A stretch of 64,000 nucleotides of DNA from Axinella damicornis (taxonomy: Eukaryota; Porifera; Demospongiae; Axinellida; Axinellidae). A model generated the notes under the pieces. That model saw nothing but the letters and a program-made list of their open reading frames with translations. It made no database searches and was not told where the DNA came from. A program made the translations under genes and the position numbers. The stretch spans positions 9,858,464 through 9,922,463 of the forward strand of contig OZ007516.1 in NCBI GenBank assembly GCA_963931865.1, read 5' to 3'. Within the stretch, counting starts at the first letter, position 1; the number at the start of each line of letters is the position of its first letter. This document shows positions 1-64,000 of the stretch, in pieces.

Positions 1-774
1 CTAAAACCCAATTACCCTTTCAATCTCAACCTTCAAGGTTACAAATCATATTCGGTGTGCCGTTCACAGAGGAATCAAAAAGCAAAAAGAGGCTCCGGTG
101 GTTTATTTTGTTACATTAAAGAAGAGATTACAAATGGGATTGATCGAGTAAATACTGTATCCCATTCTGAAGATAGACTTTGGTTAAAGCTAGGTTCCCA
201 GTTTTTCGGGCTTGAGCAGAGTATCTTTCTATGTCTTACATACATCACCCCTGAAAACTCCTGTCACCAATCATCAAGAAACAATCTTTGGAACCTAATT
301 CGACATGAAATTGCTGACTTCTCTTCAGAAGGCCATATAATGCTGATAGGGGACTTTAATGCACGGACAGGATCACTTCCAGACTATGTAAGTTTTGATT
401 CAAATGACCATATACCTTTTCCTCCAGACTACATTGTGGATACAGAGCTTCCACGCTCTTCTAAGGATAGCATGTGCAATAACTATGGTAGAGAGCTCCT
501 GGACTTATGTAAAGCCAGCAATCTTAGGATGACTAATGGGCGTTTTGGGGAAGATAGGGGAATTGGATCCTTCACATGTTTCACTTCCTGTGGGCAAAGC
601 ACCGTTGATTACCATATTCTTTCTGAGTCGCTTTTGGGCCGGATAAAGAACTTTGTAGTTGAGCCGCCCTCTGACATCTCCGATCACTGCCCCTTAATAA
701 CCACCTTATACGAGAGCAGCTATTCCACTCATGAATTTGTAAAATTAATGAAACTCTTCGTCAGTACTCCTTGA
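1..774 (+). pseudogene. LINE endonuclease domain (EEP/APE-type), 5' partial
   Basis: Reading frame 1 is open from the window edge to a TGA at 772-774. It shows exonuclease-endonuclease-phosphatase hallmarks: MLIGDFNARTG near residue 100 of the ATG-started ORF (catalytic D and N) and SDISDHCPLI near the C-terminus (catalytic D and H). This domain nicks target DNA to prime reverse transcription. The N-terminal catalytic residues lie upstream of the window. The frame should continue into the reverse transcriptase but breaks at 740-782, where the continuing sequence is in frame 2. An internal ATG at 55 is not a real start, since conserved-looking sequence (NLNLQGYKS) precedes it. Confidence 0.88.
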
Positions 775-781
775 GGATATA

Positions 782-3370
782 ATGCTCCGAGAAACCCCTG
801 GTTATATTGACCAACCTCCATCCCCCCCAACAAAATACTGCTGGACTCCCGAGTCAGATAAGGAAGTGACTGCAGTGTTTACGTCCTTGGATTTTAGACA
901 ATCTCTTACCCATCTTACAACAGGAATCCAATCCAATTCTGTGGACCAAAATATTTCCCAATTCACTAACCTACTACAGACAAAGTTATCAGAATGTCCC
1001 TCCCTCACTCCAAAGAGGAAACGGAAACCAAACAAGTTTCCAAGAAATGCCTGGTTTGACGGCGAGTGCAAAGAGCTGAAGAGGAAAGTAAAGAAAGCTG
1101 GCAAAGATCTGAAGAAAACCCCCAACACAGATGTTATCAGGCAACAGTTCTGGGCACTGAGAAAGCAGTTGAAGACCCTCACCCGCAAGAAAAAAAGGCA
1201 GGCAACTCGTGACATTCATAAGAAGCTCGAGGATTTCAGAACCAAGAACCCACGTGCATTCTGGCAGTATCTTAAGAAAACTTCTGACCTTGATAAGGTT
1301 GAGACAATCCATATCCCCCTAGACAGGATGACAGATCATTTCAGAGGTCTGAACGATGGGCCTCTCCCAAGCCCCCTCGTAAGTGCCATCCCAGGACACG
1401 AATTTAATGAAGTGACGGATGATGAGATATCGGTAGAGGAGGTGAAGAGTGCCATCAATAGGCTAAAGAAACACAAAGCACCAGGAATTGACGCGTTGGG
1501 ATCCCCAGTCTACAAATCTTTCACAGAGCCTTTAATTAACCATTTAACTGGTCTGTTTAACCAGGTGCTGAGATCAGGAGCCTACCCTAATGCTTGGGCT
1601 GTGGGAGTGATCAAACCAATTTTCAAGAACGGAATCAGGTCTGACCCTAGCAATTACTGAGGAATCACCCTTCTGAACGTGATGGCTAAGCTGTTCTCGG
1701 CTATTGTCAATAGCAGACTGGAGTGGTGGGCAGAAACTAACAATGTTTTGAGTGTCACCCAATTTGGCTTTAGAAAGAACCACAGAACAACCGATCCTAT
1801 TTTCATCATTAACTCCTTGATCCAGCTCTATAAAAAAAGAAAGAAAACACTCTTTGCCTGTTTCATTGACTTCAAGAAGGCGTTTGACTCCATTAATCAT
1901 TCCCTCTTATGGAGAAAACTAGCTAACCTGGGATGCAGTACAACTATCTTAACAATTCTTCAAAACATGTACAGGAATGCAACATCAGTGGTATGCCTAG
2001 AGGGTGAATACTCTGAAAGGTTTCCCTGCAGAAGGGGAGTGCGGCAGGGATGTAATCTCAGTCCTCTCCTGTTCTGTTTATTTCTGGCAGATCTTGAGGT
2101 GTCCCTGGAAGGCGGAGAGATGGAAGGAGTAAATCTTGTTTATTCCAAACTCCGATTGCTATTATTCGCCGATGATCTAGTTCTTCTATCTGAATCCACC
2201 CAAGACTTACAACTCGCAGTTGACCTACTGAGCGAATACTGTGCCACGTGGGACTTAAACATCAACCTCATTAAAACCAAGATAATCCCCTTTACCAGCC
2301 CCAGGAGATCAATGAACCCTGTACACATCTTTCTTAATGGAGTTGAGATCCAAGTCACCAAAGAATACAAGTATTTGGGCTTACTTATGTCTGCCAACGG
2401 CTCACTCAAACCAGCCATTCGCACTCTCGCAGCACAAGCCAATAAAGCATTGTTCTCACTCATGAGATCGGCTGCTCGCCTAAAATATCCCTCTCCACGT
2501 ATATTGTCCCACCTCTTTGACACGCTAGTAAGACCAATTGCAGAGCATGCATGCGAAGTTTGGTTTCCCTCCAGTGCAGAAGAAATGGAAGTGATCCACA
2601 GGAGATTCTGCAAGTTCGCTCTTGGCTTGCCCACATCTGCCACAAACATTGCTGCCTATGGTGACATTGGTAGGGTACCCCTATCCATCAGGTACAAACT
2701 GACTCTCCTGAAATATTGGGTAAGAATCTCCACTTCCCAAAATATTAGTCCCCGCTTGGGAGAGGTCAATGAATTGATCTCCGACGATCCATCCAACACT
2801 TGGTTAAGAGAGATCCAGGGAATATTAAATGAAACAGGTTTCTCCTACGCATGGCCCAACCCTCTAGGAGTCGATCCAACAGAGCTACTCAGCAATCTCC
2901 GTCAAAGACTGTCTGACCAATATTTGCAGAAATGGAATGGGTCACTGACGGCCTCAAGCAAGCTAAGAACATACAGGCTCTTTAAAAACACCTTGGAGTA
3001 TGAGCCTTACCTCGACCTACCTCCATACCTCAGAGTCCCTCTCACACGTTTCAGATGTAGTGCCCATGGCCTGAAAATCGAGACTGGCCGCTACACTGTC
3101 CCAACTCCAACCCCGGTGGAGGAGAGACAGTGCGACCTCTGTGGAGTATTAGAAGATGAACAACATTTCTTAATAAATTGTCCATTGCTCAGCAGGCAAA
3201 AACTATTTCAACACTGCTCTAAAATACTACCACCATTTGAGCACAAGTCTCCTACGGACAAGTTCCTCTTCATAATGACTAGCACGGACTCCAAACTGCT
3301 GCCACTGCTAGCCCACACAGTACAGCAAGGCTTTCTGTCAAGAGCCCCTCACTGTGAATCTATCCACTAG
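782..3370 (+). pseudogene. LINE reverse transcriptase, interrupted by one TGA
   Basis: Two open blocks, 782-1660 and 1679-3370, lie in the same frame and are separated only by the TGA at 1658-1660. The block joins NY and GITLLN, where this family normally has NYRGITLLN, so the stop is best explained as CGA to TGA, a CpG transition. Upstream of the polymerase is a basic, helical linker. Polymerase motifs follow: KHKAPGIDALG, IDFKKAFDSI (motif A aspartate), RRGVRQGCNLSPLLF (motif B) and LLLFADDLVLL (motif C, catalytic FADD). The C-terminus carries a CDLCGVLEDEQHFLINCP knuckle. Apart from the stop and the upstream frameshift the domain is complete, so the insertion looks fairly recent. Confidence 0.9.
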
Positions 3371-3450
3371 CTAGCTAGACGTCTGTTTGTGCAATTTTCC
3401 TGACTAATAGGCCCTCCTGGCCTTTATTTGTCATTAAAATTTAATAATAA

Positions 3451-3850
3451 CTAAACATCGATGACATTTACTAAACATCGATGACATTTACTAAACATCG
3501 ATGACATTTACTAAACATCGATGACATTTACTAAACATCGACGACATTTACTAAACATCGACGACATTTACTAAACATCGATGACATTTACTAAACATCG
3601 ATGACATTTACTAAACATCGATGACATTTACTAAACATCGATGACATTTACTAAACATCGACGACATTTACTAAACATCGACGACATTTACTAAACATCG
3701 ACGACATTTACTAAACATCGACATTTACTAAACATCGATGACATTTACTAAACATCGATGACATTTACTAAACATCGATGACATTTACTAAACATCGATG
3801 ACATTTACTAAACATCAACGACATTAAATTAGTAAACATCGATGACATTT
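3451..3850. repeat. Tandem array, 20-bp unit (about 20 copies)
   Basis: The unit CTAAACATCGATGACATTTA repeats head to tail about twenty times, with a CGATG/CGACG polymorphism and one 17-bp unit at 3711-3727. It begins exactly where the LINE tail ends. The same unit appears in inverted orientation at 4042-4171 and 5336-5541, so the arrays form arms of a larger foldback structure. There are no non-repetitive spacers. Confidence 0.95.
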
Positions 3851-4041
3851 AGCAACGGATCGCTTAACCCAGCTGTGCGCATGCGCACGCCGGGTAATAA
3901 TCAGTACAGACCACGTGGCCATATAGCGCCATTCGAGCTAGCTGAGCCGTCAGATCAGTATGTGTTCTAGCATGGCTCGCCGAGAAGAGGCGTCTCACGG
4001 GATCAGTACCCTTGAAAAGGCACTGTCTGTAAATGTAAATG
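3851..4041. other. Unique spacer between inverted arrays
   Basis: This 190-bp stretch sits between the forward 20-bp array and its inverted counterpart. It contains a CGCATGCGC-type palindrome near 3876-3890 but no reading frame, RNA gene or terminus that I can recognise. It may be the loop of the foldback element. Confidence 0.4.
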
Positions 4042-5541
4042 TCGTCGATGTGTACGTGTACTTAGTGTCGTCGGTGTTTACTAAAATTTAATGTCGCCGA
4101 TGTTTACTAAATGTCGTCCATGTTTACTATATATCGCCGATGTTTACTAAATGTCGTCGATGTTTACTATACAAGTAATAAAAAACATTTGAAAATGTAA
4201 CAGGATGTAGGGATACCAGAACGGCAAAAAGTAAGGAAACAAGGTAGGGATGATCGCACAAAACAGTTAAGTATACAACCCCCCTACAGAGATCTTTTTC
4301 CATATACGTGTATAATGAAAAAAGATATGTAGGGGGATTGTATACTTCACTGTTTTGTGCGATCATCCCTACCTTGTTTCCTTACTTTTTGCCGTTCTGG
4401 TATCCCTACATCCTGTTACATTTTCAAATGTTTTTTATTACTTGTTCATGTCTTTTTTTTTTTAGCAGCAGCGCATGCAATTTGCCTTCACAGAGCAGAA
4501 GTCGGTGTCCTCACAGGTAGTAGGAGCCCTTGCTTTGGTATATGGACAATATTGACTCCGGTATTCACATTGGCTGAAGAAATCAGACCCAAGTCAACCC
4601 TTTTCTGGATGGATACTAAGGCAGTAGCTAGTAATCCCTGTCTGAACTCTGAAGACCATAATATTATTAGCTATACCAGAAGTAGCAAGATTTATATTGT
4701 TGAGTCTTTAGATAGGCATTCAGCCCTCTCACAGAACACAGTAGGTAGTAACATACATAAATTATACGCAGAGTAACCAGAGTTTAGAATTTACCTCGGC
4801 CGCGAAGTTTATGAAGATGTCAACACAACGGCGCAAGACACTTCTAATTCAGCGATCTTGAGTAATAATTACGTTCGTTGCTAAGTGATCGCGCATGCGT
4901 ACAAACGAGAAAATGGCGTGACTAAAGAAGCCATAGTTATTGAGTGGGCAGCTGCAGCCGCCTGGTGAAAACTTGGAGGTTGCGAAAAAGCGATGGCCAG
5001 GTGCACTACTCGGCGTGAAATGCTGCTGTTTCGTGCGAAAACCATCATGAGAGATTGAGTCGACGTTGAGCTAGCCCGTCTGAAGAAAGAAAGAAAGAAG
5101 AAGAAGAAGAAAGAAAAACAATTTGCCCGTTTTGCGAGTACCTGGTGTGGTACTTTCGCGCCGGTTTTTCGCGACGCGAGGAGTCTTGTTGGTCATGAAA
5201 ACACTCGAAGATGAACGGTAGGTGGTTATAAAGGCTTATAAGTGTACCGTTTCTGAGATTTGGAGAGATTTTTTTGTATTGACATATATTGCGTGTACGT
5301 CGTATCCCTACATACAGAGTCTACCGACTCTGTGATATCGTCGATGTTTACTAAATGTCGTAGATGTTTACTATATATCGTTGATGTTTACTAAATGTCG
5401 TAGATGTTTACTATATATCGTTGATGTTTACTAAATGTCGTCGATGTTTACTATATATCGTCTATGTTTACTAAATGTCGTAGATGTTTACTATATATCG
5501 TTGATGTTTACTAAATGTCGTAGATGTTTACTATATATCGA
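4042..5541. repeat. Inverted tandem array (40-bp dimer), split by an insertion at 4172-5335
   Basis: Units alternate between a TTTACTAAATGTCGTCGATG type and a TTTACTATATATCGTNGATG type, giving a 40-bp dimer. The unit is the reverse complement of the 3451-3850 array. The run 4042-4171 ends with TTTACTATA and the run from 5336 begins TATCGTCGATG. Put together they rebuild one perfect monomer of the second type, in the correct alternation, so one array was split by the element between them. Confidence 0.88.
4172..5335 (+). mobile_element. Helitron-like / foldback non-autonomous element, copy A
   Basis: The ends are defined by comparison with copy B (43567-44641) and by the interrupted array. 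The 5' part is a giant hairpin: 4172-4305 is repeated in inverted orientation at about 4310-4447, with arms of about 130 bp. The 3' end carries a short hairpin, ACAGAGTC-TACC-GACTCTGT, ending 3 bp from the junction. The motif ATGTAGGGATAC occurs in the 5' arms and, inverted, just inside the 3' hairpin. Insertion lies between A and T with no target duplication in either copy, as Helitrons do, but the termini (CAAG...GTGA) are not the canonical TC...CTRR. A GAA-rich purine tract lies at 5086-5120. No intact gene is present. Confidence 0.65.
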
Positions 5542-6057
5542 TCCCGCCCATCAGACTCGCCTGCAACGTAGGTTTTGACACAAACGGCACTCCATAACGA
5601 CTTGCCTCTCTAGCAGCGAGAAACAGTCTACTCTGTCTCCCAAAACTAGCTCTGTCACTAGATATATGTTATTAGCAGCGATTAAAATATGCCTACTTCC
5701 ACCTGAATTGCCTTTTTGGAGACAAACTTTGTCGCATGCGTGGATATGTTAACTTCGCGCACAACGGCCTCAGCGTTAATGTGCAGCTGCCTGTATATAA
5801 GATTTTACTTCCGGTCAACGGGTACCCGTAACCTTAACTAGTGGCATGCAGCGCACATTACTGAAGGGCACTGGCCGAGGTAGTTTGATAAGGAGGGAAG
5901 GTACGTGGCTATTTCACCAGTACGCTACCTGGGCTCAGCAACTGCATATATAAAAGTTCAAAGGTAATCGCATTGGCCTTCACGATAATATTATAGCTAT
6001 AGTGTTACAGTCATACAAACGGTGTGGGTTTGAGGTTCAAGTGTACTGTCGACAATG
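5542..6057. other. Right end of array element plus intergenic DNA
   Basis: The segment 5566-5604 (GTTTTGACACAAACGGCACT) matches both ends of the foldback element at 30838-31821, so the arrays at 3451-5541 probably belong to the same element family and this is its right terminus. From about 5605 to 6057 I see no gene, RNA or terminal repeat. Confidence 0.5.
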
Positions 6058-6814
6058 GGCACCAAAGGGGCTAGTAGCTACCCCTTAGCCTCGTTCCCAG
6101 ACCCACCTGGCCATTCTGCAAGTGATGAAAGTGGGGCCAGGCTGAAGCTGGACTACCCATCAGCAGCTAACAAGAGTTTTTCTTACTAGAAGCATCACTG
6201 CATCTGTTTGCTGCATCATTTTGTTCGTAGTGCTTGCATTAGTGACAGTACTTGCAAAATTTACTACCAAAGAGTATATGGAACTGTTATGAAACGACTT
6301 GTTATTGGACTCACTGCATCAGCCATCCCCTATATCCACTCTTCATTGCACTGGATATTGTGTACTATTTCTACCCACACGATGTGAAATTCTGTGAAGC
6401 AGTTGGTTTTCTGACTCAGTACTTTGGATCGTTTTGGCTGCTTTTCATACTTGGAATAAGCCTGGTTCTTTTCTTCAGAGCGTGGGAATTGGCTAACTGT
6501 TGCCCGGAAGCCAACATTTATTGATCCAGCATTTAAAGACCAGACCAGAAAGAGTACTTGCTGCAGCTGGAAGGTTAATAAACTGGAGATTGCTCTGCTT
6601 ATTTCAATACTTGTCCTCCCACTCCTCTTTGACTGGATACCTTTCGTTACCAATTCTTACGGCCGAGAATCGAAAAAGGATCTTTATGTTGGATCTACAA
6701 AGTTACAAGCGACTGTTCCACACATACTGCAGGATTGGTGGAACAGATAGCATTGTGGGATATCCAGTGGCGTAGCCAGAAATGTAGAATTGGTAGTGCA
6801 CAGAGGCGCGTATA

Positions 6815-7475
6815 GCGCTCCCTGGACACAAACAAAGCATCAGAGCCAGATAACATATCTGGGAAAATGCTAAAAAGCACTGCTATTTCTCTCACACCGA
6901 TCTTAACAGAGCTATTTAACCTCTCGATTAGAGCTGGAAGGATACCCCAGAAGTGGAAAATTTCATCTGTCGTCCCAATCCCCAAGAGCCCAACTGATGC
7001 CAACAACCCCTCCAACTATAGACCTATATCCCTTCTCTCAGCGGTCAGCAAGTTACTGGAAATTATAGCCTAGTGTTTGAGCATTTAGCAGAGAGAGATC
7101 TGCTCTCCAGGGCTCAGTGGGGATTTACCCCTGGAAAATCCACAGTTACAGCCCTCCTGTCAACACTCCATGATATCCTGCAGCTCCTAGAAACAGGTCT
7201 TGATGTTTCCCTTGTGTTCTTTGATCTACGTAAAGCGTTCGATAGTGTACCCCATCTATAGCATTTGTTAACGGACAGTAAGCTCTCGCCTTGGCCTGCA
7301 CCAGCAATCACAACCTCATTCCCCTCTGTTTCTCTGCGCCTCTCTGTATGGTTGTTGTCAACAATAAGTTATCCTGGTCATGCCACCTGTCACTCAACAC
7401 TCACCATCTCTCTTCCTCTTGTGCTTGTGCTTGCGCACCTGACTGCTGTCTTCATCCTCTGAAAATTATAGAAAG
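6815..7475 (+). pseudogene. Truncated LINE reverse transcriptase fragment
   Basis: Fragments in several frames encode the fingers of a non-LTR reverse transcriptase: SGKMLKSTAISLTPILTELF, NNPSNYRPISLLSAVSKLLE, then RAQWGFTPGKSTVTALL and the motif A aspartate in VFFDLRKAFDSVPHL. A later piece, VVNNKLSWSCHLSLNT, comes from the region downstream of the catalytic core, so the YADD part is deleted. Stops at about 7071 and 7259 confirm it is dead. The type (NYRPISLL) differs from the LINE at the window start. Confidence 0.85.
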
Positions 7476-7759
7476 TGGATTTAGTGTTTAATCAGTGGCT
7501 ATATAGTTGTATGCCCTGTTGATTACATAAAAACATCTAACCTCGGCAGTGTTTTCGTTTGTGTTTACGTTTGTGCCTGTCCTTTGGAGGAGCGGCACTT
7601 GATGGGTGCATCTTAACATGAACGTAGTTAAACACAACAGGACTTGATAATGACCACATCGTCATTTGTATTGATTACTGGTATTAAATTCACACTTGTA
7701 GCTATGTAAATACAAGCACACCAGACTCAAATACATTGATCTGTTTATCCTATACAAAA

Positions 7760-9470
7760 TCAATAATATACTTGGGTGTATCATGGTAGGATAAACATGT
7801 TACCTCGGAATCCACCCATCTCTTGGCATACGTCACAAGCAACTGGCAAACGTCTGGTGGTGGAGCATCACCAGTGGCCTGCCAATGCTTAATTGCAGGG
7901 ACAGACACTTGACAGAAATGATCCCAAATGCCATCTTGATCCACCCCATCGAATGATGCCTCACTTGCAATCTGGAACAGGGTAACAAAAAGCAGACACA
8001 TGCGATCATGTCCGTAAACAGTGCATGCACATCTAGTCACCAACCTCCTCAGCACACAGAAGGCTTATGGCATACTGCATGGCCAGCCGCCCATCAATGG
8101 TGTTGCTTCCAAGCTTGGTCTCAATTCGGCTCACAGCGTGGTACACACGATCAATATCACACGAATCAATGAGGCTGTGGCCAATGCGGATGGCCTGTGG
8201 TAGTGCTGCAGCAGCATTTCTCAACAGATGATCAAGGGTGTCAATTGTCACAGGAGGTGGTTGATACACAAATGGAACTAGCACAGCTCGGGCGAGATAC
8301 CTGCAGCATGCATAGCATGACATTGTGGGGATGTCATGTACCAGTATGTGCATGGTGTGTACATACATATATCTAGCTTTTTTCTTGTTGCAAATGACCA
8401 CAATATTAATGCATTATGATAATGACAGTCATGCCTGTGGCCCGCAGGCTTGATACCAATATAGCCCTTTCATTGCATGTATGTTATGCTAATGTATTGA
8501 TTCCAATGTAGTACAAATGTACATTTGCAGAATGTATTATGTATGTTTGCAAAACGTATAGCTGTGGACACAATGCTCACATTCCATACACACAACATAA
8601 GTATAGCTCAGCATCCCACCTTTTGTCTGATTTCATCAGTTGTTCAACCAGGAATTCATTTGCAGTCACTATAGGGGAGCATCTTGCAGCAAATTGGGAT
8701 CGTTGGGTGCCAATTTCAGCCCCTCCAAAGGAATTCATGAGCATCGGTTTCAGCACCTTGTCATCGCTGGGATCATCGTAGTCAAATGGTAGTGCACCAC
8801 TCAAAAAAGAGCGAGCAATGCTATCGGTCACGTAGATCGAATAACCCTTCGGATAGTTGCCGGCCATAGCCAAAGCAAGTTTGTCACAATTGCTCTTTCC
8901 CTTGCTTACGGTAGCTACTGACAGCCAAGTGCACTCCAACTGCACCAACCATGCGTTGCACTCCCTCATAAAACATGGAGAGTATGGCAGCACCTGCATA
9001 GAGATTACAGATTAATGCTTCCAGCTTGCTCGACCTAGGTTGTATACAAATGCCTTTGATGAATGCCTTACAATGCCTTAAGGGTATGTGCAAATGGCTA
9101 GTCTGTCGCAGACACTTGCGGTGCAAACACAGTCATGCATTTACATATTCACCTAGAAGGAACAATCAGCTGAAGATATTGTCACCCCCAATGTCTCTGA
9201 TCCCCTCTAGAAGACTGTACAGTGGGTTGATCCAACCTGGCTGTGGAATCCTCGGCAGGGGATTGACTACACCAGTGAGATTACTGGCACCCACACAAAC
9301 AGTAGGTCTTCTTCTGCAGTGACTTCACCATTGAGGTCCAGTTGAATTTAAGAGTTGGTCCAAACACAAAGACGTCTTCATTCGGCTGGCGCCCAGTGCA
9401 TGTTACAGCCGTGTACTGCCTCTGGCAAGATGAGGAGGACGATGTGTCAGAACTAGAGTCATCTCCTCTG
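7760..9470 (-). pseudogene. P-loop NTPase-like protein exons in KDZ element
   Basis: Minus-strand coding blocks, read 3' to 5' of the window, are about 9470-9170 (DEDVFVFGP-like FGPTLKFNWTSM, then NPLPRIPQPGWINPLYSLLE), 9090-8577 (YEGVQRMVGAVGVHL, then a frameshift, then QGKSNCDKLALAMAGN with a Walker-A-like GKS, PFDYDDPSDD, FGGAEIGTQRSQFAARCSPI), 8300-8055 and 7975-7800. The last two are helical and end in KRWVDSE. The GKS followed by a D-rich segment suggests an ATPase of the D5/DUF927 or primase-helicase sort, but I do not recognise the family. It may be the C-terminal half of the transposase gene or a second gene. At least two frameshifts (about 8895-8905, 9305-9315) make this copy non-functional. 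Confidence 0.5.
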
Positions 9471-9799
9471 TGAGTATAAGAACAATCATTACAAATTAAA
9501 TTGAATCGTCTTAAACGAATTACTCGTGCACATGATGGTGGGGACTAGCTACACAGGAATGTCTTGACCAAAAAGGGTATATATACACAACAACAGAGTT
9601 GGGAGTTGCTAAGTGCCTGCAATGAGGCTATAGGCTATACTCTAGTCTACTAGGCATTAAACGTTGCATACTTGCATTTTTCCAAAAATCATAATTTATA
9701 ACGAGGTGTAGCAACCTCACAGATTATAATAAAATCACTATAGGTAAAGATGAAGTCACTTTTGCTTTGTGCTACGGAAAGTACTCTTACTTTCTTGCA

Positions 9800-9925
9800 A
9801 GTGAGGTGAGTATAACAGTAGTTTCCAAGATCCACAGGGGAGTCGCGCATGCGCAAACAGTGGATACCAGGCGCTCTTCTCCCCGGGCCCCAATTACCGA
9901 TCGCGAGCGCCTGGGAACGAGGCTA
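9800..9925. mobile_element. Right half of a Mutator-like MITE
   Basis: The sequence CAGTGGATACCAGGCGCTC through GCCTGGGAACGAGGCTA matches the right end of the complete element at 33221-33775. No left half is adjacent, so this copy is truncated. It lies in an apparent intron of the KDZ gene. Confidence 0.7.
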
Positions 9926-10766
9926 CACTTTGTAAAATAACGGAATAGCAGGCCAGCAAATACACTGCCAAGAAGATATGGCTAAACGGATTTCGAGATT
10001 ATTCTATGCCGATCGCCACACATACGGGTGCGCAATGGCATGTAATTAATGTGCCGTTGGGAACAGTCATTACGAAGAAAACAGCTAGCCTCAATCGCAA
10101 AGATAACGGATCGCTAAAGCTTCGCCATTGGGAAAAATTGCCATGTGGGTACGTTTACTTCCATATGGGAAGGCCAGTTTCATGGGACATGTACACAGTC
10201 AATACATTTTTTATTTACTGATTCGCGCATTCTGCACTCACCCTCGAAGTATTTCAAGGTGCTTCTCACCGCGTGAATCCCTTTGTATCGCTGTTGAGTT
10301 ACTTCAACGATGAAGCCCGAATTCACCTGCATCCCGAGATGCGGAGGAGTTTGACGTACTTCAACAGCCGCATCCCAAAGGTGGTCAGGCTTTCAAACCG
10401 GCCGACATTCTTCTTGCCATGGCAGATGGCCAGAAACCGATCTGGTGATTGTAGACGCAAAAGGTCCTCTTCTTCCTCTTCGGAGGCATGGAGATAGCAT
10501 CGGCTACGATCAACGGCCTACACTGATAAATGCAGGCATATCTTCAATTTCAATTTCGGTGAGGCCCAGCATTAGCGCTAGCGCACTGTACATGTATGCA
10601 TTACGTCATCTGAAATCAATGTGCACCCAATCCGATCCAGCCGCCGCTGGTTCATTTGGCCTCCAATATAGAGATTACAACCCAGTTCATGCATGCACAC
10701 CCTTGCCTGCACCTCGGCAGCAGTGCAGCCAGCCCCACCCATGCACGTCAAGACACAAACAAATGA

Positions 10767-11270
10767 CTACATTGTATGTAACAGCAAAATTTTATCATGT
10801 ACAACATAGCACAGCATAAAGACATAACGTGCTATTTTGGAGCTACTTTCGGAAGAATTGGCATGAGCATAACATTTAGCAGTATAAGCATTCCTATGTA
10901 GCACCATTGTATGAAGATAAAACAAGTGATGAGTTTTGTTCATACTACAGAGGATATGCCGGAATCGGCCCACCCATGCAAATGTTTGTTCCCCAGCTTG
11001 GGTTTTGAAATCTGGGTTTGCCTTCTTTAACTCAGCTGGTGAGAATATATCCCGACACTGTTCAGAGACATGGTTCTTCAAGTGGAACACGTCTATGAAC
11101 TTTTGCACTTTCAGCCACAGTTGGTCGAGAGGTGGGGCAAAGGGAAGGGGATTTGGGGCAACCTTCAGCTTAGCCAGGTTGCACATGTTGTCATACGCCA
11201 GGGAAATAGGTGGCAGCTGTGTCCGACCTCGTATCAGTGTTAACATCCACTGAAGTAGGATGAGGAACAC
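10767..11270 (-). pseudogene. KDZ-family transposase core exon
   Basis: This 167-codon open block reads LAYDNMCNLAKLKVA, then VQKFIDVFHLKNHVSEQCRD and KTQAGEQTFAWVGRFRHILC followed by MNKTHHLFYLHTMVLHRN. The combination of a D..C segment, a 'DxFHxKNH...C' segment and a 'Q..EQTF.W..RF...MN..H..F.L' segment is the signature of the catalytic C-terminal half of Kyakuja-Dileera-Zisupton (KDZ) transposases, which use an RNase-H-like DDE fold. The ORF start lies in upstream intronic sequence, so the ATG is not the true start. The C-terminal residues after HRNAYTAKC are probably intron read-through. A block at about 10500-10300 on the same strand (DRFLAICHGKKNVGRFESL) may be a following exon. Confidence 0.65.
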
Positions 11271-11419
11271 CTGGGATGGAGACTCTGACCTGCCAAAAAA
11301 GTATAATGACCTGCCAAAAATGTATAATGATTGTAACAGTAAAGCACAAATAAGTTACAAAAGGAGTGTTTAGCATGTTAGTACATGTGAGGTTAGAAGC
11401 AGTGGGAAGTACCCATGGT

Positions 11420-12320
11420 TTAATTACCTGTATAATGGCTGCCATGCATCAATGTGCCCACCTCCCCGTACCACAAACTGATTTCCCCCAGGCATTTGGC
11501 CTGGCCAATGTCCTTGCGACACAGCTGATCGGTAGGATCTTGGAGTGCTGCCTCCTGCAGTAAACTTGGATGTTGGGCAATAAGTGCTGAGGTTCCTATA
11601 CAGCGACACAAAGGAACATGAACAGATGGCTCAGGTGGGGTACAGATGTTACTTATTGTTGATTATGTTACTTCTTTTCAATATATGCAAGTGCTAATTA
11701 GGCAACACTGATTTCATTCTACCTTGATATCCTTGTGTGTAGGGCCTAGTCTGTGACCAGACTCTGAGTATATGGGGGTCTGGTGTTCCGAGCTACGTTA
11801 TTGTCACAGAGGGCGGGCCTGCCCTCGCTCGGATTTGAAAATCAGATGACAGAATGTGATTGATGTAGGCAGTCATAGGCAATCAGGCAGATGGAATGCT
11901 AGCCTCGTTCCCAGTACCCCCACTTACCAAGATGTGATGGCAGGTTGAAAGTGTCATTGTAGGCCTCAGCAAAACCTTGAAATGACACCCAAGAGTGAAA
12001 GGATATCAAGCGGTTAACACATGCATTAACCATGGATGTCCAAGTGACTACAAATCCAAAAGAAGTGATGGCAATGCTAAATGGACAGTCTGGAAATAGC
12101 CGTGTTAATCAATGTTCTCCTTTTTGCCTTTCCCATGATCCAAAAAGCAGGATCCAATGATAAATCAGTTAGCTATGTCTGAATTCCTGAAGCCTCTTCA
12201 ATCGTCGTGCAGACAAATCTAGCAGTTTATTGTTCTTCAACAACACCTCCACAGCTTGTTTTACCTCGGTTACCGAGGGCTTTTTATGGATCCTCGCAGC
12301 TTTCAGCTGCTCCAAGCACT
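11420..12320 (-). pseudogene. N-terminal exons of the KDZ-like transposase
   Basis: Reading the minus strand from 12320, a helical basic block (LEQLKAARIHKKPSVTEVK, then LLKNNKLLDLSARRLKRLQE) is followed at 12100-11930 by WTSMVNACVNRLISFHSWVS and EAYNDTFNLPSHL, ending at a GTAAGT donor (about 11930). A further open block at 11611-11430 leads toward the core exon. These have protein-like composition and the right order and strand to be the amino-terminal part of the transposase, but exact exon limits are uncertain and no catalytic residue can be assigned here. Confidence 0.45.
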
Positions 12321-12625
12321 GTTACACTGGTGGTTGTGTAGCTCCAGTAAGTGAGAAAACCGGATGGTAGGGCTCCAGTTGGTAGGGCACTTGCACCAGT
12401 TGGTAGGGCCTAGCCTCCTACCAGACCCTACCTCAGATCCGCCACTGGGGATATCCCATTTGGACTGGTAGCTGTGCTGACCTTGGTAGCTACTGGCAAC
12501 GTTGTGTGTCTACTAACACCAAAGTTCAAAAGCTGATTGAGGTGGGGTTTATTGGTTCTCTAATCTCCCTTGCCTTCTTGGCCTTCGCATCCATCATGTC
12601 AACCGTGGTTAACTACTGTAGCAGC

Positions 12626-13013
12626 TAGTCTCGGAACCAGACCCTTCGTGCGGGGGAGGAGGAAAGGGTCTGGGCACGTTCCTACATTCGAGTTGTCCTC
12701 ACGGAACGTAATTATGCGTGGTAATTAGCGATCAACTGCGATACCACGCGTACGATCACAGTCGACTTGCTCGTTGCTCTCCTCGACTTGTCAGTCACTC
12801 GCGGGTAACGCGGTACGGCACAGCGATTCGCCATGTCTAGTCACTCACTGGCGACACAGAAAGCCTGGAGAAAAATCATTTCCCTGACGTCATTCGCAAT
12901 CAACGCTTCTGATTCGTTAGGTCAACATTCCGACCTGGGGACAACTCGAATGTAAGATGGTGCCCAGACCCTTTCCTCCTCCCCCACCTGAAGGGTCTGG
13001 TTTTCCGAGACTA
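12626..13013. mobile_element. Mutator-like MITE inserted 9 bp inside the integrase transposon's left end
   Basis: Termini TAGTCTCGGAACCAGACCCTT and AAGGGTCTGGTTTTCCGAGACTA flank a 388-bp element. The exact 9-bp duplication TGTAGCAGC at 12617-12625 and 13014-13022 consists of the first 9 bases of the host transposon. A 9-bp target duplication is characteristic of Mutator-like elements. It is younger than the transposon it hit and may block its transposition by displacing the left tip. Confidence 0.92.
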
Positions 13014-13172
13014 TGTAGCAGCCCCATTAGGGCGGTTGCCGCGTTAGGGCATCCGCTATGAATGCAATTAAAATCCGCCGCGTTCGTCCGGATGCTGCCC
13101 TAATCGGGCAAACCGACAGTCATAAGCGCCCTGCTAACATGGATAGGCGCCAAGCGTGCATTGCATGGTGTA
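13014..13172 (+). repeat. Left terminal inverted repeat of the integrase transposon
   Basis: This 159-bp repeat matches the reverse complement of 23418-23576 with only a handful of differences (for example GCTATGAATG versus GTTATGAATG). It contains two palindromic blocks, CCCCATTAGGGC and GCCCTAATCGGGCA, that recur in the internal satellite. The first nine bases are duplicated by the MITE insertion, so the original tip is at 12617. Confidence 0.95.
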
Positions 13173-13353
13173 CGTACTACATGCTTACCAAAGAGGATAC
13201 GCATCCTTGCTAGTACCACAGTTGAGCTCAGCATGCAATAATGATATATTCAGGCACCCTTAACCATGCAGGTGAGCACTATAGCTAAAGGAAACGTGCT
13301 GCAACCTGCGTGCATGGTTGTGGTTATAGATATGAATGAATGAATTGAACTAG

Positions 13354-13440
13354 ACTGGATTGCAATGCACATTTTTTTTGCTCTGCCCTAATTGGGCACC
13401 CCTTGCATCCAGCCTGGTCGACAGTACAACATGATGGCTT
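13354..13440 (-). repeat. Single inverted satellite monomer in the left arm
   Basis: The stretch GGATTGCAATGCACAT ... CTGCCCTAATTGGGCACCC ... CAGCCTGGTCGACAGTA is a diverged, inverted partial monomer of the right-arm satellite (21318-23300). It gives the transposon matching subterminal sites on both sides, one on the left and about fourteen on the right. Confidence 0.75.
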
Positions 13441-14040
13441 GATATAAACTACCTCAGTCATGCTTGTCACACTCATAGGGTATGAAGTCTTGCAGTTGAT
13501 TAACATTGCTAAAGGCTGTTGTCACCAAGTTGCACAGAAGGAATTAGCTATACTAATGCATTGTAATTGTTTTGTGTGAATGGGATTTGGTTACTTTGTG
13601 TACTCAGTGACTCGGTGCATGATTCTTTGTGCAGTGATTCTTTTGTGCAGTGATTCTTTGTGCAGTGATGCTTTGAGTATTGTTTTTTTGTGTTATAGCA
13701 CTGGCTAAGCTCTGTTCTATGGCTCAATCCTTTGTGTATTGTTAGGTTTGGCCTCGCCCTTGTATGGGTGTGCTGTGTAAGATATATTGAAAACTCAGTA
13801 GTCAGTTGCTTGGCTTTGCTACAGCTCTTATGAATGTTAATTCTCCTCTACCCTTTTGACAGCTGAATGGCTTATAATCAATTAATGTGAATCAATAGAT
13901 TGGATAGAGATAGCCAAATCATTTTCTAACAGTAAGCAACTGCAACTGACATGTGACGTCGATGTTTGGTCCCAAGTTGTTGCGAGGTAGCTAGTTCCAT
14001 GCATCGAAGTGCCTTGTAACATAGTAGAGAGTGCCTTGAA

Positions 14041-17000
14041 ATGGATGACTCTGAGGATGAGAATGGTAAGTAATGTAGTCAAACTAAATCCACTTGGCAT
14101 TGGAAATTGATATAATTATGGATAACTACCTCTATCTATTTGGAAGATTGTTTTTTTTCCTAACATAATTTGAAACACAGAGGCTCCTCACGGTGTGGTG
14201 GATAACAAAAGGTCTACTAGAAATCGAGGGCCCATGACCAAAGAGACGTATGAAAACATTTGGAAGTTTTTGAAAGGAAACCCAGGAATTGAGGTTTCAG
14301 TTACTGAATTTGCTGTTACTAACAGGAAAGTCCTTTTTGATCAAGGATCGCATGCCCGCCCTAAATTTCATCTGGGTATAGATTCTTCTAATGTTGAGGT
14401 ACTCTACAAGGTTGTTAGGGGACAGAATAAAGTTGTTCTTTACAAAGAGCAAGCGGAAGACAGGATCAAAGACATGCACCGCCCCAATGGGTCAGCCTGT
14501 ACAGCTATGGGAGCTAGGAAACTAGAGAAAACCTTTAGTGCCACATACTTTGTGAATGATGTACGACGACTTGTTCAAGAAACTTTGGACAAGTGTACGG
14601 GTAGATGCAAAGTGATGAAAACTCTAAGTGTTTCTGCACCTCCTCCAAAACCAGTCCGTACCTCCTACATAATGGAAAGGGTTCAGATGGATTTATTGCA
14701 GATATATGGCCCCAAAAGCCCTTTCAGTTCTGAAAGTGGTCACAACTATCGCCTTATCCTTTCAGTTATGGACTGCTTTAGTAAGTATTGCTGGTTGGCA
14801 CCTCTCCAAACTAAACAGACAGTTGAGGTAGCCAATGGACTTTGTGCAATCTTTAAGCAGTTTGGTTGCCCACACATACTTCATTCTGATAATGGTGGGG
14901 AATTTGTGTCAAATGTCACACAAATTCTTTGCTCCCAATTAAACATTAAAGTGATTCATGGGAGGCCTTACCACCCCCAGTCACAAGGGCAAGTTGAGAA
15001 CCTTAACAAAAGAGTGAAAAGAGCTCTGGTCTCGATGCTTTTGAAGTTCAAGAAAGATGATCAGGCTAAGATTTGGCCATCAATCTTGTGTGAAGTAGCA
15101 CAGCTGCTGAACAATACATTTAATAATGCTATTAAGGATATTCCATTCAGAGTATTCTTTGGTCGTGACTCTGGCCATTTTGGTTTGAACAACACATTTG
15201 GCCTATGGCCATCTGATGAGGAGCTGTTGCACCAAGGTGAGCTGCATACCACTAAACGACAACAACCAGAGAACACTGATGAAGCTGTTGTAGACATTCT
15301 GGACGACAACGACTTTGACATGTGTGTTGATTGCGATCCATCTGAAATCCGTGAATATAAAACAGAAGAATGTTTAAGCAGCGTATGTACTGCTGACATA
15401 TTTCTTGAGCTTTGCCGTGCTCGTGATGAAGTACAACGAAGGACAGTTGAAAACCTTGAACATAATGCCTTAAAAAATCATGTGGCTTACATTAAGAAGG
15501 CAGGTAAAGGTAGACATTTCACTGCTGGGCAAGAAGTTTTGTTCCCTAATCCCCAACAGCAAGGGCTGGTTAAAATCCTGAACACAAAGGGACGTATAGT
15601 GGATGCCCTCTCAGGTGACTACTATCATGTGTCGTTTGCTACAAATGATGAATGTGACAGTACTAGTGCTGAACCACATCAGAGTATTGCCCTCCATGCT
15701 TCCAGTTTGACTGCATACCTGACAAAGGAAACACCGGAACATATGGATGAGCCGGCAGGAAAGTGCAGAGATATTAACATTACAGATCAAATAGCACGGA
15801 TGGCAGACATTCAGCGTCTGAAGTTCTACAAATTAAAGCGAAATCAAACAGGAGTGCGCAAAGATGTCAATGCAGTCAAAGTACTAAACAATGCATTCTC
15901 CTTCCTTCACCAAACTGACACTACAATGTTTGATAACAGTCAGAATAGTCTGATGGAACTCTTTGTGTACCATCTTGACCTTCTGCTCCTTGCGGATATT
16001 ACTGATAACAAGGAAATCCAAACAAACCTTTTACAGTCTGTTGACACAATTGAAACTGCATTAAACACTAGTGGGTTCTGTTACTATCTTTCTGGTGTAC
16101 ATGCCTGGGAAACTTCAAGACACAGGAATCACATTCACCTGGAGTATGCATACAAAAATGCAGTAATTCCTGTGTTTATTTCAAGTAACCATTCTTGCGT
16201 AGACTGCCTCAAGAGTGGACCATGTACTCACCTTTGTTGCTATAAGTGGTATATAAACCTGGGAATTAAAAGTGGGCTTGTCGAGCGCAGTGGAGAGAAC
16301 CTGAAACTGAAGGTAGATGCTGCTTTTAAACATACAGAGCCCTGTACTTTATCTACATCTGATTCAATATGTTCTGTGTCAGAGGCTCTATCACTAGCAT
16401 CTGGGAGCAGGAAAAGGCCTCTTGTGTATAACGGAGACATCAACCAGACTGCCAAAAAACTTAAATGTTCTACCATTACCAAGAAACACACAAAGAAGAA
16501 AGCAAAAGAAACCAACCAAAAGCCCAAAGGGTTGTCGAAGCAATTGCTTGTGAAGTATAAATCTGAGACAACATCGATGCAAAAGACCATACATGTGGGT
16601 AAATACGTCTTTAAGAATCGATTGAGCACTATTCAAGTCATGATTGCTGGTCACCTGCAATGCTGGAATGATATAAGTGATGAACAGAAGAAGCATTTGT
16701 ATATTAATGTCAAATACTTTCATGACATAGTTGGCAATCATGCAAGTCAGTCAATACAGAAACAGGTTTCCTGCTGTAATTCACAACCTTGGATGCAATT
16801 CCAAGTATGTTCTGCATACTGTGGGCTATGTGCCCTTAACAATGCCTACGGTCAGGAGAGGTTTACTGTTGAACAATTGGACAATATAGCTGATGAGCTG
16901 TACCTAAGACAAATTGAACAGCTAGGTATGTCTCTCATTAATGAGCTCCAGATCCAGAGAAATATTAGTGGGTTCTACTCTGTAGACACTCTTTGCAAAG

Positions 17001-19125
17001 CTGTATCAGAAATGGGGGATGTCTTGGTGGATATTGATTTGACAGTTAAACAGATTGTTTCAGAAAACGTGAACCAAGACGACTTTTTAACAGAGTTTGT
17101 CTCAAAAGTCAACCCCCCATGCTCCCTTATTCTTGTCTGGAGAGAGAAAAATCATTATACATGTGTAAACATTCATTCTGGGGCATGCGCAGTATGGCAT
17201 CTCAACTCTTTGAAGACAAAGGCACAGATATTAATGTCTCGCCAATTGAAGACAATATTTCAGGGAGTTGAAGTGATCTGTTCTGATGGGACTATTATTA
17301 ACAACCTTCATGTGTTTCTTTTGGAGAGATCACAAAGACAGTCTAAACAGCCATTGCACATGCATCATATTGCTAAAGAACAACACAGCATTGAAGGTAA
17401 AATAGCAGCTAGAGTGACCACCTTTCACTTCCAAATTATTCTTGCAGATGTAAAGCTTGGAGAACAGAGGGCAGTCATTGCCTAGCTATATTATGTAAGT
17501 CCATTTGTCACATTCTGCATGCATCTCTTTTGCATGTCCTTGCAGTGCCAAGTAAAGATGATGCTCAATTATTAACAACCAAGAGTGTTGCATTCCCTCA
17601 ACATACTACACAAGCATCTGCAACAGTTTTTGTAACTCCACTAAATGTCATTCGTCAGACACACAGAAAATTTCACCAAGAAACCCCAGGTATCTTTTTA
17701 TAGGTATGTAGACTGCATGTCACCTGCTAAACTTATACCATTTTGCCATATAGATACTCAACTAATGAAACATAATCCTCCAAGCAGCGGGACAAACACT
17801 GCGGTAATTGCTGGAAACATGTAGTTACACTATAAATAAATACATTTATACCCACTTCTAAATTCACAGATCCAAGTTGATGAATCACCTTCTATCACAG
17901 TGCTGTGCAAGAAATGCCATACACACTACCCACTGCGGCAAGCACGGAACCATGCAAGCAAATGCATTCATGAAGTTACAGTGCCAAGGTTGTGTGCATA
18001 TAGTAGCTATGTATTAAAAATGTAATATTGCAGCCATTCAGGTCTTTTTTATCAGCCTTTCTTGGTTGTTATCTGTTAAATTTCCTTTTAGCATCAATCT
18101 TGCCTCCACGGCCAAAGTTCCACAATGTGATGTGGTTACCGCATCCTGTGAATCAAGTCAAACTCATCGTTGTTCACCACTGATATCAAGAACTCACAGT
18201 GAAGAAACTCAGTATTGTAATAGTAAGTAGCTGTAACAAAACCACTGCTGCTATGTAACTCATTTGAATGCATTTGTGTAGGTCCTGTCCCTCAGCCTAC
18301 AGTGAAAGCAAGTGCCACAATCTTGGAATATCTTCCTCTGAAGCAGTGCAAACTGTCTGCAAGTGATCTGAGACTTGTTGCCTATGGACGTGCTTTGAAT
18401 GACCATGTAATCAGAGTTCACGACTGTTGCATCAGGTTATATTATGTTCCATAATCAGATTTTGATACATACCTCGCAGGTGATCAACTTCTTCATGCAC
18501 CTTGTTAATGAAGCAGAGAAAAAAAGACATGAAGAAGTGAGTATTCATTACTGATTGAAGAACATTCCATTCATATATCAGGTTTGTTCTTATATCGCAG
18601 CTACACACTTAATGTGAGGGGAGGAAAAAGAGCTTTGTGTACCACCTCTTTCTTTTATGAATCTGTGATGCGACTAAAGGGTGGACAGAAAGGGTATTCT
18701 AGGAAGACAGTGGCAGCTCACATCAAGGTAGTCTACATGGCATCAACTGCTCAATTAATAGAAATGATAGACACTTCTTTGCAACAACATTCACAGGGGA
18801 AAATAACAGACCTCTCTCGTCTCTTAGTACCTATCAATTTTGGAGGATACCATTGGATTCTCCTGGTAAGGTGTATAGGGTTCTGTATGCATGGTGATGC
18901 TTATCTCATTCAGTATGCACATAGGTGTACGACTTTGATAAGCGGAAAGTCAAGAGTCTCGACTCCCTTAATTCTACTTCCAGCCATGCGCAACATGTGT
19001 CGAGCATAAGGTTAGCATAAGTGCACGTATTTCACTCTGTCCAGTTTGCACGACTTGTAACTGCATGTCTCTCCCCCCCCCCCCCCCCCCCCCCTTACCT
19101 TCCCCCACCCCCCCCCCCCTTACCT

Positions 19126-19158
<33 letters not shown>

Positions 19159-20887
19159 ACACACACACACACACACACCCAAAAGCCACTTCTTGAATAC
19201 CTTTTTGAAGATGAAGGCTATAGGCAGAATGTGGATGAATGGAACATTAAGCTTGTGAATGTAAGCATCCACTGCAAAATGAGTATTGATTTAATCAGTT
19301 TTACACTTGCATGATGTATACAGGATCTACCTCAGCAGGAGCCCCACAGTGTTGACTGTGGTGTGTTTGTTTGCAAGGTATTAATGATACTCTGCTGTGC
19401 ATAGTGCATGTACAATTGGATAAAGAAATCTGATTGTTGTTGTCAGTTTGCAGAGTGTGCGATTTGCAAGGACAACTTCCAATTTAGTGGAGATGCTGAT
19501 GTCCTCAGAAAATGGTTACTGCATGAGCTCATGACAAGGTTATATTACATCCGACATAGATGGAAGTGATTGTAATTAAATGTATGTATGTGGCATTTCA
19601 TATTAAAGCATCATCCATTTCAGCCCAAACTTGAGTGAATCGTTCATTAAAGGAGAAGGGTATGAAGAAGTTGTTGAAGAGTTCATGGAAGCCAGCACCA
19701 CAGAGGTACACATGATTATGTGTTCCCATATGTTAGAAAATAGATTAATCTGCTGATGAAATACTCTTCCAACCGTATTCCACCAAACTAATTTTATGGG
19801 TTGCTCTATTCTTTAGTTTAACCATTCCAAACTTCAAGAATACATCATTCAACACCATTCAGGTTACCACCATAAACTTCATTTTAGTCAAACAGGATAA
19901 AATACTGAGTTGATGATTGTTTGGTCATTGCCATTCAGCTGATGATGCACCAGACGACGAGCAAATATCAAGCTCTGAGTCAGAAGATGAACAAACTTTA
20001 CCCCAGATTGGTACATTGCACATTAACTTTCTTTACTGTTGTCAGTAAGCAGTAACAATCTTATGTCCATTACTGTTCACAGATGAAGGTGACATACTTA
20101 TTCCGGACATCTGGCCAGAAATTGCTACAGAAGACATGATATTTCACTCAACCACACCGAAAAGTTCTTATATGAGGGCTGTGAAGAAATTTCTGTCTTC
20201 TTCTACTAATGGTATCCCAATCAGGTGAAGTACTGCTATCAGTTTGTTGTACCATTAACTTACAGTCCTTTGTTTAGTTACTGTACATTGTTCTTGATTC
20301 TCAGAGATGGAAATATTGAGAGGAGTAAAATACACGCAGCATTGAAAAATGCAGAAGTGAGTATTTTCCTGCGTATGATCAGTTATAGCAACACAAATCA
20401 AGGTTATAGAGACTTGTTACTATCATTGCTGCAGGGTCATCTAAGGGACGTGGCCTGTAACCCGCAAAGCTCCTCCTATTATACCAACCTTGCCAAGTGT
20501 AGTTCCAGGAGAGCGACCTGGTTGCCAATGGACACTTGGCCTCTGTCGAATCCAATAATTGTAATTTTTTTAACAATGCCAAGAGGCATAATAAATAAAC
20601 CACACACACACTTAAAGTTGTTGTTTTTTTGTTACAGGTTAATGAGGTATTGTACTTTCTTCGTGCCATTGCGGATGGTCAAAAAGAAACCAGAAAGCAC
20701 TCAATTTCTCCTACATTACTGTCATCTGAGGTGTTATGGCCTGAGGTAAATGCACCAGTATCCCTGTATTCGTAACTGTGCATTAATACCGTTCATCTAA
20801 TTGCATGTACACGTATGTACTCAGGCAATGGCTGCTATTGTACAGCAAAACAAAGCAAGTGAAACTGTGATTAAGAACAGAGACTAG
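14041..20887 (+). CDS. Integrase-Josephin-zinc finger-Ulp1 (C48) polyprotein, 21 exons
   Basis: Exon 1 is 14041-14065 (MDDSEDEN); exon 2 (14181-17396) carries most of the protein. The integrase core has D in RVQMDLLQIYG, D in LHSDNGGEF and E in GQVENLNKR (spacing 65 and 35 residues), preceded by a degenerate H2C2 region. A chromo/SH3-like strand block (FTAGQEVLFP) follows, then a Cys-rich block, a basic NLS-like stretch and a Josephin domain: nucleophile in YCGLCALNN, His in KNHYTC, Asn in WHLNS. Exons 3-6 add a C2HC finger (LCKKCHTHYPLRQARNHASKC). Exons 7-14 encode an Ulp1 fold with GGYHWILL, VYDFD and PQQEPHSVDCGVFVCK. Exons 15-21 end at TAG 20885. Phases agree at every junction except exon 11/12 (19010/19186). 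Length is about 1,650 residues. Predicted roles are DNA integration plus removal of ubiquitin and SUMO-type modifiers. Confidence 0.85.
17397..17545 (+). other. Optional intron deciding whether the C48 protease is attached
   Basis: Donor GAAG|GTAAAA and acceptor CCTTGCAG|TGCC give an in-phase 149-bp intron joining the Josephin exon to exon 3. If it is retained, the frame stays open for 29 codons and stops at TAG 17483-17485, making an integrase-Josephin protein alone. A shorter in-frame intron (17397-17447) could also be removed and reaches the same stop. Two products from one gene are therefore possible. Confidence 0.55.
19073..19178. repeat. Poly(C) tracts and (CA)n at a splice acceptor
   Basis: Three C runs interrupted by TTACCTT-type spacers lead into about eleven CA repeats, ending 7 bp before the apparent acceptor AAAAG|CCACTT of the C48 exon. 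Expansion here has probably altered the natural acceptor, because this is the only junction where phases disagree. Confidence 0.85.
20356..20640. other. Intron with an embedded AT-rich repeat
   Basis: This intron separates exons ending ALKNAE and starting VNEVLY; both splice sites are canonical. The open stretches inside it are intronic. The sequence around 20430-20560 looks like a small inserted repeat, but no terminal repeats are obvious. Confidence 0.5.
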
Positions 20888-21317
20888 TACTCAAGAATAT
20901 GTAGCTAGTTGTATTGATTATTATTCTACACTGAACATTTGTGCATGTTTGATTACTTAGATGGTTTACCCTACATGTTTCACACAAAGCGTATTAGTTT
21001 CTGGTATGTCTGGTCAGCTGCAGCCTGCATTATATTAAAGTCATGGTTTGTATAATTGTGAATGTTTCATTGATTTGGTTCACTTTTCCAGCCAGTGTAT
21101 GTAAAGTACATGTTTTGTGCAAAGTTTAATTTACTCTCGTAATGACATTAATTTTCAACGTGCACAAGCAAACACATGGGGTTAGCAGCAACACTGCATG
21201 GAGGTTAGGAGTTAACAGTAGTAGTAGTAGTAAAAAGATGACTGTATAAGGATCGTCAATTATAGATAGTGGTGATTCTGCAGTATGCTAACAACTGTCT
21301 GAATGCAACCTGCAGCA
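20888..21317. other. 3' flank of the integrase gene
   Basis: AT-rich sequence follows the stop codon, with ATTAAA-like polyadenylation candidates near 21030-21040. A short (AGT)n run is at 21218-21232. No other feature is visible before the satellite begins. Confidence 0.5.
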
Positions 21318-23300
21318 GTTTCCATACCTCACTTGCCCTAATGGGGCAGACCTGGTTGAGGGTGCCGGATTAGGGCAGAGCTAGAAATGTGCATTGCAAT
21401 CCAGTTAATAACATTAACATTGACCAGGCTGTAGCAGTTTCCATACATCACTTGCCCTAATGGGGCAGACCTGGCTGAGGGTGCCCGATTAGGGCAGAAC
21501 TAGAAATGTGCACTGCAATCCAGTTAATATCAAGCTATAACATTAACGTTGACCAGGCTGTAGCAGTTTCCATACCTCACTTTCCCTAATGGGGCAGACC
21601 TGGCTGAGGGTGCCCAATTAGGGCAGAACTAGAAATGTGCACTGCAATCCAGACTATATCAAGCTATAACATTAATGTTGACCAGGCTGTAGCAGTTTCC
21701 ATACATCACTTGCCCTAATGGGGCAGACCTGGCTGAGGGTGCCCGATTAGGGCAGAACTAGAAATGTGCACTGCAATCCAGTTAATATCAAGCTATAACA
21801 TTAACGTTGACCAGGCTGTAGCAGTTTCCATACATCACTTGCCCTAATGGGGCAGACCTGGCTGAGGGTGCCCAATTAGGGCAGAACTAGAAATGTGCAT
21901 TGCAATCCAGACTATATCAAGCTATAACATTAACGTTGACTAGGCTGTAGCAGTTTCCATACATCACTTGCCCTAATGGGGCAGACCTGGCTGAGGGTGC
22001 CCAATTAGGGCAGAACTAGAAATGTGCACTGCAATCCAGTTAATATCAAGCTATAACATTAACGTTGACCAGGCTGTAGCAGTTTCCATACATCACTTTC
22101 CCTAATGGGGCAGACCTGGCTGAGGGTGCCCAATTAGGGCAGAACTAGAAATGTGCACTGCAATCCAGACTATATCAAGCTATAACATTAACGTTGACCA
22201 GGCTGTAGCAGTTTCCATACATCACTTGCCCTAATGGGGCAGACCTGGCTGAGGGTGCCCGATTAGGGCAGAACTAGAAATGTGCACTGCAATCCAGTTA
22301 ATATCAAGCTATAAATAATGTTGCAGACCTGACTGAGGGTGCCCAATTAGGGCAGAGCTAGATAGAAATGTGCACTGCAATCCAGCACTCATAGTTTGTA
22401 TCAAGCTACAGTGTTAACGTTGTCCAGGCTGTTACAGTAGCAGTTTCCATACCTCACTTGCCCTAATGGGGCAGACCTGGCTGAGGGTGCCGGATTAGGG
22501 CAGAGCTAGAAATGTGTACTGCAATCCAGTTAATATCACATTAACGTTGACCAGGCTGTAGCAGTTTCCATACCTCACTTGCCCTATAATGTGGCAGGCC
22601 TGACTGATCGAGGGTGCCGGATTAGGGCAGAGCTAGATAGAAATGTGCATTGCAATCCAGCACTCATAGTTTGCGTCAAGCTACAGTGTTAATATTGACC
22701 AGGCTGCAGCAGTTTCCATACCTCATTTGCCCTAATGGGGCAGACCTGGCTGAGGGTGCCCGATTAGGGCAGAACTAGAAATGTGCACTGCAATCCAGTT
22801 AATATCAAGCTATAAATAATGTTGCAGACCTGACTGAGGGTGCCCAATTAGGGCAGAGCTAGATAGAAATGTGCACTGCAATCCAGCACTCATAGTTTGT
22901 ATCAAGCTACAGTGTTAACGTTGTCCAGGCTGTTACAGTAGCAGTTTCCATACCTCACTTGCCCTAATGGGGCAGACCTGGCTGAGGGTGCCGGATTAGG
23001 GCAGAGCTAGAAATGTGTACTGCAATCCAGTTAATATCACATTAACGTTGACCAGGCTGTAGCAGTTTCCATACCTCACTTGCCCTATAATGTGGCAGGC
23101 CTGACTGATCGAGGGTGCCGGATTAGGGCAGAGCTAGATAGAAATGTGCATTGCAATCCAGCACTCATAGTTTGCGTCAAGCTACAGTGTTAATATTGAC
23201 CAGGCTGCAGCAGTTTCCATACCTCATTTGCCCTAATAGGGCAGACCTGGCTGAGGCTGCCCGATTAGGGCAGAACTAGAAATGTGCACTGCAATCCAGC
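21318..23300 (+). repeat. Subterminal satellite, about 130-bp monomer, about 14 copies
   Basis: Each monomer reads CAGTTTCCATAC..TCAC, TTGCCCTAATGGGGCAGACC, TGAGGGTGCCCGATTAGGGC, AGAAATGTGCACTGCAATCC. Copies start at about 21318, 21435, 21565, 21694, 21824, 21951, 22079, 22208, 22441, 22562, 22709, 22945, 23065 and 23210, plus two partial units. Each full monomer carries two palindromes of type TGCCCNATTAGGGCA. The same palindrome occurs in the terminal inverted repeats. The block 22208-22708 is repeated almost exactly at 22709-23209, a 501-bp higher-order unit. Confidence 0.93.
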
Positions 23301-23417
23301 ACTCATAGTAACATTGTTGTGTGTTACTAGTAGTAACACACAACTATATGCAGGTTGCAGCAGGTTTCCTTTCATATTGCTCACCTGGTTGAAGGTGCCT
23401 AAATATTATGGATATAG

Positions 23418-23576
23418 TACACCATGCAATGCACGCTTGGCGCCTATCCATGTTAGCAGGGCGCTTATGACTGTCGGTTTGCCCGATTAGGGCAGCATCC
23501 GGACGAGCGCGGCGGATTTTAATTGCATTCATAACGGATGCCCTAACGCGGCAGCCGCCCTAATGGGGCTGCTACA
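23418..23576 (-). repeat. Right terminal inverted repeat of the integrase transposon
   Basis: Reverse complement of 13014-13172, ending GGGGCTGCTACA. It is followed immediately by the target duplication AACTAC (23577-23582) and receptor coding sequence (TATCTGCAGAATCAT). Confidence 0.95.
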
Positions 23577-23595
23577 AACTACTATCTGCAGAATC

Positions 23596-24210
23596 ATTAC
23601 CCCGCGCGCGCATGCGCGAAGCGGGGTTAAGCAATCGGTTTTGTCCGTCAGTCGTCTGTCTGTCAGGCGGAAAAAATTGAAATCTCGCCATATAGACCCT
23701 CATAAACTATCGAAATGGAGTCAAACAATAGCAAATAGCAAAAAACTGCTCTATATGTACCTGACTGAAGTCAAGGCGCTCCGTTTCGCTGCATTTCGAC
23801 TATTTCCTACTTTTCATAACTATTCATAACATTGGCTCCACCTCTTCGTGACCTCGAGTCCCATCAAGAACAGGACACGCAGTGCATTTGTAAACTTCAT
23901 GCTTCAAGATGACCGCTAGGAAACAGTGTTTTGTCACGATCTATGTACTTCACAGACATCGTGCATGGCTATTGTTTCGGCTGTTTTTTCCAGCTATTTC
24001 CTATTATTCGTAACATTTGGCCCCACCTCTCCAGCTTCACAATATTATATACGGTAAGCGGTCACTCCCACACCTTGGATATGGCCATACACGAACACAG
24101 TATACGCCATAGCCACCCTGTTCGATGCGCATCGGCAAAGATGTCACGTCGATTGTACTGCACGCATCCTGACGTTCAGCGCGGGGTATGTGTTCTATGA
24201 ACACCTCTAG
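23596..24210 (+). mobile_element. Small DNA element, ACCCCG...CACCTCTAG family, copy 1
   Basis: It runs from ACCCCGCGCGCGCATGCGC to GAACACCTCTAG and interrupts the receptor between transmembrane segments 6 and 7. Its removal gives QNHFVLW in frame. Internal features include a CGCGCGCGCATGCGCG palindrome and TCTGTCTGTCAG. Related copies lie at 26292-26690 (inverted) and 47668-48203. The target duplication, if any, is only TT. Confidence 0.75.
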
Positions 24211-24595
24211 TTTTGTACTGTGGTTATACTATGCTCTGTACTTTCCAGATCCTCTCAGTGGCACTTTAATCCCAATTGCTCTACTATTATTTTGGTCTCC
24301 ATTTCCGTCACTTCTGCAATCATCCATGTATGTTGCAAACGTGCAAGTCAACATGTGTACCGAGTTCGACAGAGTGAAGAAACAACTGCACATAAGAGTA
24401 GTAATTGGACCTTAATAAACCAGCCAAGTCGAACCACTTGGAACCCAACACATGAAGACAGAGAGCACACCCTTTGCAATTGACAAGCAGCAACAGGACT
24501 ATGAAGCAATGCTTAATGGAGAATACTGGGTATGAACTTGATATTGTACGTCACTGTTTTACTTGTCTTGTGTATAGGGTAAGATAGCTCCTAAC

Positions 24596-24646
24596 CTCAT
24601 TCCCAGGCGCTTGGTTACCAAGCGCCTGGGAACAAGGCTAGTTAGT
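24596..24646. mobile_element. Short palindromic Mutator-like MITE remnant
   Basis: CCTCATTCCCAGGCGCTTGG is followed directly by its inverse, CCAAGCGCCTGGGAACAAGG, giving a near-perfect 50-bp hairpin of the TAGCCTCGTTCCCAGGC family. No clear 9-bp duplication is visible. Confidence 0.7.
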
Positions 24647-24940
24647 TCCCTAGCTACACCAGACAGTGCATTATTTGACGAATGGTTTTCACTTGAAATT
24701 GCGCTACTGTGACAATTTTGCTTCATTCGTCCAATGCTATTGTGTAGTAGCTTGCTATACAACTATTGCCTCATAGGCTTGTACCCAGGCTCATTTCCTC
24801 TCAAATGTACATGGGCCAACAGAGAAATAATTATGCCCAACATGCAGCTTTCCCTACAATCCCCCATGACATCCCCAATGTGGGTTTCCTGGGACAATCC
24901 AATTGCAGTGCATGCTGGACATGAAAACCCACCCATTTCA

Positions 24941-25004
24941 TAGCCTCGTTTCCAGGCTCCTCCCCCTGTGCGCGCCGAAAGGGGGGAGCCTGGGAATGAG
25001 GCTA
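24941..25004. mobile_element. 64-bp Mutator-like MITE with 9-bp target duplication
   Basis: TAGCCTCGTTTCCAGGCTCC ... GGAGCCTGGGAATGAGGCTA is flanked by the exact duplication CCCATTTCA (24932-24940 and 25005-25013). It is the smallest complete member of the family seen here. Confidence 0.93.
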
Positions 25005-25013
25005 CCCATTTCA

Positions 25014-25963
25014 CCATACAAACCTAGTCTTTTGTGAAAATGAAGAGAAATTTAGTGTGTAGGATATTACTTCTGCAGCATTGAAAATCAGGGGGGAATG
25101 TTAGCGATCGAACTAGGGGGAAATGTTGGTGGACAACTAACTTTTTTTTGTTGGTACAAATGAATGTTAAGGAAACACATATTGGGAAATTATGTGGAAC
25201 GCTTTTAATTGTTTGACTTTCTGCTCATTAAAGAGATCTCCACTCAGATGGGTGGGTACTAGGCTACTACGTATGTGCATTACACACATTCCTTTTGGCA
25301 AACACACCACTTAATGTGAGCCATTAATTAAACCTCTAGAGTACAGTGATAAACTTTGCCCTCAGGCCATTCAAGTGGGTTATGTGTTCAGAGGACAAAG
25401 TTAATTTCTCACTGAAATGAAAATGTACCTTGCCTTACATGACTTGTAGCATGATTATTGTTATGACAACATGACTGTGTTATCACTGTGTTTTGCCCAC
25501 CATTAGACTTGGGCGGATTATTCCTGTTTTTCCACCTATTATTCTTTCATTTGATTCCCCTAAAACTACCCTATAATCTAGTACCTATTAATCTAGAATT
25601 ATTCTCAATTTGGGCAGTGAAGGACGCTCAACAGTGACATCACTTCGACGTCGGAGGAGTCAATGTCATCCGAATCAGACTCCACACTGGGTCTACTGAA
25701 CTACTAGTACCACTGCTGGCAGCCATCAGGACTAGAACTAGCAAATTATTTATGTAGCATGCCAAGTGGCGACTGTGGCGCGGTGTGCATGTGCACATTG
25801 ATTGAATGAATACAATTATACCAATTTCCACACCTATTGTTCCTGCATTATTCCGGAATCTCCCCACTACCTCTTATTCCCAAAATTATTCCGGAATAAT
25901 CCGCCCAAGCCTACCCACCATCGGTGGACAAGTAAACTGTGAGGTCAACCATGCACGACATTG
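25014..25963. other. Intergenic, no feature recognised
   Basis: AT-rich DNA without a convincing ORF, splice pair or terminal repeat. A short inverted match of ATTATTCCGGAATAATCC type occurs around 25850-25905. Confidence 0.5.
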
Positions 25964-26029
25964 TAGTCTCGGTCCCAGACCCAAACCAACCCCAGCGCTG
26001 GGGTTGGTTTGGGTCTGGGGCCGAGACTA
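25964..26029. mobile_element. 66-bp perfect palindromic MITE
   Basis: TAGTCTCGGTCCCAGACCC and CAAACCAACCCCAGCG pair with their inverses about the centre AGCGCT, so the whole element folds into one hairpin. Flanks CCATGCACGACA (left) and CCATGCATGACA (right) look like a diverged duplication but are not directly adjacent on the left. Confidence 0.88.
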
Positions 26030-26291
26030 CCATGCATGACAACAGTTACTCAGTTGTGCTGTCTTAAGATTTTTGTGAAATACTGACAGTAGCTAGTCAC
26101 TTGTTGAATGAATTGTTGCAGGGTAGTATGGGACATGGCTATGGCCGACAGGTACATTGCTTCAGCTGTTGTCCTTTCCAAGTGCCGATACCCGTACCCG
26201 CAATTGTCTGTACAGTGTACCATAGATCACATGATCACAAACAGACACTTCTATTCACCATAATTATAGTACTATAAAATGATTTAACTAG

Positions 26292-26690
26292 AGGTGCTCA
26301 GCTAGCAGAGCACATACCCCGTGCGCAACTTTGACTTGACAGCTATAGGCCTACCACCAATTATTCATACAGCATGCACAATGAGCTAGGTATGTAGGCC
26401 ATGATTTACAGCGATGCCAGCATGCAGTGGCAGTAATGTTAGAAATAGGGTGCGGTCAAGTTGTATAAATTAGAAGCATGAATTTCACGCAACTTTTCTC
26501 AGCCTCTCAAGTAGATCTCTGGTCTGTGAGTTATGTAGATGCTAGCATTTTCTGAATTCTGACACTTCTATCCTGAAATAAGCCTTCAACAAGGCTTCAC
26601 TGCTCAAACCGCTTGGACAGACAGACAGACAGACTGACAGACAAACCGATCACTCTACCCCCTGCTGCACATGCGCACTGGTAAAAATGC
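26292..26690 (-). mobile_element. Small DNA element, ACCCCG...CACCTCTAG family, copy 2
   Basis: Inverted relative to copies 1 and 3. It starts CTAGAGGTGCTCAGCTAGC, with GCACATACCCCGTGCGCAAC following, and ends near CTGCTGCACATGCGCACTGG. It contains the family's GACAGACAGACAGACTGACA run at about 26616-26640. Confidence 0.75.
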
Positions 26691-27819
26691 TATACAACTG
26701 TTACGGAGTGATAGCAAGTTTGAGGAATTAACAGTCCCAAAACGAAACCACCTTATCATAGAACTTGTGTGCAAACACATTATTGTACACCTGATAAGAA
26801 TTTACAGAAATGCTAGCGCTTGTTCTTCCATAATGTTCTTGACTGCACGTCAGTGACCACACATTTGTCACCCACAAAAGTGCAAGAAAGGTTAAGATTG
26901 TCAATACTAACTTGATAGGATTGATCCGTGCACTTTGTCCTGCGGTAGATTGACCTTGGATCTTGTCTCAACATCTCCACAATTGCCTCTCTCACTTCTT
27001 CTATTGATGCAAATGACTCTAAAATGAACGGGTCCTCTAACTTTTCATATGCCATACTGTCTGACCTAGATTCACATTCCACGTCAAGGTGTTCATTTTT
27101 GCTGGATCTTTGGTCGGTCAAATCAGTCTCTCCCTCTTGCATAGGATCTATGTCCTTTGACTCCTGCATCTTGTCAGAATTTGCACTCGTACTATTGACC
27201 ATCTCGAAGGTGGTGCTTTCCATGGAAGGGTAACCTTTTCTGCACACAAATTTCTTCAACTGGGTTTCAACTTCTAGGCAATTTACAGGAGGCTCAGATA
27301 GCCAGCTAGCAACAGTCACATGACCTGGAGGTGAACGTTTCTACCATTCTGTTCGGCCGAAGTCATCTGGTTTTGGGTCTTGAAAAGTTACATCTTTAGG
27401 TATCTGTGGTGTCATTTGAACATCACAGCCCATTCTCAATGTCCATGGGCAGTCATACTGAGGTATGTAGGGTTTCACATCCAGCACTGGTGTCCCTCAA
27501 CCAGATCAATGCCGGAGACATGCAAGGTTCAGCCGTCAATTCTTTCCAGTTTGGCGAGTGTAAGGCCGAGAGGACAGGGCCTATGGGGACTTTTTGATGC
27601 GAACACACCTATCCTCTTGCCATTCAGTCAGGGCGGTCTCACTTTGGCTTTGACAGCATCTTGGGAATTCTTATGAAACACAAATAACAACCTAATGAAA
27701 GAATACAAACAGTTTTCATCAATTTGGCTGCAGCAGGGTTTTCAGATGCTCACAGAAGTGTATGCACAGCAGAGGATGTCATCTACTGTTGGATCAACAT
27801 ACACTACATGAAAACAATT

Positions 27820-28030
27820 AGCCTCTAACCCAGGCGAGGAAGCTCTTTTCCCCCTGGGTTCGAGGCTAGAAAACAATTTGTTACTGATACACTATAGTGC
27901 TGTAGGTTAATGTATATATGTCTCGAACCCAGGTGAGGAGGCTCTTTTCCCCCTCCTCTGCACCTGGGTTCGAGGCTAGAAAACAATTTGTTACTGATAC
28001 ACTATAGCGCTGTCGGTTAATGTATATATG
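27820..28030. repeat. Tandem duplication of about 105 bp with small palindromes
   Basis: A unit comprising a short hairpin (AACCCAGGCGAGGAAGCTC ... CCTGGGTTCGAGGCTAG) plus AAAACAATTTGTTACTGATA and TTAATGTATATATG occurs twice in a row with few changes. It lies in the TRMO intron. Confidence 0.85.
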
Positions 28031-28139
28031 TACCATGTCAAGAGCACTTGAGATTTAGGGGCAGGCCTAGAGGCATAATTATACAGCGGTGCACCAGACT
28101 TACGATACATTATAACTGCTTTATTCGTACAAGTAGTTC

Positions 28140-28560
28140 GTTCAGCTACTTCCCCCTCGTTCGCCTACGTGAGTAATCCGGCGCCAGACAGCTCTCTGTG
28201 CAGAGCTGCTGCTCCACGATCGCGTCCGCTTCAGCTGTTGCTCACCGATTGCATCGATCCGTTTCAACTGCTACTCCCAGTTCCATGGCGTCTACTTCAG
28301 CTGCTGCTCCCCGATTGTGTCCGCTTCAACTCCCCGATTGCCAACTGCTCCCCGATTGCGTCTGCTTCGGCTGCTGCTCCCCGATTGCATCAACTTCAAC
28401 TGCTGCTCCACGATTGTGTATGCTTCAACTGCAGCTACGTCCGCTTCGACTGCTGCTAGTGCTTGCTCCGATTGCATCCACCATCTGTTCTCGAACATTC
28501 TTCGCAGAGTTCAAGGTTCAGTAAATTGAAGTACAAAGGTCGCACGTCACTAGTCTTGTC
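28140..28560 (+). repeat. Dispersed repeat with internal minisatellite, copy 1
   Basis: A degenerate 27-30-bp unit (CTGCTGCTCCCCGATTGCGT, CCGCTTCAA) repeats about ten times between flanks CTTCCCCCTCGTTCGCCTAC and GTTCTCGAACATTCTTCGC. A second copy with the same flanks is at 38140-38545, so the minisatellite travels inside a repeat element. Overlapping ORFs here arise from the repeat. Confidence 0.85.
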
Positions 28561-28835
28561 CTGTCCCACTAATATAATATTGCTGATCACAGACATAACA
28601 TTCCAGAGATATTATGGGTGTCTAAATGCGGTCAATATGCATGTCTACTTGTACGGGCAATTTAAAACGTGTGTAAACCAAGACTGAGTTAACCCTTTCC
28701 TGGTGAGGGCACCATATGGTGCACGTACTACAGGATGTGCTTTTGTAATTAGTATAGCTTGATTTTGGCACTTAGTCAGTACTTGGTCACCCTTTAGAGT
28801 AGTAGTTTCAGAATAAACAGGATGTTACAAGACTA

Positions 28836-29210
28836 TAGTCTCGTTCCCAGACCCCAAATGTATACCCCCCACTCTGAACGCGCACCCGTGAAAACGACAC
28901 GCTGCCTGACTTTCGAGGGGCGTAACCATGATCATGTACTCAGTTAAATCCAGGTGAAAATTTGCATAGTTTAAATTCGAGAAAGCAGTGAGCAGGGGGT
29001 GAAATTATGTTTGAAAAGATTAGTGCCAGGACAATTTGTCTTAGCACAATCAATTTTGTTCTGCCATTCTCGGCTGCCATTATCGTTCGCAGGCATACCC
29101 CGTTCTTTTCTGTTATTCGGTTTGCGTTGACGGACGTTCCACATCCGTGTATTATTGTCAACGCAAACCGAAGAACAGAAAGAACGGGGTAGGCCTGGGA
29201 ATGAGGAGAA
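28836..29210. mobile_element. Mutator-like MITE with an internal hairpin
   Basis: It starts TAGTCTCGTTCCCAGACCCC and ends GGCCTGGGAATGAGGA. Inside, about 29090-29133 (ACCCCGTTCTTTTCTGTT, CGGTTTGCGTTGAC) is inverted at 29155-29195. The right terminus is degenerate and no exact target duplication was found. Confidence 0.6.
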
Positions 29211-29333
29211 TGCTTTTATAGTTGTGCATTCATAGCCTATTTGCCACCTGGTAACTACATTCATGAAGCAACTGTGAAACCCATAATCATTTTTTAAGCT
29301 CCAACTTGGTGGTATAAATAAGAGTGCATGTCT

Positions 29334-29633
29334 CTATGTATTGTAAAGCGAGTCTACTCCACAGTGCACTTGCTCGCGCAGTGTCATCCCAGATGTAATG
29401 ACAGGACATTTTGACCGAACACATGGATGCACATGGATGCTTGGTCGGACAAAGTGAGAAAATGTCTGATGTCCGACCGTAATTTCACCCTCTGGGTGAG
29501 AAATATTCTTTTGTATCACAGAAGGTACCACTCCTAGTTTTTGGGCTGTGTCTACCAGGTCTACTTCGCCGACACGGAAAATGCTTATTGCTCGAGCTAA
29601 ACTCTGATCGGCGATATCCCACATTGTAGACAT
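29334..29633 (-). other. Unassigned 99-codon ORF in the TRMO intron
   Basis: An open frame starting MSTMWDIADQSLARAISIF and containing VRPSIHVHPCVRSKCPVIT. Composition is protein-like, but I recognise no family and find no splice or promoter support. It could be a fragment of an inserted gene or chance. Confidence 0.2.
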
Positions 29634-29895
29634 CTGGACTGAGCAAAACGTCGTATCGTCACCAGACCCCTTTTTCGCGGATGTGCGTTTTGGTTATGGG
29701 ACCTACATGTAGTACTAGTACAAGACCTCAAAGTATTTTTCTGGACAGAAACAGTTGGACTGGGTTATTAATTACAGCTCCGTCACAGTGCCTCCAAAAA
29801 CAGGAAATAAAGGGGGTGACATAGTTTGCAAATTACCGTGAATATACTAGTTAGCTGTCTGAGAAACATGTTTATGTACTTTCGGGCTGGGAAAC

Positions 29896-30281
29896 TAGCC
29901 TTGTTCCCAGGCCTACCTCAGGTTTTGAACACTTACAGTATGCAAAACGGCAGAGAAGGCGTGGGGAATCTTAGCATGTGATCCGTAGCACGGCTTACAT
30001 CATGGATTCTAGACGCAATAGCTTATTTACATTCCCATCCACAGCAACAGAGAAGCTAGAAAACTGAATCAAGTTCCAAAGAGGTAGGTCCTATACCTGT
30101 AAAACATATCCAAGTTCGAAGCATAACCACTGAGGGCTATCATAGCTGTGATACAAGTGGTGAGACAGTGTGGTCTGAGCCGCAGATCACATGCTGAGAT
30201 TCCCGAGGCCTTCTCTGCCGTTATTCATCATATTGCAAGCAATCAAAACATGGAGGAGTAGAAGGCCTAGGAACGAGGCTA
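29896..30281. mobile_element. Mutator-like MITE in the TRMO intron
   Basis: TAGCCTTGTTCCCAGGCCTA ... TAGGAACGAGGCTA with inner inverted blocks CGGCAGAGAAGGC and GCCTTCTCTGCCG. Flanks GGGAAAC on both sides (CTGGGAAAC left, GGGGAAAC right) look like an eroded target duplication. Confidence 0.8.
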
Positions 30282-30837
30282 GGGGAAACAGCACAAACTG
30301 ATATTAATGGAACACACCTACTTACCAAACATGGGAATAATCTTCCAGCCCTTTCAGTGAGTGACTTGGGTTGCTGAACACCTCCACTGTGAGACTACCA
30401 GGTGCTTTGCTGCACAGGAACGGTTGACGTGGCGTGCCATTCTTCTCTTTGAAACAGGTATTTATCCTGCCAATCGCCAATTCTGACAGAGCTGATAATA
30501 CTGTGTTAGCATTTGTCCTGTTTAGTGAAAATTCTCTTTTGAAGTCTTAGTTGGATGACGTATTTGACTCTCCACCTGTCCACAAGCAGCACCTGAGGCA
30601 CTTTCCCTTTGTTCCTTCGGCTTCCGAAGATCCCTGATTTTGTGCATCTCACTCTGGACCAAGAACTTCAGAGATTCCACCTGCCTCCTCAGGTTCTTGA
30701 GTTCCTTTCTCAGAACAGAAGAAGTTCCTTCTAACTGAATCACTTGCCATGACAGTCTTGTTCTGGTTCCCAGGTGGGTCTGGGAACCAGACTACCATGC
30801 TGGTGGCTGAGCTAAAGTGGGGAACCCCTGTCTATCA

Positions 30838-31821
30838 TTATGGGTGCCGTTTGTTGTCAAAACTACATTGTGAGTCGATGGATGGTTAATACGTTGACGT
30901 ACAGCTTGCAGGGCGACGAATCTATAAGCAGCGTCAGTTCTGAGGCGACGAATCTTTCTGAGGCGACGAATCTTTCTGAGGCGACGAATCTTTCTGAGGT
31001 GACGAATCTTTCTGAGGCGACGAATCTTTTTGAGGTGACGAATCTTTCCGAGGCGACGAATCTTTCTGAGGCGACGAATCTTTCCGAGGCGACGAATCTG
31101 ACTGAGGTGACGAATCTGAATGACTGAGGCCGGAAATGGGTGTGACTGTACTTTCGAGCCATACCTAGTCTGTTTGTGCAGTTACATTGTTACCTGACTA
31201 ATGGGCCCTCCTGGCCTTTCTATGTCATTATAATAATTTAATGGATACAGTGGCAAAGAACTTGCTTAAGAGGGACGAGAGAGTACAGTTAGAGGTGGAC
31301 ATTAAGCATTATAAATTTGTCTTGTGCTACATGTGTACATGTATCGTTGAATGTAATTTTGTCATGATTTTCATTATGTCTCTCACAGCCGCGAGTTGGA
31401 GGAAGCTGTTTGTTGCATGCGCGATACGATTCACACCCACTTTCTTAATAATTTTTGTTAATATTTTTTTATTATTTACTATTCATCGTCTCCGTCAGTC
31501 AGTAGTGAGTCATGCAGATTCGTCGCCTCGGAAAGATTCGTCGCCTCCGTTCATAGCTATTCGTAGCCTCACAACTGACGCTGTTTTCTCCGATTCGTCG
31601 CCTCAGAACTGACGCTGCTTCACAGAGTCGTCGCCTCAGCCGCCTCAGTTCATATTCGTCGCCTCAGAACTGACGCTGCTTCACAGAGTCGTCGCCTCAG
31701 TTCATATTCGTCGCCTCTGAATAGACGCTGCTTATAGATTCGTCGCCCTGCAAGCTGTATGTCAACGTAGTAACCATCCATCGACTCACAATGTAGTTTT
31801 GACACAAATGGTACCCCATAA
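30838..31821. mobile_element. Foldback element with tandem-repeat arms
   Basis: Terminal inverted repeats begin TTATGGG(T/G)... with TCAAAACTACATTGTGAGTC at 30857-30876 and its inverse at 31780-31800. Just inside, an 18-bp unit (TCTGAGGCGACGAATCTT) repeats about eleven times at 30940-31110. Its inverse (GATTCGTCGCCTCAG) recurs as a more irregular array at 31515-31745 with a GAACTGACGCTGCTTCA spacer. The same outer sequence occurs at 5566-5604, linking it to the 3.4-5.6 kb arrays although the tandem unit there is unrelated. Confidence 0.8.
31163..31240 (+). mobile_element. 5'-truncated LINE 3' tail
   Basis: TAGTCTGTTTGTGCAGTTAC through GACTAATGGGCCCTCCTGG and the terminal TAATAATTTAAT match the 3' UTR of the LINE at 3370-3450. 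Only the tail is present. It lies inside the foldback element next to its tandem array. Confidence 0.88.
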
Positions 31822-32127
31822 CAAACCACACACAGCGTTATCCCAATTAATGCCCACGTCTCTACCGGATGCTTGCTCTCGACATCCAGTCTAAGAGCAT
31901 GAAGAGCTTCTTCTGAGAGTACATCATTTTACCCTAACTCTAACCCTACCTCAGGTGGTAGCTTGACTGGAGCAGCATTCGTCTGAGTGCATACAGCTTC
32001 AAGATGTAAGCAGTGGTAAGCTTAGCAGGATCCGTAAACGTCCGTAAACTGACTTCCACGTAGTATAATGAGCCTCCTTTGGCTTCGGGGCAAAGGTCAA
32101 GAGAACCGCATGCAGTCATAATATAGC
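31822..32127. other. Intergenic upstream of a candidate exon
   Basis: No repeat terminus. Contains ACCCTAACTCTAACCCTACC at 31932-31951, a short telomere-like string, and no clear promoter motif. Confidence 0.4.
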
Positions 32128-32350
32128 CATGGCTGATCGTGACCCTCAGACAGGGCAGGAGGAAAAGACGGTCAAACTGCACGTGAAAGAAGTCGTTGAC
32201 GAGAATGAAAACATCCCTCACCCGACCCTGGAACTGTACCGGTGTCGGAGTGAATGTCCCCCCGGACTAGGGCTAACGTAGGATCCCTGCTGAATGAGAT
32301 ATCCCACCGAGTTACTCCGAAGGCTTTCCAGCGCGTGTGTGAAATGAGTG
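32128..32350 (+). CDS. Candidate first exon of an unidentified protein
   Basis: ATG at 32128 opens MADRDPQTGQEEKTVKLHVK and continues to a run of six C at about 32258-32263. One base change there would join a second in-frame block, SLLNEISHRVTPKAFQRVC, ending MSG at a GTGAGT donor (32351). Composition and the consensus donor suggest a genuine coding exon, perhaps of a regulatory protein. No family is recognised and no following exon was found before 33.2 kb. As written the first frame stops at 32278-32280, so it is either broken or affected by a homopolymer error. Confidence 0.3.
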
Positions 32351-33220
32351 GTGAGTATATAGGGCTATGAATTACATTACTGACTCATCCTATAGTTAGG
32401 GTTCTTAAAACCCTTTAGGGCCCATAGCGCCAAATGTTGTCATAATACCTTCAGCTTCATCATGTGACTTCCGGCAATGTCCTTGGGAGATAGGTTCTGC
32501 GACAGCAGAAAGGGCGGGACAGGGGAGGTGGGTGGGTGCACCCAGAGGGTGCAAACAGCATGGCCGTCTCTGGGCTCCGCGGTAGAAAGGTCTTGGTCGG
32601 CACTGGGAGGGCCATTTCCATTATTTTTGGCATAAATGGGGTCAGAAAGTAGCCGTCTGGCTTTGTAGTGCCTCCATTTCCAGCATACATCGCACGTTTT
32701 TCAGCTACAGCGGGTCGCCAGTCCGTTAATTGGTGGGTGTGGTTAAGTCACGTATACGCTTAGTATAGCTGAAATTACCTGTGTGTGCAGTTTCGAGCCT
32801 AGCAATGCCAGGGAACAGAAATTAGGGTATGTTGAAGTGTTCTATAGACTGAAAATGACCTAGAGAAAGAAATTTGGGCCCTAAAGAGTTGTAATGGAAA
32901 AGAATTGAAGGTGAAGCAATTTCAAATTTGTTGTGCTAGAACTGAATATTTACCCAAGTTGCATCAAAGCCACACAAGCACTTTTGAAGCTCCACCCTGA
33001 AACCAATGGTACTGATGTACCATGTGCAAAAATGCCTGGACCACCCCAACTTTTGACTGTGAAGTTAGTTTTAGCAATCATTTAATATTACTGTAATGCA
33101 ATACATTTCCCCATAGAAGATTAGGTGATTAGTTTGAAGTGACTTTTCACAATGAAATTTAGCAAACATTCTTGAAAATCCGTAGGTACCATTAGTAGAG
33201 TGTGTCAATAGCCGGACCAC
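32351..33220. other. Intergenic with a locally duplicated segment
   Basis: No gene recognised. From about 33120 the sequence (GTTTGAAGTGACTT ... GGTACCATTAG) is repeated at 33838-33930, a local tandem duplication. The first copy was later hit by the element at 33221. The motif TTGAAGGTATGT recurs at about 33804 and 33948. Confidence 0.6.
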
Positions 33221-33775
33221 TAGCCTCGTTCCCAGGCGCTCGGTAATTGGGGAGAAAAGCGCCTAGTATCCACTGTTCGCGCATGCGCGAGCAGTTCCGT
33301 TACATTCTCCGTAAAATTCATAGAGATACGTAAGCTGTAATAACATGGACAAATATTCAGTAAAATATCAACTCCAGCATCATGCGAGGACGTGTTTTCG
33401 AAGTCTGTGGATGGCGATACGCCGCTTCTACCTTTCCGAAGTGGACGCAAAACACGATAGAGACCCGGTAAGACCCCACAGAAATTTGCCGTATTTAACC
33501 ATTATGTACGTACTGTATTGCTACCAGTTGTTTGTCCTCAGCACCGTTACTGGCTTTGCAATCTTACCGAAGGCGTTCAGCACGGCTTGGTTGAACAGAG
33601 CTGCATCTTATAGGTTTAAAACGACTCCCGTGTTTCAGTAAATGTCGTGCAACACAGACTAGTATAACAGTTGTTTCCAAGTTCCCCACGAAAACCAGGG
33701 GAGCCGCGCATGCGCGAACAGTGGAAACCAGGTGCTCTTCTCCCCAATTATACCGAGTGCCTGGGAACGAGGCTA
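33221..33775. mobile_element. 555-bp Mutator-like MITE
   Basis: TAGCCTCGTTCCCAGGCGCT ... GTGCCTGGGAACGAGGCTA. Flanks CCGGACCAC (33212-33220) and CTGGACCAC (33776-33784) are a 9-bp target duplication with one mismatch. The duplicated locus at about 33922 (GCTGGACCAT) shows the uninterrupted site. Related truncated copies are at 9800-9925 and 48734. Confidence 0.9.
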
Positions 33776-34487
33776 CTGGACCACTTGTGTTGATACCTGT
33801 TGAAGGTATGTTCGTGTCATAAAGCAACATAATTAGATTGGTTTGAAGTGACTTATAACGATGAATTTTAGCAATTGACATCATTGAAAATCAATAGGTA
33901 CCATTAGCAGAGTGTGTCAGTAGCTGGACCATCTCCGTTCATACCTGTTGAAGGTATGTACCTATATAATCTCCCACATAAAATTGAAAAACTCGTATTT
34001 TGGCATTTTAAGCACTGTATGTTATGTTTCTGGCAAAATAGCATTAGTAACTGCAGTTTGCAAACATGGTCACTTGGTTCTTGGGTTCTAGCACATTTGA
34101 TTCAAGGTTACTTCATCATTAGATTGGGTCCCCTACGGTATGGTACTATAATGTTTACAAATTATGCTGTTTCCGGCCATGTGTAGTACGTCACATAAGC
34201 AACAAGTATAGCCACTCAAGAACCATGGAAAGGCCCGAGTTTATCGGTGTAGTAGGGGCTGGCAGCCACTTATCCGGCCTCTTAGTCACAAGAGCAAGCA
34301 TGTGGATAAAGTGAGAAGTAGAGGGAAAAATATGTCTGGATCCTGGCCAGCTTTCTGCAGAATGAAGGATCTAGGTTCAAGGTTCAATCAATCAATCAGA
34401 CCAGTCACTTAGCGACCGTTGATATTCGTGACTCGTGGGACTCCTGATCAATTTATTTCTAAGGCTTCTCACCTTTTAAGCTGAGTA

Positions 34488-34580
34488 TAGCCTCGTTCCC
34501 AGGCCTTCACCCCAGCTTTTGTCGCTTGCAGTACGAAAAGCGTGGAGAGCCTGCAAGGGTTTCGCGCTGTCACACTGCTG
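34488..34580. mobile_element. Solitary Mutator-like MITE end
   Basis: TAGCCTCGTTCCCAGGCCTT followed by CACCCCAGCTTTTGTCGCTT matches the subfamily of 47208-47604. No matching right end is present. Confidence 0.6.
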
Positions 34581-34860
34581 TCTGCACCCATTCAAAGGAG
34601 GTACTACCGTGGTGACTACCGTGACTATGCTGGATAGTTGCCGATCACGAGTGATTGGCGGAAGACCACATTACCTTCTACGCTGATCCCATCCAAGAGC
34701 CTACATGCTGTCTGTACCCATTCAAAGGAGGTACTACTCCTCCCCCAGAGGTCGAAAGAAGGATTACAATTCGACCATGACTAGTGTGGGAGTTGTGACT
34801 AGTAGTAGTGACTTGTGTAACAGTAGTGACCGGTGTGTCAGTAGTGACTACAGTGACCAG

Positions 34861-35268
34861 TAGCCTCGTACCCAGGCCCTCACGCGGAACGCGGAGGAGG
34901 GCCTGGTGACACTTGGCAAAATTCCGGTATGTGCTCAGTCAGCATAATTGCGTAAGCGATTACACTCCTTACTTGGATGCATTCGAAATCGCACAGAAGG
35001 TAGCTGTTACGTAATTGGTGATGGCTAAGTAGAAAGTCCTTGCCAAGGAGCGACCAGAGGAGAGTCTTGAAGGCTAGAACAGCGGTTTTATCAAATGGCT
35101 ACACTTTTCACGGGCTAAAGAATGTAATTACTACGCAGTAATTGGCAATGGACTAACGTGATTCGCCTACCCGAAATCATGACTGCTGAGCTCGGCACAT
35201 ACGGGAATTTTGCCAAGTGTCACCAGGTCCACTTCCGTGTTTCGCGTGAGGGCCTGGGAACAAGGCTA
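34861..35268. mobile_element. 408-bp Mutator-like MITE with exact 9-bp duplication
   Basis: TAGCCTCGTACCCAGGCCCT ... GGCCTGGGAACAAGGCTA flanked by AGTGACCAG at 34852-34860 and 35269-35277. Inner arms GACACTTGGCAAAATTCC and AATTTTGCCAAGTGTC extend the terminal repeats to about 75 bp. The element at 40974-42231 belongs to the same subfamily. Confidence 0.95.
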
Positions 35269-35350
35269 AGTGACCAGTGTGACAGTATAGTGACTACCGT
35301 CACTTGTGTGACAGTGGTGACTATACCGTGACTAGTGTGACTACCGTGAC

Positions 35351-35858
35351 TACCGTATTTCCGCGATCAAACGCTGCACTTGATTAGTGGCTGCCCTCGA
35401 ATTAATAGCTTCACCTCCAGAAGGGCTGAATGAAATAAACGCCGCCCTTGTTTAGTAGCCGCAGCTAGTATTCGAATGGTCGGTGATCAATCGAAGCGCT
35501 CTGTCTAGCCCTCGAGGACCGTGACTGTTTCGCTGTGAGTGTGAAGAGAGGAGACCTGATTGTTGGTCATATATCCCCGAGAGCTGTCTAAGCGTTTGCC
35601 GTTTCTGAGGTCGAGCGACATGTGACCGGCGAAATTTTACAAGATACAATGCCAATGAATCGATACAACACAAAAATCGCCATTTTTCATTAGCTTTTGT
35701 GTAACCACGCGATTGATTTCTGCACGTGCGCCTCGGGGGCATAGGGTTAATAATAAACGTCGCCTGTGATTAGTGGCCGCCTTTGAATAGTAGCCCCAGT
35801 AAATGGCGTGGTGATGAAATAAATAGTAGCCGCGACATTTGATCGCGGAAATACGGTA
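35351..35858. mobile_element. 508-bp MITE, TACCGTATTTCCGCGATCAAA family
   Basis: Terminal inverted repeats TACCGTATTTCCGCGATCAA and TTGATCGCGGAAATACGGTA are near-perfect. Insertion is within the GTGAC minisatellite. No ORF of its own is recognised. Flanking TA could be the target duplication. Confidence 0.85.
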
Positions 35859-36315
35859 TATAGTGTGACAGTAGTGGCTTGTGTGACAGTAGTTAGTACC
35901 GTAACTACGTAGTGTGATGGTAGTGGCAACTGTGACTATAGTGTTGGAGTTGTGACAAGTGTGACAGTAGTAAGTGGTGACTACCGTGACTAGTGTGACA
36001 GTAGTGACTAGTGTGACAGTGGTGTCTACCCGTAATGAAACCACCATAAGTGTACATGTACATCCAGGGAGGTTGGACACATCTTCTGCGCATGTGACTA
36101 TGCACTGCGCTTGAATGGAAATAATAGCGTTCCTAACTTTGCCAGCCTCGTTCCCAGGTCAATATGGCCTGGGACCGAGGGAAATCGAAATTGCCAACGA
36201 GAAGTGAAGCTGCAGTTTGGGAGTTTGAAAGGTAGGAGTACGTTGAAGACGCTTCAGGTCGGGAAGGCTTCCAGTTGGAGTACCGGAAGTGTGTCTTCTC
36301 CGGCCGCCATCCCGC

Positions 36316-39300
36316 ATGGCCGATCCTTCAAGAGGCCATACAGCCAAAGTGACCCAGGAGTTGACGGCATATTTGGAATGTACGCTTTCGAATGATGCCA
36401 CGTTTGTCGAGATACTCGTAAAGACTACCGAGAACATATTTCGGTATAGTAAACCTCCATATAAATTCGCAGGTCACATTAACCTCCTCTGATGTACATC
36501 TAATCTAGTGGTAGAAATTCAATTCCTGGAATTTCCACTAATCCAATTAGGCGGTAGCTCAGGACGCTACTTATTTCCTGATACCAGTAAATGTACTTAT
36601 CAAAACTACACCAGTTCCAAGTGGCCGTGGTGAAAACCCGACTGGACCGATTGGATTATTGTAGAGAGCGAGTGCAGGTGAATATTCAGTTCAAGGCTGG
36701 CAGTATTTGCCCAACCGCAGGTAGGGCCAAAGAAGCCAGGAACCAAATATATTCTCCAGTACTTCCCGACCTAAGGAGTGGATAATATATACTCTCACTT
36801 GTCGTCCAGCTCTAGCTTCTTCGATCGACAGACATGGCAGTACCTAGGGGTTGAAACAGTAGTGTCAAGCCTACGTCAGACCTTCTGACGAGTCGGGCAG
36901 CAGTTTCTCAGGACAATAATACTCCGAAACACTCTCTTGCTGAGGTCCGCTTTCATTGCTTGAGCAGAAAAACAACAGCTATTAATACATTGCCGTCTTT
37001 GGTAACTATGACTCCACCCAATCAGCAGCGCCTATTCCGGTCGCGCGAAGAGAACCAATATGGCAAAAATGCTGCATGGATAAAGCGAAGTATTCGGTTC
37101 AGCAACATGAAATGTATCCAGTCAGATTGCAGCATTCAGGGGTCATCCGTTCAGGTTCAGTTAGTCGTATAATAAAGACTCTTATTCCCGCTTTAGACCA
37201 AGTTTGTGGGGTTCCTCTTGGTCACGTACTTGTATGAGGCACTCTTACTAAGCAAGCAAATCAGAATGCCAAAGGATTGGTTTAGCAAATTACAGATATA
37301 ATATAATAAAATTATAAACAAAGTTGGCTGCACATTCAGGGGAATGTAGCCTCATTCCCAGGCTCCCCCCCCCCCCCCCCCCCCCCCCCCCCACGCAGCA
37401 AAGAATATATATATTTTTTGTTGCTGTTGAAATCGTGGAGATGATACACTACATAAGATGGTAGAATCAAACCTGGAACCATGAAGAGTCTAGCAGGTGC
37501 CTATCGGTGGGATGGACTGGTAGATACCTATCTTTTCGGGTATTGTACCAGCGCCGTAGGAACGTATTTCTAACGTTGACAGGGATTGTGGTCCCCAGCT
37601 TTTACATGGCCCGAATAGTCTCTGCTCAGCAATCTCTCCCCTCCCTCGTCACTTTTGTACAATCAGCACATCACTTTTCTTCTCTGTCACAGAACATGTG
37701 CACTGCCACTAGCCGTCCCTGTCTGCATGCATGTTGCTGTGATACATGTAGTTAGGTAACACTACAGTATACAGGTTCACCTGGTGAAGGCCCCTTAAAA
37801 AAGAATTGTTTGGAGAAGTGGCGGACTATGTGTTAAATTGCACGGTCATTCTAATTGGGTATACATTCTAATTGTGTATACTGTAGTCCAAGTTATTTGA
37901 TCCGTGTGGGAAGTGGAAATGGGACTGTCTCTTGCTGGGTATGCTTAGCTGCTTCTGGAGTCGGCTGGAACAGTGGACCTGGGGTGTGAGGGCAATGGTC
38001 TGTTGTGTTGTCACTGAATCAGTTGATGCACACTTTGTGGATGTTTTAGCCTTTCCTTACTAAATAGTGACGAGTCTGTTTCCGACCAGCTGCAGGTCGG
38101 AGTCTTTCTGATGTAGCTTCACTCGCTTCGCTCGCTCAGCTACTTCCCCCTCGTTCGCCTACGTAAATAATCTGGCGCTGGACAGCTCTCTGTGCATGCA
38201 ATGAGCTGCTACTCCCAGATTGCAGCTGCTCCTCCCCGATTGCGTCCGCTTCAGCTGCTGCTCCCCAATTGCGTCAACTTCAACTGCTCCCTGATTGTGT
38301 CGACTTCAACTGCTCCCCAATTGTGTCCGCGTCGGCTGCTGCTCCCCGATTGTGTCCGCTTCTACTGCTGCTCACAGATTGCGTCTGCTTTGACTAGTAC
38401 TGCTGCTCCCTCATTACATCCGCTTGTAGTTGTTCCAGCCCATGCTCAATGTTCTCGAACGATCTTCGCGGAGTTCGAGGTTCGGTAAAATTGAAGTACG
38501 AAGGTCGCGCGTCACTAGTCTAATCCCGCCCCACGAACATCCCACTTCTGTCACGCACACACACACACACACACACGCACATTAAAATCTTAATGTATTG
38601 ATATAGTTCTATGGTGTAACCTGCAATGATGGTTGACATATGCATGTAGGGTAGTGACTAGTGTAGGGTGATACTTTCCAGGTGGCACTGTTGTGTATGA
38701 GGCACAACGCTGAGTCCAGGTCAGGATGTACTCACTGGTTGTTTGTACCTCCTGAAGGGAATAGCCGATAGTCTCCCCTGGTTCTGTGGCTTTGGGTGGA
38801 GCTCAGCCATATTGTGTGATAGATTCGATGTGTTGAGGCTTAGATGGGTAAGTGGGGCCGAGGGAGCTGTACAACAGCCGGGGCTTAAGCTGTGTGGTAG
38901 TTGTGGAAATTCCCCGGATGCTGGGCTGGAGCACTGACACTATGTGGTGGGTATATACGTACACAAGTGTACGTACATGTAGACCAGACATTGGGGCTGT
39001 GCATTGGGCTTGTTACCTGTGAGTATTGGGCTGTGTGGTGGGAGAGGGGGTCTTCTGGAGCTGTGCACCAGAACTCATGCTACTGAACATACTGGCTGTG
39101 GGGGTGCTGCATGTGGAGCTTGAGCATTGAGGCTATGTGGTGGGCTCATTGCCAAGACATTTGGGTTGTGCTGTGCTAACTCTTGTCACCTCTCAGCGTT
39201 GGGGCTGTGTGGTGGGTGGGAAGGCCTTATAGAGAGCTGTTCTGGGCTTGAGCAATGGGACTTGTCACCGCTGAGCGGGGACTGTGAGCATGCATGTCCG

Positions 39301-39631
39301 TCTGAGCAGTGGGGCTGTGACATTTCTAGTCCTGGGCTTGTAGTTGTCTGAAACCTAATTACTAGGCTCTGCCTTCTGCCCGAGTTGCCACAGGCAGTGG
39401 TCCCTTGCTTGTAGTATCTCTCACTCCTCCTGTTGAAGTATATGAGTTGCACTCATTGCTTTATTCTTTCTCGGTCCTGATGGTGCAGGGCACTTTCAGA
39501 GGGTTCTGCAGACTTGGTGAGAGCTCAGGACTTCTTTCTGAAGGCTGTAACGACGGAATGCAAACTAGCTGATCAGCTTGCAACAGTTTTGAGCCATAAT
39601 ATTATAGCAAGGACTATTATTGTAGTGTTAG
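36316..39631 (+). CDS. Two candidate exons of a helical (MIF4G-like?) protein
   Basis: Exon a (36316-36443) starts MADPSRGHTAKVTQELTAYL and ends ENIFR at a GTATAG donor, phase 2. Exon b (39489-39631), after a TGGTGCAG acceptor, continues in phase: ALSEGSADLVRAQDFFLKAV ... LATVLSHNIIARTIIVVL, ending at G|GTAGGA. Both are purely helical, like alpha-helical repeat domains such as MIF4G. The intervening DNA holds MITE ends, a poly(C) run and the minisatellite repeat. The exons could be the start of the KH-domain gene at 51 kb, which would then resemble Mextli proteins (MIF4G, KH, eIF4E-binding motif). No exon linking them was found between 39.6 and 49.6 kb, so the connection is inference. Confidence 0.4.
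37347..37392. repeat. Mutator-like MITE end fused to poly(C)
   Basis: TAGCCTCATTCCCAGGCTCC runs directly into a C tract of about 30 bases. The rest of the element is missing or collapsed in the assembly. Flanking DNA at 36444-37346 and 37393-38139 shows no gene I can support. Confidence 0.6.
38140..38545 (+). repeat. Dispersed repeat with internal minisatellite, copy 2
   Basis: Same left flank (CTTCCCCCTCGTTCGCCTAC) and right flank (GTTCTCGAACGATCTTCGC) as 28140-28560, with a differently arranged set of CTGCTGCTCCCCGATTGCGT units. A (CA)n run lies at about 38555-38578, and the following 38579-39488 is intergenic with no recognised gene. Confidence 0.85.
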
Positions 39632-39690
39632 GTAGGACTGCAGCCCCTCGTCTAGTTAAAAGCATGCGTATGAGGAGGAGGTCATGACGT

Positions 39691-40742
39691 ATACCGTATA
39701 GCGCTTAAGGTTACGGGATACCGTGTGCTCATTAAATATACATAACGTACAAGTTACCTTTGTCCCTCCGTACAGGAACTAGCTAGAGACACACAACAAA
39801 AACGAGGTATAACAGCAATACGAGTACCTTCTAGCTGGCATGATCGTAGCGCCTGAGTACAACATGCCAACACGGGCAGTGGCATCAAAGTTCAAGGTCG
39901 AGTTGGCGATTTTTGGCGTCAGATTTTGCAATCAGAAAGGGCTAACAGGCCAGCTTGGCAGCACCCATGGGAAGTTTTCAACTGACTGGAGGGCGGCTCG
40001 GAGCGACTTCGCTTCGCTGCCGTTGGAAAAACGAGTGATGGTCGTTCATACCACAAAGCCATTCGCTTTTCGCCAGATCAGGCAAGTAGAACACACAGTA
40101 TCTCACGAACAGGATGTTTATCTCGGTAAAACTTTTCGAGCCGCCCTGCCCCTTTCTTCGTAGAATTGAAATCCAGTCTGATATACGGTTAGATGTAAGT
40201 TCAGCGATAAAAAACTGCCGCCAAAGTCGCGCATACATTTCACTGTTGACTGTAAACCGCAAGCGCGCGCCGCGCATGCGCAATTGCAAACTGTAACCCG
40301 TAACCTTAAATTTCGCAGCTCTAAATTTTCGCAAATTTCGCGAATTACAGGTCATTCACGAAATTGTTTCAACGAAACTGTTTCACACGTGTGCACCTAC
40401 AGCTACGTGGACAGTATTCCAACGTACACATGCGACGGCTAGCTTGATGGCTCTGTTTGTGTACTTCAACAGTGTGCATGGACAGTAGTCGAAGTGTATA
40501 AGCTTCCAGGGCCACATGGAGAGGTACCATCATGTGCGATATCTGCCATTGCTGAAGCTGCCAGCTCGATCCAGTGCGGCAAAGGTCAGGGGAATGCTCA
40601 GGTATCTGAAACGAACTCTGAGAATGTGGAAGCGGGGAAGAGAGTCACAGAATACATTTGCGAAAAATTTTCCTAAGAAATGTTCTCGAAGAGCAATTCG
40701 TGAAAATTTAAACCCGCGAAATGTAAGTGCCATATACGGTAT
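39691..40742. mobile_element. 1.05-kb MITE, ATACCGTATA family
   Basis: Left ATACCGTATAGCGCTTA and right TAAGTGCCATATACGGTAT form imperfect terminal repeats. The interior is rich in AAATTTCGCG/GCGAAAATTT-like words near 40310-40345 and 40655-40720. ORFs inside (39840-40163 and overlapping ones) match nothing I know and are probably incidental. Confidence 0.6.
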
Positions 40743-40973
40743 TCCTTGTTTGGTGAGGGTGCTGATGTCTGCAGCTAGGGTAACCCCTCCTAACAGACAC
40801 CCCTGGGTTGCTACACCTGGTCCCCATTGAATCTCCATGTCAATAGAAACTCCATGAACGGTGGACACCTGAGTCACACCACTCAGTTGCGGATGGCACC
40901 AAGCAATTTTAATTTTGCTTCTTGTAGAATATCATTGTCTGCAAGTATACGTAGTATATGAATGCTATGGTCC

Positions 40974-41162
40974 TAGCCTCGTACCCAGGCACTCACGTGG
41001 AACACGGAAGAGGGCCTGGTGACACTTGGCAAAATTCCCGTATGTGCTCAGTCAGCATAATTTTATAAGCCAGTTGCACACAAGAGTGAAGGAAATTGAT
41101 GGACGTGACATCACATCCAGTTGTAGCCACGTTAAGTATTACCGTGAATGGCAAAATTGGCA

Positions 41163-41199
<37 letters not shown>

Positions 41200-42231
41200 G
41201 AGTTGAAACCTGCGCGTGAATAAAACCATACCAATTACACAGTTCATGTGACTGTGGTGTTTGACAAGAGACCTGGTGGTAAAGACGGTGTGCAAAGAGT
41301 GAGAATCGGTTGAAGTACGAACGAGAACAATGCAGTATGCTGGACATACCTGTAACATGTTGTGGCAACAACCCAAGCCAGGATCCGAGCACCTTCTTCC
41401 ACCGGTTTCCAAGCGATCCGGATAGGAGACAGAGATGGTTCAGCATGTTTTGGATGGATGCGAGACAGCTGAGGTCGCAGTCGCGAGCTTGTTCCAGGCA
41501 CTTTCCCGATAGCGATGCCAAAAGAGAACCAACAGCTCGTTCAGGTCTGCTCCCGGTATGTCCGCGGCAGTAAGCGTCACAGAAACAGTAGCTAATACTT
41601 TCGAAGTATAATCTAGCTATGCAGGAACAGAGCCTGAACACTGGAGCCAAGGGGGCCGTAGACATAGCAAGACCGCTTTGTTCTCGTTCGTACTTCAACC
41701 GATTCTCACACATCGCTCACCGTCTTGAACGTCCAAGTCTCTTGTTTATCGCCGCAGTCACTTAAATTGTGTGATCGGTATAGTTTTAATCACGCGCACA
41801 TTTCAAATGCCCACCTACCGATTTCGCCATTCACTGCAATACTTACGTAGCTGCAATAGAGCAACCGGATGTGACGTCATACATTCCGTGAATACTTTCG
41901 CTTGCGTGCAACTGGCTTATTGCATAAGCGATTACATTCCTTGCTTGGATGCATTTGAAATCACGCAGAAGATAGCTGTTGGTGATGTCTAAGTAGAAAA
42001 TCCTTGCCAAGGAGCGACCAGAGGTGAGTCTTGAAGGCTACAACAGTGGTTTTATCAAACGGCTACACTTTTTCACGGGGTAAAGAATGTAATTACCACA
42101 CTGGCAATGGCAATGGACGTACGTGATTCGCCTACCCGAAATAAGACTGCTGAGCTCAGCACCTATGGGAATTTTGCCAAGTGTCACCAGGCCCACTTCC
42201 GTGTTTCGCGTGTGGGCCGGGAACGAGGCTA
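40974..42231. mobile_element. Mutator-like MITE carrying a nested element
   Basis: TAGCCTCGTACCCAGGCACT ... GGCCGGGAACGAGGCTA belongs to the 34861-35268 subfamily. Left flank CTATGGTCC and right flank CTATATATGGTCC fit a 9-bp duplication later lengthened by an AT repeat. About 855 bp of a different element (41065-41920) sits inside, interrupting sequence that is continuous at 34945 (AGCATAATTGCGTAAGCG). Confidence 0.88.
41065..41920. mobile_element. ATAAGCCAGTTGCAC element, copy 1 (nested)
   Basis: Terminal inverted repeats ATAAGCCAGTTGCACACAAG and CTTGCGTGCAACTGGCTTAT. The interior has longer imperfect inverted repeats (TGACATCACATCCAG / GGATGTGACGTCA) and a poly(G) tract at 41163-41197. 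Copy 2 at 56244-57081 is highly similar but lacks the poly(G) run. Confidence 0.9.
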
Positions 42232-42379
42232 CTATATATGGTCCAGTGAGTTGCAAACTATAGGAGGTGTCCAGCAGAGCACTGTACTCGTGTAGTTAAG
42301 AATGCTAGATTCGTAGTTAGTAATGAGCAAAGGGTGGTCACCCCAATAAACACCATATCAGAGCTATTACTGACCATCT

Positions 42380-43396
42380 ATTACACTCCTGGTATAGAGA
42401 AAATTATGCCCCAAAAATAAAAACCTCCTGGGCTCAGTGGAGGACATGGAGAGATTCTGACTACACCATCATCATTCTAATTTTTGACTGACCCAAGCAT
42501 ACAATATTTATGCTGAAACTCACCTTTGTGGTGGAGTTATGACCCTAACCCTAATCCTAACCCTAACTTTTGGCCTCCTTGTGTGGGTGGATTTTTTTTT
42601 TTCGTTCCGGATCCACAGGGAATGAGACAGCCACGTGTGCACTATTAAATTGAGACGATCCAGCCTATATGCCCGACCGGCAACCTTGGAGCTGTAAGTA
42701 CAAGCTGGTGGATGCAATCAGAGTCTGCTCGGGGTGAGAGTAATACCAGAGTACCATTCTGAACGGTGAGCTTGCCCTGCCGGCGAGATGCACCTGGTCC
42801 AATCACCAGTACTAGTAGAGCGGTGGCTATTTACGAATGCCCTAGCTACAACGGTTCTGACTAAACAGGCCCGTAGGGAGGAGGGGTTCGAGGGGGTTCG
42901 GACGAACTGATGATTATGTGCTGGAACTCACCTTGGTGGTGGAGATATGAGCGCTGTTGTCTCGCCGTTAGTCGCCATTGCTCGAGCGCTCCATCGACTT
43001 TCAGTGGCAGTACCATTCTTAGGAAAGGCACACGAAGACTCTGACCACACGGCCGTGATCACTGATCGTTCACTGACGCTTACATGCCGAAACTCACCGT
43101 GCTGTCTAAGTTGTGAGTGCTGTATTGGTTGCCATTGCTCGCGATCGACTGAGCGTGGTTGCCACGTGGCATGTGCGTTAATTGGAACATATTGCGATTG
43201 CGCGACGGCAAGTCGCAACCGGGGTTGCAACGCGGCTGCTTTATGAATGTGTACTTGAGAGCACTCTAAATCTTCATTATATAGCGCTATAGCTATCATG
43301 GTACTCACTGATGTTTGATAATTGGAACAAACTGTCACAATTAGCTTGTGCTACCGTTTAACCGCGGCTACCAGGAGTGCGGTTGCCCCTCGTATA
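42380..43396. repeat. Dispersed repeat (ACTCCTGGTA...CTACCAGGAGTGCGG), copy 1
   Basis: Outer words TTACACTCCTGGTATAGAGA and GCTACCAGGAGTGCGGTTGC bracket sequence with AACTCACCTTGGTGGTGGAG and AAAGGCACACGAAGA. Other copies lie at 45886-46436, 50380-50775 (partial) and 58116-58735 (inverted). A short (CCCTAA)n-like string at 42541-42568 lies inside this copy. No coding capacity is recognised. Confidence 0.75.
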
Positions 43397-43566
43397 AACT
43401 GTGGATTTAGGTGTGGATGAGGGTTGCATATATTTCTACCAAAAAGTCACACAGTCATGGTAGATTTTTGCCACAGTCTTAGGGTCACCAGCAGTTCGCC
43501 AAAATGATCACATGGTCACAAGCATGCAATTTTACAGATTGTGACCTGTTTGAGCTCTAAGTAATA

Positions 43567-44641
43567 CAAGTAATAAAAAACATTTGAAAATGTAACAGGA
43601 TGTAGGGATACCAGAACGGCAAAAAGTAAGGAAACAAGGCAGGGATGATCGCACAAAACAGTGGAAGTATACAACCCCCCCCTACAGAGATCTTTTTCCA
43701 TATACGTGTATAATGAAAAAGATATGTAGGGGGATTGTATACTTCACTGTTTTGTGCGATCATCCCTGCCTTGTTTCCTTACTTTTTGCCGTTCTGGTAT
43801 CCCTACATCCTGTTACATTTTCAAATGTTTTTTATTACTTGTTTATGTCTTTTTTTTAGCAGCAGCGGATGCAATTTGCCATCACAGAGCAGAAGTCGGT
43901 GTCCTCACAAGTGGTAGGAGCCCTTGCTTTGGTTTATGGACAATATTGACTCCGGTATTCACATTGGCTGAAGAATCAGACTCAAGTCAACCCTTTTCTG
44001 GATGGATACTAAGGCAGTGATCCCTGTCTGAACTAGATCTGAAGACCATAATATTATTAGCTATACCAGAAGTAGCAAGATTTATAGATAGGCATTCAGC
44101 CCTCTCACAGAACACAGCAGTAAACCACAACGGCGCAAGACAATTCTAATTCAGCGATCTTGAGTAATAATTACGTTCGTTGCTAAGTGATCGCGCATGC
44201 GTACAAACGAGAAAATGGCGTGACTAAAGACGCCATAGTTATTGAGTGGGCAGCTGCAGCCGCGTGGTGAAAACTTGGAGGTTGCGAAATAGCGATGGCC
44301 AGGTGCACTACTCGGTGTGAAATGCTGCTGTTTCGTGCGAAAACCATCATGAGAGATTGAGGCGACATAGAGCTAGCCCGTCTGAAGAAGAAGAAGAAGA
44401 AGAAAGAAGAAGAAGAAAGAAAAACAATTTGCCCGTTTTGCGAGTACCTTGTGTGGTACTTTCGCGACGGTTTTTCGCGACGCGAGGAGTCTTGTTGGTC
44501 ATGAAAACACTCGAAGATGAACGGTATGTGGTTATAAAGGCTTATAAGTGTACCGTTTCTGAGATTTGGAGAGATTCTTTTGTATTAGCATATATTGCGT
44601 GTACGTCGTATCCCTACATACAGAGTCTACCGACTCTGTGA
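43567..44641 (+). mobile_element. Helitron-like / foldback element, copy B
   Basis: Colinear with copy A (4172-5335): a 5' giant hairpin (43567-43705 against 43710-43852), the AGCAGCAGCGGATGCAATTT block, a GAA-rich tract (44385-44423) and the 3' hairpin ACAGAGTC-TACC-GACTCTGT. Junctions are A|CAAGTAAT and GTGA|T, again with no target duplication. Small internal deletions relative to copy A (near 44015 and 44090) show they are separate insertions. An ORF from 44357 is open here but broken in copy A. Confidence 0.7.
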
Positions 44642-44642
44642 T

Positions 44643-44814
44643 TTAGATACCACTTTGCAGTGCATTACGGGTTTTAGTGCACAAGGGCAATCTAGTTAAC
44701 GGTCGAGGGCGAGATAATGCACGAGCCGAAGGTGAGTGCATTATCCGCCCGAGACCGTTAACTAGATTGCCCGAGTGCACTAAAGCCCGTAATGCACTGC
44801 AAACTGGTATCTAA
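44643..44814. mobile_element. 172-bp palindromic MITE abutting copy B
   Basis: TTAGATACCACTTTGCAGTG, CATTACGGGTTTTAGTGCAC and CAATCTAGTTAACGGTC pair with their inverses on the right half (GACCGTTAACTAGATTG, GTGCACTAAAGCCCGTAATG, CACTGCAAACTGGTATCTAA). Almost the whole element is one hairpin. A related but distinct short palindrome (AAAGTGTGCATTA ... TAATGCACACT) follows at 44870-44905. Confidence 0.88.
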
Positions 44815-44905
44815 ACTACAGTACTTACGTAGTGCAACTCACTGACCCGAGACAGCCTTTGATCTTTGAAAAGTGTGCATTACCTAGATAATGCACACTA
44901 AAGTG

Positions 44906-45503
44906 TGCATTAAGCGATTTAATGCTCCGTCAGTGATCGATTCTGAGGCGTCTGATTCGTTGAGGGTCACGTGAGTAGCACTAAGTACAGCAGAGCACAT
45001 AATTATTGGAGTAAGTGACCACCCCTTGAATTGTGAAATAATTTTGCTTACCATAAAGAAATTAATGACTGCAAAACCCCCACCATGAGACTTCCTGTCC
45101 TTTTGTCTACTACAATGTACATGAGCAGAAAGGATAGGGTGGGAGGGTTCACCAGAAGGGAAGTAACAACCTGAGTTTGGGTATGAAAAGTGATTGGTAA
45201 GTGTAGCTCCTGTGACCTGTGGTCTAGCATCTGAAGCTGCTTATTGTGAGCAGATTATATATGTACTCCATTGAGGTAGACCACTTCTCTCGCTCACCAG
45301 AAGCCGAAGTTGGGGTGTACACCCCACCCCTGACTTAAGTTCCTCCACTACATAGCTCTGGCTCTAGTATGTACGCAAGGATAATGTGCACATGATATAG
45401 CCTCAATCCCAGGCCATTTCCATCTAGTATTGCAGTATGCAAAATACAGAGGAGCGAGGCCTGGGAGTTGTGGTTCTGTGTGATGACATCAGGTAGACAG
45501 ATG
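44906..45503. other. Intergenic, no feature recognised
   Basis: A Mutator-like end (TAGCCTCAATCCCAGGCC) is at 45399, with its probable partner (GAGCGAGGCCTGGGA) at about 45452. Otherwise nothing supportable. Confidence 0.45.
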
Positions 45504-46517
45504 CAGGGGCGGATACAGGATTTATGAAAGGGGGGGCACTATATATTATACGCTGCCGGAGGCAGTGCATAGAGGCGTGTAGCGCCGATCAGTCCGCGCG
45601 AAGCGTGGAAAAAAATTTTCGCCTTCATTTTTCACTTCTCAGGATGGGCTCTCGTGGCACCTTCGCGCTTTGCACTGCAAGTTCCAGATGTACGAGGATT
45701 GCAGGTCCCAGGGCCGCCATGAGCTTCTTCCTTGCTCAAATTTCGCTCACGAACGTAATACGTACGTACACGGAGGGGTATACTAGATCGTGGTCTCGTT
45801 CCCAAGCCGTTCGGTTTCAGGCAACGCACGATATTGCGAGCTGAGGAGGCCAGGCCAGGAGTTGCAACGTAGCGGCAGCAAGTTATTACACTCCTGGTAG
45901 GGGAATAATTGTGCCGCGTAATGTAATGTTACACTCCTGGTATAGGAAAAATTGTGCCGCGTAATGTAAAGTAAATAATGTAAATAATTAACCTTACACT
46001 ACCTTGCGAATGGCTTACAAAGAATCTGCCTACACCATCGTGATCGCTATCGTTCAGTGACCCAAGCGTACAATTTGTGTGCTGCAACTCACCTTGGTGG
46101 TGGAGATACAAGCGCTTTTGTCTCGCCGTGGCCACCATTGCTCGAGCGCTCTCTCCGACTTCCGGTGGCAGTACCGTTCTTAGGAAAGGCACACGAAGAT
46201 TCTGACCACACAGCCGTGATCGCTGTCGTTAACTGACGCTTACATGCCAAAACTCACCGTGCTGGCTAAGTTGTGGGTGCTGTCTTGTCTTCCTTTTGGT
46301 TGCCATTGCTCGCGGTCGACTGAGCCACGTGGCATGTGCGTTATTTGGAACGAATTGCAATAATTTAGCTTCGCTACGGCGAGGCAACCGCGGCGTTGCA
46401 ACGGCTACCAGGAGTGCGGTTGCCCCTCGGTAAGGAGGAAAATAAAGTGATGAAGAAGCAAAAGGGGGGGGGGGGGCACCGGCCCCCGGGCCCCCCCCCC
46501 CCCTAGATCCGCCCCTG
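45504..46517. mobile_element. hAT-like non-autonomous element containing other repeats
   Basis: CAGGGGCGGATACAGGATT ... CTAGATCCGCCCCTG is the classical hAT-type terminus. AGATG flanks both ends (45499-45503 and 46518-46522), shorter than the expected 8 bp, so the duplication has eroded or the ends are imprecise. Inside are a Mutator-like end (about 45794) and a dispersed repeat copy (45886-46436). Poly(G)/poly(C) tracts lie just inside the right end. Confidence 0.75.
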
Positions 46518-46566
46518 AGATGGTAGACACATGAGGGGCCTGTGCCCTATCGTAGTAATTTAATTC

Positions 46567-46876
46567 CAAGGGGGGTCACTCCCATAGACACTATAGTCAC
46601 AGCTGTGACTGCGGGTCAAAGCTTTGACCGCTGTTTTTGGAGTTTTGACCGTTGACCACGCCGATTTTCGTCCGTTGACCTTTGACCGATCAGCTATTTG
46701 TTCCCTTGTAATACTTGCCTGCACATCGCCATAAATAGGGCGGCGCACGTTTTTGACTGTACTTTAGAGCCGCTTTGACCGTTGACTGCACCCGTTTTGG
46801 CGGCTTTGACCGTTGACCATTGACCGACTGCGGTCGCAGCTGTGACTGTAGAGTCTATGGGAGTGACCCCCCCTTG
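46567..46876. mobile_element. 310-bp MITE with 5-bp duplication and TTGACC-rich interior
   Basis: CAAGGGGGGTCACTCCCATA ... TATGGGAGTGACCCCCCCTT with G, flanked by AATTC at 46562-46566 and 46877-46881. The interior holds at least nine copies of (T/G)TTGACC or its inverse. The superfamily is uncertain. Confidence 0.88.
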
Positions 46877-47207
46877 AATTCCTGTTTCGGGTTGACCTGT
46901 GGTGAACAACAAACACTATATTGGTGCTGGTTTGTGAACGCTCTGGCCTCCAGCCCTCAAACTGACATAGCTTCGTCAACCACCACCTCTGGGTGTCAAC
47001 CATATGTCTGTCTGCTCTAGGGCTGAGCGATTCTATTATGCGATGGTGCGATATTAGTCGGGCGCGCAACTGTGCTTATGGGTTTTCATTAATACACTTA
47101 CATGTTGCAGACTGAATACAGTAATCAGGGCTATGAATAGATAAGCACTGCGTGGCCATGGCTTCTATCCAAGGCTTCTGTGGGTTCAGTCAAACATGGC
47201 TTCTGTC

Positions 47208-47604
47208 TAGCCTCGTTCCCAGTCCCACGCCCAGCTTTTCGTCGCTTGCAGTACGGTAAAGCGGGGAGGGCCTGGTACATCTTCTCACGTGAGCATGACG
47301 TAATCGAAAAATGGCAAAATTTTCAGAACGAAGACGCTACGTTTCGCGTGTTATTCAACCATCTATACGTTCAACGCTCGGTGAGTATGACAGTCGCCCC
47401 CCGCTAGCTAGATACGTGTGGTATTTTACCTCGTACCTTCGCTCTTCTTGCTGTTCTGAGACTCACGTACGCCCACGCCTCCTTCCGGTCTTCTACCCCT
47501 TTCTACCCTTGACGTCACTCACGTGAGAAGATGTACCAGGCCCTCCCCGCTTTACCGTACTAAGCAGCGACAAAAAGCTGGGCGTGGGACTGGGAACGAG
47601 GCTA
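47208..47604. mobile_element. 397-bp Mutator-like MITE with exact 9-bp duplication
   Basis: TAGCCTCGTTCCCAGTCCCA ... GGGACTGGGAACGAGGCTA flanked by GCTTCTGTC (47199-47207 and 47605-47613). The terminal repeats run about 95 bp on each side, to GATGTACCAGGCCCTCC and CACGTGAGAAGATG. Confidence 0.95.
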
Positions 47605-47667
47605 GCTTCTGTCCACCATCGCCTTATGACTGCATGGTTCATGCAGGTCTCCTTCAAACGGAAATTT

Positions 47668-48203
47668 TTACCCCTTGCGCATGTGCAGCAGGGGTTAGAG
47701 TGATTGGTTTGTCTGTCAGTCTGTCCTGTCAGTCTGTCCATAGATGTAGAGCGATTTGAGCAGTGAAGGCCTTGTTGAAGGCTTATTTCAGGATAGAAGT
47801 GTCAGAATTCAGAAAATACTAATGTCTACGTAACTCACAGGCCAGAGATCTACTCGAGAGGCTGAGAAAAGCTGCGTGAAAGTCGTGCTTCTAATTTATA
47901 CAACTTGACCACACCCTATTTCTAACATTACTGCCACAACTTACGGTATCTCATTCTGCATGCTGATATCGCTGTAAATCGTGGCCTAGCTCATCTAGTC
48001 TCGTTCCCAGACCGTTTATCCAGCGTGTGTATCGCTTTTAGTATAACGCGCGATACTAAAAGCGATCCGTGCTGGGCTTGGTTGGGTCTGGGACCGAGAC
48101 TATAGCTCATCTTGCATGCTGTATGAATAATCGGTGGTAGGCCTATAGCTGTCAAGTCAAAGTAGCGCACGGGGTATGTGCTCTGCTGAGCACCTCTAGT
48201 TTA
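47668..48203 (+). mobile_element. Small DNA element, ACCCC...CACCTCTAG family, copy 3
   Basis: ACCCCTTGCGCATGTGCAGC ... CTGCTGAGCACCTCTAG in the same orientation as 23596-24210, interrupted at 47996-48102 by a Mutator-like MITE. Confidence 0.78.
47996..48102. mobile_element. 107-bp Mutator-like MITE with exact 9-bp duplication
   Basis: TAGTCTCGTTCCCAGACCGT ... TTGGGTCTGGGACCGAGACTA, a near-perfect hairpin, flanked by TAGCTCATC at 47987-47995 and 48103-48111. Confidence 0.95.
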
Positions 48204-48298
48204 GCATATAATCGATAATCGTGATTATATGGATACAATAATCGTGATGTTGGAAAATCCACAATCGCTCAGCCCTACTGTCTACCCCACGTGACCAG

Positions 48299-48553
48299 AT
48301 GTCCCAGGCATGCAAGAAATCAAAGACTAGAGGTGGGAACTGCCCAGGAATTGGGCTATATCTGGCTAGTCAAAACTACCATCAGAAGTATTTCGACCGA
48401 CCTTCAAAAGGCATGTTGAATGCAGGTCGAGCAACAAGATGTGTTGACCAGCCAGATAGCTTCAGAATTTTGGATGTTTTGGAATGCTCATCAGAGCATG
48501 AGCAAATGAACTGTGATATCATTGTGTCGGACCTCCTTTGCATTAAAATTTGA
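48299..48553 (+). other. Unassigned 84-codon ORF
   Basis: Starts MSQACKKSKTRGGNCPGIGL and includes VDQPDSFRILDVLECSSEHE before a stop at 48551-48553. If the hAT-like element at 47020-48277 is removed, it abuts sequence with partial coding character (from about 46890), so it may be a remnant of an older gene or transposase. No family is recognised. Confidence 0.25.
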
Positions 48554-48733
48554 GTTCAATAGCTATCATGGTTTCTTCTGCAGCTTGACCAGATCCCTTT
48601 ATTCACACACCTGTGGGTCCCATGCAGTTTTCACACATCTGCATTAGCTTATAGAGGGGGTGGTCAACTGTGGAAGGCAATTGATATAATTATGGCTGCT
48701 CAATGAATACCAGAATGTGCACCTGAGGCAATG

Positions 48734-49195
48734 TAGCCTCGTTCCCAGGCTCTTGGTAATTAATTGGGGAGAAGAGCGCCTGGTATCCACTGTTCACGCA
48801 TGCGCGAGCAGTTCTGTTACATTCTCCGTATAATTTATCGAGATACGTAAGCTGAAATAACACGGACAAATATTCGGTAAAATATACGGCTCCAACATCT
48901 TGCGAGGCCATGGTTTCAAAGTCTGTGGAAGTCAATACGCCGCTTCTGCCTTTCCGAAGTGGACGTGAAGCACGATACAAACAGTAAGACCCCATAGCTA
49001 GATAAATTCGACCTAGCCGTATGTAGATAACCATACAAACCTTTTATGTACGTGCTGTATCGCTCTCAGTTGTTCGTCCTCAGCACCATTCCTGGCTTTC
49101 CGACCTTACTGAAGGCGTACGGCACGGCTTGGTTGAACAGAGCTGTGTTTTGTAGATGTAAATTAAAGACTCCCGTGTTTCAGTAATGTACCTCT
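48734..49195. mobile_element. Truncated Mutator-like MITE (33221 subfamily)
   Basis: TAGCCTCGTTCCCAGGCTCT and the following 450 bp track 33221-33640 closely (for example CGAGATACGTAAGCTG, TCTGTGGAAGTCAATACGCC). The right end is absent. Confidence 0.8.
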
Positions 49196-49527
49196 ATTGT
49201 GTTTGGCTGATTCGCCTGTACTGTCAGTGTGACAGGGATAATTATGTAGTCTCTCAACCACTGCTGAGTTGAGTTTACCGTATTTGGAATCAGCAAGGAT
49301 GAGCGATATATAGTGCTGTAGCATCAGGGAGTTGCCTTGTGCCCTGGCTATTACAAGTATCACAAGAATTAACAATCACTGACGTATTTTCCTGCATGAA
49401 CCCCCCACTCTGCAGTTTCAATACAGCTGGGTATGGGTGGAGACTCGATCGATGTGAGTCACTTGTAATCTGTCGATCTCTAGTGGGTCGGTGTTAATTG
49501 GGCCCACCCTCCCATGGTTTGTAGAAT

Positions 49528-50099
49528 ACCGTAGATCGGGAAATTTTCGCCGTAATTAATTTTCGTCGATATTGCATTACGACGAAAATTAAAAACACGA
49601 AATATTTTCAACGTCGAATAATTTTATGATTCTATTTAACGTGTGAGTTTTCGTGAATCGAAGTACAAGCATGGTTCTGCTGCGCTACCAGAAACCTGTC
49701 GATGGTGTTCCTGATCCTGGAAGATCGCTGAGCTCTTCTATACCAGCCCAAGCGCGCGATCGCGGAAGCGAACTTCTGAAGGCAGTTGGAACCACGGACC
49801 GAGACAGACGGGTGAAATCTTTCGAGGTAAGTAGCCGATGGCAGTTCCCTCTCTACCAGTGATACGGCATGGGTGTGTGATGCATTCCCTCGCTGGCGCT
49901 GATCCGAGGCTCCAGCTTCTCTCCAATTAATGGCGCGACATGGTATCCGGTCCCGGGACCGGGAATGTGCATGTGTACGCGTGAACAAAATTTCGCGTGG
50001 TTTAATTTTCGTCGGTGTGCTCGAGCGACGAAAATAAAACAACGCGAAAAATTAAAAGGCGAAGTATATTTAACGCAAAAATTTCCGGATCTACGGTAG
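49528..50099. mobile_element. 572-bp MITE, TACCGTAGATC family
   Basis: TACCGTAGATCGGGAAATTT ... AAATTTCCGGATCTACGGTA are terminal inverted repeats. Inner CGACGAAAAT and ATTTTCGTCG words add secondary inverted symmetry. It encloses a possible first exon (49671-49826). Confidence 0.7.
49671..49826 (+). CDS. Possible transposon-embedded first exon of the KH gene
   Basis: ATG at 49671 opens 52 codons (MVLLRYQKPVDGVPDPGRSL ... RDRRVKSFE) ending exactly at a consensus donor, GAG|GTAAGT, phase 0, which matches the phase-0 acceptor at 51173. It lies wholly inside a MITE, so it is either an exonised transposon start or a chance ORF. Confidence 0.3.
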
Positions 50100-50775
50100 T
50101 CTGTTCTTCTAGCCATGCTACAGTGAAGTTCGCTTGAAATTCCATGTTGTATGTGGGTCTTGGTTCACTTACATACACAGCGTAGAACGCTCAATTGTAT
50201 TCAAATGCATGCAAATTCACTGTAGCTCACTTCTTTATAGCTAGCCCCCTGCATTATGGTATTTGAATAGGTCATGTGAATCACCCCTGCATGTTAGAGT
50301 TGGGCAGTATACCGGTATTTAGCTCATTGACGATGTGCATGTTCTGAATATCGTTTAGTTATCGAACTTTTTACAGCTACATGTAGTATCGTTTCCGCTT
50401 GCTTACAGCCACAAATGCATAAATGTACTGAAACTCACCTTGGTGGTGGATCTGGAGATATGAGTGGTTTTGTCTCGCTGTCGGCCGCCATTGCTCAAGT
50501 GCTCTCATCGACTTCGTTACCAGTACAGCTCTCACGAAGGGTCCACAAAGATTCTGGTCGCACAGCTGTTGTTCACTGACGCTTACGTGCTGAAACTCAC
50601 TGCGCTGTCGAGGTGAGCGCTGTAATAATTTCTTATCTTCCCTTTGGCCGCCAGTTGCATTGATCGATCGATACCACACGACTGTGTACATGTACTGGAC
50701 TAGCATTGTCCTCATGTGACATGTGTGTTAATTGGATTTGGCTTGCCCGGTTGCCACTCGTAACATTATGTTGCA

Positions 50776-51172
50776 ATACATTGTACGATTAATTTTAAGT
50801 CCTACAATATATCGTCTGTAAAATATATCGTCTGTAAAATTTCGATATCGCCCAACATTACTGCATGTGATGGGAAATTAGAGTTATGATCATGTTGAGT
50901 GTTCACTTATCCTTGCTACTAGTGCTTCATATGATAATGTGTAGTTGGCACTTTTGCTAATTGCTGCTTCCCTCCACCACATCCACTAAATTTTACCAGG
51001 AGTGCTTTTTTTTGGTCATAGACATCTGGGGTTATTGTATTTTAGCAACTTTTTTGATGACTGTTTAGTTGACCATCTGTTAATCAACATGGGGTCTATT
51101 AGCCCTATTTACACTCCAGACCATTTTAGCACCTGACTTTGTTGCCCCACTTCTACTCTGCAACACTTCTAG
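50776..51172. other. Intron/intergenic, nothing recognised
   Basis: AT-rich sequence with a duplicated AAATATATCGTCTGT at 50806-50835, and no gene or terminus. Confidence 0.4.
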
Positions 51173-54100
51173 GTGTCTACAGTTTCTGATGTACAGCTGG
51201 CTGCCAGTTTGAGTAATCTCAGCAAGAAGAAAGGAAAGCAGGTGAGACTTGAAGTGCTGTCCCCTCACACATTTCCATTAGCTCAATAACCACATGCATC
51301 CCCCTTGAGCTCTGGTGTGTTTGTGAGCGGCACACTTTGAATGACCATTCTTGTGGATTTGGAGGGCATTTTAATCCATTGCACGTGCAAGTAGATCTGG
51401 GCCTGAAAATATAACTATCATAGAGTCGGTAGACTTATTGTGATGAATGTGCATGACTGTGACATTTCAATGCATGATGCAGTTGGGTTTGTTGTTGTCA
51501 TGTGACAACGTTCTGAAATCTGGTTGGTACTGCCAATTCTGGCAGCAGAAGTACACTGTAACAGTTAGAACACACACAAGTTCCCAGGTCATTTTTCCTA
51601 TGGCCTGGGAATGAGGCTAGATTGATCCTGGCATCATAGCTATTTGCTATCACTATTTGTCAAAGAGGTGGGTCCATGCGTGGTCTCCAGTCATGTTGTA
51701 GCCATCGAAGAGGTATATATGTAGACTGTTCATGATACTTTCTCTGATTCATTTTGAGTGACTTATTTCCGGAAGAGTATGGGTACGTAGTTATCCGCAA
51801 GACATTGAAGTAAGCGGTCGATCGGGTGCACAGATGTACATGTACACACCTCATCCACAATGGACACTCACTTGTGTGTGACCAATCAGATACATATATG
51901 CTCATGCTCTGTACATGTGTTTTTCACCGATGTAGGCATCTTCCATTCCTGCCCGTCCTCCATACCTCTTTCCTCCGTACATCTATCCGACTCACACTCC
52001 AGTGAGTTGTTAGGATAAAATGAATGTACACTCAAATTCAAACGTATCAGGCAAAAATTATGTGTAACATGTGTATGACAGGGACTGAGATTACAGCAGC
52101 GTCTACTTTGTGTCTCTCCAACTGTGGAGAGCAAGCTGCCGGATAGGTGCACAACCCCAAGCTGTGATGAGGCAGACACCAGCAGCTCCCGTGGTGGCAC
52201 AGATGAAGGCCCGACTACCCCACCTCTCTCCCCTGACAGCGCAACGACGACCTCTCTCTCCGACTGCAGTCCCTCCAGCCGAGAGTCTTTCAGCTCCGGC
52301 TTTAGCAGTCCAACCAAGGGATACAATCTGGTGTGTGGGTTGGAGTGTGGTGTGTGAGGGTGTAGGTGGGTGGGTGCATGTATTCTCTTGGTGAGGCTGC
52401 CTGCTGGTTCTAAGTGAAACACCAATAGTGTAGATGACACTTTCTCTGGTAGTTTAGGGAGGTGCTTTGGATGGACCAACTTCCATATTAGAAGTATACT
52501 CACTTATGGTATGGTATCACATAGCCTCCTGCTGCATAGGGAATGGCTACCAAGATGACCATTTATACTGCATAGATAGTATAGTTCTGTGCTACTAGCT
52601 ACTCTCCAGGAAGCGAGCCACTTATAGTGGCGCTCCAGGGATGTCTTTCTCGCTTAACTGAACAGAGGAACTGCTGCCCTGTTATGAGTTCTGAAGAGTG
52701 CAGGTCATGAGTCCATTGTAGCCTCATTCCCAGACCTCACCCCAGCGTTTGTCGCTTGCAGTACTAACGCGGGGGAAGGCCTGGTAAAACTCGTCACATG
52801 CAGTGACGTAGGTGGAGGTTGAGTGGACGTGTGGAGGAGTGGCACATTCCCGAGTAAACCGCAAAGCTGTGTGTACAGAGCAGGCACTATGCGATCGATA
52901 ACCGACAACGGACTGGCATTCAACAGTGACTGAGGGGTCGACATCGGGCGCTCTTGGTGATGTTTCTCAGGTTCACAGTGCTGCCCCACAGCTGTGCAAA
53001 AGGTCTGAAGCCAGGAAATACAGCCACATTTTGGAGTTCAAGCGTCCGACTGTTGGATACCTGCAGTGATGAAGTTTGCTTTAGACTTTCTACACAATAG
53101 TAAGTCTGAGGCTGGTATAGCACAGTAGCTAGACTCCAACGCTTGTACGTATACTGTGCTACCAGAACTGGCTACAAAGCTTGAAGATGGCCTTGCAGGA
53201 ATGTGCCACTCCTCCACACATCCATCTGACATCCATTTACGTCACTGCACGTGACAAGTTTTACCAGGGCTTCCCCCGCGTTAGTACTGCAAGCGACAAA
53301 CACTGGGGTGAGAAGGCCTGGGAACTAGACTAAGTCCATTGGTGATACTCGCTTCGCATGACCCCTGTTCCACAACCACTTCTCTGATTCACACGTTGAG
53401 GCAAAAATTTCTGGTCAGCCAATTTCTCGAATCATTTTCCGATACATGCTGGCACGTGGGCGCAGTGCTTACAAATGCTCATCTTGTCAGCCATTCCCAA
53501 TACATTTTCTATGGAACAGTATGGTATATATGTGATACCATATACCATACTTGGGTGTGTCCAACTGATGATAACGCAATCATGCAAGTTGCCTATTGAA
53601 TTAGCTGATGTATACCTGCAGCTGTGGGCTAATTAGTAGTATGTTCTACAGTAATGGTTTACAGTCCGACTGCTACAGCATTGCTACTTCTATGAACTCA
53701 AAAGGGAGGCAAAATTCTCTTTACATCAAGCCCTCAAAAATGTTTGAGACATCTGCTGCAGGTTAGCAGAACCTTATACCACGTTACCATACTGGGCCAT
53801 GCTGCAGCTGCTAAACAAAGAGAGCTCGGCAACATCAGCATGTACTGCGCACTTCTTACGATTGCAGTCTTACCAAGGAAGAGTACAGTTCTGATCTTAA
53901 TGCCATGCTGGTGTATTACTTGCAGGAGGATTCAATACAAACTATGGAAATAGATGTTCCTCCCCACAAAGTGGACAAGCTTTTGAAAGGCAACATAAGT
54001 CGGATTGAGGTACGTTTGATGATATATGATTGGGCGAGCTTGAATGAAACACCACGATATATCCACATTCTCCTCATTACTACCTGTACCCCCTCCTTGG

Positions 54101-57100
54101 AGTATTGTGGGGGGTTCTTACGTATTCCAATATTGGAAGGAGGGATGACCCCCTTATCCTGGTATTCTCCCAAGTATATACATGTATGTCTCCCCATTTC
54201 GGGACCATCCTGATCCTGGCAGGTTACCTCCCCTCTAGGACCCTATACCCTGATTACTTAGCTTTGCATGTGTGCATGGTGTAATTGTAGTCGTCATACA
54301 TTCTGTGTTTAGACTAGTTATCTCTTCTCAGGCCATCTCAGGTGCTAGGATGGTCCTGTACAGGGAGACAGGGGAGAAAGTGTTGATGATCACTGGGAAC
54401 CAGAGGCAATGCACTGTAAGCAAGACGCATGACCATGTGCTGTGTAGTTGTAGTTTACTCTTGTCGATATTGAGCTCTATGTGACCCCAAGTGTGGATGT
54501 AGTGGGAATAGCACTCATTGTTGAGTATGTGATGCTGTTTGAAACTTTAGAGCTCTGTTGTCTTGCCATGATGTGTGTTGTGTGTGTGTTCTGCCATTCT
54601 CAGGAGGCTCGGATGATGGTGCTTGGGAAAATCAATGAGCCTGACCTCCTGAGAGTAAGTATAGCATCACTCTATCATCTAGTTGGCACTAGTCTCAAAG
54701 CTCAAACTGTATACTGTGTGGCCTGTTTCTGTATATTTGATGACTTCTCCTCTTTAAGCTCATTTATTGGTGTACAATGTAGTGCATCCATTTTGTGTGG
54801 TCAATGGATGCTTTATCGATGAAACTGAGGGGTCTATGGGATAGAGAGCCCCACTGAAACTATACAATCAATATAGGTTTCCAAGGGTATCTAAATCTCG
54901 TAGGCCGCAAGGGTTTCATCGTTTAAGGTATTTATACTATACAGCTGGCAGCCAATCTAATTGCTGTCTGTATTAGCAGCGAAACTGTTCAGTCCGAAAG
55001 ACTTAGCACAGAGATGGGCGAGTTTTATAGCAGCTGCTCTCGCCATCCGCTAACCGACAGCTCTGCTTACTCGACTCGTGCCTCGTGTTTGGGACTGTGA
55101 CTCCAAAGCAGAACCGGATGCACCAAGTACGCCCCGCCCCATGACACTTTCTGAGGAATTTTTTGTGAGACGTAGACGACCAAGTCCGAAGTCCAGCTCC
55201 ATGCTATCTGTACTTGTCTGGCTACAGTGCTCACACGTACGAGCAAGACCCGATAATTAAAGGTGCATCGAGCCAGAGGGCATGCAACTTTCTATAGCGC
55301 ACGTATAGACTGCACAGTGCTGAGTGTTACTAAAAATATCATTTCTGGTTAAGCACATGAAATTGCGTGTACATGTACGGTATGGTTACAGACGTTCGAC
55401 GGAAATGCCATCCAAGCAAAGAAAGACAATGAATCTCTAGCCCAAGTACTACTTCTCTCCTACCAGTCAGATTTGGAGAAAGTATCGCCGGATGCAAGAC
55501 CAACATTTGCCGCTCTCGACACCAGCTCGACGTTTGCTGTTGTGTAAGTTGGAGGGAGGGAATGATAGCATCGAAAGGGCTCATGAGGTGCTGCTGTGGA
55601 GCTTGGTAGCTAGGTCCTCGTCGAAGACGAATGATGCAGACGGAATGCCACCATCTAGAAGAGCGGTAAGTGACCGCATAAATATAAGGGGCGCGCGTCT
55701 ATGAATCACATGCTTATGCTGAATTCTGTATTTAGTAACACACAGCATTTTGCCGTCTACGAACATTGCATGCCCTCTCGCCGCCTCTGGCGGCTCGATG
55801 CACCCTTTACTGTACATATACAATGTATCAATGGAGGTATCTATGATGATAAATGTACGACACTGGAAGTACATGAAATTTGCAGGTGTATAATTACAGG
55901 TGTATAAGTGAAATCACAGGGTTAATAAACCCCTTCAATTGGCCAATCATATCGCAGTATTTCATTGAGTATAGTTGTTGTCCCCGCTCGACCGCTCCGC
56001 GGCAGGCAAGGTCTGCCGTTAGTATGATGCATATTACGAGAATGTCTTGCTGCTAAGAACCGTTCGCCGCAATGATCTAACTCAGCGTGGATCTTAGCGA
56101 TAGGCAAGGGATGCAGGACTTCGCTAACGCATTCGTTCTCCTCGAGGAGACGCTTTCCATCTTTTCAGTCAACTGAACTTCGCACCTTACTGCACTGGCC
56201 CACGAAACCCTGCCTGTTTATATGGAATGTGTATTCGCAAGCAATAAGCCAGTTGCACACAAGAGCGAAGGAATTTGACTGACGTGACGTCACATCCGGT
56301 TGCTCTTTTATAGCCACGTTAAGTATTGCAGTGAATGGCAAAATTGGCAGGTGGCGGTTTGAAACATGCGCGTGACTAAAACCATACCGATTACCACAGT
56401 TCATGTGACTGTGGTGTTTGACAAGAGACCTGGCGGTAAAGACGGTGTGCAAAGAGTGAGAATCGGTTGAAGTACGAACGAGAACAACGCAGTATGCTGG
56501 ACATACCTGTAACCGGTTGTGGCAACAACCCAAGCCAGGATCCGAGCGCCTTCCTCCAGCGATTTCCAAGCGATCCAGGCAGGAGACCGAGATGGTTCAG
56601 CGTGTTTTGGATGGATGCGAGGCAGCTGAGGTCGTAGTCGCGAGCTTGTTCCAGGCACTTTCCCGATAGCGATGCCAAAAGAGAACCAACAGCTCACTCA
56701 GGTCTGCTCCCGGTATGTCCGCGGCAGTAAGCGTCACAGAAACCGTAGCTAATACTTTCGAAGTATAATAATCTAGCTATGCAGGACCAGAGCCTGAACA
56801 CTGGAGCCAGGGGGGCCGTAGACATAGCTAGACCACTTTGTTCTCGTTCGTACTTCAACCGATTCTCACACTTCACTCACCGTCTTGAATGTCCAAGTCT
56901 CTTGTTTACCGCCGCGGTCACTTAAATTGTGTGATCGGTATAGTTTTAATCACGCGCAGCTTTCAAACGCCCACCTACCGATTTCGCCATTCACTGCCAT
57001 ACTTAACGTAGCTGCAATAGAGCAACCGGATGTGACGTCATACATTCCGTGAATACTTTCGCTTGCGTGCAACTGGCTTATCGGATTGCAAGCAATCGCG

Positions 57101-57803
57101 CAAGTCAAAGACACTGCGCGTGCGTGTTCCTAGTATAAACATCAATAGACTTCCTAGGACCTTTGGTTGTACATCTGTACATGTTTGTATTTTCATTAAC
57201 CCTACATGTATATACCCACGAGGTGCATACACAGAAATCAGTTGTGTAGATACGATAAAAAATGGTGATCTTGTGTTGTGTCGTTTCACTGCGTATAGTG
57301 TATTAGTACAGCTAACATCCTAAAAGCAAGTGTTGTATAAAACTAGCTGACAAGTACTCCCCATTGTCTCTCTCTCACTACTTTCGTGAAGCAGTTTTGT
57401 TTTCAAGCAAAATAATCTACCCCTGCCTGAACCTGGCATCACTAAGTACAGCCCTTTGCAATTGCCTTGGATCAGTCCATACTCAAGTGTATAGATATGC
57501 TGTTCATGCTCAAAGGGTTAACAAAAAACATGTGATGTGTTTGGCACGACCTGGTATCAGCTCAGAGTCATGCAGACAGCTGGTAAATCATTTATGACTA
57601 TATAAACCCTGTTAGCTATATGAGACTCAGCTTCAAGGTCAATATATCCTTGAGAGGTTCTGTATGTTGCATGATATGTTTGAGCACAAAGGGTGGGTCA
57701 GGGGGAGGTGGAAGGTTGATCTAAGCAGCATGGCTGTGTCTGGACTTGGATGTTCAGGGGAGCCAAGTGGGCCATTTTAAACATAAATTGACCTAGACAA
57801 CAA

Positions 57804-57836
<33 letters not shown>

Positions 57837-58903
57837 CTCTCCCGGGTGGCATGGGTACTATCAGTGGACCCTGGACTCGCCCGAAATTCCGTACAATTTC
57901 TCATGATCAGAGTAGGATACAAGCTAAACATGATTATTCGCTTATGCATTCGCTAAAGTTGCCTGCTGAAGCATTTTTCAGGTCTTTCCTTTCCTTGAGT
58001 CAGTAGAGGTCAAAGGTAACATGCAATTTAATGAGCTTCAATGAGAAGTGCATTTATTTGTACACAAACCAAACACCAGCCTTTTGTTGAAGTGTAGGGA
58101 ACAAAAATAATAATCCTCGATCGAGGGGCAACCGCACTCCTGGTTGCCACGTTGCAACCGGTTGCAACTCACTGGACGTGCAACCTAGGTATTGCAGCTC
58201 ATTCCAATTAACGCACATGTCAGGTGAGGACCATGCTCAGTCGAGTCGTCGATCGCAATGTCGAGTCAGCAAGAGCGTCCAAAAGTAAGACAAGAGCCTA
58301 TTACAGTGCTAACAACTTCACCAGCCCGGTGAGTTTTGGCATGTATGCGTTAGTGAATGATAGCGTGAACTAAACATTAGTTAGCAGTCTTTGTCTGCAC
58401 AAACTTCATCAACATACAATGCAACGTTTCGATCCCGGGGGATCTTCGTCAGGCAAGTATAGCAAAGTGCAAGTACAAGTGATAGCGATCACAACTGTGT
58501 GGTCAGAATCTTTGTGGGGCCTTCATAAGACTGTACTGGCAACCAACGTCAAAGGGAGCGATCAAGCAATGGCGGCCGAAGGCATGACAAAAGCGCCACC
58601 AAGGTGAATTTCAACACAATCATTTGGCGTTTGTGTCAGCGATCATGACGGTGTAGTCAGAATCTTTGTGGCAAGTAGTCAAACATTTATTATTATTTAC
58701 GCGGCACAATTTTTCCCCTACCAGGAGTGTAATAACTATGACCAAAGCTCATTGTTAAATATGCATGTGGCCTTTGACCTGCACTGACTCGAGGAAAGAA
58801 CGCTTCAGCAGGATAAGTAAAAACTCGGCATGTCTAGTTTCTGTCCTACACTGAAAAAGGCATTTTATGGAATTTGGGTGATCCCAGTCCAGTCAATAGA
58901 TTG

Positions 58904-58944
<41 letters not shown>

Positions 58945-61900
58945 AGTCACTCCAGCCTCTGTGATGACATTGTTATTCACATGTTCAATCCTCTCCCCTT
59001 CATTTTGAGGCTGAACGGTGGAAATAGGGATGAACTGTGGTCATGACTGGTCCTCACGTGGATGACTCATGTATGTCTTCCTGCAGGGTGCTCTCTTCCG
59101 TGTTCCTTATGGCTTCTTCAACCAGCCTAAGCTCTACATGGAACAAATGTTCAAGGAAATTGGTGATGTCAATGACTGTGAACTGCGTGCATTGAGAGGT
59201 TGGTGCTCCTGACCGCTATATACAGAGGGGTCAATAAAACACTTTTCATCCTGTTTGTGTACCGTGATCATTCTAGATCTATGGTGTGGACATCTCCATA
59301 TACAATATGAGAGTGTTCCATACCATGATTGCTGATTCATCACTCCACCCGGCCGGTCAAGTGGGCACACGGCGAAGGTCTTAGCAAACATTGCAATTCG
59401 TTTCCACTGACCAATCATATCTCGCTGAAGTGATGTGTTCCAATTGATTGTCATATGGTTGTAAACCGAGCTGCGCGCATGTGATCAGCCTGGTGAAGAG
59501 GGAGCTGGAGGCATCAAAAGTTTAGCTGCTCGAGAATTGGGCGAGAATCAACAAGGTCACAAGATACATGCAGCTACTCAAGTAAGACTATTTTCCAAGT
59601 GTAACTAATGCAATACCCTTCGTAAATTAATAATGCTTCTTCGTTGTTACGTCACTATTGTCACGTGCAAATTTAAGGTGTTAAGACCTTAGCTGTACGT
59701 TGGCGTTCATCCCGTCTGTAGCTTACTTGGAGATAATTGCTGAATCAGCAATCATAGTACAGCATAGTACCTCCATGCTAGTCGTCTGTCTGTGTTCACA
59801 GCTTTTACAGAATTGGAGATAGCTGGTCTGCAATGTTCAAACCCTAAGTGAAAGCTCTCAGATCTGTAACTAGGTTTTCCTGATTTCTTTATTGGAAGGC
59901 TTTACCTAGATGTCGGCGTGTTTAGCCCCTTACTGATATTGCTGAGTAAGCTATCGTACTTCAGAACAATTGCATAGTACAGAACAGAGACGCTCATAAT
60001 AGAGTGATGTTGCAGACTCTACGGCTATTACTGTGTTGTGTACATTGTGCTTGGTGACTCTGTAATGTCTCAGTCCTCTTGTTCTTTATGTAATGCCCTA
60101 ATGCCCAAATACTTGATCTTATTGTACCGTTGCTAAGGATGTATGCTGGCCTGTTAGTATTTAAAGGAACTGACTATTTCTGTGATAGTTGCACTGATGG
60201 ATATAATGAAAGTTTGATGGCCACATTACTACAAGTGATCACTGCATGCACGCAGAACAAACACTTTGACTGTAAGCTTGCCTCTGACTTCCTCTGCAGA
60301 TGTGAACACTGGCCTTGGTTTTGTATTCATTCGTGGGTCACTGTCATCTGATGTGGAGGGTTGCACCAAGTTACTTCAAAAGTGGGAGAAATCTGCAAGT
60401 TACTTCAAAAGTGGGAGAAATCTGTAAGTTTGGGTCAGTGCATTGATTCCCTGTGTGAGCAGGCACGAGTGACAATACGGCAACAGACAAGTGATGTTTC
60501 CCAGTACACACTGTATAATACATTTATCATGTTCCCAGACCCTGCGGCTATAGGAACGCATCGATATCACGGCCTTGGTAACGGTCAGGACTTGGCAACA
60601 GTAGTGCCTCACAATCAGCATACCATACAGTTCTATTATCGTACTAACTGTACGCGGTACAGCCTCGTTCCCAGGCCGTGTGGGACTTACCGTGCAACCT
60701 GAAATGGCCGACCACGACTTGGTGTGCAGTTGGTGAAGCGGGCCTCTTGTCGTTCTTCAGCCTAGCCCCAAGTAAGTTGGCCGCCGCCCCCTACTAGTAT
60801 AACCACGCCCAGTCCACACCTCCATCCGCTCTATATAGCAGCAGTAAGGTTCCAGGCCAGCATCTTGCATGCAACTGGTACTATATCCTTCATCTTGAAT
60901 TCCTTGTGTTGTGCATCTATCATTAATACATTGGCACCATGGATTCATGCCCTAAGGGGACGCGATGATAACCTACAGAGCAACTAGGGTGACATGAGAA
61001 ATATCACCCTAGTTGCTCTGGCTAGCATTTGCCATACATTCTCTATGGGAATAACCATATCTGACTGTATGATAAGTGATTATTATACCTTGCTGTCCAG
61101 GTACTAATATATTCTGGCGTGAAAATTGGTTGCGTATATCCCACCCCAGTTTCTGCAGCAGAGGAGCTCACATGTGAAGGGACTGGCAGTTAGGTTGATT
61201 GATGCCAACACCCCGTCTCCTGGTAATCACATTTACGCTAGAAATTGCTTTGTTAGTATAATTCCCTTTTTCGGGTATTCCTCTGTGGGTCCATATATGA
61301 TTGAATTCACAATGTACGCTGGCTGTATATAATATTATGGTTTGGCATCCATCGGTAGGTGATTGCGGTATGTACATACATCATGGTTGATGTTTCCTAC
61401 TTAACTGCAGCGGCTTCTGGTAACATCAGAATGAGGTACTCCAGACAGGAACTGGTATCACTGTGCTCCTTCACCACTCCCACCCCCAAGTTTCAACGTT
61501 TTGCCGAGGCACTTGGTATATAAATGAACAGCCACAGGTAAGGTTCCACTAACGTTACTACAATTTCTCCAATGCTTCTAGTTGTCCTACAAGTGAGGTA
61601 GAGAATAATCAGCATTCTGGAATGATCGACTGTACAGCAATGGTAGCGTGTAGGGTGCAGTTTCCACCCCCAAGATTAACATGGTCTTTTTGCGCCCTCT
61701 AGTCTCCCATCACGCCAACCACTCCAATCAAGTTCTTTCTGTCCCCACCAAAGGCTGGATTCCGGTGAGGAAAACACTGTACATTAGAGGCAACTTCTTA
61801 ACTTTCAAGTTGTACTTGGGAGTAAATAAGTAACCTTTTAGTCGTGTAAACTCCTCTACCCCCGGTAACACCTGTATACACCCAGAAATTATGCATGCAT

Positions 61901-64000
61901 CAACCCCAAGAGTGCCTGTTTTGGCCCAAATGACTATAACACTTTTAACACTATCATTAATATTGAACTTCCGCTCACGCGACTCCTGATCAATTTATTG
62001 CCTTGGTTACACATCTCTAAGCCGTTTAACTTACAATCGCTGTGCAGACTTCAATCGCTGTGATTGGAATTATGCCAAGCAAACTGCCCTGCTTGAGTTA
62101 GCTTGTGAAATGGCAGTAGGCGTATCAATACACTGTTCACACTGAGCAGAAGATTTGACAGGCGTATATATACGCCGATCGCGCTCAGAGAATTAATATT
62201 ATCAGTTCTAGCAGGAGCACATGAGGAAGCGAGCGGAAGGAAGGGAGGAGCGTGAAACGACCACGCAAAAGATTAAAAATTGAAAACTTTCCCACGGTAG
62301 TCCCGTTACTATTTTTAGCTCGCACGTGTATCGTTGTTTTTCTGTGATGCCATTGACTGACTACAGCGACGGGCCAAATCTCGATGGGAGAGAGAGAAGA
62401 TAGTGTCCGTAAGTGTCGCGGGATGTTTCCCAGCAGTCATGAACTCCAGAAAAGCAGAAGGGGCTGTTCTTTCCACTAGTCGAGACGCCCGCTTGACTGT
62501 GTGGAGCGGCTCGATCGACTGCATCGTCATACAGCACTTTGTCGAGGTCAGTCACTACCAGTATGTCATTCCCCTGCCTCGCTACCATTGGAGTCTTGAT
62601 ACTGGCCTTTTCTCTGTCTTCTAGTAGTCGTCATCCTTGAGTCTCCGTACACATGCGAGCTAAAAATAGTAACGGGACTACCGTGGGAAAATTTTCAATT
62701 TTTAATCTTTTTCGTGGTTGTTTCACGCTCCTCCCTTCCTTCCGCTTGTATGCGCTCCTAGTTCTAGTCAACCATTTTCCACATAACATACAACTAAAAG
62801 AACAATACGAGCTGCTCTACAGCTTACCTTACACTAAGAACCAAAGGGAAAAAAACACAAATTTTAAAAAAAAACGCTAACGTACGGAAAAAAGAACTAA
62901 CACAATCACAATAGCTACTCATTCCAGACTTAGGATTAGTGTTTTCCCTGTCATCGCAAGTTGAGTGAAGCATAAGGTTACTTGCCGATTGATGTGTACT
63001 TACACTGTAGTAATGGCATAGGTAAAGGGTTAATGCCTCAGGTGATAAGGGGTAAAGGGCTAATCTGGTTGTCTCAGCTTGTGATTATTGAGCTTCACTT
63101 GTCAGGGATTGTTTTCTGCACAGGATTGTACCCTGAGTGTTGTGATTGCAATGGTAAATGTACTGAAAGTTTAGCAATGGATAGCCATGGTAGGCTCGTA
63201 GGCTCTAGCCTCGTTCCCAAGCCTTCTCACCCCAGCCTCGTTCCCAGGCCTTCCCACCCCAGCGTTTGTCGCTTGCAGTACTAACGTGGGGGAAGGCCTG
63301 GTAACTCGTCACGTGCAGTGACGCAAGTGGATATTGGGTGGATGTCTGGAGGAGTGTCACAAATGCTGGGGTGAGAATACCATTATCGTACGTAGAGGGG
63401 ACGTTTTTTCCACTAGCTGAGACATCCACTCGGCTGTGAAGCGGCTTGATCAACTACATCGTCATACAGCTCTTTCTGAATGTCTGTCACTATCTGCTTC
63501 ACTACCAATGGGGTGGCTTTTCTCTGTTTTCTTCTAGTAGTTACCCTTCTTGAAGTCTTGATATGCATGCAAACAGTGGAAAGTTATCTTTGCATGGTCA
63601 TTGCACACTCATTCCCTTCCTTCCACTCTATACGTCATTAGCTATGCACTCCTGTTGTGACACATTGCCAAGTTGGCAGCATAATCTGACTCTCCATGCC
63701 ACACTTTTTGACATGCAGGAATGAGAAAATTCACCAATCACGAGCTGATGGCAGATGGGAGCACGATTTGTTTGACCCAGCCTTTTAAAGCAGCAGCAGC
63801 AATCAACCAAACTTTGATCTAACCTCATTGACTTTTATGATTCGTATATATAATATTATCTTTTAAGAGCAAGATCAGCATTTTATCATTTCACCAAAGT
63901 GTGAACCTCATTGTCAATATGTATGCTATGTGTCGTGATCATGAAGTATGACGTTCTACCCTGTTTTTGCAGTCGAGGAGTTCCAGTTATGGGCTCCTAA
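51173..64000 (+). CDS. KH-domain protein with candidate eIF4E-binding motif (Mextli-like)
   Basis: Exons: 51173-51241, 51936-52001, 52082-52330, 53926-54009, 54332-54415, 54604-54654, 55392-55665, 59087-59198, 60300-60394, 61150-61222, 61411-61515, 61703-61764 and 63973-64000 (stop TAA at the window's last bases). A Ser/Pro-rich stretch (TTPPLSPDSATTTSLSDCSP) precedes a KH fold: MEIDVPPHKVDKLLKGNISR, AISGARMVLYRETGEKVLMI and EARMMVLGKINE, with a degenerate GXXG loop. A second helical/strand module follows (FRVPYGFFNQPKLYMEQMF, GLGFVFIRGSLSSDVEGCTK), then RYSRQELVSL, which fits the eIF4E-binding consensus YxxxxL-phi. All phases match except an apparent 2-bp loss at about 55535 and one junction at 61515/61703. 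KH plus an eIF4E motif suggests a translational regulator like Mextli. Confidence 0.6.
52719..53332. mobile_element. 614-bp Mutator-like MITE with exact 9-bp duplication (KH-gene intron)
   Basis: TAGCCTCATTCCCAGACCTC ... AGGCCTGGGAACTAGACTA flanked by AGTCCATTG (52710-52718 and 53333-53341). Terminal repeats reach about 110 bp (CAGCGTTTGTCGCTTGCAG, GTCACATGCAGTGACGTA). A partial copy is at 63208-63380. Confidence 0.95.
54655..55391. other. KH-gene intron with a possible cryptic exon
   Basis: Open sequence at about 55078-55260 (MTLSEEFFVRRRRPSPKSSS) has coding-like composition but lacks a clean acceptor in the right phase. It could be a skipped exon or a frameshifted one. The rest is featureless. 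Confidence 0.3.
56244..57081. mobile_element. ATAAGCCAGTTGCAC element, copy 2
   Basis: Same termini as 41065-41920 (ATAAGCCAGTTGCACACAAG ... GTGCAACTGGCTTAT), about 840 bp. It has the CGTGACGTCACATCCGG inner repeat and CGATTACCACAGTTCATG. It lies in the 55665-59087 intron of the KH gene. Confidence 0.9.
57082..58115. other. KH-gene intron, low-complexity tract
   Basis: No gene recognised. A C run of about 30 bases is at 57805-57834. The ORF at 57364-57597 has no family match. Confidence 0.45.
58116..58735 (-). repeat. Dispersed repeat (ACTCCTGGTA...CTACCAGGAGTGCGG), copy 4, inverted
   Basis: Starts CGAGGGGCAACCGCACTCCTGG and ends TTTTTCCCCTACCAGGAGTG, the inverse arrangement of 45886-46436. 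Internal CACCAAGGTGAATTTCAACA corresponds to the AACTCACCTTGGTGGTGGAG word of other copies. A poly(C) tract follows at 58907-58944. Confidence 0.75.
60366..60423 (+). repeat. 29-bp tandem duplication spanning a splice donor
   Basis: CAAGTTACTTCAAAAGTGGG plus AGAAATCTG occurs twice in direct succession. The first copy is followed by GCAAGT-type sequence and the second by GTAAGT. Only the upstream GC donor (60394|60395) keeps the downstream frame open in the next exon. Confidence 0.85.
62212..62766. mobile_element. 555-bp MITE with about 100-bp terminal repeats
   Basis: Left arm (GAGCGGAAGGAAGGGAGGAG, CTTTCCCACGGTAGTCCCG) is inverted at 62645-62760 (CGGGACTACCGTGGGAAAAT, CTCCTCCCTTCCTTCCGC). 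A truncated, diverged relative of its interior lies at about 63400-63545 (ACATCGTCATACAGCTCTTT). Confidence 0.85.
63208..63545. mobile_element. Composite of two truncated MITEs
   Basis: A doubled terminus (AGCCTCGTTCCCAAGCCTTC then AGCCTCGTTCCCAGGCCTTC) leads into a deleted copy of the 52719 element, ending near 63380. A fragment of the 62212 element follows directly. Both lie in the last KH-gene intron; the remaining intron (63546-63972) shows nothing further. Confidence 0.7.

Follow-up and report, generated by a model that had tools for sequence, protein, structure and literature searches.

Proteases that remove ubiquitin or SUMO recur on unrelated transposons. Ginger1 elements are bounded by terminal inverted repeats (TIRs) of 40-270 bp that start with TGTNR, measure about 2.6-7 kb with 0-4 introns and duplicate a 4-bp CCGG or CCGT target, and their transposase carries OTU or Ulp1, never both, according to the paper that describes them (Bao, Kapitonov, Jurka 2010, PMC2836005). 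A transposon-borne Ulp1 is also found on Mutator elements, which have a different transposase and for which the consulted sections of that paper do not mention Josephin. Two ubiquitin proteases on one transposon are already known from Helitrons, 121 of which combine a VTD with OTU domains and for which VTD activity has been demonstrated; these elements rely, however, on a rolling-circle Rep-helicase and lack an integrase, and neither Josephin nor Ulp1 is mentioned in the extracts of that report (PMC9741609).

The window analysed here, a stretch of 64,000 nucleotides from the sponge Axinella damicornis (contig OZ007516.1, positions 9,858,464 to 9,922,463), contains at 13014-23576 one DNA transposon of 10.6 kb, a member of a low-copy family allied to the Ginger group by its integrase-type transposase and TGT...ACA inverted repeats. 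This one integrase transposon almost certainly holds three domains together, namely an integrase core, a Josephin deubiquitinase and a Ulp1-type SUMO protease. It shares with the VTD and OTU Helitrons the possession of two modifier-protease domains, and Josephin joins the transposon-borne deubiquitinase kinds OTU, VTD and peptidase C19 that are named in the extracts of the two reports (PMC2836005, PMC9741609). With one protease of each type beside an integrase, the question of their role becomes testable in terms of transposase stability, excision, repair and silencing. An earlier note on this DNA, made from the letters alone, had known of no Josephin domain on an integrase and of no ubiquitin-type and SUMO-type pair on one; this holds in the literature searched (titles and beginnings of abstracts), in which no Josephin transposon has been found, and among the matches listed on DNA transposons, integrase and sponge no paper contains the phrase 'peptidase C48'.

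Boundaries and domains of the element

The gene had been placed by the earlier note inside bounded terminal repeats, and inverted repeats of 160 nt have been located outside its coordinates of 14041-20887 (Table 1). The terminal repeats have 22 matches in the genome, and the gene region matches 8 other genomic places. Target duplications were counted on 12 of these 22 matches, which form six pairs with both outer ends, while the other ten, including the C9 and C11 elements with their truncated second ends, were dropped for a missing partner or outer end. Exact duplications have been observed in five of the six pairs (6 bp in three, 5 bp in two) and in none of 30 mismatched end pairings, and an empty-site homologue is present for one insertion of the family. 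The GCCCTAAT and ATTAGGGC motifs are confined almost entirely to the element, with 31 of the 32 copies in the window falling inside it. Three copies hold the integrase, Josephin and Ulp1 parts together (window, C3 and C9), and these, with the terminal repeats and the target duplications, support the assignment of all three parts to one transposon, as first claimed in the note.

Judged from its sequence, the unit between these repeats combines an integrase core with a Josephin domain and with a Ulp1 domain of SENP type; the predicted catalytic residues of all three are in place, those of Ulp1 being read from the C3 copy. The integrase core lies in a large open frame of 1103 residues (14174-17485), separates its second D from the E by 35 residues, and finds its closest solved relative in PFV integrase (PDB search, E 7e-20). 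It aligns at 29% with the integrase of L044, a Gypsy-like frame found elsewhere in this genome, and alignment to L044, L045 and L048 has revealed a partial H2C2 finger, in which the first His and C-x3-C are present and the second His is absent. By eye, the GPY/F motif is missing, its apparent counterpart reading KGRIV against QGPYKIV in L044, and a YPYY motif was not recognised in the large frame. Pfam called nothing above cut-off in frame residues 80-156 and 360-849, the four NCBIfam matches (IS481 with 81.6 bits of 224, IS3, IS30 and IS21) all stayed under cut-off, and a scan of IMG/VR with the large frame gave five pattern matches and no confirmed relatives.

The Josephin domain was called by Pfam in two runs, and it was on such a profile call that the earlier note had made the domain depend. 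Its Cys, His and Asn, which we take to be catalytic by analogy to ataxin-3, are in place in the window and the C3 copy; the same assignment follows by analogy to ataxin-3-like stretches of the host, which a genome search placed on contig C11. A single-sequence AlphaFold2 model of the Josephin stretch gave no fold support (pLDDT 38.4), and a PDB sequence search with the same stretch returned no ataxin-3 chain, its sole match (chain sc-apCC-6-SLLA, E 0.25) being taken as chance. The motifs C..(.)LNN, SGF.S and L[ND]SL are common to the host stretches and the transposon domain; in the host they are spread over three separate open stretches, an arrangement that would fit interruption by introns, whereas the transposon Josephin occupies one exon and is distant in sequence. 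Because of this single exon and the distant sequence, a recent capture of the host ataxin-3 gene appears unlikely.

Exons 3-21 of the near-identical C3 copy yield a SENP-type Ulp1 call of 78.7 bits (Pfam, cut-off 20.7), and their HW, DF, QQ and DCG stretches line up with SENP1, the closest solved relative in the PDB. The exon 5 finger has a spacing that we take to be reminiscent of UBZ4 ubiquitin-binding fingers, and Pfam gave no family over cut-off for it (best XAF1_C, 16.2 of 25.8 bits). The integrase D-D-E with its D35E spacing, the Josephin C-H-N set, the C2HC finger and the Ulp1 H-D-Q-C set listed in the note have all been recovered, the last by way of the C3 copy. No second element with both integrase and Ulp1 was seen by eye, the nearest of 12 Ulp1 and 138 scored integrase places lying ~24 kb apart in a comparison that is insensitive, because the Ulp1 list leaves out exons of the short size seen in the window.

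Table 1. Features of the transposon and its gene in window coordinates
Feature	Position	Strand	Basis or remark
5' terminal inverted repeat (TGTAGC...)	13014..13173	+	160 nt, 98% complementary to the 3' repeat
3' terminal inverted repeat (...GCTACA)	23417..23576	-	partner of 13014-13173
Probable target duplication, 5' side GACTA	13009..13013	.	3' side 23577-23581 AACTA, 1 mismatch (4/5 bases match)
Subterminal array, mostly ~129-bp units (repeat families D1-D6) with GCCCTAAT/ATTAGGGC motifs	21279..23311	.	motifs also present in the terminal repeats; may serve as transposase binding sites
Integrase core, Pfam rve stretch, residues 169-268 of frame 14174-17485	14678..14977	+	rve 52.7 bits, cut-off 32.6
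Catalytic D, D, E at 14690-14692, 14888-14890, 14996-14998	14690..14998	+	frame residues 173, 239, 275
Josephin deubiquitinase domain, profile 4-146 of 157	16814..17269	+	38.7 and 34.5 bits (Pfam, two runs), cut-off 26
Putative catalytic Cys 16820-16822, His 17153-17155, Asn 17204-17206	16820..17206	+	motif positions; same residues in C3 copy
Exon 1, start codon	14041..14065	+	gene model; also in C3, C9, C8 copies
Exon 2, integrase and Josephin, stop-free open frame	14181..17396	+	gene model, open frame, Pfam
Exon 3	17546..17689	+	gene model
Exon 4	17754..17803	+	gene model
Exon 5, C-x2-C-x11-H-x3-C finger	17870..17988	+	gene model
Exon 6	18092..18222	+	gene model
Exon 7, Ulp1 domain starts near exon end	18282..18406	+	gene model, profile
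Exon 8 (Ulp1)	18480..18536	+	gene model
Exon 9 (Ulp1)	18601..18727	+	length unlike that in both other copies where found whole; out of frame from this exon on when family splice sites are used
Exon 10 (Ulp1, catalytic His in GGYHW)	18797..18865	+	gene model, SENP1 alignment
Exon 11 (Ulp1, catalytic Asp in VYDFD)	18925..19010	+	gene model, SENP1 alignment
Exon 12 (Ulp1)	19186..19260	+	length unlike all 5 other copies where found whole
Exon 13 (Ulp1, Gln and catalytic Cys, PQQ..DCGVF)	19324..19377	+	gene model, SENP1 alignment
Exon 14	19447..19538	+	gene model
Exon 15	19624..19705	+	gene model
Exon 16	19817..19862	+	gene model
Exon 17	19939..20010	+	gene model
Exon 18	20083..20224	+	gene model
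Exon 19	20305..20356	+	gene model
Exon 20	20638..20745	+	gene model
Exon 21, stop codon	20825..20887	+	gene model

Relation to Ginger1 and other groups

At the level of sequence, the element resembles Ginger1 and departs from its target rule and from two of its protein motifs. The TIRs, with 160 bp and a TGTAG start, fall within the Ginger1 description, and the Gypsy-type DDE integrase core, the presence of introns and the C-terminal Ulp1, which some Ginger1 families carry, are shared with it as far as the consulted sections go (PMC2836005). All of this would suit an ordinary Ginger1 whose target-site and motif differences have arisen by lineage drift, a reading to which we give limited credence: the duplications measure 5-6 bp and none of the six pairs shows CCGG or CCGT, GPY/F and the second His of the H2C2 finger are missing and YPYY is unrecognised, and the length of 10.6 kb and the 20 introns lie outside the ranges given above. 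Moreover, Josephin is not among the Ginger1 domains listed in those sections, and the element joins a ubiquitin-type with a SUMO-type protease.

Ginger2/Tdd, with a 4-5 bp duplication and an AT-rich RTATAY target, was rejected since the five exact duplications of the family are 5-6 bp long and not AT-rich. A Gypsy LTR retrotransposon was also discarded, as Pfam called no reverse transcriptase in the large frame and the ends are inverted, not direct. The 6 bp duplications that are usual in IS3EU/GingerRoot have been found in three of the six pairs, and the TG..CA termini of the family occur occasionally in GingerRoot beside TA..TA; these groups lack the HHCC finger, however, of which the sponge family keeps a part (His, Cys, Cys), and the words protease and Ulp1 are absent from the article's text as retrieved (PMC10045372).

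A probable spliced transposase and its possible action

A phase-consistent model of 21 exons fits 14041-20887 exactly, with GT..AG at all 20 introns; every one of these pairs is retained in the C3 copy, whose exons 3-21 form a single open frame of 562 residues through to the stop. Indels between the window and C3 number 4 across 4902 positions in exons 2-21 and 19 across 1766 intron positions (p 3e-8, the poly-C/CA tract 19061-19179 being left out of the count); both this scarcity in exons and the phase-consistent model speak for a gene. Splicing of the 21 exons would yield a single transposase, about 1640 residues long, and it is probable that integrase, Josephin and Ulp1 form one predicted polypeptide. 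The 21-exon gene of the earlier note is confirmed in part: when the window copy is read with the splice sites that C3 retains, six internal stops appear, in exons 9-12. Because its Ulp1 exons are out of frame in this way, the window copy is probably damaged; of 588 combinations of alternative GT/AG sites, taken up to 40 bases away around introns 8 and 11, 12 leave the frame open.

The same region could also hold two genes or alternative transcripts within one transposon, with an integrase-Josephin protein whose stop (17483-17485) lies in an unspliced second intron and with Ulp1 made separately from exons 3-21, which we think rather unlikely. The large frame does stay open to the stop at 17485 without use of the exon 2 donor, the C3 copy loses this stop and has another a few codons later, and the exon 3 acceptor is changed in C9. 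The exon 2 donor and the exon 3 acceptor are nevertheless in phase and both retained in C3, and an unsystematic look noticed no start region for a second gene.

As an explanation of the whole, we lean towards a spliced three-domain transposase with both proteases shielding the transposase-DNA complex, with which some of the rival readings are compatible. Binding to ATTAGGGC-type motifs in the terminal and subterminal repeats would fall to the integrase part, which would also cut and paste the element with cuts staggered by 5-6 bp. Josephin would take ubiquitin and Ulp1 would take SUMO off the transposase itself and/or off proteins at the DNA breaks of donor and target, and both would counter SUMO-targeted ubiquitin ligases, which ubiquitinate chromatin proteins that bear SUMO; the transposase-DNA complex would thereby be neither extracted nor degraded before repair. 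Both proteases are more likely than not to be active in the active form of the family, while a ubiquitin/SUMO-ligase target of the two is put forward tentatively. The stripping of modifiers from integrase or chromatin, as the note had proposed, is plausible, and it may also take place at DNA breaks; with this domain set, the element may be opposing the tagging system of its host or making use of it. It is doubtful, though conceivable, that an integrase transposon lineage outside Ginger1 has built a single ubiquitin- and SUMO-erasing transposase as an antidote to SUMO-targeted ubiquitin ligases, persisting on chromatin through excision and repair.

Condition of the copies

Among the copies examined none is fully intact, C3 having a frame lesion in exon 2 and C9 having stops and changed lengths as well as splice sites that are altered at exons 3 and 5. 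Such lesions in the window, C3 and C9 copies, together with a test of selection on exons 3-21 that falls short of significance (p 0.15; 14 nonsynonymous and 7 synonymous changes), would agree with protease domains that were captured as passengers, play no part in transposition and are now decaying. We regard this as improbable, as both domains keep their catalytic residues, exon indels are scarce compared with introns, and exon 2 is under some constraint, its nonsynonymous changes lying below the neutral share (p 0.015 against C3, 0.04 against C8); furthermore, such proteases recur across unrelated transposons, Ginger1 having Ulp1 or OTU and Helitrons having VTD or OTU (PMC2836005, PMC9741609). 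A chance join of two nested elements, integrase-Josephin and Ulp1, is scarcely credible, for although nested insertions are known in the family from the C3 copy, three copies at separate places in the genome share this order and the terminal repeats around it (the C9 copy being truncated at one end), and the intron phases are consistent.

The nested insertions of the C3 copy measure about 350 bp and about 6.3 kb. A degenerate cousin of the element on C9 (L047, L049, L050) holds the integrase part only.

Boundaries and mobility of the element

The element has been found to be a real, well-bounded transposon of 10.6 kb, whose gene region carries integrase, Josephin and Ulp1 domains within the terminal inverted repeats listed in the table, as the earlier note had proposed. 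When the 5' terminal repeat was used as a query against the genome (226 Mb, 120 contigs), 22 matches were obtained, 12 of which pair up into six copies whose two outer ends are both present and entered the target-duplication analysis (the window copy and those on C3 at 19.03 Mb, C8, C6, C4 at 19.58 Mb and C3 at 13.62 Mb). Exact flank duplications of 6 bp have been observed in three of these pairs and of 5 bp in two, and the window copy is flanked by a 5-bp duplication with one mismatch; none of 30 mismatched flank pairings agrees over 5 or 6 bp. When the flanks of the C3 insertion at 13.62 Mb are joined over one duplication, the resulting element-free sequence aligns to a stretch immediately beyond the end of the window's element. 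These duplications and the element-free alignment establish the element as a DNA transposon that is mobile and whose ends are defined.

Besides the window, the gene region has been matched at eight fetched places (C3 at 19.03 Mb, C8, two on C4, C3 at 13.62 Mb, C1, C9 and C11), most of them with internal deletions or truncation. The C3 and C8 copies are ∼98% identical to the window in long matching pieces, which suggests that the family has moved recently; the remaining copies show lower identity, ∼84–96% in most longer pieces. The C3 copy has also received two later insertions (∼350 bp and ∼6.3 kb), both at points matching introns of the gene model.

Features of the element and its immediate surroundings, in window positions
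Feature	Position	Description
Stretch with inverted arms	12635-13002	67-nt arms, 90% complementary, 234 nt between; ends 11 bases before the 5' terminal repeat
5' terminal inverted repeat	13014-13173	160 nt; 98% complementary to the 3' repeat
Gene model	14041-20887	21 exons
Open frame	14174-17485	1103 residues
Poly-C and CA tract	19072-19177	intron 11, immediately upstream of the acceptor of exon 12, whose length differs in the window copy
Paired blocks	22175-22975	part of the subterminal array; two blocks of 300 bp, spaced 501 bp apart, share 97% identity, which points to a larger duplication
3' terminal inverted repeat	23417-23576	160 nt

Integrase, Josephin and Ulp1 domains

The integrase claim, including its D35E spacing, has held: the open frame matches rve (Pfam) at 52.7 bits, 35 residues separate the second D from the E, and the closest solved structure for the core is PFV integrase (E 7e-20). 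The Josephin call has likewise been borne out by the profile, with 34.5 bits against a cut-off of 26 at frame residues 881–1032 and 38.7 bits in the genome-wide search, in which 6 candidates were scored and three places exceed the cut-off: the element, the C3 copy of it, and on C11 a single exon that reads as host ataxin-3. The Cys, His and Asn triad looks intact, since the element has YCGLCALNN, KNHYTC and WHLNS where LCAQHCLNN and WFNLDSL are found in host ataxin-3-like stretches. The ataxin-3-like host gene in L006 (C11:1152001-1162000, minus strand) has its Josephin motifs spread over three distinct open stretches. A PDB sequence search with the Josephin stretch of the element did not return ataxin-3.

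For the Ulp1 part and the predicted 21-exon gene, the proposal has stood only partly. GT..AG borders have been found at all 20 introns in the window and again in the C3 copy, in which exons 3–21 translate into 562 residues up to the final stop, score 78.7 bits for Peptidase_C48, and have as best solved relative SENP1, with which the stretches of His, Asp, Gln and Cys line up. In the window copy, however, the model splice sites leave 6 internal stops and the reading frame is lost in exons 9–12, as the lengths of two exons are not those of the other copies. Allowing alternative GT/AG sites up to 40 bases away at introns 8 and 11, the whole frame is open in 12 of 588 combinations, so altered splicing could rescue it; more likely, though, the Ulp1 part is damaged in the window copy. 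Exon 2 of the C3 copy contains a lesion and the older C9 copy has many, among them frame lesions in a Josephin domain that is still present and changes at the exon 3 acceptor and both sides of exon 5; no copy intact throughout has been found among those examined.

Between the window and C3, 19 indels in 1766 compared positions have been counted in introns and 4 in 4902 in exons 2–21 (p 3e-8; poly-C/CA tract 19061-19179 and exon 1 left out), whereas the contrast in substitutions is much smaller (introns 1.59%, exon 2 1.15%, exons 3–21 1.24%; 5' part 1.80%, 3' part 1.32%). Nonsynonymous changes in exon 2 lie below the neutral share against both C3 (23 to 14 synonymous, p 0.015) and C8 (14 to 9, p 0.04); for exons 3–21 this test does not reach significance (14 to 7, p 0.15).

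Relatives, classification and possible function

Among the 138 of 386 candidate integrases of the genome that were scored, most align to that of the element at ∼25–40%, family copies and one cousin on C9 excepted. This cousin (L047 with L049 and L050, C9:7387001-7398500) is old and riddled with stops, with 51% identity over ∼80 residues and ∼75–90% nucleotide identity in short pieces, and neither a Josephin nor an Ulp1 part has been found in its 11.5 kb. One of the scored integrases, L044, is Gypsy-like because of stretches resembling, by eye, reverse transcriptase and RNase H. A further integrase relic (L046:1512-1940) adjoins a region of repetitive open frames and contains GRPRHPQSQGAVE, which recalls Ginger1/KRBA2-type proteins. 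The element would work like Ginger1 but lacks three of its features that were tested, the CCGG-type 4-bp duplication, the complete H2C2 finger and, by eye, the GPY/F motif; we therefore name it Ginger-like only and assign it to no superfamily.

Integrase transposons with modifier proteases are already known, and the element is a variant of this kind. In line with the novelty suspected earlier, the literature searched (titles and abstract openings, few subscription papers) has yielded no Josephin-bearing transposon and no report of this set; the main text of PMC6431247 does not contain "josephin", and PMC9741609 mentions Josephins a single time, when it lists classes of deubiquitinase.

Josephin enzymes take off ubiquitin, and SENP-type enzymes take off SUMO. 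Past the identity of the domains, we infer that the integrase part would serve as transposase; a transposase equipped for both removals could hold itself or repair proteins on broken DNA. According to PMC5391139, recruitment of host ataxin-3 to double-strand breaks depends on SUMOylation, ataxin-3 opposes the SUMO-targeted ubiquitin ligase RNF4, and efficient end joining and homologous recombination need it. For the Ulp1 and OTU domains, Bao et al. (PMC2836005) have proposed that they may activate repair factors while transposition is under way or once it is over.

The motifs GCCCTAAT or ATTAGGGC occur in 31 copies inside the element versus 1 across the remaining 53.4 kb of the window, and are candidate transposase binding sites. 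Most of them belong to an array close to the 3' end, which spans 2 kb and is built of ∼129-bp units, and some are present in the terminal repeats.
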